Assembly: GCA_009746045.1 (NCBI GenBank)
Contig: RPFO01000132.1
Span: forward strand, 1,320,590 to 1,384,589
Direction of reading: 5' to 3'
Length of the DNA stretch: 64,000 nucleotides
DNA from: Mesostigma viride
Lineage: Eukaryota; Streptophyta; Mesostigmatophyceae; Mesostigmatales; Mesostigmataceae
The translations under genes and the position numbers were made by a program. Of this stretch, positions 1-64,000 are shown piece after piece. Each line of letters opens with the position of its first letter. Within the stretch, counting starts at the first letter, position 1. Below the pieces are notes generated by a model. The model saw only the letters and a program-made list of their open reading frames with translations. It did no database searches and was not told where the DNA came from.

Positions 1-8
1 CAGCACAA

Positions 9-270
9 GTGCGCAGCGTCGAGAGGATCATACGCGAGTTAGTGGAGCAGCTGGAGCTGGAGCTGGAGCTGGAGCTGGAGCTGGAGCTGGACTGCTGGAC
101 TTCAACAGCGCCGAGGCTATTGACAGGCCAGGTGTCTTTGTGGTGTAGAATAGCGGGTCAACGTTATGAGGACTGGACAGAAAATGGAAAAGGACAATTT
201 GCGGTGCGGAGCCAGATCGCTGGAATGAATGCGAAATCGCTGGCAGCCCTACAAAGGGATTTCTTCTAGA
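9..270 (+). CDS. Short open frame with Leu-Glu repeat, unrecognised, possibly an exon
   Basis: An 86-codon frame contains an expanded CTGGAG hexanucleotide tract (about positions 49-90) that encodes alternating Leu-Glu. The preceding residues (RSVERIIRELVEQ) would continue a charged helix, so this could be the last exon of a gene entering from the left edge. No domain is recognisable, and the sequence after the repeat does not look conserved. It may equally be a non-coding microsatellite. Low confidence. Confidence 0.2.
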
Positions 271-1055
271 AAGGAAAGATTAGAAGCAATGTTTGCTGGG
301 CCACTCACACGCAAGGTGTGAGCGTGCAGATTGTTTGAAGGATATTATGCTTCGACCTTGGTGGTCGTGACTAAATGCCGGACATTCCCAGGGACAGAAA
401 TGCCGGAGCCTCTAGGAGATGAGATCGGCAACAGGGTAGCAATTTAGATTTGTCGGGATGCCTTCCTGTTTTTGTTGGCATGTGTGGTAGTAAGCCAGGA
501 CGGCAACTGGAATGCGGTTTCTGTTTGCATGGTTCAGGCAGCAAGATAGTTTTGGCATTCCTGGCTGGACTGACAAGTGTGGCGTGTGTCATGCGTGTGG
601 CATGACGAATGGTTTGGTTCATAGTCGAAGAGGACTCTCACGTAGCGTGTAGTCTCTTCGAGTCTCTCGTTAGTGGCCTTCGTGTTTCTCCCTTTCCTTG
701 GGAGCAAGGCCGGTAGCATGTCATGGAGCGCTGCCTAACTGCGGGCTCGTGAGCATGGAGTGCATCGATATTGAGACTATCAACGTGTTGTAATTGTATT
801 AACTTTCTCAATAAATTCCGCATGTGCGGCTTCATCATCAGACTGTGCAAAGTGTGTGTTGTGAAAACATTGTTCTATAGCAGGGGAGGCAAAAGCATTA
901 AGGTGGTCATCAGGCACGAGGGACAGTTCCTTGTCCTCGGCTGAGAACCCTCCTTTCGTTAATCATGGGACAGGTCCTCGCCCACCCCACCGGGCATGCA
1001 GTTAAGGCAGGCACGTCAGCTCAGCTCATTTGGGTTTTACCAAAGCTGAGCATGG
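271..1055. other. Gap with no recognised gene
   Basis: Short open frames on both strands show no domain. Near 810 there is an AATAAA-like word (caataaattcc), which would suit the 3' end of a plus-strand transcript entering from the left. Nothing else is supported. Confidence 0.4.
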
Positions 1056-2305
1056 CCAACCGCCATGGTGGCGCCGGAGATTGTGGTACGCAGACGCGAC
1101 AACCCCGCCATGCCCACTGCAGACCGGCGTCTGGCAGGGTTGCGTCCTGTCGCCGTACCTGTTTATTATTGTAGTGGATTATGTTATGCGCCAGGCACGT
1201 GCTCGCTTTGCTAGCATTGCAGGCCGTGCCCCTGGCCTAGCGATCACGAACGAGCTTGGGGAAGGGGGGCCGACTAACAAGCAGAATTTACTAGCTGACC
1301 TCATTTATGCCGACGACATCACGCTCATCGAGAAGCCGGAGTCTGCCCAACTTTGGCTGGACTGCCTGGCGCTCGAGGCTCGGGTGGTTGGTCTAGAAAT
1401 CAGCCTGCCAAAACGGAGGCCCTGGCCCTCGGCATGGCAGGGCCCCCACCCACACTCCGCCTCTTAGACGATGCCGAGGTCAACTACCCTCCTTCAGGCC
1501 GCTTCAAGCTGCTCGGCAGTTGGCTTCCCGACTGCGAGGACGACATGACGACACGGATCGGCATGGCGTGGGCGCACCTCCATGACCACCGCCGCTGGTG
1601 GAGCAACCCCGCCCTACCCCGGATCGTCAAGCGTGACCTCTTCAAGGTCGTCATTCTGACGATCCTGACCTACGGCGCCGAGACGTGGACACTGATGCAG
1701 GAGCTGGAGCAACGACTCGACGGCGCCGTCACCAAGATGCTGCGCAAGGCCCTTAACATCCCCTTTGGTTTGCACATTAGTAATGAGGATTTGTACGCTG
1801 ATTTGCCCTATGTTTCCCACATTATTAGGCACAGGCGCCTGGGCCTAGCCGGGCACCTGGCCCGCACAGATCAGGTAGATACATCAGATAGACTAGCTGG
1901 CACCAAGCCCGCCCAGCCTGGGCGATATGTCCTCACCTGGCGTGCCCCCGGCCGCGCGCGTCAGGGCCGCCACCCGTGGACTTTTCGTGATAGACTCGGC
2001 ATGGACATGTGCTACACTAGACGTGACGGGCTCACCCCCGGGCAGCCTCCTGGTTTGTCTGTAATATGGAGGCAGATGGTGCGCAAGGATAGATGGCAAG
2101 TAGTGATGAAGGAGACCACCCCCAAGCCTGTGGGGGCTCCGCGTGTGACCAAGTATGGCATTCATAGCGATTCGGGCCGCGGTGCCCACACCCCTGTAAC
2201 TAGGACCTAGATAGCTTATACCATCCATTCCATCCCATGTTCCCCTCCCACTGAGGACTTATGCTCACGTGACGCAGTCACGTGTCTATTAATTATTAAT
2301 TAATT
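1056..2305 (+). mobile_element. LINE A, 5'-truncated non-LTR retrotransposon (copy 1)
   Basis: The copy starts inside the reverse transcriptase. It reads motif B (GVWQGCVLSPYLF), motif C with the catalytic pair (LIYADD) and then, after a frameshift near 1410-1440, the thumb and C-terminal region (FKLLGSWL, LTYGAETWTL, GLAGHLARTDQV) to a stop near 2210. The 3' UTR carries a hairpin, CACGTGA-CGCAG-TCACGTG, at 2266-2284, followed by an ATTA-rich tail. The architecture resembles RTE/jockey-type LINEs; I did not assign a clade. A second, nearly identical copy lies at 34640-35905, and 3' fragments occur at 25.8, 32.1, 48.7 and 53.4 kb. The copy is dead because of truncation and frameshift. Confidence 0.85.
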
Positions 2306-2311
2306 AAACAC

Positions 2312-2865
2312 CTGGCTGGGACCACTAGGTCGGCCACTGAGCAACTGCTGTGGGTAGGTCATGACGTGTTTGCCTACCTTCTTAGGGATGTCCTTGGGGC
2401 CAGGCCAGGTCAGGATATGCCGCCCTGGCTGGCCAAGCGGCTGGGGGCCGGCCAGACCGAGGTCGGTGTCTACCTGGCTGGTGCGAGCAAGATGTCCTAC
2501 GAATGCTATCCTACGCTGTCTAGATAATCTCGTCCGAAATGCGAGGCATGCCCTGGTACAAAGATTCTAAAGACCTATGCGTGGAAAACCCTACATTCAG
2601 GGCCTGACGGAGCATCCTGGTTACCGTGCCGTCTAGCTTGGCGGCCAGCGTGTCCGTGAGCGTCCATGCCTCGGCGCCATAGGTGAGCACCGTGAGGACC
2701 AGGACCTTGAAGAGCATGCGCTTGCGGTGCTCGCCGAGGGCCTTCGAGTGCCAGTAGGTTTTGAGCGAACGATGCCAAGCCCAGGCCAGGCCGATGCGCG
2801 TGTCCACATCGTCGGCGGTGTCGGGAGCATGCTCCCCAGCAGACGTAGCATGGCTGGCTGTACAA
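2312..2865 (-). mobile_element. LINE B fragment (RT thumb and C-terminus)
   Basis: Read on the minus strand, this encodes MDTRIGLAWAW, LTYGAEAWTL and a GHLART-type end. It matches the C-terminal part of the LINE B protein at 60285-62132 more closely than LINE A. The LINE A tail at 2305 abuts it, so LINE A probably inserted beside or into this older copy. Several frame breaks are present. Confidence 0.75.
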
Positions 2866-2924
2866 GGGCTAAGCTAGCTAAGGCTATGACTGGTTGTGTC
2901 TTTAGGTATGATACGTACATTGAT

Positions 2925-3105
2925 CGTGGTGGTGCATGCAGGTGCACCTTGGTGCACGGTCCAGATAGACGTGGCAGTATACATCCTCCACCTGCACGTT
3001 GTACTAGCAGCTCAGAATGTATTAAAAACCATGTGCCCCTTCTCCGGGATATGTGTTACATATACTCCCAACGGACACATGTTCTTAATTTATAGGGCTA
3101 GCTAC
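2925..3105 (+). repeat. Repeat C, LINE-type 3' UTR fragment
   Basis: A roughly 170-bp module runs from a g/t-rich start (ggtggtgcatgcaggtgcac) through an A-rich segment (attaaaaaccat) to tactcccaacgga, which can fold into a short hairpin in other copies. Related copies lie at 34270-34440 (+), 31790-31990 (-), 40590-40760 (-) and 53488-53660 (-). The 34-kb copy is followed by a TTCAA array, which identifies this as a retroelement 3' end. Confidence 0.6.
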
Positions 3106-3511
3106 AATAGTAGTACTAGCTACGGTAGGATGCGAGTCCTGCATATTGTTGTGGAATTCCACAATGTTCCAACCCACCATTCGATGTCCCAAAGCACTTC
3201 TCAATGTACTCTGGACATCGATCCATATGCAGTTGAAGGAGTTGGTAACGCGGATAGTACGTCTCATGCCTTAATATGATCAGGTCCTCACTGCACCATG
3301 TTGGACAATGGACTGGTCACCATGCATGCGTCCAGGAATATTGTCTTACTTGTTAATGTCCATTCCATTAATCATAAGGCAGACTTGAGGGGATGCTTTT
3401 GATACGGATCTTTTGCGATGTCAAGCCTGCTCACTAATAAAGACTGTGTTTGTACTGTGTATCCCGTTGATGCCTCTCGTACACCACACTGACGCCGAGT
3501 GCAAGGTTTGG
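3106..3511. other. Gap with no recognised gene
   Basis: This is AT-richer sequence between repeat C and the last exon of the plastid-protein gene. It should contain that gene's 3' UTR on the minus strand. No domain or repeat is recognised. Confidence 0.4.
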
Positions 3512-6500
3512 TCATTTCGACTCCATCGACTGGGCAATCAGTAGAGTTTCCTTCTGTATTTCCTGCAGCTGCTTCAGGATGAACATACGCTTCGGATTGC
3601 CCTTGGACTGCTCCACGTCCTTCATCATCATGTCCACCAGCTTGAAGAAGTAAGAGTCCTTTGGGTTCACAAACCATTGTCGATTTTTGTCCTCCTGCGC
3701 TCGTGGGGCCACGCAACGGACGCATTCGTGTACGCCAACCGCGTGGAAGTGGGAACAGCAACCGATGACACAAGTGAAACTATCGATTAGCGCGGCAGGG
3801 GATAAGCAACGGACGGTGAGCACGGGGCTGAGCACGTAATATGAACAAGGGAAGGAAACCAAAGGGAGGGACATCGAGAGGGAAATGGTGCCGGCATTGT
3901 ACAGAAGGGACCGTGAAGATCAGACACTGCTGCAGACTTACGGAGGCCTTTCGTAACGCACAGCAATAGGACGTGCACATAGCTAGCTCCAAAAGCCAGG
4001 CTGGCAATGGAAAAGTTTGATAAGGTGGTTACGCAGCATTGCATAAAACGTCAGAGGTGTGAATCATGTGAACACACCCTGCAGCGCGCGTATCCCTCCA
4101 TCCCGGGACCAACTCGCACCTGCAATTACCATAAGTGGCCTGAGATCCCATGTGACTGGCCTGCTAACCAATTGAAACTGTCATTCCTTCATGAATGCGC
4201 TCCACAGGCGGGTCTCCACATCCTCCACAGCTGTAAAGAGGTGTGTCTAACAGACTCACTGCCGCCAGTAAACGATTGTCCCCTGACCCTCTGGGCAGCA
4301 CACTGATGATGGCAATTTCTCTCATATCCATGAGGCTTTCAAATCTGTCTAAATCATGTAATAAATACGTTACATTATCTGTCAAACATATTTACTATAT
4401 ATAGCTACCATACCCGGAAGGTGATGGCACAGTGGAGTACCGCGAAGGTGCTTATTGAATGATGAGCCAGAACAAACGGCTGGCTGATTCAAGTGCTGGC
4501 CGCGGATAGTGGGTGACTTTATTTTCGCACAACATCTGCAGGCGCTCCCATAGCCAACAGCTCCCACACTACCACCGCCTCCCACCGTAAACACATTTTG
4601 TGCCAGGGCTAGGCCCTGACACAACTGGTCAACCCCCCACCTCCGATACACCTCGTTCCACACCCACCCACGGACCCACCAAACACATTTTCACTAGCTC
4701 GTGCACCCATGCACCGCGTACAGCCGTACAGGTGGCACACCACCCACCCACCCACCCACCCACTAAATACATCAGTAGCGCGTAGGTTTGTGAACGTAAT
4801 CCCCACATCCACAAGTAGCTTGCCACCCACCACGTAGATCTAAAACACACATGTGTCGTGCCTTGGCCGCGCACCACATAGACCGACAAGTTACTGCAGA
4901 CAGCTGTCATGCCCTAGCCACCCGCCACATAGTTCTACCACACACACCTGCACTAGTCCCTCCCAACGCACCACGTAGACCTACAGCACACAGGTGACAG
5001 GTGGCGTTCCAACCCACCACGTAGACCTACAGCACACAGGTGACAGGTGGCGTTCCAACCCACAACGTAGACCTACAGCACACAGGTGACAGGTGGCGTT
5101 CCAACCCACCACGTAGATCTTCTGCCGCTCCTGCTCACTGGGCGCGCGCAGCAGCGCGTTCAGCAGCTGGATCTCCGGCCGTAGCGTCTTCTCCTTCTCC
5201 TGCATCGTGATGCGCAGGATGGGCTCGATGCGGGAGACCACGTCCTGGTTGCCCTCCTTGCGCGCCTGCACAGCAGGCAGCAGCAGCCAGCAGATGCAGG
5301 TGGTGGTCGGTAGCAGTAGAGAGTAGGGGCGGACATAACGCGGGCGGTGGCAGGTAGCAGTAGAGAGTAGAGGCGGACAGAACGCGGGCGGTGGCAGGTG
5401 GCAGTAGAGAGTAGAGGCGGACAGAACGCGGGCGGTGGCAGGTGGCAGTAGAGAGTAGAGGCGGACTGAACGCGGGCGGTGACAGGCCGCAGCAAGCCGG
5501 AGCCGATAGGTGGCAGCCAGCAGCGCAAGCAGATGGGCGATGGCAAGCACTCAGTGGTTTGCTGTCATGGATGCAAGCGGGGGTCAAAGGTTCCGAGACA
5601 TCAAGGAGACATGCCCATCATGGCACACATGCATCATGACCACCGCTCATCATGGCACACATGCATCATGACCACCGCCCATCATGGCATACATGCGTCA
5701 TGACCACCGCCCATCATGGCACACATGCGTCATGACCACACCCCACCATGGCATGCATGCATCATGACCACCGCTCATCAAGGCACACACATGCGTCATG
5801 ACCACACCCCATCACTCCCCATCATGGCACACATGCATCATGACCACCGTCCATCATGGCGCCATGACCACCGCCCATCATGACACGACTCAAGGGCCAC
5901 AGACGAGCGGGCAATCACAGTGCTAGTATGTGCTGGACTGGCACGGATGAGGGCACGCATGGGGGTACGCATGTGGGCGCGCACAACAAGGGCAAGAGGC
6001 ATTGACCTCCCCAGGCACACCCCTGTGAAGGGCGCGTGCTCCGTGCGTGCCTGCTTGGTGTGCCAGCGGAAGACATTCCTTTGTGGGCTGTGGGAGACGC
6101 TTGCAAACTGCCAACGTGCCTGAGAGAAGGTCATGTGCCTCTCATGTGGTCATGGGATCTGCACGCTGTCACGACCATGCATGCGACCACGCCTGTCCAA
6201 TCCTCACACAGCCTCACGCCCTCACATCACAGCAGCCAAGCACAGGGCTGCCAAAGCACAGGGCTGCCAAAGCACAGGGCTGCCAAGCACAGGGGTGCCA
6301 TGCAGCTGTTGCAGGCGAGGATTCTTGCGTCTATTCTATCACGTAGGATGTTCAGTAAGACCACCGCTGCTAACTGGATGCCATGGTGCGGACAACAGGG
6401 CAGCAACCATTGGCGCAAATTTGGGGGGCGTGGGGGTTCGGATCATGGAATTCATGTTACGCCGTTGAATGTTTCTCACATGCGTATGATTGGTCAGAAA

Positions 6501-7267
6501 TTATCGTTGCTAATCAACTGCAAAGAACAGGACAGGGTGCTGTTTTGACCCACGAGACGGACTTGGTAGGGGAAATTGGACGGATATAGAATAAGAGGTG
6601 GCATGTAAAATGGCTGGGGCATGTGGCTTCGAAGCACGTTTTCTCCACGCGTGTCTCTCTGGCTGACTCTTCTCTCCCCTCCAGGCCAAACAATACTGAG
6701 AACAGTCATGGGTGGGTTGCACGCCCGGCGACGGTACGCACAAGGAAGCTGGGTTTTCGAATAAGAACTCACCATTTCGAGGTACGTCGACGTCACAATG
6801 AAGAAATTCTCGTTAAGCTTGTCGACGTTTTCACGCGCCGCCGCCCGGACATCCTTCGCCTCCATCAACTTGGCAAGAAGCTCCGAACCTTCTATCTGCA
6901 TTGCCCGGGAATTTTCAAGTTTCTTGTCGGGTCCTGGGGCGCCAATTGAAAGAAGCCAAGCATTCAAGGGAAGGTCAGATGGTTGTAGGTTGCAAAACGT
7001 CGTGAATGGCTCGCAAGCGACTTTCTTCAAGACCAGGGTTCAATCACATGACCGTCAAGGCCAGGCCTCACCTTGACCAGCACCAAACCCTTTTCCGGTA
7101 CTGCAAACTACTAGACAACGTCTCTGGGTGCCCTTAGCTTGGACTCTGCCAATTCCACTAGGCGGCAGGCACACTTTCAACGCCGGTCGCCTTGTTGGGC
7201 AAGCAGGAACAGTGAGCAAAATTTGCCCAACATTGGCTGCACAGGAAGTCACTGTGGCAAAACTCAT
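3512..7267 (-). CDS. Predicted plastid-targeted protein of unknown function, four exons
   Basis: Proposed exons on the minus strand are 7072-7267, 6773-6933, 5110-5265 and 3512-3694. Together they give 231 codons plus a stop with all splice phases consistent (phase 1, then 0, then 0). Donors read gtgagg, gtgagt and gtgggt; acceptors end in cag. The first exon looks like a chloroplast transit peptide: Ser/Thr/Ala/Arg-rich with few acidic residues, ending near RRCLVVCSTGKGFG. The mature part is helical and charged (EGSELLAKLMEAKDVRAA, KTLRPEIQLLNALLRAP, SYFFKLVDMMMKDVEQ). I do not recognise the family; the conserved-looking segments fall exactly in exons, so the gene is likely real. The exon 3 donor could instead be 3 bp upstream in the transcript. 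Introns 2 and 3 hold minisatellites. The gene is divergent from RPAP1. Confidence 0.75.
4738..4765. repeat. CCCA tetranucleotide tract in intron 3
   Basis: Simple run of ccca units inside the third intron of the plastid-protein gene. A similar tract occurs at 37265-37305. Confidence 0.8.
4975..5112. repeat. Minisatellite of about 46 bp, three copies, at an exon edge
   Basis: The unit runs cacgtagacctacagcacac then aggtgacaggtggcgttccaaccca. The last copy runs into the 5' splice site of exon 3 (5110), so on the transcribed strand the array begins immediately after the donor. The repeat therefore contains copies of donor-like sequence (gtgggt). Confidence 0.8.
5305..5482. repeat. Minisatellite, about 42-45 bp, four copies, in intron 2
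   Basis: Unit contains gcggacagaacgcgggcggt followed by ggcaggtggcagtagagagtag. It lies about 40 bp from the exon 3 acceptor (5265). Confidence 0.8.
5610..5885. repeat. Degenerate minisatellite, about 33-35 bp, in intron 2
   Basis: Unit contains catcatggcacacatgcatc followed by atgaccaccgccc, repeated roughly eight times with small changes. Confidence 0.8.
6236..6300. repeat. Short tandem repeat in intron 2
   Basis: About four copies of a 16-bp unit (agcacagggctgccaa). Confidence 0.75.
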
Positions 7268-7987
7268 TTTGGTGGTAAAGAAAGGCCGTTTCGTCCACTT
7301 GTGTCAAGGTTTGTGTCAAGAGACAGTTGGCGCAGCAACCAGCCTCGTGCTAATGATTGAGCCAACGTTTGAAGGAGCTGCACAAATGTAGGATTACTGC
7401 TGGCTTTGCCGTGCACCCATCTCTATCGCGCTGATTAGGGCAACGGTAGATCCAACTTATCGCACCCGGTGCAAGTGAGAGGCACCTAATACCTATACAC
7501 TGCATGTTTCTGTGAGCCGAATAACCCGTGTGCCTATCCGAATAGCCCAAAGTGCCGTCCCAACAGTGAGTAATATCGCCGTAAGATGCAAGCTCTCGAA
7601 TCGCCGCGCCGGGAAGGCCTGGAAAAAGTCCGATCACACCGGTGGCAGGTGGCAGGTGGCAGTATGCCAGGTGGCAGGTGGAACGGAAGCAGGTCCAAGA
7701 GGCAGCCATTTTTTATCGTGGTAGCTCAGGGTAGCTGTGTATCCTTTAGTACAAGGCTCAGAAGCGATGCAGAAAATGAGCAGTTGAGCAGTTTGTTGCT
7801 GGGTTGGGCGATGGTTAAGGTACTGGCTAGCGGGAATGCAGCCGAATGGGCTCTCAACTCATTGCATGTCTCATTAACGCAGCATACTTTCGTCGTGCAG
7901 CTGTAATTTATGTGCTCGAAAAGTTGCACCGTCGAGAAAAAAGAAGCCCCTTTTAATTTCTAATTCATGCGTTGTTAGCATCTAAGC
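7268..7987. promoter_or_regulatory. Divergent intergenic region shared by two host genes
   Basis: These 720 bp separate the start codon of the plastid-protein gene (minus) from the start codon of RPAP1 (plus). They must hold both 5' UTRs and promoters. A short aggtggc repeat lies at about 7625-7690. No convincing TATA box was found. Regulatory function is inferred from position only. Confidence 0.5.
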
Positions 7988-10900
7988 ATGCAAAGAGCGA
8001 GGCTTGCGTCGACCGAGGAAGAGCTTTTGCAGCTTCAAAGTCAGTTTCTTTCTGGGAAGGACACGCCAGCTGCCACGTTATTGCATCACAAAGCTCCTGC
8101 AGGTAATGAGCAACACTCTGCGGTGATGTATGCTGGTAACTCAAGAAAGCCAACCGTGTCCCCGTGCTGACGACATGTGCTGCTTCATACTGCATATGTC
8201 CGTTTGCTGCCTCTTGTGCATAGGAAAAGCTGCTGTGCCGACTCCTACAAGGGATCCGCGGCCGCCTTTGGACTCGGGCAAGGCGCCTTCCGCCACAAAT
8301 GCTGGCAAAGAAACGCCTGCAGCTAACGCGGCACTAGACAGTCGCAAGCCTGGGCTCATCGACAACCCTCTTATTGGAGAGATTGTTGAGAAGTCGCCGC
8401 AAGCGGCGGATGTGCCGATCGTCGCCCCCGTCGCGGAAGTGTCGATTGCGTTCCCTGTGGCACAGCATCGCTCCATCTCGAAGGTGAGAGGCGCTTGAGC
8501 ACTACCCGAGTGCCAAACACCAAGCTCTTGGGTCGGTCTGAAAAGTGTGCGCTTCCTGTACTGTGCACATTCTCACGGTGCGGCAGCTGTTTCTTCTATG
8601 CTGTTTATTCTGTGCCTGTCACGGCCTGGCCTGAGATACAGTCATGCATGACCCATACAAATGTCTCGGGGGCTGCGTCTCGTTATTCACGGATAACAAG
8701 CAATCGCACTGTTCGCTGCCTATCCCTCGCAAGCCCCCGCTCGTGTCTCCCCGCGCCGTTGTTGGGTGTGGCAGACACCGCCGCCGCATGTACGGGACCG
8801 CATGCACACCCTGGAATGAATGCACCGCTTGCATCTGTCACAGTTGGCGAACTGTCGTCTCCCTTGCGTGGTTGAAACACTGATCGGGGTGGTGCGCCTG
8901 GACCCAGAGAGGGCAGCTTGTGTTCCTCCGGGGTTGTTACTCTGGCAGTCCTTTGCTTTGAGGGCTCCCAGACGCAGGCTGTCTGTAAGGATATTAATAG
9001 ATTATGAATAAATTAGTATATGGTTGCATCCCCCGGGCGGGTGGGTCACACGGGACACGGGCCAGTGGCCCACACAAGTCCCACACAAGCCAGGAGACTT
9101 TGCTTAAAGGCAGGAGGCGGAAGGAAGCCAGAAGACTTGTCGTCTCACGCAAGTCTCCTGGCTTTCTTAGGACGTGCCACGTGGCAGGCATGTGCGTTAA
9201 CCACAAGATTCCGGGCACCCCGCTGGCCACTGTGAGCATGCAACGTGCCCGGTGCCACCAATTAGGCGTAGCATGGCTGGCAGGCACGCAACGACCCATC
9301 TGCCTGATCTCCTGGGACATGTGGCGTGCACCTGCTTCCCTGCAGCTTGAGTGGTTCAACCGTCCTGCACCCCCTGCTGCGTGCGGTGGAACCGTGCTGA
9401 CTGCTGATCCCCCTGCTGCGTGCTGATTGCGGCCGGCGATTGGTGCTTGGATCTGACACTTCTTGCAGTTCAAGCAGCGCAGGCAGCAGGAGGCGGCGGA
9501 GGCAGCGGATGCAGGGGGGCGTGAAACAGTGCGGCAAGGGGCGATGTGCGAACCAGCAAATCACCTACCAACGTTGGACATCCGAGCGGGTGCTATGGGT
9601 GATGGCAATGCGACCCCCCTGATGGGCGACTCAGGTGTGTTTCCTTGCCGTCCACCGTCGGTGCGGGATGTGGTTGGGATGCCTGCCCCGCGCGTGGTGG
9701 CGAGGGATGTGGTGCCACCCAGGCCACAAGTGGATGTTGCCGGCATGCTGGCGGATCATGAGGTTGCCGACATGCTGGCGGATCCTGCGCCCTCCCTGCC
9801 CACTTCAACGCCCGAGAGCCAGATGGCGGACATCCACGCATCCAACCTGGCCGCAGTGTGCGCGATGACCCGCGAGGAGGTGGAGGGGGAGCTGGAGGAC
9901 TTGCGGGCGCGGTTCCCCCCATCGGCGCTCGAGATGTTGCGGCAGCGCGGAGCACGAAAGCTGGGCGTGGAAACAGTCCCTCTGCTTGCCCAACCTGGCA
10001 CGCTTCCAGGCCAAACAGGGAGGGGCGCACAACTTGTCGAACCAGCGCGGGCCACAACACCTGACCAACCTGGCGCAAAAGCGGTCCAATCGGCGGTGGG
10101 TATGGCCAACGCAAACGGTGTGCCTGCCCGCGCGGCGTCTACAGTCGATGCAACTCACGGCAAGGCGTCGCTGGGTGCTGGCGGACCAGAAAGGGATGGC
10201 CAAGCGGGGGATGCGGCGGTCGCTAACTCTGGCGCTGGCTCCCAAGCGCAGGAGGCCGGGAACCCTTTCTGGCGGCTGGCAGCAGGGGAGGCCAGCGGAC
10301 AGGCGACGTGGGATGGGGTGGCGGGGTTGCCCGAGGGCACGGGCAACCGGTGGCCTGTGCATGATGCCAGCAGTGGTCCTGGCAGCGTATGCAGTGCCGG
10401 TGCTGAAGCTGCTGCGCTGCCCCCGCATCCGCCCCCTTCATCTCCGACCACGCTCCCTGCAACACAGGCGGGGGATGGCCAGGTGGCGGGCGCGCAGGTG
10501 GCTGTCCCTCCAGGTGGCACTGCGGTCAAGGGAGGATCAGTGGCGGGCGTTGCAGGAAGATGTCCAGAGGCGGGCGCTGCAGCCGCCCCGAGTGAGGTGG
10601 TCAGGGGATGGGACCCGGCGCGCATCCGCTTCAACATGCAAGGGTGGCCGATGCGGGTGTTCGCGGAGGAGGATGAGGGGGATGGGGAGGGGGCAGATGC
10701 CAGCACTGCGACGGCCTTGCCCGCCCCCACCAGCGTGGTGGAGCGGGACCCGCTGCGTGCCGGCACCGCCAGCGAGGAGCTCGGGTACAGCTGGCGCGAG
10801 CTGGTGGCGCTCGCGCGCAGCACGGTGGGTGGCGAGTCATGTAGTGTTCAGAGTATGGTGTATGTGTGTGTAGCTGTATAGGGAGTGTACTGTTATATTT

Positions 10901-13900
10901 TAGAGATGTGCGCGTAGTAGTATATATTTGTTGTAATTATGTTGCTGTTGACTATGCAAATGATCAGGTAACTTCCCTTGCTAGGGTTCTCTCTGTTTCA
11001 CGCTGTGCATGTTCTCACTTTACATAGTTTGTGATTTCACTCATGATAAGATATGTTTATCGACATAGTAGCATATACTACAAATTTAAGACTAGTATAA
11101 ACAACACCAGTCCGGCATCCATTAAGGCCTCATGCCCCGGTATAGGGCGGTGCTCCCTTCTCCAGTTCTCCTCTGCATCCCCTCTTGTTGCCCCAAGTGG
11201 GAGGCGGCGGCCCCGGTTTGTTCGGTTTTCTTCTTCTTTTTTTTTGCACTATTGCACCCGCGGGCACGGCATGCCATTGCTATGATTGTGGTGGCGTTGG
11301 GCATAGGGTGGGGTTGGGCATAGGCGGGTGCCCCCCATGGTGTCATGTTGGGTGCCATGGGACTGGCCCTTGTTAAGGGACAATGTCCTTTGCGGCGACG
11401 TCAGCTCCCGTAGTGTGTGACCAACTGATCAACCTTGCTTGCCCATCATGGATGCGCAGATGCCAATCAATGCCATCGATGTCCACATGTCATTCCTTGG
11501 CCGTCGCCCACCTGCCAGGTGGCGGGCCAGCGTGTGGCCGCGCTTCAGATGATCACGGCTGTGCTGTCCAACGCTGACCGGGCACTGCATGCACACCTGG
11601 TGGTCAAGGGGTATGCCGGCAGCCGCCACATCACCAGCCACGCAACCACCAATCACCACGCGGATGGCGAGGGCAGCCGTGGGGGGGTAGCGGGGGGTGG
11701 AGAAGGGCTGCCCGATGGCGAGAGTGTCGAACAGCAGTCCGCATCCCAGTGGGGGAGGCTGCTCGACTTTGCCGTCAGCGTTGAGGTCGGCCTTCCGACA
11801 TGCCTCCGGTAGGTGGTTCCGTGGCTAGGTTGCTAAGCAGCCTCACCGATATTGGTAGGGAGGTCGGCCTTCCGACAGGCCTCCGGCAGTTTCCATTGAG
11901 ACAACCAAGTACCCGTACGTCGCTGCAGTGGCAGGTGCATGGTGGGTGCCTGTTTACCTGCTGCGATGCACGTTTGGCTTCCATGCATCGTCCGCAAAAC
12001 AGGCCTTGGCTGGCGGTGCGCTGAGGGTGTTGTTGGCGGTGGCCAGGATGTGGTCGGCGGTGGCCAGGATGTGGTCGGCGGTGGCCAGGGTGTTGACGGC
12101 GGTGGCCAGGGTGTTGACGGCGGTGGCCAGGGTGTTGACGGCATCGGATGCCACATGCCACAGGTTGCATGCGCTCATGCATGCTTGTCACGTGTCGGTC
12201 TGCCGCAGGTCGCAGGGGCAATGCTTTGGGCAGTGGCCTGGCAGGTGGGGTGCAGGCGGGCGGGCGGGCGGGCGGGCGGGCGGGCGGGCGGGCGGGCGGG
12301 CGGGCGGGCGGGCGGGCGGGCGGGCGGGCACTCATGCATCCGCAGCAACGCGCTGGTCCATTGATGCCGGTCCCATGACAGTAAATTCCCCACATACCGC
12401 CACGCATTGTCAGATAATGGCCCCGGATACCGCCACGCCTTGTCAGATAATGGCCCCGGATACCGCCACGCCTTGTCAGATAATGGCCCCGGATACCGCA
12501 ACGCCTTGTCAGATAATGGCCCCGGATACCGCCACGCCTGGTCACGCATGCGCTGATGCATGCTTGCCACACGTGCAGTCATGCATGCTTGCCACACGTG
12601 CGCTCATGCGTGCTGGTCACACGTGCAGTCATGCGTGATTGCCACATATGCACTCATGCGTGCTGGTCACACGTGCAGCCATGCATGCTTGCCACATATG
12701 CACTCATGTGTGCTGGTCACGCATGCGCTGATGCATGCTTGCCACATGTGCACTCATGCATGCTGGTCACGCATGCGCTGATGCATGCTTGTCACACGTG
12801 CAGTCATGCATGCTTGCCACATGTGCACTCATGCGTGCTTGTTGCTGGTCACACGTGCGTCCGCTGCCCTGTGTTTCCTACTGGCGTCGCAACGCTCAGG
12901 ATGGCGCTGGATGATGCACACGACACCGTGGTGGCGGCAGCAGCCCACGCGACAGCGGCGCTGCTCAGCTCCCCCACACTCGAGGAGGCAGCCGACGCGT
13001 TGGAGGTGGGTGGGTGTGGTTGGTTGCGGACGCGGCGGAGGTGGGTGAAGGGGAGGGTTCGCTTGCATGAGAATGGGTAGGGGAGGTGGGTGGCCTTGAG
13101 TGGGGATGGGTAGGGGAGGTGAGCGGGCGCGGTGGGTGTGGTTGGGGATGGGTGGGGAGGTCGGTGGCCTTGCTTGGGAATGGTTGGGTGTGGAGGGTAG
13201 GTGTGGCTGGTTGCAGATGCGGTGGAGGTGGGTGGGTGTGGCTGGTGGTCGACGCGGTGGAGGTGGGTGGGTGTCGTTGGTTGCGGACGCGGTGGAGGTG
13301 GGTGAAGGGGAGGGTTCGCTTGCGTGAGAATGGGTAGGGGAGGTGGGCGGCCTTGATTGGGAATGGTGGGGACGAGGAGGGGGGCGGGGAGGGAGGGGAG
13401 ACAAAATTGTCCACATTGAGAGATGAGCATGGCACGCAGACAAAGAGGGAAGCTCCATTCAACTCATCGCCGCCAACTCGATTGTAAGCTGCCCCGCCTA
13501 TTTGAGAAGCGCACTCTCAACGTTTTGTCACAGGGGTTCACGTGCCCCTCTTGATGGTGCCGGGGTTCACGCACGCCTCTTGATGGTGCCGGGGTTCACG
13601 CACGCCTCTTGATGGTGCCGGGGTTCACGCACGCCTCTTGATGGTGCCGGGGTTCACGCACGCCTCTTGATGGTGCCGGGGTTCACGCACGCCTCTTGAT
13701 GGTGCCGGGGTTCACGTACCCTAAACCCTTGATGGTGCCGGGGTGACCGTGCCTCCTTGGCCCTTGCAGCAGGGTGGCATGTGCCGCAAATATCATCGCG
13801 TCTGCTGTGGCAACAAGTGACTTGTGTGCGCGTTGCACGAATGGGCTTACGAGTTCTGCACAAGCTCACTAGTGTTCGTCAGTCTACCAGTCATTGTAAT

Positions 13901-16900
13901 GTTTCTAAGGGTTGTTACCGTTTGTTTTGTCGGGCCGAGTGGACATTACGCCCCTGTGCCTGCTTCTTCTGTTGTCTGGTCCTAGATCTGCCTCATCTAG
14001 ATTAGCACCCCCACTACCCGCATGACCCCGCATGTTCCCCGCCTCAGGACATCCGCGGCGGAGAACGCGGCATCGCGTCGGCCCCCGCGACCCGCGACGC
14101 GCAGGGCATGTGGCGCGCCCCAGCAGAAGATGTGGGCGAGCAGCTGGTGCGCGCAGCGGTGGACGCGGCGGTGGCACAAGGAGGGGGCCGCAGTGTGGGG
14201 GAGGGCTGGCTGGGCACCCCCCTGGAGGAGGAGGAGGAGGTGGGCCGGACGGTCAAGGGCGATGCGGAGCTCTGCCAGGTGGACGCAGTGGCCGGGCTAA
14301 TGCGCATGGGGCTGCTACCGCGTGCGCGCTATGTACTGGAGGTGAGCCGCTCGACCGAGTATGCTTGGTGTATGGCACGTGGGATCATTAGCGCGCGCGG
14401 CTGACGTTGTGGTAGTGTGTGCAAACGAACTGGGCAAAGTAGTACTTTTCTTCCTGCGTACTATGGGCGGCAACCGTTGCTGTTTATGGCATGCCGTATT
14501 CCTCGCATGGCGTGGGCGTAGTGGTCGGTTGGTGCTCTACGTTACAAGCATGAGTACATCACCACCAGTGGATGTTGCATGCTGCATCCTCGGATGACAG
14601 CACGATAGGATGACATTTTTATGACATCACCCACCGGATGACATCACGTACTGAAGGCAAGCAATCCACGCACTGCGGGCGACGGCATGTGTGCCTGCAT
14701 TGTGTGATATTCTCCGGCAACATCTAGGTGCACATTTGCTTGCCGCATCCATGGCTATGGTGGCGATGTTTTTTTTTCTCAGTGTGGTGTATGCCCTGCT
14801 CATGCAGGTCTCGCTCTGGTAAGCGTACTCAAGCCACTGTGCGGATGGCAGCATGTCGTGCAGGCGTGCATTTTTGTCTCGGTCTGCCATCCTGCTGATG
14901 ATGCTGATCATGATTAATTGATTAAGGTCTGCCGTCCTGCTGATGATGCTGATCATGATTAATTGATTAAGGTCTGCCGTCCTGCTGATGATGCTGATCA
15001 TGATTAATTGATTAAGTAAAAGTACGTGACTGCATCATGTGGGTGTCCATAAAGGAACTTTTAACCCCTATACACAACAAGAAGGGGTACCTGGTTCGGT
15101 TCCGCTCGGAGGCACGGAAATATCTGCGGCGGGTAGGCCTGGGAGGCCGAGCCGAAATATTTGTGGATTTCTATGTTTGGCGGAGGCCGGGTAGGCCAAG
15201 TCGAAACAGGAATTATGGCATGAGGCTGGGAATAGCCGAGTCATAATTAATCGAGTCACCTCGGTAACGAGCGGTGTGTGCGGAACGCCGGAATTTCGCC
15301 ACGCGGCCCAATTTTAGTTAAGTAATGCGATACGCATTACTTTTGCATACCTGCAAGTGTGCAAAAGTAATGCGTATCGCATTACTTAACTGGAGGTAGG
15401 GCGCCCGAGCTTCTCTCACTGCCTCAAGTGGGCAGGCCACTGAGGACTCTCTCTGCATCATGGTGCAGGCCCAACTGTGGGTGCAATAAAGCTTCGACAT
15501 AGCAAAAGCATAGCGGATGCAGTAAGGCTGCACCATGGTCCAGAGCCCACAGACAGGCTTGGAACGCATTCAGAGGCGCCGGTGTGGGAGAATTTAAAGG
15601 CCTCTCCCGGAGCCTGAGGGGTTTTAGGGGCATACCCAGGGTTCACCCACAATCATGCTGATCATGATGGTGAACATATATCCTCTCTGCGCACATCACC
15701 CCCTTCCAGGTGCTCCAAATCCCCTCCGCCGTCGACCCCCTGCTCTCTGTCCTGCTGGCCTGTGCGCGGCACGGCCCCTCCGCCGCCGCCGCCGTCATGG
15801 CCTGCCCCCGCCTGGTGGAGACCTTGCTTTCCTGCTGCCTGCCGCCACGCTCACCGGCCGCACCAGCAAACGCCGCTGTCTCAGCCTCAGCGGGTGCGCC
15901 TGCCCCTATACCTGATGGTGCGGCGACCGGCCCAAGGATGGACGCAGCCAAGGCGCGCACGATGGCAAAGGCCGTCAAGCTGGTCAAGGTGAGACACCAC
16001 GGGTCATGGTCAGGCCAGGCCACTTTCGGCAGCTTTTGATCAGGCACGCTCGTCAAGGGGAGGCCGCATGCAAGGGGAGCCACGGTTGGGTGTAGGGGGC
16101 ACCGTGCGTACCGGCTTTGCCGCTGAAGGCAGCGCTTCACCAGATGGGGCATGCCTTGGGGGGGGGGCATCTGTTGTGGGTGGCGCATTACATGTCGAGT
16201 AGGAGCTGCTTGAGGCAGGAGCGCAAGCAGCGGCGTGGGATGTGCTTGTAACCAGCAGACAGCCTTGCTTGGCATGTTGTCATCGACCAGCCGTCTTACC
16301 TCGGTCTTTGCCACGCTCGCAGGGCGCAGCTGTTGCGGTCATAGGGCCTGTGACCTCAACCCATGGCCTACGTAGCTCAAGATGATACAAGCGTTAGCTC
16401 ACGACTTGTAGTGATTGTGCTCGTTGGGACCGTATTGATTGTTGTGGCGCCCACCTGTGCCCATGATTCCCGTGTGCTTGTTGGGACCGTATTGCTTGTT
16501 GATGATATCCGTATCGCTTGTTGATGATATCTGTATTGCTTGTGGATGATATCCGTATTGCTTGTTGATGATATCGTGCATTGCTTGTTGCCATCGCGTG
16601 CCATCCCCGCAGGTGCTGTGCATGGCGAGCAAGGAAGCAGCGCTTGTGTTCGAGGAGTCGGGGCTGCTGATGTCCGCGGCACATCTGCTGACCATGCTGC
16701 CATCCCCCATGGACGCATTCAACGCCACTGCATGCCCTGACCACGCATCAGCCACTTCTGCCGTGGCCAGCACTCATCCACCGAGCACCCACCCATCAGC
16801 TGCGCCCTCAGCCACTAGTGCGTTGTTGATGGGAACCCGTTGCCTGCGGCTAGAGCTGCTGCGCCTGTGGCGTGTACTTGCGGCTTACGGCGCGGAGCTG

Positions 16901-19900
16901 GTGGACGCACCCACGCGGGTAATGCTGCCATCCTTGATGGCCATCCTACAGCCACCAGCTGGCTTGCTCCCCCCGTACCCTAAACGTGGCGGGTTGTGTG
17001 CCTTGCACCTGCCCAGTGGTGTTGAATCCAAGGATGACGAATCCAAGGTAAAACCCAAACATGAGGAGGAGCGCAGCGGGAGGCATCCACCACCCTCACT
17101 GCATGGTGCGGAGACATGTGACGTGGCAGCTTCTCTCCTTGAGCCGCGCTGCCAGGAGGCCTGTCTGGTCCTGTGTGGTCTCGAGCTGATGCTGAGGAAC
17201 CTGCCGGCACCTGGACAGGGGGGCGAGGCGCTTTCTGGGCCATCATCCACCACAGGTGGCACCGGTTCAAGTGCCGGGCAACCTCCATCGGAGCACCGGG
17301 GGAAGGGCAAACCCCCGCGGCCACCGGGCGATGCGGGTGGGACAGCTGGCAGCAAGCTGCACACAGGAGGTGTCACCACCTCCGCTCGCTTGTCCCTGGC
17401 TGACATTACCCCGTTGATGAACGTTGCCTGCCGCTGGCTGCACCCGGGCGTGGTGGAGCGGCTGGTTCTGAAATCGGATGAGGGTTTCCCATCGGCAGAT
17501 ACCCTGGCCGTCAGCCAGGGAGGTGCCAGCACAATACCAGCGCGCCTGGCCAGCCTGCACGGGTGCGGCGTGCTGGCGTCCGCGCTTCATGCGCTGTCCG
17601 CGATGTACGCGCTCTTCGTGACCGTCTCGTTGGTGGACGCGGCGCAAGCGACGGGGACGGGTGCCATGTGTGTGGCGGCTGGCCCCCGCATGACATGTGG
17701 CGGGGATGGGTGTGTCCGCACGACGATGGGCGCGGATGAGTGCGTACGAGGGGACCGGGAGGGGGTGGCCCGGGACCATTGTGGCATCAGCGCCCCATCC
17801 TCCTCGGCATCGTCTCCTGCGCGAGTTGGTGCACCGGGTCGGCCGCTGCACATGGCCTTGAACCCGGCGGCATGGGGCCAAGCAGCGGCTGAGGGGGGGC
17901 AGGGCGACCAGGCTGCGGCTGCATGGGGTGATGATGCCGTGGTCGGGCCGCAACCTCCCTTGTGGAGCCGAGCCGTCCCGCTGCTGCTCGCGAGTGGATT
18001 GATGCTGGCATTCGACGTGCGGCCGCCAGAAACACGCGCGAGTGTCCGTGTGGCCGGCACGCACGTCTCGCAGGCAGGCGGGCAGACGCCAGCAGGTGCG
18101 ACCGTGGCGACATCCCCCTGCTGGTCCCACCTGCTCGCAGTGGCTTTTGATGCGCAACACTCACAAGGGGCAAGGGACCACAACAACAACTGCAGCTGCG
18201 TGGGGACAGGGCAACCATCATCGCCGCCGCCAGGATCAGCGGAGGCGCAACCGCGGCCCGTGGCAGCAACCTCGACTCCTTGTTCACACGGTCCTCTGGC
18301 GCAGGCTTGCGCGTCGCAGGTTTGTTTCTCAAGCCACCGCCACGGCATCCTTGCGGCGTCCCTCCTCACTGCCCTCGTGCGCCTGCTGGCAGCCGTACAG
18401 CTCGCGTCGGGCACACGCTGGGAGTATTGGGCCATGCCCGCAGGGTGGTTTGGCGCGCTGAGGTTAGGCTGGCAGCGGGCACGTGCGTTGGCCGTGGCGG
18501 CGACGATGGCATCATCCCTGGGACCACAGGAACATCCGCCACAACAGCAGGGGGCGTTGGGATGGCAGGGGAAGGGAGGAGCATCCAGTGAGGGCCATGA
18601 CGCCCTATCTGCTGCAGCCACCCCCACGGATGGCGACGCAATGACGAACACACGACCAGGGTCCGCCACCCCCCTGGTGCTGGCGTCCCGCATGCACCAC
18701 TGGCTGCTGGTCCACCTGGCAGCGCTGGATTGGTCGGTGGCTGGCACCGCGCAGGAATCAGCGCCATCAGCGGGCAGCGTTAGCAGAGAGGGGGGTGGCA
18801 ACGAGCAGGTGTTGCATGGACTCAGTGCACACGACGTGCCTCCAGACGTCTGGGCAATGGATGGGGATGGCATGGCCCGACCCGCGGCCTCTCCTTACAA
18901 GTTGTCACGTACCTCTACGGGCGCGTCCTGCCGGGATGACCTAAGCTTCCAGGGTGACAAGGCCCCCGGTGAGGCGTCCCTGGGTGATGACGTCGATGCA
19001 TCGTTTCTTGCGGAGACGGATGCTCTGCTGGCGCTGCCCCAGCTGTCAGGCCCCATGGACTACGCCCTGTTCCGCTGCGCGCTGGGCGTGGCGCTGGCCC
19101 CCGCGCGCTTGTTGCGCTTGTTTCAGCTCGTGGCCCGTCGAGCGGGGCAGATGGCGGGCCTAGGGTCCGCATTGCGGCTGGTGACAGAGGAGGAGGGGAG
19201 CAGCACACGGAGAACTGAGGAAGGCAGCAATGGCGCACAGGCCTTGACGTGGTTGCAGGCGCGCATGGCTGCGCTGATGGCGGATGTGGCGCCCCTGGCT
19301 ACCCGCCTGGCCTACCACTACACCCACTTCTGGCATGCGGGAGCAAGAGGAGAGGGGGAGGATGACAGTGATGATGACGGTGATGTTGGTGGGGATGATG
19401 ACGATGATGCAGATGGCAGCGTTGCTGGTGCTGGTGCCGGTGAAGCGGGTTGGCGTGAGGGGCGCCGTCATCCTGGTGCCTCGGTGGCGTTCCTGGAGGG
19501 CAGCAACGCGGCACCAGCTGGCAGCATCGTGCCGGCGGGCGAGTTGTTGGAAGGGACAGGGGTGTTGGTGAAGGCATATTCGGGGCAGGGCTTCCCGCTG
19601 CCGCCCACGTGGCTGCTCAGCCCGCTTTGTGGGGTGGCCGTGGGCCAGGGCCTGCCCAGGGACGCGCAGGGCAACCTGGTGACGGACGAGAGGATGCTAG
19701 AGGCAGTGCTGGCGCGCTCGGTCGCGGCGGGTCGGCATCAGGAGTTCCGCGCTGGCTGCGCATTTCTGCTGGTGCTGGAGGTGAGGCGTCAGATTGGCTG
19801 CGCATTTCCTGCGTTGGTGTCAAAGCATGCTTATACACGATGAGGTTGCAGCTGACAATTGGAGGGATTGCAAGGTGTCGCTCACACACCCGGGGGGCAA

Positions 19901-22900
19901 GGTAGTAGTATGTGAGCAAATGGATGGCTCCCACCTTGGTCCATGGTGTCATGTGTGATGGCATTCACTGTGGTGACGGCACCAGCAGATCAGGTGCTAT
20001 CAAGTAGACGCGGTGGTATTAAAGGAATACTTGCATTCACATGTAGTTGCGATGGCATCTGAGGAATGCTTGCGTCCGCGTGGTTCGCACAGACGCTGTG
20101 GTATTAAGGAGTATTTGCGTCCGCGTGGTTCGCACAGGATGGATGGGGAGTTACTGCCTGCGTTGGGCTGGTGGGAGCCTCCTGCAGATGCGGCCATCGG
20201 TGGGGCTTCTCTTGCTGCCATGCGTGCGATTTTCTTTGCCACGCAGATAGTAATGACTAGCAATAGTAATGACTAGCAATGTCTAACGCTCGTTTTAGCT
20301 GCTGCGCTTGTCCGGCATCCGTACCCTCCATGACTGCCGGTCACCCGTGGCTTGTGACAGCTGGCGCACTCCCGACGGGTGTGGCCCCTCGCCCCCACCG
20401 ACAAGTTCCTCTTCCTCTGCCAGGCCTTCCTGTCGCCCTCTGCCGCCTTCCTGCAACCAGGTAGGTAGGGGGCGGAATTGCGACAGTTCTCTACGCTTGC
20501 ATTTGGTGGTGCATGGCCGGCGTTAAGAATGCTTGGCAGCCTGCGGGATGAGGTGGATGTGGAACGAGGGACCACGGGCCAGTGCAGCAACCATTCAAGC
20601 TAATGCCGTTTGGAGTAGGACCACTAGCTGGGGCTGTGATGCAGGGAGGAGCCGCTCAAGCAAGCAAGGGTGAGAGAAAGGTGGGAGGAGGAATTGCTAA
20701 AACAAGCAAGGGTGAGAGAACGGGGGGAGGAGGAATTGCTCAAACAAGCACGTGTGAGAGAACGGGGGGAGGAGGAATTGCTCAAACAAGCACGGGTGAG
20801 AGAACGGGGGAGGAGGAATTGCTCAAACAAGCAAGGGTGAGAGAACGGGGGGAGGAGGCATTGCTCAAACAAGCACGGGTGAGAGAACGGGGGGAGGAGG
20901 AATTGCTCAAACAAGCAAGGGTGAGAGAACGGGGGGAGGAGGCATTGCTCAAACAAGCACGGGTGAGAGAACGGGGGAGGAGGAATTGCTCAAACAAGCA
21001 CGTGTGAGAGAACGGGGGGAGGAGGAATTGCTCAAACAAGCACGGGTGAGAGAACTGGGGGAGGAGGCATTGCTCAAACAAGCACGGGTGAGAGAACGGG
21101 GGGAGGAGGCATTGCTCAAACAAGCAAGGGTGAGAGAACGGGGGAGGAGGCATTGCTCAAACAAGCACGGGTGAGAGAACGGGGGGAGGAGGAATTGCTC
21201 AAACAAGCACGGGTGAGAGAACGGGGGGAGGAGGAATTGCTCAAACAAGCAAGGGTGAGAGAACGGGGGGAGGAGGCATTGCTCAAACAAGCACGGGTGA
21301 GAGAACGGGGGAGGAGGAATTGCTCAAACAAGCACGTGTGAGAGAACGGGGGGAGGAGGAATTGCTCAAACAAGCACGGGTGAGAGAACTGGGGGAGGAG
21401 GCATTGCTCAAACAAGCACGGGTGAGAGAACGGGGGGAGGAGGCATTGCTCAAACAAGCAAGGGTGAGAGAACGGGGGGAGGAGGCATTGCTCAAACAAG
21501 CACGGGTGAGAGAACGGGGGGAGGAGGAATTGCTCAAACAAGCACGTGTGAGAGAACGGGGGGAGGAGGCATTGCTCAAACGAAGGGTGAGAGAACGGGG
21601 GGAGAGCGCACAAAGTAGAACCGTGCGCCACACTCCACGGTAAGCTGCCACACTCTGGGGTGATGTGCCACAGAGTGGAACGAGTCGTCGCAGCGCAGGT
21701 GGTCACGCAGGTGCAGGTGCACGAGCGAGCCTATTCATTTGAGTTCTGACACCTGTCACGCTTGCGGACCTTGGCAGGCTGACCATACAGGCTGCACCCT
21801 GTTTGTGGGAGTTTCCCCCCCAGGCTTCCGATGGCACTGCCGAGCAGTGCCGAGATGAACCACATAGCCGCATGCCCACCATAGCTTTGCACAGCCACCA
21901 CTCTAGCTCTACCGTCCAGCAACAGGCAGCTAGAGCGGACCTCCCGAGTGATCAGCTGTTGGGAGGTATCAGCTGGGCGCCGGACGAGCAGCATCCGCAG
22001 TGTCGTCACGGTTGCTACAATGTGGCTGCGTGTACAAGCCATTTTGGCCTTTGTCCAGGTAACCCATGTATCTTTCACCACACCTGCATGTGCGCATGCC
22101 TGCGTCGGCCCAGGTGTGCGTACCTGGATTGGCCCACGTGTGCGTGCCGTGTAATGTGACGCCGGCCCCCCTATTTGCGTGCGCCACCGCTTGCCGCCCA
22201 GACGTCAAGTGGCTACTGGCCGCCCTGCAGGACGCCTACTGTGGACGCCTCAGCAGTGCACCCCGCGACGGTGGCTGCGCAGGGGACGGAAACCGGCAGT
22301 CATCGACCAGGCGGGAGAGCAGTGGCGAGCTGGCGGGGCCAGCAGCAGCATCTGCCAACGCATCAGCGGACACAAACACAGCACCGGCAGCAGTGGTAGA
22401 GGCGGTGGCAGCCAGCGTGCCGCTGACCATTCCTGACAGCGCGTCATCAGAGGCGTTGGGCGTCAAGCTGGTGGGTGCGGCGGGTGACGCCTGCTTGTCT
22501 GTTCATCCATTAGCGGGCATGCATGGCGCCACCACTGGGGATGCCACTGGCATGCATTATTTAATGAATTGTCACGTAGACTGCGTCACGTGGGTGCCAA
22601 AAAAGGAACCTTCAATCCTTATACTCAATGAGGAGGGAGGGCGCCCTAGCTTCTCTCACTACCCTAACTGGGTAGGCCACAAAGCGCTCTCTCCGCATCA
22701 TGGTGCGGGCGCAACTGTGGGTGCAACAAAGCTTCGGCATAGCAAAAGCGTGGCGGATGCAGTAAGGCTGCCCCATGGTCCAGAGCCCACAGATAGGCTG
22801 GGAACGCATTTAGAGGCGCCGGAGATGGAGAATATAAAGGCCTCTCCCCATGAGTGTTTTTAGGGGCATACCCAGGGTTCACCCACAACCCCCATATTCA

Positions 22901-24135
22901 CTGCCATGCATATTCGATATTTAAACACGTGGGATGCTAACCTGACTCCTAGGACGGTGTCTGCAGCTGAGGCATGCGTCTGGGTCCCCCTCCCTTTTGA
23001 CCATGCGGATCCCCTCTCTGACCCCCCTCCCTTACTCATCATCCCCAAACCCCTCTCCTCTCTCCCCTCCCTTCCCCACCAGGCGGACAACTTTGCGGCT
23101 GCCTCCTACGGCGACCGCCTGTACGGGCGCCAACTGGCACTCTTCCTGCGGCCGGGCACCTGTCCCCCTGGCATCCGTCGAACCACGTGGCGGGCGCTAG
23201 AGGCCACCTCCTCGCTCTACCTGCTGCCACCCGTGGATGAGTGTGTGGGCGGCGCTGCTGCGTACTTGGACCCTCCCGAGGTGAGCGGGGCGTTGCCACC
23301 TGTCAAATTGGGGGTGTGGATGGGGGGGAATGTGGGGGGGGTTCAGTCGGGATATACTATAGAAGAGAATGTCATTTTGCAACGTCTCATGCTGGCATTC
23401 GCATGATAGACTACAGATGTTCTACCTGTGGTTCGGATAACCACGTTGGCTGAACTACGACAACTAGTTTTGCAAGCACTTGTGGGATAGCACTAAGTAC
23501 CTGTAACTGCTTTGCCAGCCGCTTTGCCTGAACCAACCGGTCACTAGCGGACCAACCGGCATCCACAATGTACCCATGGGCTCGTTGTCGCAGCTGCTAC
23601 CTCTTTGCCTCCACTCCGCCAGCATGCGGCTGCGGTTTCGCTCGTGCAGGTGTTTCACGCCCTTGTGTGATTAACGTGGCACAATGGCACTTGCAATGGG
23701 CCTCATGCGGTTGCTCACACAACACACACATCCCCCCAGCCATCGCCGTCGATGGTGGAGGAGTATGTGCGCTCCCTTGCCACTGGCGCACTGGACCTGG
23801 CGGTGTCCCGTGGCGCGCTGCCGGGACACCTGGCGCTTTGCCACACGCGCGCCGCCCTCTTCCCTGAACATGCCGACGGTGGTCACCCTGGCAAGGCACC
23901 TGGTGGTAGCCAAGAGGGAGGCTGCCCCAGTGGTGATGCGGGTGAGGGCCAATCGGTGCCCAGCAGACAAACCACGGTGAGAGAGGCAGAGAAGCAAGGG
24001 GGTGATGAGGGTCAGGGGGCGGCGTCTGCGGATGCCAGCCGGTTCCTGAGGCGACTCGTTCGGGGCTGCTCTGAGGTACGCGAGCTTGCCACTCTTTCTG
24101 GCTTAGGTAAGGAGAGATGCGGCAAGGAGACATAG
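7988..24135 (+). CDS. RPAP1: RPAP1 / MINIYO homologue, RNA polymerase II-associated protein 1, twelve exons
   Basis: Proposed exons: 7988-8102, 8224-8483, 9469-10824, 11519-11808, 12900-13005, 14048-14341, 15710-15988, 16613-19780, 20361-20460, 22202-22470, 23083-23280 and 23740-24135. They sum to 6831 nt (2276 codons plus stop), all joining in phase at GT-AG sites. Recognisable parts: an N-terminal ELLQLQSQFLSG motif; an RPAP1_N-like segment (NLAAVCAMTREEVEGELEDL, about residue 245); an RPAP1_C-like segment (RIRFNMQGW, then ELGYSWRELVALARST); LRMALDDAHDTVV; GLMRMGLLPRARYVLE; ACPRLVETLL; and a C-terminus with FAAASYGDRLYGRQLALFL and YVRSLATGALDLA. RPAP1 helps assemble RNA polymerase II and bring it to the nucleus; in Arabidopsis MINIYO controls the switch to differentiation. 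Human and Arabidopsis proteins are about 1400-1470 residues, so this one is much longer, mainly through low-complexity insertions in exons 3 and 8, including an Asp/Glu run. The last exon is least certain: a gtacgc donor at 24076 could splice to a further exon. Confidence 0.88.
12030..12145. repeat. Minisatellite, about 21 bp, in RPAP1 intron 4
   Basis: Five to six copies of a unit like gtggccaggatgtggtcggcg, later copies reading ggtgttgacggc. Confidence 0.85.
12256..12329. repeat. GGGC tetranucleotide tract in RPAP1 intron 4
   Basis: About 18 uninterrupted copies of cggg. G-run rich, so a G-quadruplex on the coding strand is possible but untested. Confidence 0.9.
12390..12545. repeat. Minisatellite, about 33 bp, in RPAP1 intron 4
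   Basis: Five copies of a unit made of tgtcagataatggccccgga followed by taccgccacgcct. Confidence 0.88.
12546..12855. repeat. Minisatellite, about 27 bp, in RPAP1 intron 4
   Basis: About eleven copies of a unit like catgcttgccacacgtgcag followed by tcatg. Rich in CATG and CACGTG words. Confidence 0.85.
13000..13375. repeat. G/T-rich repeats in RPAP1 intron 5
   Basis: Units such as gcggtggaggtgggtgggtg repeat irregularly. The array begins at the exon 5 donor, and copies contain the exon-end word ttggaggtgggtgggtgtgg, which suggests the array grew from the exon 5 splice junction. Confidence 0.75.
13528..13745. repeat. Minisatellite, about 29 bp, in RPAP1 intron 5
   Basis: Seven copies of a unit made of ggggttcacgcacgcctctt followed by gatggtgcc. 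The middle copies are identical. Confidence 0.9.
14884..15016. repeat. Tandem triplication of a 48-bp unit next to retroposon S, RPAP1 intron 6
   Basis: Three copies of a unit holding tctgccgtcctgctgatgat and gctgatcatgattaattgat. The unit includes both the 14-bp target duplication of the adjacent S element and its ATTAATTGATTAA tail. The triplication therefore copied the host/element junction. Confidence 0.8.
15072..15392. mobile_element. Nested insertion inside retroposon S
   Basis: This segment interrupts the S sequence between gaaggg and ggtagggcgcc, where the other two S copies are continuous. It contains inverted segments around 15110-15165 (aaatatctgcgg...gccgaaatattt) and ends in a perfect 76-bp foldback. 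The origin is unknown; it may be a MITE or two successive insertions. Confidence 0.55.
15316..15391. repeat. Perfect 32-bp inverted repeat (foldback), 12-bp spacer
   Basis: Left arm 15316-15347 and right arm 15360-15391 are exact reverse complements; the spacer is tacctgcaagtg. Each arm also contains an internal near-palindrome (aagtaatgcg / cgcattactt). It looks like a very small MITE-type foldback. Confidence 0.92.
20650..21605. repeat. Minisatellite of 41-42 bp, about 23 copies, in RPAP1 intron 9
   Basis: The unit is gtgagagaacggggggagga followed by ggaattgctcaaacaagcacg. Units are 41 or 42 bp depending on the G run (5 or 6 G). Small variants (aatt/catt, cacg/aagg/cgtg) recur in blocks, so multi-unit duplications occurred. 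Forty-two-bp units keep frames open on both strands (plus: LLKQARVRERGEEE), but splicing of RPAP1 removes this region. Confidence 0.95.
22566..22892 (-). mobile_element. SINE-like retroposon S, copy 2, uninterrupted
   Basis: On the minus strand it starts with ggttgtgggtgaaccctggg at 22892 and ends in a LINE A-like hairpin tail (cacgtgacgcagtctacgtg) at about 22570-22592 followed by caattcatta. A 65-codon frame (GLWTMGQPYCIRHAFAM) is similar to that in copy 1. The element is about 325 bp and sits in RPAP1 intron 10. Confidence 0.7.
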
Positions 24136-25775
24136 AAAATAAGGACATCCGGCTCATGTTATATGGCGTACGGCACCTCTGGGTTACTCACCTTTCATGG
24201 CTTAGGGCAGGTGAGGACATGCCCTAGGGCAGCTGCATGGGACTCAGGAACACGGGCGCTTGTAACTCGATCAGCCAGGCAGGATGCGGGGGTGAGCACG
24301 CGATCCATTTGACCGGTGGCCAGTTAGAGTGTGCGGCCGGTCCTTCTGCCCTGCCTGACGTACGCGTGCACCGAGCACCATTTGGCACTTTGTTGGTCAT
24401 GTTTCTCCCACAGTTTCTTTTCCCCCCCCACCGCACCTGCTGCATGGTTGAGTGTGGACATGTAACTAGTACTGGCTTCATTGCACAGAGTCTTGCAAAG
24501 GACTGGCCAATGGTTGTATCCCACTTTATTAGGATTGAATAGCTGCCACCAACATGCTTGCTAGCTACCAGGCGCGGAGGCCTGTTGCCTGGCGCTTCTG
24601 TGTGTTTCTGTCCTGGCCGTATTCTCGGCAAGGGTGATCTCTTTACAAACGCACGGGCCAAACCCACCTGCCTGTTGCATGCAGGCATTGCACAGTGTAC
24701 AATTCCAAGACAGCAGTGCACATCCTGCAAAACGTTTGGGCTTGAGTCGTTACCGCAGGACTCGGCGGGCACAGCAAGCCCTTGCGCTGTTCTGGAACTA
24801 GACCAATATGATCTGTTTTTGTTTGTGTCACGGATCCATGGCTGTGACACCTGATTGACATAAGTCAAAAAGGGCTTGCTTACACCCCAGCTTTCATTTT
24901 ATAAGACAAAGGTGTCCCACCTGTCCTGGACTTGATCCATGGCTGCAATGCCGGCAGTAACAAAATCATGATCTTCCAAAACTACAGAAATGTGACCATT
25001 CCCATCCCACGTGCTGCTGTGGCTGTAACTTCGCTGTGCGCCATGTGCATGGTGGTCACCCTCCCATGAATGTGCAGGCAACCTTGGCACAGCTGTTGCC
25101 GCGTGCGACAGTAACCGTGCCATTCACTGCCAGAGAGAACAATCCAGCCGTGGCAGTAACGACCCGATCTAGGGAACCCGCGCCAATGGGTACCCTTAAT
25201 CTACAGGACAAAAGCAGGCAAGCTGGCCACTACAGTGCCACATCATCACTGTGTGCTACCTGCCTGGCTGTGGTGAGAGCCGCTTGCCAAGGAGAAAAGT
25301 CCCTTTCTGACAAGCTTCAATCTGCAACCGTGGGCTTCCATTAGGGCATGTCGTCACATTCTTTGTGCGCGCATGAATGATCACATCGCGTAGTGTATGC
25401 ATGTCAGAATTGGGCATTCATCTAGGGATTGAAGCAAACCACCAGACTATCACTTGTTGTTGCCGTTGAACATTTTCTAGTCCAAGGCATTATCGTGCGT
25501 TTTCCTGGCAGGGAAGCTTGCGTGCATGCGATGTTAGACCATGCATGTACTTGACAGTTGTTTAGAGACACATTCAAAATGACCAATCCACTATGCAGAC
25601 ACCTACGGTCAACATGGTCTGCCACCTGGGCATCCATCTGCTATATACACTACAAAGAATCTAGATGCAAATCTCTATCCTTAATTCACCAAGTAGGCTG
25701 CTTTCCGACAGTGAAGCGGCGTGCCCATATAAGCACATGGCTTATATGAGGATGAACCCCAATATCGGACCTAGA
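24136..25775. other. Gap downstream of RPAP1, no recognised gene
   Basis: This should contain the RPAP1 3' UTR and perhaps a further exon. Short open frames on both strands show no domain and no clear repeat. Confidence 0.4.
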
Positions 25776-25779
25776 AGCT

Positions 25780-26090
25780 TCTCTTGTCACCCGACACCGC
25801 CGCCTCCTCTTGCCGGCCACCTTGCCCGCACAGACCAGGTGATTATAACTCGTAACAGGGTTACATGAGCATAAGTCCTCAGTCACAGTCGAGTGGGATG
25901 GGATGGGATGGGATGGGATGGGATGGGATGGGATGGGATGGGATGGGATGGGATGGGATGGGATGGGATGGGATGGGATGGGATGGGATGGGATGGGATG
26001 GGATGGGATGGGATGGGATGGGATGGGATGGGATGGGATGGGATGGGATGGGATGGGTTTGGATGGATGGGGCTAGCTATATTCTGATCA
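25780..26090. mobile_element. LINE A fragments containing a GGGAT pentanucleotide array
   Basis: At 25808-25845 the plus strand reads LAGHLARTDQV, a piece of the LINE A C-terminus. At 25866-25890 (gagcataagtcctcagt) and 26057-26085 (ggatggatggggctagctat) the minus-strand LINE A 3' UTR is recognisable. Between them the UTR segment that reads catgggatggaatggatgg in other copies has become a pure GGGAT array. Confidence 0.7.
25895..26057. repeat. GGGAT pentanucleotide array, about 33 copies
   Basis: Uninterrupted gggat units. Open on the plus strand as a DGMGW repeat and on the minus strand as SHPIP, which is a property of the repeat and not coding evidence. Confidence 0.97.
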
Positions 26091-26107
26091 GGCACTCCGC
26101 TGGGCTA

Positions 26108-26705
26108 GCTATATATATTAATAATATAATTACTTACAGCAGAGTGAAATCACTCAAACCAAAGCAAACGCCCAGCTATAATGTCTAAACCTCTATACAG
26201 AGCCATGTCAAATCTCTATACTACGATAAGACCAATGGAAACTCCTAACGGGAGGAACCTAATAGCCCTGCTGCACCGCAAAATCAGCCCGCGTACGGCG
26301 GAGCATGATGTCAGCCATGGCCCGAGTCAGCGCCACCGACAAGCGCTGACGCCAATATGACGTCCAGGTCCGCGCCGACCATGGGGCCCGCTGGCCCTCC
26401 AGGTCCAGCCGGTCCTCCCGGAGCCGGCAACACTCCTTGAAGAAGGCGGAGGTCAGGGGCCCCATGGCCCCAAACTCCTCCAGGACAAAGGGCACCACAC
26501 GATGGTGCCCGACGTCGCCGTAGGCCAGGAGCTTGGCCCGCTCCGCCCGGTCCGCCGTGTAACCTGCCGTGAGGGAGGCCCCAGCCACGTGGCTAAGAGC
26601 CAAGGGCCGCGCCACCGAAACGTCGATAAGCAGATGCCGGCCTCCCCCCTCAAAGTCCAGCACCACGATGTCAGGCCGGTGGTTGGGGGAATAGAAGGCA
26701 GCGCC
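26108..26705 (-). mobile_element. E1-type LINE 3' fragment with restriction-like endonuclease
   Basis: The minus strand encodes RPDIVVLDFEGGGRHLLIDV (PD, 15 residues, D), then VVPFVLEEFGAMG and a C-terminus ending RADFAVQQGY before a stop. This matches a restriction-like endonuclease core as in RLE-type LINEs (R2, R4/Dong). The 3' UTR ends in taattatattattaata/tatata at 26108-26130. The 5' truncation abuts the TATATATA at 26707-26716, which is the 3' end of the next element. The frame here is intact: it keeps five C residues in ttctattcccccaacc. Confidence 0.7.
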
Positions 26706-27365
26706 ATATATATATTCATTGAGAATGATAGATTACGGAGGTGAGATAGGCATGCAACATAAGGAAAAACCCGAGAACTGGGAGAATAACCCTGAAGAAA
26801 TTAATAGTAATCTGACACAGACATCCAAGGATCACGCCAGCGGCACAAGGTACAACTAACTATACATAAAAAAATACACGCAGCAACAGCGCTGCCGGCC
26901 CACCATGCAGGCCTGGAAGGAATCTAGACCGCATGGGTCGCGACAAAGTCGGCCCGGGTGCGGCGGAATAACACATCAGCCACGGTGCGAGTGAGGGCGA
27001 GTGACAGACGCTGCCGCCAATACGAGGACCACGTGCGGGCCGACCACGGGGCGGTCTGACCCTCGAGGTCGAGGCGGTCTTCACGGCGCTGGCAGCACTC
27101 GTGGAAAAACTCCGCTGTCTTGGGGCCCATGGCCCCGAACTCCTCAAGGACAAAGGGGATGACCCGGTGGGGCCCCACATTGCCGTAGGAGGCAAACTTG
27201 TCGCGCTCAGCCACAGCGGCAGCAGCGCCGGCATCCACAGCCGCCCGGAGGATGTGGCGACCGGAAAGCGGCCGAGCCACGGAGACATCGATGAGCAGGT
27301 GGCAACCCTGCCCGTCGTAGTCAAGCACGGTAATGTCGGGGCGGTGGTTGGGTGAGTAGAGGGCG
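26706..27365 (-). mobile_element. E2-type LINE 3' fragment with restriction-like endonuclease
   Basis: The minus strand encodes NHRPDITVLDYDGQGCHLLI, then VIPFVLEEFGAMGPKTAEFF to a stop near 26924. It is homologous to E1 but clearly diverged. Its 3' UTR (gagaatgatagattacggag) ends at a TATATATA run at 26707. The same 3' end recurs at 36575, again against a TA run. Its 5' truncation point at about 27365 abuts the start of the plus-strand E1 copy, giving a head-to-head junction. Confidence 0.7.
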
Positions 27366-29176
27366 GCCCACCCGGCGGTCGCTATTCAGGCCTACTTGGA
27401 TGATATCTACCTTCTGGGCCCTGTGCCGGACACCACCGCGGCTCTGCTGGCACTGCAGACCGCGGTGGCCGACATCAACCTCCAGTTGACCCTGGCCAAG
27501 TGCGCGGTGTACTCGCCCCAAGGTGATTGCTCCGGCTTTCCGCCCCAGCTCTTGGGCCGGGACGAGCGCCTCCATGGGTTGGATGTCCTCGGCGTTCCGG
27601 TTGGCGACCCCGCGTTTGTCATCGATGCTCTGCGGGCCGCCCTCGAGGCACGCACTGAGGTACTGCCCTTGATTGCGCGCCTTCATGATTCGCAGACCAA
27701 GGGTCTGCTTCTGTGGTTTTGCGCTCACCCTCGCGTCGTTCACTGGCTCCGGGGCGCTCTTCCGGCTCAGGTCCGGCTGGCCGCCGAGGGCCACGACGAA
27801 CGCATCCAGTCGGCCTTGGCGCAGCTGGTCCCGGGCCCCGACCTCCCGCCACATGCTATTCGCATTGCCTCCCTGCCTGCACGGATGGGTGGCTGCGGTC
27901 TGACTCGTGCCGCCCGGCTGGCCCCAGCAGCATTTTTGGGCTCCGTCGCTCAGTCGTGGGCGGAAAGCTGCCGGCTCCTGCCCCTTTTGGCTACGGCAGC
28001 GCCTGACCTCCTGGACCCCAGCAGCCCTTTGCCCTTCGTCACCGCCATCCAGGAGGCCTATGCTGAGATCCAGCAGGCCTGTTCTCCCGTCCGTGCCGCT
28101 CAGGCGGTACAGCGCCACCTCCCTCGCGGCACTCCCTCGGTCGCCTCCGTTCAATCTCCCGCCGCATTCCCTGCTCGCGTCATCGATAAACACCAGAAAA
28201 CCTACGCGGGTATTCTGCACACGGCTGATTGGATTGCTCTTTTCGCGGACCTCAACGCCCAGGGACGTGCGTGGCTGTTCTCGCTTTCCTTGCGGAGTGT
28301 GGGCTCGGCGTACCTTCGTGCTCTTCCCATATGGCCCCCCCATTCGCCTTGGCTCCCAGCCACTACTCGGTGGCGCTCCGGCACCAGCTATTTGCCCCGC
28401 AGCCTCTTGTTCCGGCCGGGCGGCCTTGTGGTAGCTGTGGGCAGCCGCTGGATCCCACGGGGACTCACTACCTTGCCTGCATGGGGGGCCAACAGAATCA
28501 GAATTGGTATTTGTATTTGCACACTGTCCTCCTGACGGTGGTGCTCGCCATGATTCGGTCGGTCTTCCCCCACGCCAACATCCGGTCCGAGGATGCGGAT
28601 GGCGCTGCCTTCTATTCCCCAACCACCGGCCTGACATCGTGGTGCTGGACTTTGAGGGGGGTGGCCGGCATCTGCTTATTGACGTTTCGGTGGCGCGGCC
28701 CTTGGCTCTTAGCCACGTGGCTGGGGCCTCCCTCACGGCAGGTTACACGGCGGACCGGGCGGAGCGGGCCAAGCTCCTGGCCTACGGCGACGTCGGGCAC
28801 CATCGTGTGGTGCCCTTTGTCCTGGAGGAGTTTGGGGCCATGGGGCCCCTGACCTCCGCCTTCTTCAAGGAGTGTTGCCGGCTCCGGGAGGACCGGCTGG
28901 ACCTGGAGGGCCAGCGGGCCCCATGGTCGGCGCGGACCTGGACGTCATATTGGCGTCAGCGCTTGTCGGTGGCGCTGACTCGGGCCATGGCTGACATCAT
29001 GCTCCGCCGTACGCGGGCTGATTTTGCGGTGCAGCAGGGCTATTAGGTTCCTCCCGTTAGTAGGCGTTTCCATTGGTCTTATCGTAGTATAGAGCTTTGA
29101 CATGGCTCTGTATATAGGTTTCTAGCTGGGCGTTTGTTTTGGTTTGAGTGATTTCACTCTGCTGTAAGTAATTATA
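27366..29176 (+). mobile_element. E1-type LINE, longest copy: RT end, CCHC knuckle, endonuclease
   Basis: The copy begins in the RT palm with the catalytic box AYLDDIYLLG (27387-27416) and LQLTLAKCAVYSP. It continues through a long thumb/connection region and a CCHC knuckle (CGSCGQPLDPTGTHYLAC, about 28430-28485), then the PD..D endonuclease (RPDIVVLDF, LLIDVSVARPL) to a stop at 29046. At least two frameshifts are visible, near 28335 and near 28620; the second is one missing C compared with the 26-kb copy. The 3' UTR ends in TA-rich sequence at 29165-29190. RT followed by a knuckle and an RLE-like domain is the order seen in R2/R4-type LINEs. The YLDD box is unusual for that group. Confidence 0.7.
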
Positions 29177-29184
29177 TTTTTAAA

Positions 29185-29705
29185 ATATATATGATCTTAT
29201 TGACGTTTCGGTGGCACGGCCCTTGGCTCTTAGCCACGTGGCTGGGCCCTCCCTCACGGCAGGTTACACGGCGGACCGGGCGGAGCGGGCCAAGCTCCTG
29301 GCCTACGGCGACGTCGGGCACCATCGTGTGGTGCCCTTTGTCCTGGAGGAGTTTGGGGCCATGGGGCCCCTGACCTCCGCCTTCTTCAAGGAGTGTTGCC
29401 GGCTCCGGGAGGACCGGCTGGACCTGGAGGGCCAGCGGGCCCCATGGTCGGCGCGGACCTGGACGTCATATTGGCGTCAGCGCTTGTCGGTGGCGCTGAC
29501 TCGGGCCATGGCTGACATCATGCTCCGCCGTACGCGGGCTGATTTTGCGGTGCAGCAGGGCTATTAGGTTCCTCCCGTTAGGCGTTTCCATTGGTCTTAT
29601 CGTAGTCTAGAGATTTGACATGGCTCTGTGTATAGGTTTATAGCTGGGCGTTTGCTTTGGTTTGAGTGCTTTCACTCTGCTGTAAGTACTTATATTTTTA
29701 ATATA
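29185..29705 (+). mobile_element. E1-type LINE, 5'-truncated copy 2
   Basis: Begins inside the endonuclease (ttattgacgtttcggtggca) directly after the TA-rich tail of the previous copy. It reads to the same stop (FAVQQGY, 29567) and the same 3' UTR, ending in tatatataatt. Nearly identical to 28670-29176 apart from small changes (tagtaggcg versus taggcg after the stop). Confidence 0.8.
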
Positions 29706-29992
29706 TATAATTACTTACAGCAGAGTGAAATCACTCAAACCAAAGCAAACGCCCAGCTATAAACCTATATACATGCAGAGCCATGTCAAAGCTCTATACT
29801 ACGATAAGACCAATGGAAACGCCTAATGGGAGGAACCTAATAGCCCTGCTGCACCGCAAAATCAGCCCGCGTACGGCGGAGCATGATGTCAGCCATGGCC
29901 CGAGTCAGCGCCACCGACAAGCGCTGACGCCAATATGACGTCCAGGTCCGCGCCGACCATGGGGCCCGCTGGCCCTCCAGGTATATATATAT
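29700..29992 (-). mobile_element. E1-type LINE, 5'-truncated inverted copy
   Basis: On the minus strand this holds only the last part of the endonuclease frame and the 3' UTR. Its tail meets the tail of copy 2 tail-to-tail around ttaatatatataatt (about 29697-29711), forming an inverted repeat. The truncated end meets another TATATATAT at 29982-29992. Confidence 0.8.
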
Positions 29993-31260
29993 TCTAAGAC
30001 CTAGTTACAGGGTTGTGGGCACCACGGTCCGAATCACTGTGAATGCCATACCGGCTTGGTAACACGCAGAGCCCCCACTGGCTTGGGGGTGGTCTCATTC
30101 ATTACTTCCTGCCACCTACTATCCTTGCGAACCATCTGCATGCCTCCAGATTACAGACATGCCATGCAGGGGGCCGGCTGCCCTGGCGTGAGCCCATTGC
30201 AACGTGGGTATGTCCCATATCCATGCCTAGTCTATGTATCGATACATCCCGGAAAGTCCACGGGTGGCGCCCCTGCTGCGCGCGCCGGGCCCGCGGGGCA
30301 TGCCATGTGAGAACAAAACGCCCAGTTTGGGGGGGCTTGGTGCCTGCTGAGCTATCCATCGTGCTAGCTACATGATCTGTGCGTGCGAGGTGCCCGGGAA
30401 GGCCCAGGCGCGCCCAAGTGCCAAATAAGTAATAATATAGTAAATCAGCATACAAATCCTCATGGTGAATGTGCATGGCAGCCGATCACGGATTATAGAA
30501 TAATTTGAGCGCACTACGTCAGTAGCATCTTTCGGTGACCCGGCGCGCCATTGAGCTGCTGCTCCAGCTCCTGCCGGTCAGCGTCCGGCGCCTCCGACGG
30601 CTCGATCCATAGGTCAGGATCGTCAAGATGAAGACCTTGAAGAGGTACCGCGTTTGACAGTCCGGGGCAGGGCGGGGTTGCTCCACCAGCGATGGTGCTA
30701 GTGGAGCTGTGCCCAGGCCATACCAATCCGGGTCGTCATGTCGCGTCCGGCGCAGACGCGCAGTCAGGGAGCCATGCAGCTGCCTAGCAGCTTGAAGCGA
30801 CCGCGAATCAAGCGGCCGGGAAAGGGAAAGTGGGGTGTCGCTAAGCTCTAAGAGGCAGAGCTCAGTGGGGGGCCGGGGCCGGCCAGGCCGAGGGCCATGG
30901 CCTCCGTCTTGGGGCTGATTTCGAGACCAACAGCCCGGGCCTCGAGTGGGCCAGGCAGTCCATACAAAGTTGGGCAGACGCTGGCTGCTCAAGGAGAGTA
31001 ATGTCGTCGGCGCATGAATAAGCTCAGCGAGTGAATTCTGCTGTAGTCGGCCCCCCTTTCCCGGGCTTGAATTCTAAATCTCGAGGCCAGGGGCACGCCG
31101 GCCAGCAATGCTAGCAAAGCGGGCACATGCCTGGCACACAACATAATCCACTACAATAAATGAACAGGTATATACGGTGACAGGACGCAGCCCTGCCAGA
31201 CGCCGGTCTGCAGCGGACATGGTGGGGTATTGCCGTCTTTAGTCCGCACCGAGGCCATAT
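29993..31260 (-). mobile_element. LINE A, rearranged and decayed minus-strand copy
   Basis: Minus-strand frames contain GLPGHLARTDHV (about 30370), LTILTYG (about 30600) and RPASGRAASC/VWQGCVLSPY (about 31190). They run in the order expected of LINE A but with many frame breaks and an internal gap. The 3' UTR start (gacctagttacagggttgtg) is at 29998; the hairpin and tail are missing. Confidence 0.65.
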
Positions 31261-31264
31261 ATTC

Positions 31265-31425
31265 CCGTATATTCCGGAAATTTTCTGGCCTGCTGCACTG
31301 GCTGATCTCAAATTGATGTATATTCCATGGTCCGGATTCTCCCGATTTCTGGCCTGCGCTGGCTGTCTCCTTGATATTCCATATTGAGGATTTATGCTCC
31401 GTGTCACAGTTCAGATTCATCTACT
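31265..31425. repeat. Repeat D, short interspersed repeat, two units
   Basis: Two units related to gattctccagatttctggcc tgcgctggctgtctc. Related copies occur at 52795-52850 and 53115-53225. Nature unknown. Confidence 0.5.
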
Positions 31426-31789
31426 AAAGCTATCCCAGTAGTCTACGCATGGCTACAATTAATCGCAACCCACTGGCCGGCAAACTTGCGCGCGCGTCCC
31501 GTACCGACACAGACCTATGTGACACGTTTGCTTGAGGATGCAGGGCTTAATTCTGGGATTATCTGTACTCTGCGCCCGCATGATAGACAAGGAGAAATGG
31601 GCTGCCGTCTGCGATAAGCACCTTCATGTGGGGCATGCTCCTGTTTTCTCCCCACAGGCCCCGCCGCCCATTGGTAGAATGCAGGGTAGAAGTCCACAGG
31701 TGGAGGTTATTGCCCCTGAGGATAGCCGCCAGTGTCACTACCGCCTCGTCTGCCATTGCAACAGTAGAGGACCGGCTCAGATTAAATTA

Positions 31790-31995
31790 AATTTAAATTT
31801 AAATTGTAACATATCTCCGTTGGGAGTACATGTAGCACATATCCCTGAGAAGGGGCATATGGCTTTTAACTACATTCTGGGCTACTTCCTGCCGAAGGAT
31901 AGGGTGTAAACTACTCCTGCTCGGGGTGCACCACGTGCACCTGCACCACCATGATGAATCAGTCTGAGCTCAAAGGCCTGGCATGGGGTGGAAGA
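31790..31995 (-). repeat. Repeat C copy, minus strand
   Basis: Minus-strand copy of the 3' UTR module: AT-rich tail (aaatttaaatttaaatt), the ctccgttgggagt hairpin, agaaggggcatatgg, then the gcacctgcac block at about 31940. Confidence 0.6.
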
Positions 31996-32059
31996 TCATC
32001 ATGGCTATACAATGGCTACATAGGGTATGGCATCTCAGCAGAGAGTATACCTCTCTGCA

Positions 32060-32425
32060 TGCATTAATTAATTAATTAATTAATTAATTAATTAATAGAC
32101 ACGTGACTGCGTCACGTGAGCATAAGTCCTCAGTGGGAGGGGAACATGGGATGGAATGGATGGTAGTAAGCTATCTAGGTCCTAGTTACAGGGGTGTGGG
32201 CACCGCGGCCCGAATCGCTATGAATGCCATACGCGGTCACACGCGGAGCCCCCACAGGCTTGGGGGTCAGGTCTCCTTCATCACTACTTGCCATCTATCC
32301 TTGCGTACCATCTGCCTCCATATTACAGACAAACCAGGACGCTGCCCGGGTGTGAGCCCGTCACGTCTAGTAAAGCACATGTCCATGCCGAGTCTATCAC
32401 GAAAAGTCCACGGCATGCATAGGCA
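32060..32425 (-). mobile_element. LINE A 3' end, minus strand
   Basis: Tail of TTAA repeats at 32064-32096, hairpin cacgtgactgcgtcacgtg at 32100-32118, then the 3' UTR and the last codons of the RT frame (taggtcctagttacaggggt). Confidence 0.8.
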
Positions 32426-33495
32426 AGGCTAAGTATAAGTGACGAGCCACGAGGTAGCGGCATGGCTGACGGCGGAGCTCATAACTTTCACGTTTGGGCA
32501 CCAAGTTCGGCCGTGAATGTCACAATCGCTTCGTCTTTCTAAGACGCACACGCTGATCTATTTTCCCGAAGCTATTACGCAATATCATGACAAGCAAACG
32601 CACCTCGACACAACGCAGCTTAGCGGCAGCGCTGAGCCCTGAATTAAGCTACGCAAGAAGGTATGCCTAGTAGAGTCCAGCCGCCCGGCCTGGAAGGCAG
32701 CTGCCAGCACCACTTCCCAAGCTTTTAGTGGTATGTACATTCTGGCCCTTCTTCGGCCTCGCCGTCGGCCTCTCCTGAGCCCAAACGCAGTCGTCCCGCC
32801 AAGCCACCCAGCTAGTTTCAAGATTTCACCATCGACGAGCACTTTTGGCAGAAAAGTCCAAGTGACCAGCTGCGGCGTCCTGTTTAATTTCATGGGACGT
32901 GCATGGTTTTAGTAGAATTGTGCTATACCAACTCAAGATTCTGCGGGCCGGGGTCTTTGCCTGCCGTCAGGTGCTGAGCACGGTCGGCTTGGCTGCAAAG
33001 ATGCCCAACCTTGCCCGTCCCTACTTGCAACAAATCGCCCTTTGCTCCCTCCTCGGACACTCTGCCGCCCAGATCGATCGATCTTTGAACCCACTGCTGT
33101 GACTGACACCATCCGCGACCTCCTAAGGACGCTGTCGAGCAGCACGTGCGTGACTCCCTTAGCTGCAGATGTGGCAGCCCTGGGTTGCACGCTGACTGCC
33201 GAGCTCCGCACCATGCATCTACTGATCCACCGCCACTGACCTCCACCCTCCTCGCCTCCTCCACCGCCACCACCCCATGCACCTCGATCCGACGCCATCA
33301 CCGCCCAGCTCCGCGACATCGACCAGCGCCTCAAGGACAATGCCATCGCTATCAAGTGCCTGCAAAACACCGCAGGCATCACCGCCCAGGCGGTCAAGGA
33401 CATTGCCGCCAAGCTCCACTGAGCTGGCCTGGCTGGTGATGCTCCTCCCATCCCGACCTGGGCGGACATGCTTAAGCAGCACACCACCTCCACCA

Positions 33496-34020
33496 CCTCG
33501 ATCCGCCGTCGCAGCATGTACAGCTCCAGCGGCAGACGCTTGACCTCCGCGAGGAGGCCGAGCTCGCCAAGCGCAGCCTTAACGTCATCGTCAAGAACTT
33601 CGACATGGCGGAAGGTGAGAATTCCGAGAAGGTAATTGCATGTGCGTTTGAGAGCAAAATCCTTGATCGCATGGGCCTTCTTGGTGAGATCAAGCTGGTC
33701 GCCCACCGCCTTCCCCGCGTGCGGGGTAAGGCAGGGGCGCCCCCGCTTCTTCTCATCTGTAAGAGCCCATCAGACAAGCTTTCAATTCTCAGACGCTGCA
33801 AGCGGCTCGAGAAGACTCCCTTCACCTTGGACGACGACTTGACCCTGGCGCAGCAACAACGGCAACGGGAGCTATGGCCGACCTACCTCCAGCTCCGGCA
33901 GACCGCGGCAGGGAAGCCGGTGTACTGCATGGAAGGGGGCGACCATCTACGTCTGCCACAAGCCCTGGCAAGCGACCCCCGGCCGCGGCCCCAGCACCTC
34001 CAGATGCCCCGTGTAGAATA
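33496..34020 (+). pseudogene. LINE ORF1-type protein, coiled coil and RRM-like region
   Basis: In one frame the sequence reads LREEAELAKRSLNVIVKNFD, then APPLLLICKSPSDKLSILRR and LDDDLTLAQQQRQRELWPTY, followed by GKPVY. This order (coiled coil, NviV core, Dk.sIL, dDLT..Qq..r) is that of L1-type ORF1 RNA-binding proteins. Upstream, 33270-33420 reads a helical ITAQLRDIDQRLKDNAIAI segment interrupted by stops. ORF1p would coat element RNA in ribonucleoprotein particles. The long methionine-start frame begins at 33605, but homology extends upstream of it. The C-terminal YW..GD block seen in sister copies reads YCMEGGD here. Confidence 0.65.
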
Positions 34021-34433
34021 GTCAGCAGGCCTAGCCACCGTGGCCTTGTACATGTACGCCTATACTACAGGCCCTATACCAGATGATGCCTTAGCCTTAT
34101 TTAATCATGTGCATGTGTGCCTATGATGTGCCACACACCAGATGATGCCTAGCTTTATTTAATTATGCTGTGCCCATGCAGGGAGTTACTCTCTGCTGAG
34201 AAGCCACGCCCTTAGGCTAGCCTTTGTCTAGCCATGATGATGATCTTCCCCCCTATGTCTGCGCCTTTAGGTAGGTGCCTGAATACATAGTGGTGTGCAG
34301 GTGCACTTTGTGCACCCAGAGCAGGTGTAGTTTACACCCTACCCTTGCAGGAAGTAGCCCAGGGTGTATAAAAAGCCATACACCCCTTCTCAGGGATATG
34401 TGCTACATATACTCCCAACGGAGTTCATATGTT

Positions 34434-34498
34434 CCAATTCAATTCAATTCAATTCAATTCAATTCAATTCAATTCAATTCAATTCAATTCAATTCAAT
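34434..34498. repeat. TTCAA pentanucleotide array, 13 copies
   Basis: Pure caatt units directly after the repeat C hairpin; probably the 3' tail of the ORF1-only element. Confidence 0.95.
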
Positions 34499-34639
34499 AG
34501 GCAAGGCTAGGCTAAATTCTTAACGCATCATCCATGGGGGGTCCCATTATACTAGGCAGAGCGAGGCATCATCCATGGGGGCCATTATGGGCGCACATGC
34601 GCGTAGGGACGACCACTTCCGTGCGCACTCAACATGGCA

Positions 34640-35910
34640 TTACCCGGCCATGCCCACTGCAGACCGGCGTCTGGCAGGTTTGCGTCCTGTCGCCGTACCT
34701 GTTTATTATTGTAGTGGATTATGTTATGCGCCAGGCACGTACTCGCTTTGCTCGCATTGCAGGCCGTGCCCCTGGCCTAGCGATCACGAACGACCTTGGA
34801 GAAAGGGGGCCGACTAACAAGCAGAATTTACTAGCTGACCTCATTTATGCCGACGACATCACGCTCATCGAGAAGCCGGACTGTCTGCCCAACTTTGGCT
34901 GGACTGCCTGGCGCTCGAGGCTCGGGCAGCTGGTCTAGAAATCAGCCCCGAAACGGAGGCCCTGGCCCTCGGCATGGCAGGGCCCCCACCCACACTCCGC
35001 CTCTTAGACGACACGGCCGAGGTCAACTACCCTACTTCAGGCCGCATCAAGCTGCTCGGCAGTTGGCTTCCCGACTGCGAGGACGACCTGACGACACGGA
35101 TCGGCATGGCGTGAGCGCAACTCCATGACCACCGCCGCTGGTGGAGCAACCCCGCCCTACCCCGGATCGTCAAGCGTGACCTCTTCAAGGTCGTCATTCT
35201 GACGATCCTGACCTACGGCGCCGAGACCTGGACACTGACGCAGGAGCTGGAGCAACGACTCGATGGCGCCGTCACCAAGATGCTGCGCAAGGCCCTTAAC
35301 ATCCCCTTTGGTTTGCACATTAGTAATGAGGATTTGTACGCTGATTTGCCCTATGTTTCCCACATTATTAGGCACAGGTGCCTGGGCCTAGCCGGGCACC
35401 TGGCCCGCACAGATCAGGTAGATACATCAGATAGACTAGCTGGCACCAAGCTCGCCCAGCCTGGGCGATATGTCCTCACCTGGCGTGGCAGCCCCCGGCC
35501 GCGCGCGGCAGGGCCGCCACCCGTGGACTTTTCGTGATAGACTCGGCATGGACATGTGCTACACAAGACGTGACGGGCTCACACCCGGGCAGCCTCCTGG
35601 TTTGTCTGTAGTATGGAGGCAGATTAAAAGTGTCTATTAATTAATTATTAATTGTAATATGGAGGCAGATGGTGCGCAAGGATAGATGGCAAGTAGTGAT
35701 GAAGGAGACCACCCCCAAGCCTGTGGGGGCTCCGCGTGTGACCAAGTATGGCATTCATAGTGATTCGGGCCGCGGTGCCCACACCCGTGTAACTAGGACC
35801 TAGACAGCTTACACCATCCATCCCATCCCATGTTCCCCTCCCACTGAGGACTTGTGCTCACGTGACGCAGTCACGTGTCTATTAATTAATTAATTAATAA
35901 TTAATGCGCG
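34640..35910 (+). mobile_element. LINE A, 5'-truncated copy 2
   Basis: Nearly identical to 1090-2300. RT motif B (VLSPYLFIIV) and motif C (LIYADD, about 34845) are present. Frame breaks occur near 34880 and 35110 (gcgtgagcgcaa gives a stop), so it is inactive. The stop is near 35803. The 3' hairpin cacgtgacgcagtcacgtg is at 35859-35877, followed by an ATTA-rich tail. A 28-bp tail-like insertion interrupts the copy at about 35624-35653. Confidence 0.85.
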
Positions 35911-35984
35911 TAGGCGTGTGCCACGTGCTAGGCTAAGCCTGACTAAGCTACACTACTGCTGTATTCCCTAGACTGGGGTTGCTG

Positions 35985-36125
35985 GGGCGGCAGGGGGTGC
36001 CTGCCAGGGCTTGTGGTCGACGTGGATGACGTCCCCCCTCCAGTATACCGGTTTCCCCCCTGCGCTCTGCCGGAGCTGGAGGTAGGTCAGCCATAACTCC
36101 CGTCGCCGATGTTGCTGGGACAGCT
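35985..36125 (-). pseudogene. LINE ORF1 C-terminal fragment
   Basis: The minus strand reads RRRELWLTYLQLRQSAGGKP then VYWRGDVIHVD, the C-terminal block of the ORF1 family. It is followed downstream on that strand by about 80 bp and a LINE A-like tail, with no RT. Confidence 0.6.
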
Positions 36126-36129
36126 CAGA

Positions 36130-36570
36130 TATTGGGGATTATATCCCCCTCTAGTGACTACATGGTTGGGTCATGATGCAGACGATATATGTAACTTTCG
36201 TGTAATTACTTTTCTAATGAGATTAGCATAGTACTCCGTGGCACTACCCATGCGCATGACACTCAAGTACTTACTTACAATGGATTATAATTGATCTAGC
36301 TAGCTTAGTTAATATTAATTAATTTTAAGTGAGACAACTATTCTGATTTGGCACGCCGCAAAGGTGAAAACCATTAGCGTTCAGTGCCGGCAACTATTAT
36401 TTAATGAAGTGATACAATACTGATTAATATTTGATCTAGCTATCTTGTCATCCTTGTCGCCATTATAGTACGTACAACAAGACCAGCATCACATGTGTGC
36501 CTGTGCCTTTAGAAAACGAAGCTCATGGACATACTCATTGACCAACTTCCCCATTAGAACTACATACGAA
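36130..36570. other. AT-rich gap with a SINE T body fragment
   Basis: At 36336-36390 the sequence ctgatttggcacgccgcaaa ggtgaaaaccatt matches the body of the tRNA-related element at 48985-49215. The rest is AT-rich with no recognised feature. Confidence 0.5.
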
Positions 36571-36574
36571 AATG

Positions 36575-36950
36575 ATATATATATTCATTGAGAATGATAG
36601 ATTACGGAGGTGAGATAGGCATGCAACATAAGGAAAAACCCGAGAACTGGGAGAATGCCCTGAAGAAATTAATAGTAATCTGACACAGACATCCAAGGAT
36701 CACGCCAGCGGCACAAGGTACAACTAACTATACATCACAAAACTACACGCAGCAACAGCGCTGCCGGCCCACCATGCAGGCCTGGAAGGAATCTAGACCG
36801 CATGGGTCGCGACAAAGTCGGCCCGGGTGCGGCGGAATAACACATCAGCCACGGTGCGAGTGAGGGCGAGTGACAGACGCTGCCGCCAATACGAGGACCA
36901 CGTGCGGGCCGACCACGGGGCGGTCTGACCCTCGAGGTCGAGGCGGATAT
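36575..36950 (-). mobile_element. E2-type LINE, 5'-truncated copy inserted in TA repeats
   Basis: Minus-strand copy of the E2 3' end (endonuclease C-terminus plus 3' UTR), nearly identical to 26710-27085. It is bounded by gatatatata on the left (36573) and gatatatatatatta on the right (36945), so both flanks are TA dinucleotide repeats. Confidence 0.8.
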
Positions 36951-36954
36951 ATAT

Positions 36955-38899
36955 ATATTATGCCAGTGCACCAAATTCATCATGTGTGCGCAATTTAAAA
37001 TGATTTATAATCGCAGAGTACCATGCAGTGTATCAGGGTGAAAAGTTAAAGCATTACCACAATGGATCAGGATTCAATAATCCTGCCATAGACACCTCAC
37101 TTCCTCCCAGCTGCAGCGGTTGACACATCAGCCCATATGGGGCATCCAGGCTGTGGCACATGGACATCTGTGCCCTTGCCTACTGCCTGCCTGTGTGGAT
37201 TGCTCATCCCACACATCGTACGATTGCTCATTCATACGTGGGAGCTGCTGCCATTCTACTCCACCCCCCACCCACCCACCCACCCACCCACCCACCCACC
37301 CACCCTCACCCCCCTCTCTCCTCTTCTTTGTGATTGACACCCACTAGCTGGCCGCTGTTGTAGAAAAAAAAAACTGAACCACCTGCCATTAGGGTGCTAC
37401 TGCAAGAAATGGCAGGCCAGAATGCCAGGCTCTGCAACAGCTGCACCCCATTGAAGACATCGCCAATGCTTGTCCTTGAACCAGCCCAATGGGACCGGCG
37501 GCACGCTGAGAAGACACAAGCATGCAACAGCCCGTCCCCCTAGACCACCGTCTCCTGGGCCGCCAGCCTTCGATTTCCAGAGCTAGCCCCAGCCTCAGCT
37601 CCCTTGCCCTTGTTGTCATTGCATGGCACCAGACATTGCACCAGAGCTCCCTTGCTCCTAATTGCAACCTGGGTCGTGCATTGTTACTGTTGTCTGACAT
37701 CTGGCTCACCGGCGGGTGTCAACCACATACACGGATGGCTCACCAGGCACAGGGCTTCCTGCCGACATCCCCCCAGCCGTGACAAGATGTGCTGACTATC
37801 CCCACTCCCCAGTATCATGCGTGGCCTAACTAACACACAGCCGCTGGCTCGGAACGCCCACAGGAGCAAGCCACGGGAGCGCGGGGCGTGGCACCGCAGC
37901 CTGTGCTGCTGCCACACACCAAAGCCACCAAACACAACAGGCACCAAACAGCGTCCACCACACCACCCACCAATACAAAACAGGGCTTTATGCATATCCG
38001 GGCATGCCAGGCAACCACTTCGCTTGAAGCACTTCCTTAGAACCCCCTCTTTAGAACCCCCTGCCCCACGCATAGTGGCTTGTAGCCACCTGGGGGCATA
38101 GCGCCGACTGCCCCCTGGGACCCCGTTCACCCTGCACGCACCCGTAGGTCTGGCGAGTAAGGAAGCCGGTGAGCCACGCTGGTGACCCCGCTAGAAAACG
38201 GGGTACATAAGGAAGCCGGTGAGCCACGCTGGTGACCCCGCTAGAGAACCAGGTACCACTATAACGGTGGTGCCCAGTGCAGTCGCATTTGCTGGGTCGC
38301 CCATGGGCATTGTGTTCCTTACACATGCGCCCACCGTGTCCACATGCAACCCTGTAGGTTCACGACTCGCGTGAGCAGTACACGCACCCGGCATGCGACC
38401 ACGTGTCCACCGGCTGGCCATGCAAGGCCGCCAAGTGGCTGCACCACCCATAGGCAGAACACCCGAACAGTGCTCACTTTGGGGCCAGGGCTGACAAGGG
38501 CCGGGAGAGCTGGATGGCGCCGCTTGGCCCCTGTGACAACTTCTCCCTTGAGATTTGCCGATTTGCCTAGGGGAACCCTTCCATCGGCCCCGGCCTTGGG
38601 GCCACACATGACGATGTGTTAACTAATTAGTTGGTGCCACACAAAGCGCTGCGGCAAATGGCTGGTGAGGTAGCTTATCTAAAAGTAACGCCGGCGGCAC
38701 AGCACGTGTGCCAACGGCCGTCGCAGGTGCTGCCGCGCTGCTCGTGTCAAGGAGTCGTGCAGACGGGTGGCAACCCATCACACCGCAACATGTGATGATG
38801 ATGGCCGTCGCGTGCGCCCCCACTTGCCAGGCAAACGACTTTGCCAGGCAGTCTAATATGTCTGCATCTCGGTACACAGCCGAGGTGGTCGCATCCCCG
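36955..38899. other. Gap, no recognised gene
   Basis: Contains a CCCA tract at 37262-37305 and a tandem duplication of about 63 bp at 38155-38265 (unit includes aaggaagccggtgagccacg ctggtgaccccgctag). Open frames on both strands lack domains. The region downstream of LIP2 (38620-38899) presumably holds its 3' UTR. Confidence 0.4.
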
Positions 38900-39646
38900 C
38901 TAAGGCGCAGCTGGCGTTGATGGGGTCACCTTTGGGGGCATTGCGCCTGGGGTGGACAGGTCAGGGGCGGACAGGTCCGGTTTGTACAAATCGGGCACCA
39001 GCTCACACCGCTTGAGGCGCAACGCGTCCGCAAAGTAGTCCACCAACCGCGTGAAGACCTGGTCCACGTCCACCTGCTCGCCACCGCGCTCCTTTGACAT
39101 GGAGGTGACCGCCTTGTCGGCGACCCCGCACGGCACGATGTTGTCAAAGTACTTGAGGTCCGTGTTCACGTTCAGAGCGAGGCCGTGGAAGGTTATGCCC
39201 TGGGACACGCGCACGCCGATCGCGCCAATCTTTCGGTCGTCCACCCATACCCCGGTTAACCCGGGGACGCGCCCCCTCGCGGATATGCCGTACTCGGCCA
39301 CTGTGTGGATCATGGCATCTTCGAGCCGCTCCACAAAACGACGCACACCGATGCCGCGGTCACGCAGGCCAATTATTGGATACAATACACATTGCCCTGG
39401 CCCGTGGAAGGTAACCTCGCCTCCTCGCTCGGTAACGAAGAGCTCGGCGCCGGCAGCTCGTAGGGAGGCCTCGTCGACCAGCAAATTGGAGACCAGAGAA
39501 CGGCGACCCAACGTGTATACCGGGAAATGCTCGCATGTTATAACGGTATCGTGCGAAGCTCCGCCTTGCCGAGCGGCCACCGCCTCCTTTTGGAGGCGCC
39601 ACGCATCCGCGTATCGTATAAGACCAAGTCGGCGAACCTGCAACAT
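38900..39646 (-). CDS. LIP2: Octanoyltransferase (lipoyl(octanoyl) transferase), LIP2/LipB family
   Basis: The enzyme transfers octanoyl from acyl carrier protein to the lipoyl domains of 2-oxoacid dehydrogenases and glycine cleavage H protein, the first step before sulfur insertion by lipoyl synthase. The 248-residue frame has the family signature RGGEVTFHGPGQ (about residues 73-84), the Lys motif GVWVDDRKIGAIGVRV, FHGLALNVN, and the active-site Cys in IVPCGVADKAVTSM. Length is normal for the family. In plants LIP2 is mitochondrial; no clear presequence precedes the LipB-like start (MLQVRRLGLIRYADAW), so an upstream exon or alternative start could supply one. The C-terminus ends in a Pro/Ser/Thr-rich tail (about 30 residues) not needed by the fold. 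It is a single exon, unlike the other host genes here. Confidence 0.93.
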   Translation of the reverse strand: MLQVRRLGLIRYADAWRLQKEAVAARQGGASHDTVITCEHFPVYTLGRRSLVSNLLVDEASLRAAGAELFVTERGGEVTFHGPGQCVLYPIIGLRDRGIGVRRFVERLEDAMIHTVAEYGISARGRVPGLTGVWVDDRKIGAIGVRVSQGITFHGLALNVNTDLKYFDNIVPCGVADKAVTSMSKERGGEQVDVDQVFTRLVDYFADALRLKRCELVPDLYKPDLSAPDLSTPGAMPPKVTPSTPAAP

Positions 39647-39806
39647 GAAGGGCCTATCAGAGGAGCACTGCCATAATTCCTATTGACATGGATGAGTTTC
39701 TTGCCATCCCAAGGTTGGAGCACCCCCTGGACCTTAGATCTTAAGAAGTAAGCCCACGCAGTTACATATTCACGACAGTTGCACAGCTTGAGAAAATCTC
39801 AATGTC

Positions 39807-40028
39807 TTATAGGTTGAAAAGCATCTGTTGACGCCCCCATGCAAACTGAAAATAAACCCCTTGGTGAACTGCGACGCATAGCACCTCCATTACCTTGTTA
39901 ACAAGAAAGTCTGCGAGGAATGTTAGACCCAAAAAGTTAAGCGCTGCATGTCTCGCATATCGCCCTTTGAATAGCAAACGACTCGCGCAGCTTTGCTCAT
40001 CGCCACTCTTCAGAATTGACTTAGCCAT
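39807..40028 (-). CDS. Small hypothetical ORF upstream of LIP2
   Basis: A 73-residue frame (MAKSILKSGDEQSCASRLLF...) with a possible hydrophobic stretch (LNFLGLTFLADFLV). It lies 160 bp upstream of LIP2 on the same strand. No family is recognised. It could be a separate small gene, an upstream exon of a longer transcript, or chance. Confidence 0.25.
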   Translation of the reverse strand: MAKSILKSGDEQSCASRLLFKGRYARHAALNFLGLTFLADFLVNKVMEVLCVAVHQGVYFQFAWGRQQMLFNL

Positions 40029-40029
40029 C

Positions 40030-41590
40030 GCGACCCTGTAATTAATTTTGCTTCATCACTCACTACTCACTAGTCGTGTACTCGTGGGAGGCTACAGTAA
40101 CAGCGAGAACCCACCGCCAGCCTAATTAGCTGCTGCCTCCTGTACGCGATGTTGTATGACAGCAGTAACTAGTAAGCAGGACTGCCGACGCCTGGCCGAC
40201 GTTGCTATTTTCCTAGCCGCCGTGCTTGTCTGTAGCCCGACGGCCGCCCGATTGCGGCCATCGGCCGCTGTGGCCGTGTGCAATCGCGATCCGGTTCATT
40301 TTAATAAGAGTCCTGGACGCATGGCGAATCCAACGTCGGGGTACTAGGGTAGTTGTCTGAGAGGAAAGACGCGAAGACCGCGGCCGGGTCCACTGAGCCG
40401 CGTAGTGAGTGGCCGGCTCATGATCGGATGACGGACTGATGACTAATCCAGCCGCGTGTGCGGGAATGAGCCGGCCAGGGACCCCGCCACCTGCATGGAG
40501 GGATATAGATAGACTAATAAATTGATTGATTAGTTGATTAATTGATTTAGAACACTGCATACTATGATCTCCGTGGGGTAAATATGTAGTTGAACTGAAC
40601 ACTGCACATCATGATCCCTGATGAGAAGGGGCATATGGTTTTTACTGAAATACATTCTGAGCTACAACCACGAGGTGGTGGGTGTACTTAGTAAACTGGG
40701 CACCGCCTACTCGGGGTGCACAAGGTGCACCTGCATGCACCTGAGTTTTTGCTAAGGGTTTTTGGGCTGCGGACGCGTGTGACCTCGGCCCCCGAAATCC
40801 TGCGGTCGCGGTGACCTCGGCCACCACAATCCCGGGGTCGCGCATGACCTTACTTAGCTTAGTTGCAAGCACTGTGTGTGATGTGTTAAACGCTTGAATG
40901 CCTCAGCCTAGGCTTGTGGGGGGGCAGGGGGGCTATAGGCACTTTGGCCTTAGTAGTCTACTGTCCTTACATGACGGCAACTTAGTGGTTTGTTCTTATG
41001 TGGAATTCTTGCATCAATAAAATTAGATGACCCTTCACCCTTGGGCCTTAAGCCTTGGGCATAAACACAAACTTGCTGACCGTAATGGCGCATTCATACT
41101 ACTCAACAATACACATAAATGATTACACCTTTGCGTTGTGACTTGGCCTGTTGGCCACTTGGGCCATGGGGAATGGTCCAACGGCTACGGAGGTTTAAAA
41201 ACTCAATCCTACCTGCTTGACTGAAAATGCTACATAAAACAACAGCATACATAATACATCCTTGACAGTGGTTGTCTCACTTAATAGACACTTGGCATCT
41301 TCTTGCATAGTAGGTCTAAGACTCTAAGCCCTAAGGCCATCACGGCGCCATAAATTGTCAAATGCCCACATCTTCCACAGCTGAGTTGTGGGTAAGAAAA
41401 ATCAAAGGGGCAATGGGTCATCATCATCCCTGGCACCCTCGACTGAAATGGCGAGTAGGCTTGCTGCGCTGCTGCCAGTATGCAGCTGCCTTGCTGCCAT
41501 GCAGCAGCAGCGGCGGTCCATTGGTTGCCCGTTGATCCACCCATGCGCCGTGGCCTGCCAGTGCTTGACGGCCCTTGAACCCCCCCCCAT
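40030..41590. other. Gap with one repeat C copy
   Basis: A minus-strand repeat C module is at about 40590-40760 (agaaggggcatatggttttt, then gcacctgcatgcacc). An AATAAA word is at 41017. No gene is recognised. Confidence 0.4.
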
Positions 41591-41593
41591 AGC

Positions 41594-44500
41594 CTAGAAG
41601 CTTTCGAAGGGTGTCTTGGTGACATACAAGTGAAGTGCCACGTCCAAGTGAGCTGCAAGAAGCTTGTTGCGTTGCTTTGATTTGATGAAATTCATGGCAG
41701 AAAAGAACCGCTCATCTGGCACACTGCCGTGGCAAGCGAAGTGCCACAAGGTAGGTCCACCATGATGGCGCTGCAATGCACAACCAGGTCGGCATCGTCT
41801 CCAACAACGTGGCGTCCAGCAGGCGAGCCGCCCGCACTTCCCGCCATGGCTGAAAGCTACCAGCATCCCGAGCCTTGTGCCACTTCTTCATGCTGGCCCT
41901 GAAAGCGCTCCACTCAGCCTTCTTCAAGTCCTTGGGTGAGATGAGCGCAGGGACCTGCACTGGCTCGGGCCAGCCGCTTCATCGTCATGGGGGGAGGGGT
42001 GATCACCTTTGAGGGACAATACTGAACTTGAGAAGGGGCTGCAGCTGCATGCTCCTTCAAGTCATCGGCGGTAGGGGCAGGGTCAGCGGCCCAGTACTCA
42101 GGAAAGAACCTGGTGACCACCCCAGCAAGAAGGTGTCCTCTGGGAATCGTTGGCTGAAAAGTTCTGTCCACGGCCATCTGGGCCATCTCCTGCAGCTGCC
42201 GACCGATGTTGTCCATGAAATGCTGCAGCTTGACCCTATCGGGCTGATGGGCAACTTGTAAGCTAGCCCTGCTCCGGGTCACACGCACTTGGTCGGTTCG
42301 CACCCGTGTACTGTAGGACGACCACGTGTGTTGAAGGTCACCTCATAGCCCTCAAGCTTGGCCGTCACTGGTGAGCTCGACTGCTAGCTCACCCTCGACG
42401 TCCTGGGGCACCTCTTCAAAGTACACACGAGGGACCACCGCCTTGCCTTGCTTGCCCTTGGAGGCGGTCGCTCTGCATGGATGCATGACAGCGCTGCATG
42501 GCGGCTCTGCGGCGTCATCACCCTCATCCAAGTCAAGGGGCTCGCTCCCACTGCTAGCCTCACGGTCGTCAGCGCGTGCTAAGTCCTGCCCAAGGACAGC
42601 TTGGAACACGTTGCCATAGGTGGGCCTATCCACCAAGTAAGTGGCCTTGATGATGCGGTCCTTCGCGGTCTGGATGATGCCCGCGACATCCTTGAGGTGG
42701 AGGGAGTCTTGCTGAAACATCTTGGACGCAATGTCAAGCTCATGGAGCAAGGCCTGCATGCCGTGAGCTCCGAGTATGACGTCACAATCCACGAGGGCCT
42801 CGTAGATCTCCCCCGCATTCTCAGAGCCCTTCTGGACTTGGTCGCAGTAGTAGTGCAGTAGCGCGTCATACTCATCGATGAAGCGGTAAAGGACACCGCT
42901 GACTGAGATCCACCGCACATCGATGACCGATTTCAAGCGAGCCTGGCTAGTGTGGCCGCACACCCCGGCAGCTGGCACAGCAAGAACTCCTGGGTCTTCT
43001 CAATGGGTGAATGGTTCATGTCCGGCCGCTGCCACCATGCGATCGAAGAACGCTCTCCACCTTCTGGCACAAGGGATGGGCAGAAATGTCCTTGCCCACC
43101 AAGCTGTTCCTGTGCCCCGGGCACCAGCTGGAGATTGCAAAGGGCGCAAATTGCTGCCAGTGGCAGAGCAAGACAGCGCCCCCTTGGGCGCCGGCCCAGC
43201 ATGACGTTGGCACCATCCGTGGAAATGGCCACCATCTTCGTTGCCTGATCTGCCTAGCATTGACGAGGCCGCCCTAATTGCTCTTGAGCTCAGAATAGAT
43301 TGCCTTAATTGGCGATGTCAGGCGCGGTGGCAGAGGCACCAGGCAGCTCGTGCAAGCCCAAGAATGCGGTTGTGCGTTAACTGCGTTTACCGTGTTTCAG
43401 GGGATAACATACCATAGCGCACTGCTCGTTGCGGGTAATGTCGGCGCTATCATCCACTGACAATGACAGGTACCGCGACGTAGCAATGTCATCACGGAGG
43501 TTGTCGACGAACACGGCGCTGATGGCCTCACCAAACTCCCAGCCTGCATTGTCGCTGAAATACTTTCCAGACAGGGGGATGCGTTGCTTGTAGAGCTTGT
43601 TCTCAAGTTCATGAAGTCGATCAGGTGGGCGGTCTGCTTAAAATCCAGCATGGAGCGACCGTTTGCCAGCGTCTTGAATGTGACGCAGAGCATGTTCATG
43701 ACACCTGTCTCAAGCTCCTCCTTGCCGCTGCGTTGGGCCATGCACGAGCCCAGCGATGCCCATCACCTTTGTTATGGTAGTGTTGTCCCCGATGGCAATC
43801 CCCAAAGCCGCCTGACCTGATCGATGCCCACGTTGCTGCTATCTTGTGGTCATTGGTCTTCTCATGAATGCATCTTGAAACGACTCACGCGACTTGCTGT
43901 GATGGGCTTGGCCACATCCTTGGTGGTCGGGCATGCACAGCACCACAGACAATCTGCTTTGTGGTGGGTGTCCCCGGGCAGCTTGCCCACCTTTGCCGAG
44001 GAAAACTTTCCACCGGCCGCTGAGCCATTCTGCTTTGAATCTCCGTTTCCCATTCCGCACACGCTTGTTCCCCTTTCTGGACCGCTTGCTGTCTCCGGCC
44101 TTCAATGGCTTTTCCTTTGTCATCCTCCGCTTCCTCCGCTTTGCTGGCCGCTCCGAGCATTGCGCATCGCTGCTTGAAGAATGGCTGCCTGAAGCATCGC
44201 TGCTTGAAGAATGGCTGCATGCATGAAAAAATGCCACCTGAAGAACCGCTGCTTGAAGAATCAGACGATCTATGGCGACGCTTTCCACGCCCAGATCTCG
44301 GGTCATCGTCGGAATGGGAACGTGATTGAGACTCGGCATGCAGACTCAGAAGAGGAGTCGTTTCCACTCACCCCAGACCTTTTCCCCCTGTTCGTCTCGT
44401 TCGATTCCAAACCGCGACTAGCTCCGACACCGTATTCACATTCCCAGGCGGCTGCAAGTTGCCTGTCAGACGATGGCGCCGAATCAGGCCTTGCTTCAGG

Positions 44501-44670
44501 CATGGAGTTGTCAGGAGGGCTGCGGCCAGCTGTGCCTGATGACTTTCGTGGAATGAGCCACGATAATAAACCTACACCCTTAGCTCTGCCTGAGGCCGAG
44601 GCCACTCCTAAACTAGACGTTTTTTTATTCTTGCTGGCCATGTTCGATTTGTCGTTTCCCGACATATGTT
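41594..44670 (-). mobile_element. hAT-type DNA transposon, decayed, DUF4371-like transposase
   Basis: Minus-strand fragments in the correct order resemble hAT-derived transposases. There is a Ser/Lys-rich N-terminus (44300-44665) and a possible zinc finger (CLWCCACP then paired His, about 43870-43990). A segment at 43400-43490 reads RYLSLSVDDSADITRNEQCA, matching the SlsvDEstD..r.Eq block of DUF4371 proteins. Then come ISTDGANVMLGRRPRG (about 43190), SVIDVRWISVSGVLYRFIDE (about 42900), and a C-terminal VPDERFFSAMNFIKSKQRNK LL block (about 41680) like the hAT dimerisation region. Frames change several times, either from introns or decay. Terminal inverted repeats were not identified. Such transposases move elements by cut and paste with 8-bp target duplications. 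Confidence 0.65.
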
Positions 44671-45111
44671 TGTATTTAACGCTAGGGCAAGCTCAGTCCC
44701 CACCCATTAGAATAGCATGGCGCTACCTAGACATAAAGCTTAAATCTCGTTACTTTGTTCCGTTTTTCATAGCCATTATATCACGCTGCTGATCCCCCGC
44801 CAGTCTAGAGAACGAGCATAATGTTTTCGACGTCGCCAGCCATCAATGATATCACGCGTGACCTAAGCAATGTGGTGCCTTCTAGGTCGGGTGTGTACAA
44901 CGCCGAGCGACCAAGCACTACTGCACTGAGCACCCCAGCTAGATACTGGGGCGGTTGGGCCTATGAGGAATGTTGAGACAGTGCAAGAGAATGCTGGGCG
45001 GGCAGATGTTCTCGGTACACACCACCCTAGTGTGGATCTTCACATTGGCAAGGTGCTCACACGGGCGGCCTTTCGTGCATGCAGCCTCTGAAGCTGCCCA
45101 GTTAGCCAACA

Positions 45112-46164
45112 ATGTCACTACCCCAGCCAGTAGTCACCCCACCTGTTGAGAATCCTGACAATGCCACTGCACCTCAGGCTGTCACCCTGAAACTGTTAGC
45201 ATACCAGATGCACCGTGCATACGGGCATGATGCCCAAGCCGAGGTAGAGGGGGCACACATGTTGGGGGCACCTTTATACAACGAGCTGAGGAATGTGCGT
45301 GCTCAGTGTCCTGCCTGCATCAAGATCAGGAAGAAGTCGCGTAGGCGGCATGCCAAGACTCCACCCTTGGAGCGAGGGTACCTCGTGGGGGATGTCATGC
45401 ACATGGAAGGGGGAGACACCAATTTCATAGTCAAGGGTAGGTTCAGCAAGGTCACCTACATTGAGCCGCTGCCCCACATGTTTGAGGCTGACCTGCACAG
45501 GGCTATCAAGATCAGCCTGGCTTTCTTTCATCCCGTAGTGGAGCTCATGCTAGACCAGCAGTTCCGCTGTGTGCAAGGTTTGCCGGGGATGGAGGCCGTG
45601 GTCATCGTGGGGCGTGAGGATCACGGCAATATGGGCATGATAGATCGCACTGTAAGCTATGTCAAGACTGTGGCAGCCAAGCGACAGGATAACCCACATG
45701 GCAAATCCTACGCGGTCAAGACGGCGTGGTGCAAGGAGCTCATGCATGTGTGCAACCATAGGCACGTGCTCGATGTTAAGGGCTTTGGGCTGGTCACGCC
45801 TCGGGGGCTGTCAGCGGGCACCTACTCACCCGAGGTAGTAGAGGCATACCAACAGCATCTACAGGATACCGCCGCCAAGCTGCGGCTCAAGGATGCCACG
45901 CTGCCTGATTTGTCTAGCGCTTTTGAGGTCGGGCAGTTGGTCATGTTCCACAAGGAGAGCTCGCCCAGCGGCAAACGGGGCACCATGCAGGGTCCTGGGG
46001 CCATCACAAAGTTAGACTGGCCGCTGCGGGTCATAGACATAGAGTGGAATGATCGGGTGTATAGGGTACCATGGGCATCGGTGGCAGGCTATACGCAAGG
46101 GGATGGCATGGAGAGTGAGCTGGCAGCCATGCAACAGGGCACTGGGGTGGGTAGTGAAGGATAA
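45112..46164 (+). pseudogene. Copia-type GAG-pre-integrase/integrase
   Basis: The 350-residue frame starts with an HHCC zinc motif (MHRAYGHD ... CPACIKI), followed by a core like that of algal copia integrases: VGDVMHMEGG for the first Asp, ELMLDQQFRCVQGLPGM for the second, and GREDHGNMGMIDRTVSYVK where Glu is expected but Asp is found. The C-terminal part (AFEVGQLVMFHK, GPGAITKLDW) resembles the strand-rich C-domain of integrases. Integrase would insert the cDNA into chromosomes. Confidence 0.65.
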
Positions 46165-46343
46165 TGCGCCTGTCGTAGCATCTGAGGTGGTACCCCACGG
46201 GTCGCTCCCAGGGGCAGACACAGCTACACCCCCCCCCTCCCCTGGGCCCCAATATGACCCCGTGGATGGGTGGGATGAGGATGGGGTGGGTTTGACGGGA
46301 CCTAGTGCACGTAGTGACTCACCTCCTGTGCTAGCCACGGATA

Positions 46344-47243
46344 ATGTGGGAGGCCCGCCTAGCGTGGCCTCGCCGGAGGGTCAGGTACGTCCTGCCCATG
46401 CGCCTCGCCCACCTAGGGACCTGGCTTCAACGGTCACGGCCTTGTGGCGTGCTCAGGCGCTTAAGCGAAAGCTGCATCAGGGGTGGCTCTGACAGGTCAA
46501 AACTCTCTCACAGGGGCCGGGTCAGGCCGGTTAAGTCAGCCTTGTTTCCTACGTGTAGACCGTGGCAGCTGGTGGCTGTGGACACGCAAGCATCCGTTTC
46601 TATTATCTCTCGTCGGGCGGCCACCCTGTATCCAGTGCTAGAGTCGCCGTACAAATCGGTGACCGACTTTGCAGGCACTTCGGCATATCAAGTTACCGGG
46701 ATGGTGGTGCTGCCGGTGTTGGGCATTGACACGCCGTTTCACGTCGTGGATGGCTACGAGGATGTGGCCTTGCTGGGCGAACCTTTCGTATCATACCCGG
46801 GGTTCTCAGTGTCCACTGACTTGCTGTCGGTCGCGGGGGTGGGCAGCATCCCGCTTCGCGAGTACCACGCTCCATTGGGGGTGGTGGTAGGGCAGCCCGG
46901 CGTTGTGCGGCGCTTACCAATGGCGGCGTTTTCCACACAGCCGCTCGTCCAGTCCATCATTCAGACTCAGGATTGGCACCCGCGCAGCTTCGGCCTCCAC
47001 TCACACTCACTGGCGGCGGATAGCCCTGTGACGTGGGAGCAACTTGTCCTGGACTGTCAAGATCCTCTCAAGTTTGCTTTGTGGCGCGACGCGTTCATTC
47101 GAGCCGAGGAGCAGTGGCGAGAGCGCGAGGTCTACCGAGGATTGGAGAGTGTGCCAGCCGGGGCCACGCGGTTGCGGCCGGTTGAAGTTCGTGCTCACCT
47201 ACAAGCCGGACGAGACCAACTCTTCGGTGGTGTTCCGGGTTAG
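46344..47243 (+). pseudogene. Retropepsin-like protease followed by start of RT
   Basis: The frame contains LVAVDTQASVSIISRRAA (retropepsin D-T-G-A motif with Gln in place of Gly), FAGTSAYQVTGMVVLPVLGI and DVALLGEPFV (the ILG flap-distal motif). These are followed by FALWRDAFIRAEEQWREREV, which resembles the start of copia RT (W..A...E). Position downstream of the integrase is unusual for copia elements, where protease precedes integrase. Confidence 0.55.
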
Positions 47244-47807
47244 GCCCGTGGTCACGGAGACGAAGGGATCCTCCCCGCTGGATGCCAAGTATCTTTATAC
47301 CCCTGGGCTCAACCATGTTTCGCATCGGCTACTGACGGTCATCTACTTGGGCAAGCGGAACGCGGGCAAGGACTACGGGATGTGGTGCGGTGACTTTCAG
47401 CGGGCATTCCTCCACAGCGACGCTGCATGGGGTCGCGCAGCAAACATGGCAAGGCACCCGCTACGTGGTGAAGGTCCCGGTGGTCTGGCAGGATGGCACC
47501 ATACCATGGGCAGCGAGTATATCGAGCTGTTGACAGCCGGGTGGAGGGGCTGCAGAGCTCTCCCATCATCTTCCGCGTTTCCGCGGAGGAGGTCTTGCAG
47601 AGCTTAGGGGCCACGTACCATCGCGCTGATCCTAACTTCTTTGTGGTCCCCACCGGCGTCCCTGGCGAGCCAGCCCTCTTCGTGTGGCATGGCGATGACT
47701 TCAAGCTGGTGGCACCTCGCACATTTGCTACCCAGTTTCTTGCTGCAGTGGCGGCTAAGTTTCCCCTGGGCAGGGCGGTGGATCATGAGGAGGGTACAGT
47801 TGAGTAA
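47170..47807 (+). pseudogene. Copia-type reverse transcriptase fragments
   Basis: In one frame the sequence reads FRVRPVVTETKGSS then GKDYGMWCGDFQRAFLHSD, matching copia RT (RyKaRLV, q.D...AFL). After a frame change it reads YHRADPNFFVV and ALFVWHGDDFKLV, where HGDD replaces the usual YVDD box, then a FPLG block. Confidence 0.6.
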
Positions 47808-48124
47808 CTCTAGAGCCCTAGGATCTGGCTCTAAGTTCCCCATGTCCGTCCGCACGCCTTCCGCTAGCGTCCGCTAAGCCGCCGGCTATAATCCGGCGGT
47901 CCGATGCGGTCGACCGGTCTAAGGGCGGCGCCTAGGGCCGGCGCCACCTAGGCCCCAGTCCGGGGCCTTATCCGGGTCGGTACGGACAGCTAGCCTGTCC
48001 CACGGTTACGGCTAACCGGATAGGCTTTGCTGGCTAAGACATAAACCAGTGGTTGGCCAGCTCCGACAGCAGTTCTCTGTGTTCACCTTCTCTCAAGCTC
48101 AACGTGACCGACCGCCATAGCTTA

Positions 48125-48672
48125 GCCGGTCGGGGGCTTTAACTAGTACCTCCGCCACAAGCAGGACCCCCAGAACCCCAAGGTGTACTGGAGGGGCGGG
48201 GACCTGATGATCAACCACAAGATGTGGACGCCCCCCGCGGGCTAGACTAGCCAATAGCCCTAGCTTGTATCCACTGGTAGTCACTGCCGCTATGGCAGCC
48301 ATGCTTAGAACGTTTGCCTAGCCGGGCCAGCATATACCTAGTCACGTGTACCGCTAACGCACGGTACACAACCAGCCATGTAGCCTTAGCTTAGTCCTTG
48401 TACAGCCATGCTACGCCCTGGCTATGATCAGTTTACTCGCCCACGCTCCTTGTTATGCCATGCTCACATGGTTCTTATTGCACCCACAGATTGCCGGATC
48501 GTTACAGTGTAGCGTGTCCGTTTAGCTATAGCGCGCCCGAATGCAGCTGTGGCATGCCTTAGGCATGAAGGAGACTGGGGGTCTCTGCCCTTTCTCCTGT
48601 TGTGCACACACAGGGAATAAAAGCATTTCGGTGCTCCGTGACTCCCCAACGGGAGCACAAGTTTAATTAGTG
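48125..48672 (+). mobile_element. ORF1-only LINE derivative, 3' part
   Basis: Reads YLRHKQDPQNPKVYWRGGDL (the ORF1 C-terminal block) to a stop near 48243, then about 390 bp of 3' UTR containing gtggcatgccttaggcatga, an AATAAA at 48616 and a hairpin GTGCTCC...GGGAGCAC at 48631-48658 followed by agtttaatta. No RT lies in between. The UTR matches the minus-strand copy at 49265-49500. Confidence 0.6.
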
Positions 48673-48912
48673 ATGAAGGAGTCAAGGAGACCAGTGACCG
48701 CCCTCAAGTCTGACAGTGGGACTGGGGGCTCCGAGTGTGACCCAACTGTTTGGCATTCACTTTGATACTGTAATGATTCAGGTCGAGGTGCTCACACGCG
48801 GCTATTATTAGCTAGGAACTAGATAGCTAGCATCATCCACTCCATCCCATTCACATCCCACTGCATGAGGACTTATGCTCACGTGACGCAGTCACGTGTA
48901 ATTTAATCATCT
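48672..48912 (+). mobile_element. LINE A 3' end fragment
   Basis: Starts at agtgatgaagga within the last RT codons, contains ctaggaactagatagctagc and the hairpin cacgtgacgcagtcacgtg at about 48879-48897, then taatttaatc. Confidence 0.75.
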
Positions 48913-48984
48913 GGTGTGGTTCCCAGATCAGAGGCATACATACGAGCATGGGCGTGCGCCACGGCAGCTAATTAAGTAATTGAT

Positions 48985-49220
48985 TAAAACACGTGCTCCT
49001 GTTGGGGAGTCATGGAAGTCACCAGAGACTGTGCGTGCCCTGTACGTGTATTCTGATTTGGCACGCCGCAAAGGTGAAAACCATTTGCGTTCAGTGCCGG
49101 TCCGCGGAAAACGCGGAAAAACGCGATCTGCAAATGAATCCAGGCCGGAATCGAACTGGGGACCTCTCGCACCAACTTTGCTGACTATAGGACGGACGTC
49201 TCCGGATCCTAAGGCATCGC
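48985..49220 (-). mobile_element. tRNA-related SINE-like element T
   Basis: The minus strand contains agttcgattccgg (about 49142-49160), a good pol III B box/T-loop word, preceded by aggtc in the variable-loop position, but the remaining tRNA cloverleaf is degenerate. The body (ggttttcacctttgcggcgt) recurs at 36336-36390. The 3' end (atgactccccaacaggagca, about 49000-49022) matches the hairpin tail at 48631-48658 and 59360-59390. This is the typical SINE layout: tRNA-like head, body, LINE-shared tail. Confidence 0.45.
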
Positions 49221-49264
49221 CAACTGACACCTACAGTCATCCGCAAAAGTTCTCCTAATTTCCG

Positions 49265-51300
49265 GGGATCGTGATGCAAGCCTTTCGGATTTGGTGCTAG
49301 ATAAATCATTCGAGTTCTGTGTGTAGGAGTACGGGTATATGCACAGCAGGGAAAGACTCAGGCTGAGACCCCCCTTTTCCTTCATGCCATAGGCATGCCA
49401 CGGCCGGCGGCAGGCGGCTAATATAAGCCAGTGTCACTGGTACATAGTGTAGCATATGTAGTCAGACTATGCTATACACTACGGCTATAATTTTCCCCTT
49501 AGTAGGCCAGTGGGGGGGCGCGAGGATGGCGGGGGTCGATTGCCTCAGTGCTTGTGGTCAACGGAGTAAAGATGGCAGCCCCCCTCCAGTAAACCGACTT
49601 GTTGTTCCCTGCTGCTTGCCACCGGAGCTGGAGGTAGCCGTATATAGGTAGGTAGGCCAGAGCTTCCGTCGCCGTTGTTCCTGCGCCATCATGCAGGGTC
49701 AAGTCGCTGTCCAGCGTGTAGGAGGTCCCGACAACTGCTGGCCGCTTGCGACGCTTATAATTTAATTAGTTAAGAACAAAAGCTAATAATAGCTTATCCC
49801 CCATGCATTGTCTCAAAGTTGAGGAGCACTGAGCGGGGACGCCGGTCGGCAGCCTTATATCCCGTGAGCGGGGAAGGCGGATCGCCCCCATGCAGCTTGA
49901 CTAGCTCGATCACCATTTATAGTTAGAGCCATGGGGACAAGGATGTTTTTCTCAAACGCCCTCCTGGCCATGCAGCCGGGGTCACTTGGAGGTCTCACCT
50001 GGCAGCGCTGGTCTAAGTGCTTGACGATGCCGTTAATTAAGGCTGTGTTTGTCGAGCTCGGCCTAGCTCCTCGCAGACTCAGGTCAAGCGCCTGTTGCTT
50101 TGAGCTGTGCGGCGAAGGCGCGGAGCAAGGTGGTGTGCCACTGAGGTTCAGCAGCAATGATGGCTGCCCAGGTCTGTGTGGGAGGTGTGCATCGCCGGCT
50201 GGGCCAACGGGGCCGGGCGGACCTCAGTGGCGGCAAATTATGCCCTTCAGTTCCACATGGTCGGTGAGGCCTGTTGTGTTTTGCAGGCACTCAGATGGTG
50301 ATGCCGTTGTCCACGAGCCACTTGTCGAGCTCGAGCCGGAGCTGGGCAGTGATGGTGGCGGTGGTGGTGGACCGGTGGCCGGGTGGAGGTGGAGGCGAGG
50401 AGCCTGCTGCATGGGTGGAGGTGGCGGTGGCGGTGGACCGGTGGTGGACTGAGGAGAGGGAGCTCGGCAGCCAGCGTGCCTTCCATGCATATGGCTGCCA
50501 CGTCTGCAGCGAGGGGGGTCGTGAACGTAGTCACTGCCGGCTCGAAGGCCTCCTTAGGGAAGGAAAGTGGTTGAATCTGTCACGGCGGTGGGGGTGGTGC
50601 ATGCCAAGCCCAGATCAGTCGGCGGCGGAGCGGAACATGGAGCTACTAAGTTAGCAGGGAGTGATGCACTGAAGGCGGATGGAGGCGAGGGAAGCTGGGC
50701 AGTGGGCAGGCAGTCAACAGTGCATGACTGGTGGAACCGATCGAGAAGCCGAGCAGCCGCTTGCATGGCAGATGGAAGCTAGCGGTTCTGGTGGTGGAGG
50801 TGCGTGCACAATTCAAGAAGCGAGGCATGCGCGTCCCGTAAATTTACGTCACTCATGAATTGTGCCGGGGTTGATTGGTTCCAATAGCCGAGGGAGTTGA
50901 TGTCATAATAAAGGCGACCTTGCTCCAGCGAGGTTCTTCAGGGTGACACGTTTGGGCAAAGGCAATGCCGATGGCGAGAGGCCGCAGGAGGAGCTGTGTA
51001 GACCCGACTATTTAATTGGCTTGATGAGTAGCACCGCTGCCTTCTTGGGGCGGGATCAGGCGTAGCCTAAGACCGTCGTAGCTTCATTAGGGCTCAGCGC
51101 AGCCGCGCCAGGCTGCGCTGCGTCGTGCGTGGTGCGTTTGCTCGACGCCATAAGCATCGCGTAATATAGCCGGCTTCGGGAAAGGTTATAAGCTTGTGCG
51201 TCTTAGAAAGACGAAGCGATCAAATTGTGATAGTCGCAGCAGATTTTGGAGCCCAACCGTGAAAGCTATTATGCAGGGCGCCGCCACGGGCGGGTCAGCC
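49265..51300 (-). mobile_element. ORF1-only LINE derivative (HAL1-like), copy 2
   Basis: On the minus strand: start region with catggctgac (about 51297), the leader hairpin cgtctttctaagacg (about 51200), decayed ORF1 N-terminal and coiled-coil region (50830-50230, including ITPLAADVAA-like and CLQNTTGLT blocks shared with the 33-kb copy), ORF1 C-terminal block (LDSDLT, YLQLRWQAAG, KSVYWRG at 49700-49540), and the 3' UTR (gtggcatgcctatggcatga, about 49400) ending near 49265. No RT sequence occurs. Confidence 0.55.
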
Positions 51301-51567
51301 ATGGCTATCTTGTGCATGGCTTGTGACCCGTGGACTAATGAAGCCCCCGGGCTTGTGGAAGGGAGACAGATGGTATAACAAACAATAAAATGGTTTATAG
51401 AATAGACCAAAAGATGAAGGAAAAAGAGAACACACACCACACACGAAGAAAAATTATAAGAAGTAGAATTTATAAATGAGCACACGAAGAAATATTATGA
51501 AGTATAATTTATACTACTACACTACTATATTAATTATAATATGTAACACATATTACAATATGTAGCA

Positions 51568-51775
51568 CATGACTGCGTCACGTGGGTGGCAATACACAGA
51601 GTAAAGGAACCTTCAACCCTGTTATTATACACAACGAGAAGGAGGGAGGGCGCCGTAGCTTCTCTCACTGCCGCAACAAGTGGGCAGGCCACAGAGCGCT
51701 CTCGATCCCCACAGCATGGTGCCGGGGCGCAACATGCACTGTGGGTGCAATACAACCAGTGCAATTAATACCATA
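51568..51775 (-). mobile_element. SINE-like retroposon S, copy 3, truncated
   Basis: Minus-strand copy with gagagaagctacggcgccct and the LINE A-like tail (cacccacgtgacgcagtcat, about 51568-51590). The head is missing. The stretch continuous here across ggagggagggcgcc shows where copy 1 was interrupted. Confidence 0.65.
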
Positions 51776-52055
51776 GGTAGGCTGACGCATAGCTTATGCT
51801 ACAAAGGTGAGGTGGGCTCAAGACGTCGGCTATAAGGTCAGTTGGGCTCAAGACGTCGGCTAAGGCGCATGAGCTGATGGCCACAAGGTACAACTGAGTC
51901 GAGCTGATTGAAGGTACGATAACGCTGGGCGCCAATAATGAATATCATTAATTCAAGTGTTGTAATGCCTAAGCTATCCCATAATCGATCGCCCCCATCT
52001 AGACAACTAGCTTGAGAGTGCTCTATCCCGCGGGGGAGACCGGGGGGGCCGGCTT
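51776..52055. other. Probable 3' UTR of ORF1 fragment, otherwise unassigned
   Basis: Downstream (minus strand) of the ORF1 stop at about 52055. A 25-bp direct repeat (ttgggctcaagacgtcggct) occurs at about 51813 and 51841. No coding signal. Confidence 0.35.
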
Positions 52056-52225
52056 TCACAGTTTCTTGTTGACATAAAGGTCCCCGCCCCGCCAGTACAC
52101 TTGGGGCTTCTCGGGGTTGGTCTTGTGGCGGATGTAGTCGGGCCACTGATCCCAGCGTTGCTGCTGCTGGGCTGACGTCAGGAGGTCGTCGTCAAGCGAC
52201 CAGGAGGTGTTCACCAGCATAGTAG
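52056..52225 (-). pseudogene. LINE ORF1 C-terminal fragment
   Basis: The minus strand reads SLDDDLLTSAQQQQRWDQWP then RHKTNPEKPQVYWRGGDLYV, the best-preserved C-terminal block of the ORF1 family, ending in a stop. AT-rich sequence begins immediately upstream (52225-52310). Confidence 0.65.
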
Positions 52226-52790
52226 AAAATAAAATTTGAATAATAATAATTAAAAAAGTTAATGAGTAACAATAATAATAATAATAAATAAAAGAAATTG
52301 AATAAAGAAAGAGGTCATTGCATGCTGGGATATGGTGAGGCAGAGGCGATGTTGGATTATGGGTCAGTAGTTCGATGTTTGAGCCCCCATCATGGTAACC
52401 CCCATCATGTTCTGTTAGTAGTCGATCCAGGTAGTGCGCCACGTAGTACCTACATTGGTTTGTACATGCATTCGATCATCATTAATTTGCGCATTACGTG
52501 TGTCAATTTGGTACCAATAATTAAAGGATCAATCATCCGACATTTGATAAATGTACACCGGCGTAGCCGGCTCACACTATGTGTCATGTGAGTAGACGGA
52601 TTGAAGTAAGCATATATTAGTTGTCTTTTAATAAGTCTTCATCAGTGGGATGGCAATGACTGAAATGGAATGGATGCCCCCTTGAAAAGAAAACCGACAA
52701 TCTAGCTGTTAGTTGAAGGGTTGCGGGCCTCGCTTCCCGAATCACCGGCACGCACCGTCATCATGATAGCCCAATATCATTGATATCTAT
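52226..52790. other. AT-rich gap, no recognised gene
   Basis: Starts with an A/T-rich stretch of ataat units (52230-52300). No domain or known repeat seen. Confidence 0.4.
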
Positions 52791-53230
52791 GGCAACTTCT
52801 TCCAGATTTCTGGCCTGCGCTGTCTGTCTCTTTGATAACTAGCAAGGTTAACATGCAGTTCTCGCTGGTAGCACTTCTCGCGCACAGTCGTGCCCGCCAG
52901 TCACGTTTACCAGGCAAGATGACACAGTTGTCTTGCTTAATACGTCATGTACATGTGCCGTAGGAAATGAAGAGGGCCGCAACTTAGAATGTATAACTAA
53001 TTTAACTACTTTTGCACTTGACCCGGCAGTCAACAGCATGCCAGTCCCGCTCTCAGTCGTCGGTTTTTATATACCTGCCATTTGGTTGCCATGTGCCCAA
53101 GGCAAAATTCACGCATTCCAGATTTCTGGACTGCACTTTTTCTCGAGATCTCATTGATACTTTAATAAACCATGATCCAGATTCTCCAGATTTCTTGCCT
53201 GCTCTGGTTGTCTCAAATTGTGTACAAAAA
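52791..53230. repeat. Repeat D copies
   Basis: Units like ttccagatttctggcctgcg at about 52798, 53118 and 53185, related to 31265-31425. Intervening sequence is unassigned. Confidence 0.5.
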
Positions 53231-53332
53231 CTTCAAAAAAGGTTTGGCATTCGACAACTGATCAGATTGCCATGCACCGTAAACGTTTGAGACACTGAGC
53301 CATGCAGCTGATGCTTGACATCAGGAGGCAGC

Positions 53333-53665
53333 AATTAATTAATTAATTAATTAATTAGGAACATAACTCCGTTGGGAGTATTGCTTAATTAATTAACTAA
53401 TTAATTATGAATAGACACGTGACCGCGTCACGTGAGCATAAGTCCTCAGTGGGAGGGGAACATGGGATGGAATGGATGGTGTAAGCTATCCGTTGGGAGT
53501 ATATGTAGCTCATAGCCCTTGAGAAGGGGCATATGGCCTATAGTACATTCTAAGCTACTTCCTGCAAGGGTGGGAATGTAAACGACACTTGCTCTAGGTG
53601 CACCAGGGCACCTGCACCCCCCAGAGTCTCGGGCAACACCCAGCTAAGGGGAGCCCGTCATAGGG
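53333..53665 (-). mobile_element. LINE A 3' end and repeat C copy, minus strand, nested
   Basis: TTAA repeats (53333-53358), a short ctccgttgggagt word, more ATTA repeats, then the LINE A hairpin cacgtgaccgcgtcacgtg (about 53417-53435) and 3' UTR to atggtgtaagctat (53485). Directly after it the repeat C module (ccgttgggagtatatgtagc) runs to about 53660. The arrangement suggests insertion of one 3' end into the tail of another. Confidence 0.65.
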
Positions 53666-53999
53666 GGGGAAGATCAGCATAGCTATACAAGAGCTAGAGC
53701 ATAGCTATACAAGAGCTAGAGCTAGAGGCAGCAATACGATACCGTGAGTAATTTATCGAGACTGCATGGCTTTGCAGTACTTAAGCAGGTTTGCCGATGA
53801 TACTTGCAAAACCAATGAAATCGAGATGAAGGTTGACAGCCCTTGTGCATTGCTTGATTACCCAGTCATCAGATTTGAATTATAAATAAGAAACGTACGG
53901 CCGTGTGCATGTGAATTTGACCCCCCAAAAGGCGTAAGAGGCCACAGGTCATATAATAATAAGAAACCGCATATTGCAACCGGATTCTACGAGATGGCC

Positions 54000-54245
54000 C
54001 GGGCTCCCGGCCCCTGCCGATGTATTGGAAGCTCGCTGTCCGGGTCATGCTCTACAAGGGCAAGGGGTCCGCCGTGGATACTGGCAATGACCACGGCGTC
54101 TGCCTCCAAAGCTGCGTGCTGAAAGTCTTCATGCGTCTTGGCTGCATGCTGAACCGCATGCCTGCCAAGCCTCGATTCCCACCTAGGTGACTCCCAGATG
54201 GGCAGTTCGGTGTTGGTCGCAATTGTGGACAGTTATGGTCTGACA
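54000..54245 (+). pseudogene. LINE reverse transcriptase fragment
   Basis: Reads AVRVMLYKGKGSAVDTGNDH then GVCLQSCVLKVFMRL, matching the LINE B segment AIRVMLYKKGSA...GVCLQSAALKVFMRM. Heavily decayed, no intact frame. Confidence 0.7.
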
Positions 54246-55560
54246 CCATGACCGCGTGTTGCGTGCCCGACCCTTGGAACGGGCGCAACAATGGAATAAA
54301 TTATGTATTTTGGCTTGTTGTCATAGTCCGTAGGACTTTGGGACTCATTTCGGGACGTAATTTGGGAATTGTCCCTTGGTCAGGACTTTTGTATGGAACT
54401 ATGATAGTTTGTGTGATTCGGACTAGTTATTTTGGGCCTAGGTTGATGTATGAGATCTTCTAGGGGCCGGCGCAGTCGCGCCGCGCTGCGTACTTTACAG
54501 CCGGTTAAGATCTTGTATTCATGCGTGGATTCTGTAGGTGAGGGTCGATGTCGACCCGAGGATCTTGTGTGGACTGCATGTTTCGGAGTTCTCTGGAAGG
54601 TCGGCGCCATGTCGGCGCCTCTTGCCAGCTTGGTGGCAGACCTAGGTGAAATTGGTCCGAGGACGAGAGTCTCGTCCTCTTGGTTCGGAATAAAGTGTGT
54701 GTTATCACCTGTCTGAACCTGGGGCATAAATTCCAACTGCATTTGGTAGCTCCATCCTAAATGTGGATTGTGTAGATTAATGCAATATTAATCACCGCGA
54801 GCCGTAACAGGCCTAAAGCCACGCCTGTTCCGTTAATCCCACTCCCAAAGAGTGGTCGTGGTTAGCCAAGAAACCGGTGACAACCTACCTTAACAATAGG
54901 ATCTTTCGCACGACCCGGATGGGTTCGTTACACTGGTTATCGGAGGTTAGGTTAGGGTGGTTTTACAGGGCGGCCCAAAGCCGTGTTTAGCTTAGCGCAG
55001 GCCCAGAGCCGACCGGCATCATCCCGCCCAGCATCGGCGGTTGCCAGATCCCGGGGACGCTCAGGACAGCTACAGCCACAGCCGGCACGCCATCCAAGAC
55101 CTCTTAACCCTTTGAGGGGTGTCATAGGACGCTAGACGTCCATGCAAGTGGTAAGATTTCCCTGATTTCCTTCTTGCCCCCCCCCTGTCTTACCCACGCG
55201 CGTAGAAACGGGGTTTTTGTTCTTTGTCGTAATCCGTTTTCATGTCTGTAAACGTTTGTGAGCGGGTTGTCCCAAAGACAGCCCTCGTGAGCCGTGGGTG
55301 GACCCCCAAAGGGCAACGCTGCCTACGGCTCGAGGGTAGTCACCGGCTGGCCGTTGCCTAACTGTGTTGCCGGTGGCTGGACCTCAACGTCTTTCGTACT
55401 GTTTGTGAACGTTTCGTTTCTGCCTTGTGTTTCTCTCTCGCTGTGAGCACGTCACCTGCACGTAGAGGTATCCTGGGTGGGCTTTCCTCCCTTTCTTTCC
55501 CCTTCCTGCATTGCATGCTTGAATACCGTGTGATATTGCTTTATACCTAATCGGTAGTTC
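54246..55560. other. Possible LTR and leader of an unidentified retroelement
   Basis: Near 54686 there is aataaag and at 54740 actgcatttggtagctcc, where tggtagc could be the start of an initiator-tRNA primer binding site after an LTR ending in ca. No second LTR copy was found. From 54780 to 55500 the sequence is non-coding. The viroplasmin-like frame follows at 55561. Weak support. Confidence 0.25.
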
Positions 55561-55909
55561 ATGGGAACCTCCCGCAGCAGACGTAATAATGAAGGAGGAT
55601 ATAGACGTATTAATCAAGGAGGTAGATCCCAATACCTATACTATGCAGTAGCACACGACGGGGCCACAGGCCAACCAGGCATTTTTTATAGTTGGGCTGC
55701 GTGTAGCAATCATATTAAGGATAAAGTCTTACACCCAACGTCGTTAGCTAGATGGCAGGGATACATTAGCTGAGGCAGATCAGTTTATTAGGGATAATAT
55801 GCCCCTCCCAGAAGGGCTGCACCAGACTAGGCGTGGCACCCAGATACCTGCACAGGATGTGTTGCATGCACTGGAGCAGCTTCACCTGGGCCCAGTCACT
55901 AGTGCATAA
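55561..55909 (+). pseudogene. Viroplasmin / RNase H1 N-terminal-type domain, frameshifted
   Basis: The first frame reads YYAVAHDGATGQPGIFYSWA then CSNHIK, a match to the hybrid-binding domain at the N-terminus of eukaryotic RNase H1 and of caulimovirus viroplasmin (yYaV..G..pGIy.sW.ec...v). After a frame change the sequence continues TLAEADQFIRDNMPLP, the last helix of that domain, and runs to a stop near 55909. A short Arg/Gly-rich N-terminus precedes it. The domain binds RNA/DNA hybrids or double-stranded RNA. The context suggests part of a retroelement and not a host RNase H1, since no RNase H catalytic region follows. Confidence 0.6.
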
Positions 55910-56265
55910 GTACTACTACCGCTACTAGATACTAGTATAGAGTGAGACTGCCAATAGCCGAGATACAAGAGTTAGTAGATAATATTAGTACCATTAATTA
56001 ATTTAGTACCATTAGTTAGAAGCATTAGTTGTGGCTGCCTCTTTTCTCTCGTGCTTGCTTGTGTTTGGGGAGGTACTGTGTATTGTGTACCTAGTACGGT
56101 GCTGGTGAGGTACGTGGGCCCAAATGCCCCATGAGAAGAGAGGTACAGGTGGCACACGGTCCCCAAAGGACCCTAGGCTGTCCCCAAAGGACGTTAGGGA
56201 AGAACAGCAGGAAGTGGCGAGCAAGTCCAGCCAGGGTTCCAGAAGATCTAGCAAGTCCAGTAGGG
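55910..56265. other. Gap left of the foldback element
   Basis: AT-rich, with short direct repeats (attagtaccattaattaatt; ccccaaaggacc). No gene recognised. Confidence 0.4.
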
Positions 56266-56375
56266 GCTGAGGGGATTCATAAGTGTTTGCTCAATTTCAT
56301 AAATTTTACTCAATTTTTCCACATGTGATTAAATCCTTATATTTGTCAATAAAGCAGGGGTCATCCAGCCTTCAG

Positions 56376-57560
56376 ACCATGAAAATAGACCACCCACAAA
56401 AATTGGGCTCATTCTGAGCTCAAATGGTGACATGTGACAGCATACATGTGCAGTTTTTCGTCATTTTCCCCCTTTTCTTACATGAAACAAATATGAATAG
56501 TGAACAAATGAACTCATATCAGGCTGGATTCTTGCAGGCAGCATTTATACCATGAAAATAGACCACCCACAAAAATTGGGCTCATTCTGAGCTCAAATGG
56601 TGACATGTGACAGCATACATGTGCAGTTTTTCGTCATTTTCCCCCTTTTCTTACATGAAACAAATATGAACAGTGGACAAATGAACTCATATCAGGCTGG
56701 GTTCTTGCAGGCAGCATCTAGACCATGAAAATAGACCACCCACAAAAATTGGGCTCATTCTGAGCTCAAATGGTGACATTTGACCGCATACATGTGCAGT
56801 TTTTCGTCATTTTCCCCCTTTTCTTACATGAAACAAATATGAATAGTGAACAAATGAACTCATATCAGGCTGGATTCTTGCAGGCAGCATCTAGACCATG
56901 AAAATAGACCACCCACAAAAATTGGGCTCATTCTGAGCTCAAATGGTGACATGTGACAGCATACATGTGCAGTTTTTCGTCATTTTCCCCCTTTTCTTAC
57001 ATGAAACAAATATGAACAGTGAACAAATGAACTCATATCAGGCTGGGTTCTTGCAGGCAGCATCTAGACCATGAAAATAGACCACCCACAAAAATTGGGC
57101 TCATTCTGAGCTCAAATGGTGACATGTGACAGCATACATGTGCAGTTTTTCGTCATTTTCCCCCTTTTCTTACATGAAACAAATATGAACAGTGAACAAA
57201 TGAACTCATTTCAGGCTGGATTCTTGCAGGCAGCATCTAGACCATAAAAATAGACCACCCACAAAAATTGGGCTCATTCTGAGCTCAAATGGTGACACGT
57301 GACAGCATACATGTGCAGTTTTTCGTCATTTTCTCGGTTATCTTACATGAAACAAATATGAATATTGAACAAATGAACTCAGATCAGGCTGGAAACTTGT
57401 AAGCAGCATGTAGACCATCAAAATAGACTGTTTACAGCTCAAAAGGTGACAAATGAAAGGAAAACAATGCAGTTTGATGCCATTGCCACTGTTCTCTTGA
57501 ATAAAACATTTTTGTGCGACCAAATGAAATTCATGGGCATTCATTGACAATCCTCGAGGT
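56376..57560 (+). repeat. 173-bp satellite, left arm, seven units
   Basis: Units start with accatgaaaatagaccaccc at 56376, 56549, 56722, 56895, 57068, 57241 and 57414: exactly 173 bp apart. The first six are almost identical; the seventh (nearest the core) is strongly diverged. Confidence 0.95.
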
Positions 57561-57597
57561 TCGTGCAGTCTGAATTTCGTACAACGGTAGTATGAAG

Positions 57598-58792
57598 TTC
57601 AGACTGGACGGGCAGTCTCGGGTCTTCGATGAATGAATTCCAGTGAATGCAAGATGAATTGCCGAGACCGACCTGTTAGCAAGGAAATTCGTCCTTTTCG
57701 TATGTTCAGACTGGACGGGCAGTCTCGGGGCTTCGATGAGTGAATTCCAGTGAATGCAAGATGAATTACCGAGACCGACCTGTTAGCAAGGAAATTCAAG
57801 TCCTTTTCGTATGTTCAGACTGGACGGGCAGTCTCGGGGCTTCGATGAGTGAATTCCAGTGAATGCAAGATGAATTGCCGAGACCGACCTGTTAGCAAGG
57901 AAATTCAAGTCCTTTTCGTATGTTCAGACTGGACGGGCAGTCTCGGGGCTTCGATGAGTGAATTCCAGTGAATGCAAGATGAATTGCCGAGACCGACCTG
58001 TTAGCAAGGAAATTCAAGTCCTTTTCGTATGTTCAGACTGGACGGGCAGTCTCGGGGCTTCGATGAGTGAATTCCAGTGAATGCAAGATGAATTGCCGAG
58101 ACCGACCTGTTAGCAAGGAAATTCAAGTCCTTTTCGTATGTTCAGACTGGACGGGCAGTCTCGGGGCTTCGATGAGTGAATTCCAGTGAATGCAAGATGA
58201 ATTGCCGAGACCGACCTGTTAGCAAGGAAATTCAAGTCCTTTTCGTATGTTCAGACTGGACGGGCAGTCTCGGGTCTTCGATGAGTGAATTCCAGTGAAT
58301 GCAAGATGAATTGCCGAGACCGACCTGTTAGCAAGGAAATTCAAGTCCTTTTCGTATGTTCAGACTGGACGGGCAGTCTCGGGTCTTCGATGAGTGAATT
58401 CCAGTGAATGCAAGATGAATTGCCGAGACCGACCTGTTAGCAAGGAAATTCAAGTCCTTTTCGTATGTTCAGACTGGACGGGCAGTCTCGGGGCTTCGAT
58501 GAGTGAATTCCAGTGAATGCAAGATGAATTGCCGAGACCGACCTGTTAGCAAGGAAATTCGTCCTTTTCGTATGTTCAGACTGGACGGGCAGTCTCGGGG
58601 CTTGGATGAGTGAATTCCAGTGAATGCAAGATGAATTGCCGAGACCGACCTGTTAGCAAGGAAATTCAAGTCCTTTTCGTATGTTCAGACTGGACGGGCA
58701 GTCTCGGGGCTTCGATGAGTGAATTCCAGTGAATGCAAGATGAATTGCCGAGACCGACCTGTTAGCAAGGAAATTCAAGTCCTTTTCGTATG
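57598..58792. repeat. 109-bp tandem array, eleven units
   Basis: Units start with ttcagactggacgggcagtc at 57598, 57705, 57814, 57923, 58032, 58141, 58250, 58359, 58468, 58575 and 58684. Nine intervals or so are 109 bp; two units lack two bases (aattcgtcc for aattcaagtcc). Units are nearly identical, so the array is young or homogenised. Within each unit cagtctcgg and ccgagacc form inverted segments. Confidence 0.96.
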
Positions 58793-58847
58793 TGCGCGAA
58801 ACATGAGGGGTGGGAAAACGGAATAAGCACAGAAAACGGAATCAGCA

Positions 58848-59069
58848 ATGGCGGAGAAGACGGCGATGGCACTTTTCAAATCGCATGTCATGGACGTGCA
58901 CGAGCCGGAATGGTTGGTGGGGACCCCGGTATGCAAGATATTTTCAGGCCCAAACTCAGGGGAGAAGCGGTATCATGCCCATGTGACGGCGTTTAATAAG
59001 GAGCACAACATGGTCCATGTGCTCTACACAGACGGGGACGATGAAATAGTAGGGTTAGATGAGGTGTGA
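58848..59069 (+). CDS. Small Tudor-like domain protein inside the foldback element
   Basis: The 73-residue frame reads WLVGTPVCKIFSG ... KRYHAHVTAFNKEHNMVHVL YTDGDDEIVGLDEV. The pattern VG..V.K.F.g......a.V..f......v.V.Y.DGD.E....dE is that of Tudor/Agenet-type chromatin-reader folds found, for example, in plant PTM and related proteins. The whole protein is one such domain with a short N-terminal extension; a complete small fold is plausible. It starts about 55 bp after the 109-bp array, which could serve as its promoter region. It may be a captured exon of a host gene. It is not known whether it is expressed. Confidence 0.55.
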   Translation: MAEKTAMALFKSHVMDVHEPEWLVGTPVCKIFSGPNSGEKRYHAHVTAFNKEHNMVHVLYTDGDDEIVGLDEV

Positions 59070-59349
59070 GCTGCGCTTTGCGCATGCCCAGGTGTAGAGT
59101 TACCCAATCTGCCACCCGACTCGACTGCGCGAGGTTAGGCGGAGATAGTAGAGTGCGTTCGGATCGAAGCAGGTCGCACACCGGGGCACGGCTAGCAAGC
59201 AAGCGAAGGCGACCCCGCGCCACAAGCGCCGCCCTCCCCACATAATTGATGACTCAGACTCAGACTAGCCTTATTGATGTGAGTTTAAATTTTTCAGTTT
59301 TAGATCCCAGCGTGCAACATACAGGGATGAAAAGCACTTTAACATGTAT

Positions 59350-59410
59350 TATTGTGCTCTGCGACTCCCCAATAGGAGCGCGTGTTTTATCAATGAATTA
59401 TTTAATTAAT
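59350..59410. repeat. Retroposon tail fragment with hairpin
   Basis: gtgctctgcgactccccaat aggagcgcg followed by an ATT-rich tail matches the 3' hairpin tails at 48631-48672 and 49000-49022. It is a remnant of a SINE/LINE 3' end inside the foldback core. Confidence 0.55.
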
Positions 59411-59526
59411 AATTTTTTCAGTTGGAAATGACGTCAAAACTGGGCTGAGTTTAAATGTTACTTATATATATATACTGTCCTGAGCCAGTAGACATCGCGC
59501 CTTACGCGGATCCGCGCTTTTTACGT

Positions 59527-59735
59527 TTCAGTTCAGACAACTGGTCTCAGACATGCACGGGGCTCGGCGTGCCATGCTTCCACGTTTGTTGTCTCTTTTC
59601 AGACAACTGGTCTCAGACATGCACGGGGCTCGGCGTGCCATGCTGCCACGTTTGTTGTCTCTTTTCAGACAACTGGTCTCAGACATGCACGGGGCTCAGC
59701 GTGCCAATGCTTCAGTCCACGTTTGTTGTCTCTTT
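59527..59735. repeat. 66-bp tandem triplicate
   Basis: Units start cagacaactggtctcagaca at 59534, 59600 and 59666; the third is diverged and runs into the right-arm satellite. Confidence 0.9.
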
Positions 59736-60282
59736 TCATATACTGTCACATGTCACCATTTGAGCTCAGATCGAATGAGCCCAATTTTTGTAGGTGGTCT
59801 AGTATTATGGTTTAAATGTTGCTTGCAAGAATCCAGCTTGATATGAGTTCATTTGGTCATGATTCCTATTTGTTTCATGTAAGAAACCGGTGCAAATGGC
59901 GTAAAACTGCATATTCATACTGTCACATGTCACCATTTGAGCTCATAATGAGCCCAATTTTTGTAGGTGGTGTAGTATTATGGTTTAAATGTAGCTTGCA
60001 AGAATCCAGCTGGATATGAGTTCATTGGTTCATGATTCCTATTTGTTTCATGTAAGAAACCGGTGCAAATGACAAAAGGTTGCATATTTATACTGTCACA
60101 TGTCACCATTTGAGCTCATAATGAGCCCAATTTTTGTAGGTGGTCTAGTATTATGGTTTAAATGTAGCTTGCAAGAATCCAGCTCGATATGAGCTCATTT
60201 GGTCATGATTCCTATTTATTTCGTGTAAGAAAACGATGAAAATGGCGTAAAACTGCATATTTATACTGTCACATGTCACCAT
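59735..60282 (-). repeat. 173-bp satellite, right arm, inner units
   Basis: Reverse-oriented units, with gtcaccatttgagctca words at 59756, 59933, 60106 and a broken one at 60279 where the LINE inserted. These inner units are diverged from the outer ones (ctagtattatggtttaaatg in place of ctattttcatggtctagatg). Confidence 0.92.
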
Positions 60283-62266
60283 GACCGCTGGTTGGCCCAC
60301 AATGTTTCCTTGACCGGTGGGGCTCGCGCCCCCCCCCGCCGCTGCACCCCGAGACGGCCGCCCGCCTCGGGGTCGCCGGACCCCCGCCGCCACCGGCGCC
60401 CCCCTCCTCGGCCGCGGACTACCAAGTCCCCGCCTTGAAGGAGGGCTGCCTTGCCACTGACGACGTCGTCCACCCCTTCACTTTGGAGGAATTGGACGGC
60501 GCCCTTGCTCGTCTGCGGTACGATGCAGCGGTCGGTGCCGACCACCTTTCTGCTGAGCTGCTGAAGACCCCTGATCTGGCGGTTAGGGATCTTCTGCTGG
60601 CGTTCTGCAACCGTGTCCTGCTCTCTGACGAGCCTCCGCCTGCTGAGTGGCAGACGGCCATCCGCGTCATGCTGTACAAGAAGGGCTCTGCTGCTGACCC
60701 CGGCAACTACCGGGGTGTCTGCCTCCAGAGCGCCGCGCTGAAGGTCTTCATGCGCATGATGCTACACAGGCTCCGCGCCGCGCTGGACCCACACCTGGGT
60801 GAGTCTCAGATGGGTTTCCGTAGTGGTCGTAACACTGTCATGGCTGTGTTTGTCGCGCGCCGGTTGATGGAGGAGGTGCGTCGACTTCCCCCTGACAGTT
60901 TGCCGCTGGTCTTCATTTTTGTTGACTATATCAAGGCCTTTGACACGGTTCTCTGGGAGGCTCTTTGGGCCATCCTAGCTCTGGATCGGGTACCACCTGC
61001 GTTTATTGCTGCCATTCGCCGACTGTATGAGGGCTCACAGGCCGTAGTGCGGACTGCGGAGGGCACCACTCCACCATTCCCCCTTCACCACGGGGTGTGG
61101 CAAGGTTGTGTCCTGTCCCCATACCTGTTCATTATTGTCGTGGATCACGTCATGCGCCGGGCACGTGCGCGCTTTACTGCTCTTAAGGGGTTCGAGCCAG
61201 GCTTGGACATCCTTAACGTGAAAGAGCACGGCGGGGTTAGACCGGGGTACCGCCTTGCCGACCTGATTTATGCGGATGATACCACCCTCATCGAGCGCCC
61301 CGAGCACATTCAGACCTGGCTGGACTGCCTGGGCCTGGAGGCGCGGGCGGTGGGGTTGGAGATTAGTGTCAAGACTGAGGCGATGGTGATAGGGGCCTCC
61401 AGTAAACCACCGCTGCCGCGCCTGCTCGACGGGACGGAGGTCCCGTTCCGCGACCGCTTCAAGCTGTTGGGGAGCTGGCTTCCTGACACCGACGACGATG
61501 TGGACACCCGCATCGCCCTCGCCTGGGCCAAGCTCCGTTCGCTCACACCTTACTGGCGCTCGAAGGGCCTGGACGGGCACCGCAAACGCATGCTCTTCAA
61601 GGTCCTCGTCCTCACGGTGCTCACGTATGGCGCCGAGGCGTGGACCCTCCCACCCAAACTGGCAGCTCGGCTCGACGGCACAGTTTACAGGATGCTCCGG
61701 CAGGTCCTTAACGTAGGTTTTTCCGAGCGTCCGTCATCAGAGTCTTTGTATCATGGCATGCCTCGTGTTTCGGACGAGATTAGGCAGCGTAGGATAGCAT
61801 TTGTAGGACACCTTGCCCGCACTAGCCAGGTCGACACCACCCTTGGTCTGGCCGGCCCCCAGCGGCTTGGCCAGCCAGGGCGGCATATTCTGACCTGGCC
61901 TGGCCCCGCGGACATTCCCAAAAAGGTAGGGAAACCTGTCACCAACTACGTTCAGATGTTGCTGGACGACCTAGTGGTCCCAGCCCAGTTTGAGCACCGC
62001 ATACACTCTCTCTCCCGTCTTTGGACTGTCATGCAAGACAAGACGCGGTGGAAGAAGATTGTCAAGGCGCACACGCCCGACCCTGTGGGCAAGCCACCTC
62101 CCCCCAAGCGGAGGAGGCGTTTTGATGAGTAGTGTAGTTAGGATTTTCTAGATAGCCTAGCGTTAGTATAGTTCGATTACGCGGCTTCCTCCACCCCATC
62201 CATCATGGAATATGTGCTACATGACCTCCCCACGGAGGCATGTTATAATTTAATTTAATTTAATTT
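60283..62266 (+). mobile_element. LINE B, young insertion in the satellite, with target duplication
   Basis: The 10-bp word atgtcaccat lies immediately before the element (60273-60282) and immediately after its tail (about 62269-62278). The satellite unit is otherwise continuous across the insertion. The copy is 5'-truncated, keeps one long open frame, and ends in a hairpin CCTCC-CCAC-GGAGG at 62225-62238 and an AATTT tail (62246-62266). Confidence 0.88.
60435..62132 (+). CDS. LINE B reverse transcriptase, open frame, N-terminally truncated
   Basis: The frame is open from 60285, after a stop in satellite sequence, to the stop at 62130-62132; the first 50 codons are a Pro/Ala-rich linker. RT motifs are in order: GNYRGVCLQS, QMGFRSGRNT, the Asp of motif A in FVDYIKAFDTVLW (about 60920), motif B GVWQGCVLSPYLF (about 61095), motif C YADD (about 61268), motif D LEISVKTEAMV, motif E FKLLGSWL, then the thumb LTYGAEAWTL and a GHLARTSQV region. 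The C-terminus is basic (KPPPPKRRRRF). All catalytic residues of the polymerase seem present. The endonuclease domain is absent because of 5' truncation, so it is unlikely to move on its own. The only methionine-independent start in the frame is a TTG at 60435. Confidence 0.9.
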   Translation: MKEGCLATDDVVHPFTLEELDGALARLRYDAAVGADHLSAELLKTPDLAVRDLLLAFCNRVLLSDEPPPAEWQTAIRVMLYKKGSAADPGNYRGVCLQSAALKVFMRMMLHRLRAALDPHLGESQMGFRSGRNTVMAVFVARRLMEEVRRLPPDSLPLVFIFVDYIKAFDTVLWEALWAILALDRVPPAFIAAIRRLYEGSQAVVRTAEGTTPPFPLHHGVWQGCVLSPYLFIIVVDHVMRRARARFTALKGFEPGLDILNVKEHGGVRPGYRLADLIYADDTTLIERPEHIQTWLDCLGLEARAVGLEISVKTEAMVIGASSKPPLPRLLDGTEVPFRDRFKLLGSWLPDTDDDVDTRIALAWAKLRSLTPYWRSKGLDGHRKRMLFKVLVLTVLTYGAEAWTLPPKLAARLDGTVYRMLRQVLNVGFSERPSSESLYHGMPRVSDEIRQRRIAFVGHLARTSQVDTTLGLAGPQRLGQPGRHILTWPGPADIPKKVGKPVTNYVQMLLDDLVVPAQFEHRIHSLSRLWTVMQDKTRWKKIVKAHTPDPVGKPPPPKRRRRFDE

Positions 62267-62267
62267 T

Positions 62268-63400
62268 AATGTCACCATTTGAGCTCATAATGAGCCCAAT
62301 TTTTGTAGGTGGTGTAGTATTATGGTTTAAATGTTGCTTGCAAGAATCCTGGCAGCTCGATATGAGTTCATTTGGTCATGATTCCTATTTGTTTCATGTA
62401 AGAAACCGGTGCAAATGACGAAAAGCTGCATATTTACACTGTCACATGTCACCATTTGAGCTCAGAATGAGCCCAATTTTTGTGGGTGGTCTATTTTCAT
62501 GGTCTAGATGCTGCTTGCAAGAATCCAGCCTGAAATGAGTTCATTTGTTCACTATTCATATTTGTTTCATGTAAGAAAAGGGGGAAAATGACGAAAAACT
62601 GCACATGTATGCTGTCACATGTCACCATTTGAGCTCATAATGAGCCCAATTTTTGTGGGTGGTCTATTTTCATGGTATAAATGCTGCCTGCAAGAATCCA
62701 GCCTGATATGAGTTCATTTGTTCACTATTCATATTTGTTTCATGTAAGAAAAGGGGGAAAATGACGAAAAACTGCACATGTATGCTGTCACATGTCACCA
62801 TTTGAGCTCAGAATGAGCCCAATTTTTGTGGGTGGTCTATTTTCATGGTCTAGATGCTGCCTGCAAGAATCCAGCCTGAAATGAGTTCATTTGTCCACTA
62901 TTCATATTTGTTTCATGTAAGAAAAGGGGGAAAATGACGAAAAACTGCACATGTATGCTGTCACATGTCACCATTTGAGCTCAGAATGAGCCCAATTTTT
63001 GTGGGTGGTCTATTTTCATGGTCTACATGCTGCCTGCAAGAATCCAGCCTGAAATGAGTTCATTTGTCCACTATTCATATTTGTTTCATGTAAGAAAAGG
63101 GGGAAAATGACGAAAAACTGCACATGTATGCTGTCACATGTCACCATTTGAGCTCAGAATGAGCCCAATTTTTGTGGGTGGTCTATTTTCATGGTCTAGA
63201 TGCTGCCTGCAAGAATCCAGCCTGAAATGAGTTCATTTGTCCACTATTCATATTTGTTTCATGTAAGTAAAGGGGGGAAATGACGAAAAACTGCACATGT
63301 ATGCTGTCACATGTCACCATTTGAGCTCAGAATGAGCCCAATTTTCGTGGGTGGTGTATTTTCATGGTCTACATGCTGCCTGCAACAGTCCAGCTTTAGG
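62268..63400 (-). repeat. 173-bp satellite, right arm, outer units
   Basis: Words ccatttgagctca recur at 62275, 62452, 62626, 62798, 62971, 63144 and 63317, 173 bp apart except the first interval (177 bp, small insertion). The outer units match the left-arm outer units almost exactly in reverse complement. Confidence 0.95.
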
Positions 63401-63480
63401 TACCCTCAGATCTGAAAGATTTTTTTTTTACTCATTTGAAGACTTGTGAAATTGAGCAAACACCTATGAATCCCCTCGCT

Positions 63481-64000
63481 CCCGAGGCTCCCGGCGATCC
63501 GATGCAGCCGCTAGGGTTACCGCGGAACGGCAGGCGACCCTGGAGTCGCAGCTAGAGCAAGCTGCCCTAGGGTTTCATCAGCAACCGCAGTCGCCGCAGC
63601 GACAGCATCAGTCTCAGCAGTCGCCGCAGCGACAGCCTCAGTCTCAGCAGTTAAAGAAACTGTGGCTGAACTGTGGTTCAGCCTGCACTGATTAATATCT
63701 ACAGAGGAAGTAGTTATATTAATCAATAGGTTTACGTTGCTGGTTATGGCTACCAGCACAGAATGCACGAGGCACGTGAGAACCGTCGCCAAAGGTGCGA
63801 GGACACAGGTGCAGGGAAAGTGGTGCTACCAAGTGGCAGCGTCCTGCTCGTTATATACTAATTGTGACGCAGTCACATCCAGATGACTGATAGGACAGAT
63901 CATCTCACAATATTGCTGTCCTTCACTCTGGACCAGCAGATCTCGACTCGTTATCCATAAATAGTCACATCAGTGTCCTGTCGCACAAGTCCTGTCACTA
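63481..64000. other. Right edge, no recognised gene
   Basis: A 33-bp direct repeat (cagtcgccgcagcgacagc then atcagtctcag) occurs twice at 63588-63655. The rest shows short frames without domains. Confidence 0.4.

Follow-up and report, generated by a model that had tools for sequence, protein, structure and literature searches.

A foldback DNA transposon with inverted satellite arms in Mesostigma viride, probably derived from an undescribed transposase superfamily

The DNA that we analysed (the window, a stretch of 64,000 nucleotides from the Mesostigma viride genome) contains a complete transposon of 7,209 bp at positions 56269-63477. It is a foldback element with terminal inverted repeats, arms made of inverted 173-bp satellite arrays, and GCT flanks, which confirms what an earlier note on this DNA had described. 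It is probably a foldback derivative of a transposase superfamily that has not been described. We are largely confident of a more specific reading, in which the element is a non-autonomous member of a family of terminal inverted repeat (TIR) transposons, here called gamma and comprising elements with the window-type 31-bp ends, and is moved in trans by a protein of longer gamma copies, most likely a DDD transposase with the domain DUF7869.

Structure of the element in the window

The element is bounded by short inverted repeats and carries long inverted arms. The left 31-bp TIR (56269-56299, plus strand) begins 5'-GAGGGG and differs at one position from the right one (63447-63477, minus strand); the earlier note had the length right and counted two differences. 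The triplet GCT, read in the sequence, lies directly outside both repeats (56266-56268 and 63478-63480). As had been claimed, there are two opposed arrays of a single 173-bp unit, located by TRF, with about 6.1 units on the left (56366-57428, minus strand) and about 6.5 on the right (62269-63394, plus strand). Their longest pairing joins 56366-57391 to 62353-63378, a span of 1,026 nt with 96% complementarity. Such long inverted arms of tandem repeats, the architecture of a foldback element, were found in the window element and in complete copies of its family.

Between the arms, TRF identified a central array of 11 units of 109 bp (57597-58793, plus strand), a 66-bp array of 3.1 copies (59532-59738, plus strand) and 3.1 units (59739-60282, plus strand) that belong to the right-hand 173-bp array as its inner portion, which has diverged further. 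These inner units have the right-hand orientation and match the left arm at 83-85% in the longest matches. The central array matches L028, a long gamma copy, at 67-70% over 144-169 nt, and is distantly related to the 120-bp array found at the centre of the long copies. A 73-aa open reading frame (ORF; 58848-59069, plus strand) has a sub-threshold match to the PTM/DIR17 Tudor domain (E 6.7e-5; 23 bits, with a curated cut-off of 27.2), and the DNA around it is 82-89% identical to L028. We take this ORF to be a remnant of the Tudor-like C-terminal reading frame in the long copies.

The reverse transcriptase (RT) encoded in the window copy belongs to a nested retrotransposon. The insert (60283-62268, plus strand; RT ORF at 60435-62132, RVT_1 E 1e-23) starts partway through the right array, closes with a run of AATTT repeats, and has the same ten bases on each side (60273-60282 and 62269-62278). 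When it was removed, the restored array matched that of the sister copy L019 at 97% over 295 nt. L019 (5,499 bp) has an uninterrupted array and the other parts of the window element, without the RT insert. We therefore rejected the RT ORF as a gene of the transposon itself. The nested insert has the RT domain, target duplication and 3' tail expected of a non-LTR retrotransposon, an assignment that concerns the insert only; it gave no match to an endonuclease domain and is presumed to be 5'-truncated. The core of the transposon, which the earlier note had called unique and coding, is neither, as it is common to L019 and another copy, L020, and its RT ORF is part of the insertion.

Mobility and target sites of the gamma family

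Gamma ends are numerous and are arranged as the ends of elements. A search of 440 Mb for the 31-bp end pattern, allowing up to three mismatches, gave 149 + 144 matches (293 ends), and the same pattern read backwards as a control gave 0 + 0, indicating that the matches are not due to chance. We estimate that the genome contains approximately 150 gamma elements. Among the first 100 of the 293 ends, 80 formed 40 convergent neighbour pairs, 20 were unpaired, and there was a single case of divergent neighbours no more than 20 kb apart. The convergent pairs were spaced 4.9-32.6 kb apart (median 7.5 kb) under a pairing limit of 35 kb, and the longest pairs may not represent single elements. Three unpaired ends lie in one nested cluster on contig C2.

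Insertion of gamma is associated with a 3-bp target-site duplication. The duplication was exact in all 35 copies in which both flanks were read, so the matching gct flanks pointed out in the earlier note are a true target-site duplication. These copies comprise the 13 with both ends in 21 stretches (the window and 20 others), two of five extended copies, and 20 taken from the 40 pairs; six copies with a missing right end (L009, L010, L012, L016, L020 and L022) were left out of the count. In all 20 copies from the pair sample the longest match between flanks was exactly 3 bp, and cross pairings of flanks from different copies agreed in 4 of 380 cases. Gamma thus has 31-bp TIRs and a duplication of fixed length, two of the features of a TIR (DDE/D) DNA transposon. 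The triplets had no fixed sequence, with 26 kinds among the 35. PIF/Harbinger elements duplicate 3 bp of the sequence TNA or ANT, as stated in PMC12477816, and we rejected membership in that group because of the variety of gamma triplets. Few triplets began with G (3 of 35) or ended in C (2 of 35).

The earlier note had proposed looking for copies with different flanks, which the 293 ends supplied in quantity, and for empty sites. For 5 of 13 copies, the joined flanks matched the compared sequence across the junction, and we inspected four of these alignments at the level of single bases. All four related loci lacked the second triplet. The remaining triplet was exact in two (L019 with L027, 95%; L027 with window positions 34093-34253, 82%) and had one base changed in the other two (L018 with window positions 33904-33614, 87%; L026 with L022, 88%). 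Some copies are also identical to each other: L017 and L027 share 6,836 bp without a difference, and L025 and L026 share 7,046 bp. The flanks and duplications of these copies differ, indicating that movement to the different sites was very recent. We conclude that gamma elements are mobile, that their boundaries and 3-bp duplications are as given here, and that the family has been active recently.

Gene-bearing copies and the candidate transposase

Long gamma copies with the same ends as the window element contain a candidate transposase gene; the earlier note had proposed a search for such an autonomous relative. We grouped 20 copies other than that in the window into classes, with L009 (see below) standing apart. 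Class A (L019, L020 and the window copy) has the 109-bp array and the Tudor remnant. Class B (L028, L010, L012, L013, L016, L022 and L023, with L011 as a shortened form) bears genes, and its three complete long copies are 9,397, 9,558 and 9,983 bp. Class C (L014, L015, L017, L018, L021 and L024-L027) has a different core, which in L021, L024 and L027 contains an ORF that by eye is like the start of the class B minus-strand gene; in five of the nine class C copies, those compared with L028, a match of about 85% fell at the start of that gene.

L028 is the candidate autonomous copy of the family, judging from its reading frames. It is 9,397 bp long, is flanked by CGG on both sides, and encodes on the plus strand a DUF7869 domain (PF25273; E 2.3e-14, 53.9 bits compared to a curated cut-off of 26). 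A Tudor-like domain is in a separate reading frame after DUF7869 (E 4.8e-4, 20.3 bits, below the Pfam cut-off), and the minus strand has frames for weakly PHD-like (E 0.1) and polyQ proteins. The exon structure of these genes is partly known. The gamma DUF7869 ORF is a 100% match to a predicted Mesostigma viride protein (P0001), and comparison of L028 with another gamma copy, L043, as a measure of coding constraint, gave a dN of 0.025 and a dS of 0.075 over 457 codons. The DUF7869 gene is absent from the window copy itself. The window copy matches L028 in the arms (93-98%) and in two inner stretches (L028 6214-6255, 93%; L028 7920-8368, 82%), and only weakly in the central array (66-67%), indicating that it arose by deletion from a sister copy and not from L028 itself. 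Gypsy-10_Ec32 of Ectocarpus is also a mobile element with a Tudor domain, and its authors call it the first such transposable element reported to their knowledge (PMC12477816); it is a retrotransposon, in contrast to gamma, a DNA transposon in which the Tudor-like domain falls below the Pfam cut-off.

DUF7869 is associated with TIRs and 3-bp duplications in two further families. A search of the genome gave 150 scored matches to DUF7869 among 275 candidates, with all matches listed above the cut-off, and there was no match in 14 control genomes. On their scores and the lengths of their ORFs, we divided the matches into five or more classes. Element ends were examined for gamma, alpha and epsilon. 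One alpha copy (11,210 bp) has a perfect 29-bp TIR and TCT on both sides, and one epsilon copy (8,907 bp) has a perfect 32-bp TIR and CGA on both sides. Epsilon has 463 ends, and the duplication was exact in 11 of 11 copies, including all ten further pairs (cross pairings agreed in 2 of 90). Alpha has 532 ends, with an exact duplication in 8 of 11 copies; among its ten further pairs seven matched and three did not (cross pairings agreed in 6 of 90). The right flank of one of the three mismatched copies is that of another copy over 40 bases, indicating that one of those two copies is chimeric, through assembly or recombination; the other two mismatches are unexplained.

Most DUF7869 matches were near exact ends of their own family, among the ends listed. 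This was the case for 6 of 6 gamma matches (both ends in 4), 13 of 13 epsilon matches of the 51-bit class (both ends in 11), and 13 of 15 matches of the alpha class (at least 62.5 bits, contigs to C937; both ends in 8). No exact end among those listed was near the alpha-class matches on C2 and C361 or near three epsilon-like matches of 55 bits. That epsilon and alpha, like gamma, combine DUF7869 with TIRs and 3-bp duplications supports a role as a transposase.

The DUF7869 protein has conserved acidic residues. Residues D210, D303, D342 and D344 (P0001 numbering) are invariant in an alignment of five families, four of which are 28-36% identical to the gamma protein, and 92 and 40 residues separate D210, D303 and D344. 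The alignment also keeps a C..C pair and the motifs DGG..N.N and GHTH.D.D. We take the invariant D...D...D pattern to be that of a DDD transposase, and DUF7869 is on this sequence evidence probably such an enzyme. The motifs DGG..N.N and GHTH.D.D presumably recall those of ISAzo13. ISAzo13-type Pfam models gave no match in the DUF7869 ORFs at E values up to 10, a weak test in that HMMER filters drop most weak matches. Zator/ISAzo13 elements have a 3-bp duplication, as gamma does (PMC10045372). Protein searches for homologues, in part among the best 8,000 candidates, gave only the matching Mesostigma prediction, no relatives were found in the viral or the bacterial and archaeal contigs scanned, and we found no open-access paper that names DUF7869.

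We propose that the longer copies with the same 31-bp ends encode a protein that would act in trans on the window element, recognising its ends and inserting it via a 3-bp staggered cut, and that this insertion, at sites without a common sequence, would generate the 3-bp duplications. The catalyst would most likely be the DUF7869 protein, functioning as a DDD transposase, and transposition would be cut-and-paste. The Tudor-like and weakly PHD-like domains of the long copies may read chromatin.

The alternative that fares best is that DUF7869 is an accessory protein (for example, for DNA binding) and that the catalyst is the PHD-like or polyQ protein of the minus strand or the product of another gene. 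We consider this improbable. Minus-strand frames are present in gamma L028 and, at the matching place, in the epsilon copy L034, and the DDD fold of DUF7869 is presumed from the sequence pattern, the AlphaFold models (mean pLDDT 33.5 and 41.0) being unreliable for the fold. However, the minus-strand proteins gave only weak PHD-like or unrelated sub-threshold matches, and the invariant D...D...D with its spacing is in the DUF7869 protein.

It is still less probable that gamma is a CACTA/EnSpm element with extreme subterminal repeats that is moved by an ordinary CACTA transposase encoded elsewhere, with DUF7869 as a passenger. All ends that we read have GAGGGG (gamma), GGGTGG or CCCTACC, and never CACTA, and three families whose end sequences differ all carry DUF7869. 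There was also no Pfam match to a transposase, CACTA or other, in the scanned ORFs of gamma, alpha and epsilon at E values up to 1 or 10 (gamma accessory ORFs to E 1 only; element ORFs only). The resemblance to CACTA consists of a 3-bp duplication, subterminal repeats, two genes and, in some Chenopodium elements, a satellite array near one end, the 3' end (PMC4158355 and PMC8978399); in gamma, by contrast, the arrays are paired and inverted. With the wrong terminal motif, and with scanned ORFs in which a CACTA transposase domain was not detected, the description of the element as CACTA-like carried to an extreme does not hold.

In architecture, the nearest known element is Tetris of Drosophila virilis. 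According to PMC4079207, Tetris is a non-autonomous foldback element with tandem arrays of approximately 220 bp in its TIRs, a number of units that varies, as in gamma, and a variable middle. It makes duplications of 8-10 bp, for which reason it was placed with Mutator, and is known from three complete copies only, an autonomous copy never having been found. Gamma differs in its 3-bp duplication, its 293 ends, and the candidate transposase that its long copies encode. If the window element were of the Mutator foldback type, as Tetris is, and unconnected with the DUF7869 copies, the long tandem-repeat arms around a variable middle would be accounted for, but the idea is refuted by the length of the duplications, and the ORFs scanned had no MULE domain, leaving it highly implausible. 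Least credible of all is that host satellite blocks flank unique DNA by chance with no transposon, which would fit a unit of satellite length and a varying unit number (counted in element arms) and is refuted by the paired ends, the constant 3-bp duplications and the empty sites.

The supported reading is that of a foldback DNA transposon that is non-autonomous and has arms of tandem repeats, as the earlier note had suggested. Its statement that no algal counterpart had been described stands within the open-access literature, in the titles and abstract openings of which we found no description of such an algal element, although the architecture itself is known from Tetris (PMC4079207).

The 173-bp arrays and the formation of satellites

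The number of units in the arms varied among copies. In 15 complete gamma copies there were 4-9 units on the left and 4-14 on the right, a unit being scored wherever 150 nt or more matched a single chosen gamma unit. The 246 arm units represent 85 sequences, and several identical ones recur across many copies and on both sides of the element, a pattern that recent spread together with exchange between the arms would produce. Such sharing of units points to copying from one gamma arm to the other, and unequal exchange or slippage would alter the number of units. The arrays may function as multiple transposase-binding sites or as nucleosome-spaced sites. A motif common to the TIR and the 173-bp unit was considered and rejected, as the similarity was not significant relative to shuffled sequences (118 and 293 of 500 shuffles reached the score).

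The 173-bp repeat is probably older than the foldback arms. Close to the right end of epsilon there are 2.7 units of period 173, in the same orientation relative to that end as in gamma. This array scored 142 against the gamma unit, compared to a mean of 29 and a maximum of 46 for 300 dinucleotide shuffles, and the first 1.2 kb of the left side of epsilon gave scores of only 37 and 31. Because epsilon has a homologous array on the right and none was found on its left, the arrays seem to have long belonged to the right subterminal region. The simplest history would be that gamma and epsilon descend from an ancestor with a right-hand array, and that an inverted copy was gained on the left in gamma. 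We found no 173-bp array in alpha, indicating that members of the superfamily can do without it.

Two gamma copies have additional rearrangements. L009 is a more extreme form, in which sequence of the right half is also inverted on the left. L022 contains 33 or more tandem repeats of a 66-bp segment from the DUF7869 gene, which is bounded by 9-bp words that differ once, and the reading frame stays open through them. This repeat shows the birth of an array inside an element.

Taking the families together, we lean toward the view that DUF7869 is the catalytic domain of an undescribed eukaryotic superfamily of DDD transposases that make 3-bp duplications, and that elements of this superfamily repeatedly generate and maintain satellite arrays. 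The cases covered by this joint reading would be the old 173-bp array, kept in diverged families and in one of them doubled into a foldback, the central minisatellites, and the array formed from the transposase gene.

These findings tie a domain of unknown function to DNA transposition in three families of one genome, that of a basal streptophyte alga. The foldback element has a likely autonomous partner with the same ends, a feature that Tetris lacks. With a conserved 173-bp array, units shared between arms, and an array forming in one copy, the birth of satellites from transposons becomes directly testable.

Variant ends of gamma and epsilon-like elements

Among the ends listed for gamma, the family of DNA transposons with 31-bp terminal inverted repeats, 5 of 40 convergent end pairs had A at position 14, the left-type variant, on both ends. 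These pairs are on contigs C25, C335, C446, C1043, and C1391 of the assembly (G000), and all except that on C1391 are within the 20 gamma pairs that have exact duplications. The presence of two left-type ends suggests that, in these elements, a copy of the left end has taken the place of the right end.

Epsilon-like ends with one mismatch (CCATTAAG) were apparently mostly without a partner among the matches listed. We believe that they probably represent a separate family in which the other end has diverged more.

Target repeats and flanking sequences

Relatives of a repeat in the window (33614-34253) are the insertion targets of two gamma copies, L018 and L027, and the window repeat supplies the natural empty sites for both. 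The window also contains a tandem array of a 42-bp unit (20654-21604; 22.8 copies; higher-order periods of 167 and 209) and a TGGGA microsatellite (25894-26071; 35.8 copies).

Two copies of the alpha family, L122 and L036, agree in all 40 bases of the right flank (L036 9852-9891), whereas their left flanks differ. The common flank is due to chimeric assembly or recombination of near-identical copies.

The DUF7869 gene and its neighbor

In the gamma copy L022, a 66-bp (22-codon) segment of the gene for DUF7869, the candidate transposase domain, is tandemly repeated at least 33 times (7800-9986), and the amplified segment is flanked by 9-bp near-repeats. The start of the same amplification is present in L043, a 94% copy.

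Both the long gamma copy L028 (2059-4240) and the epsilon copy L034 (148-2645) have reading frames on the minus strand that are oriented divergently from the DUF7869 gene, suggesting that a two-gene layout is conserved between the two families.
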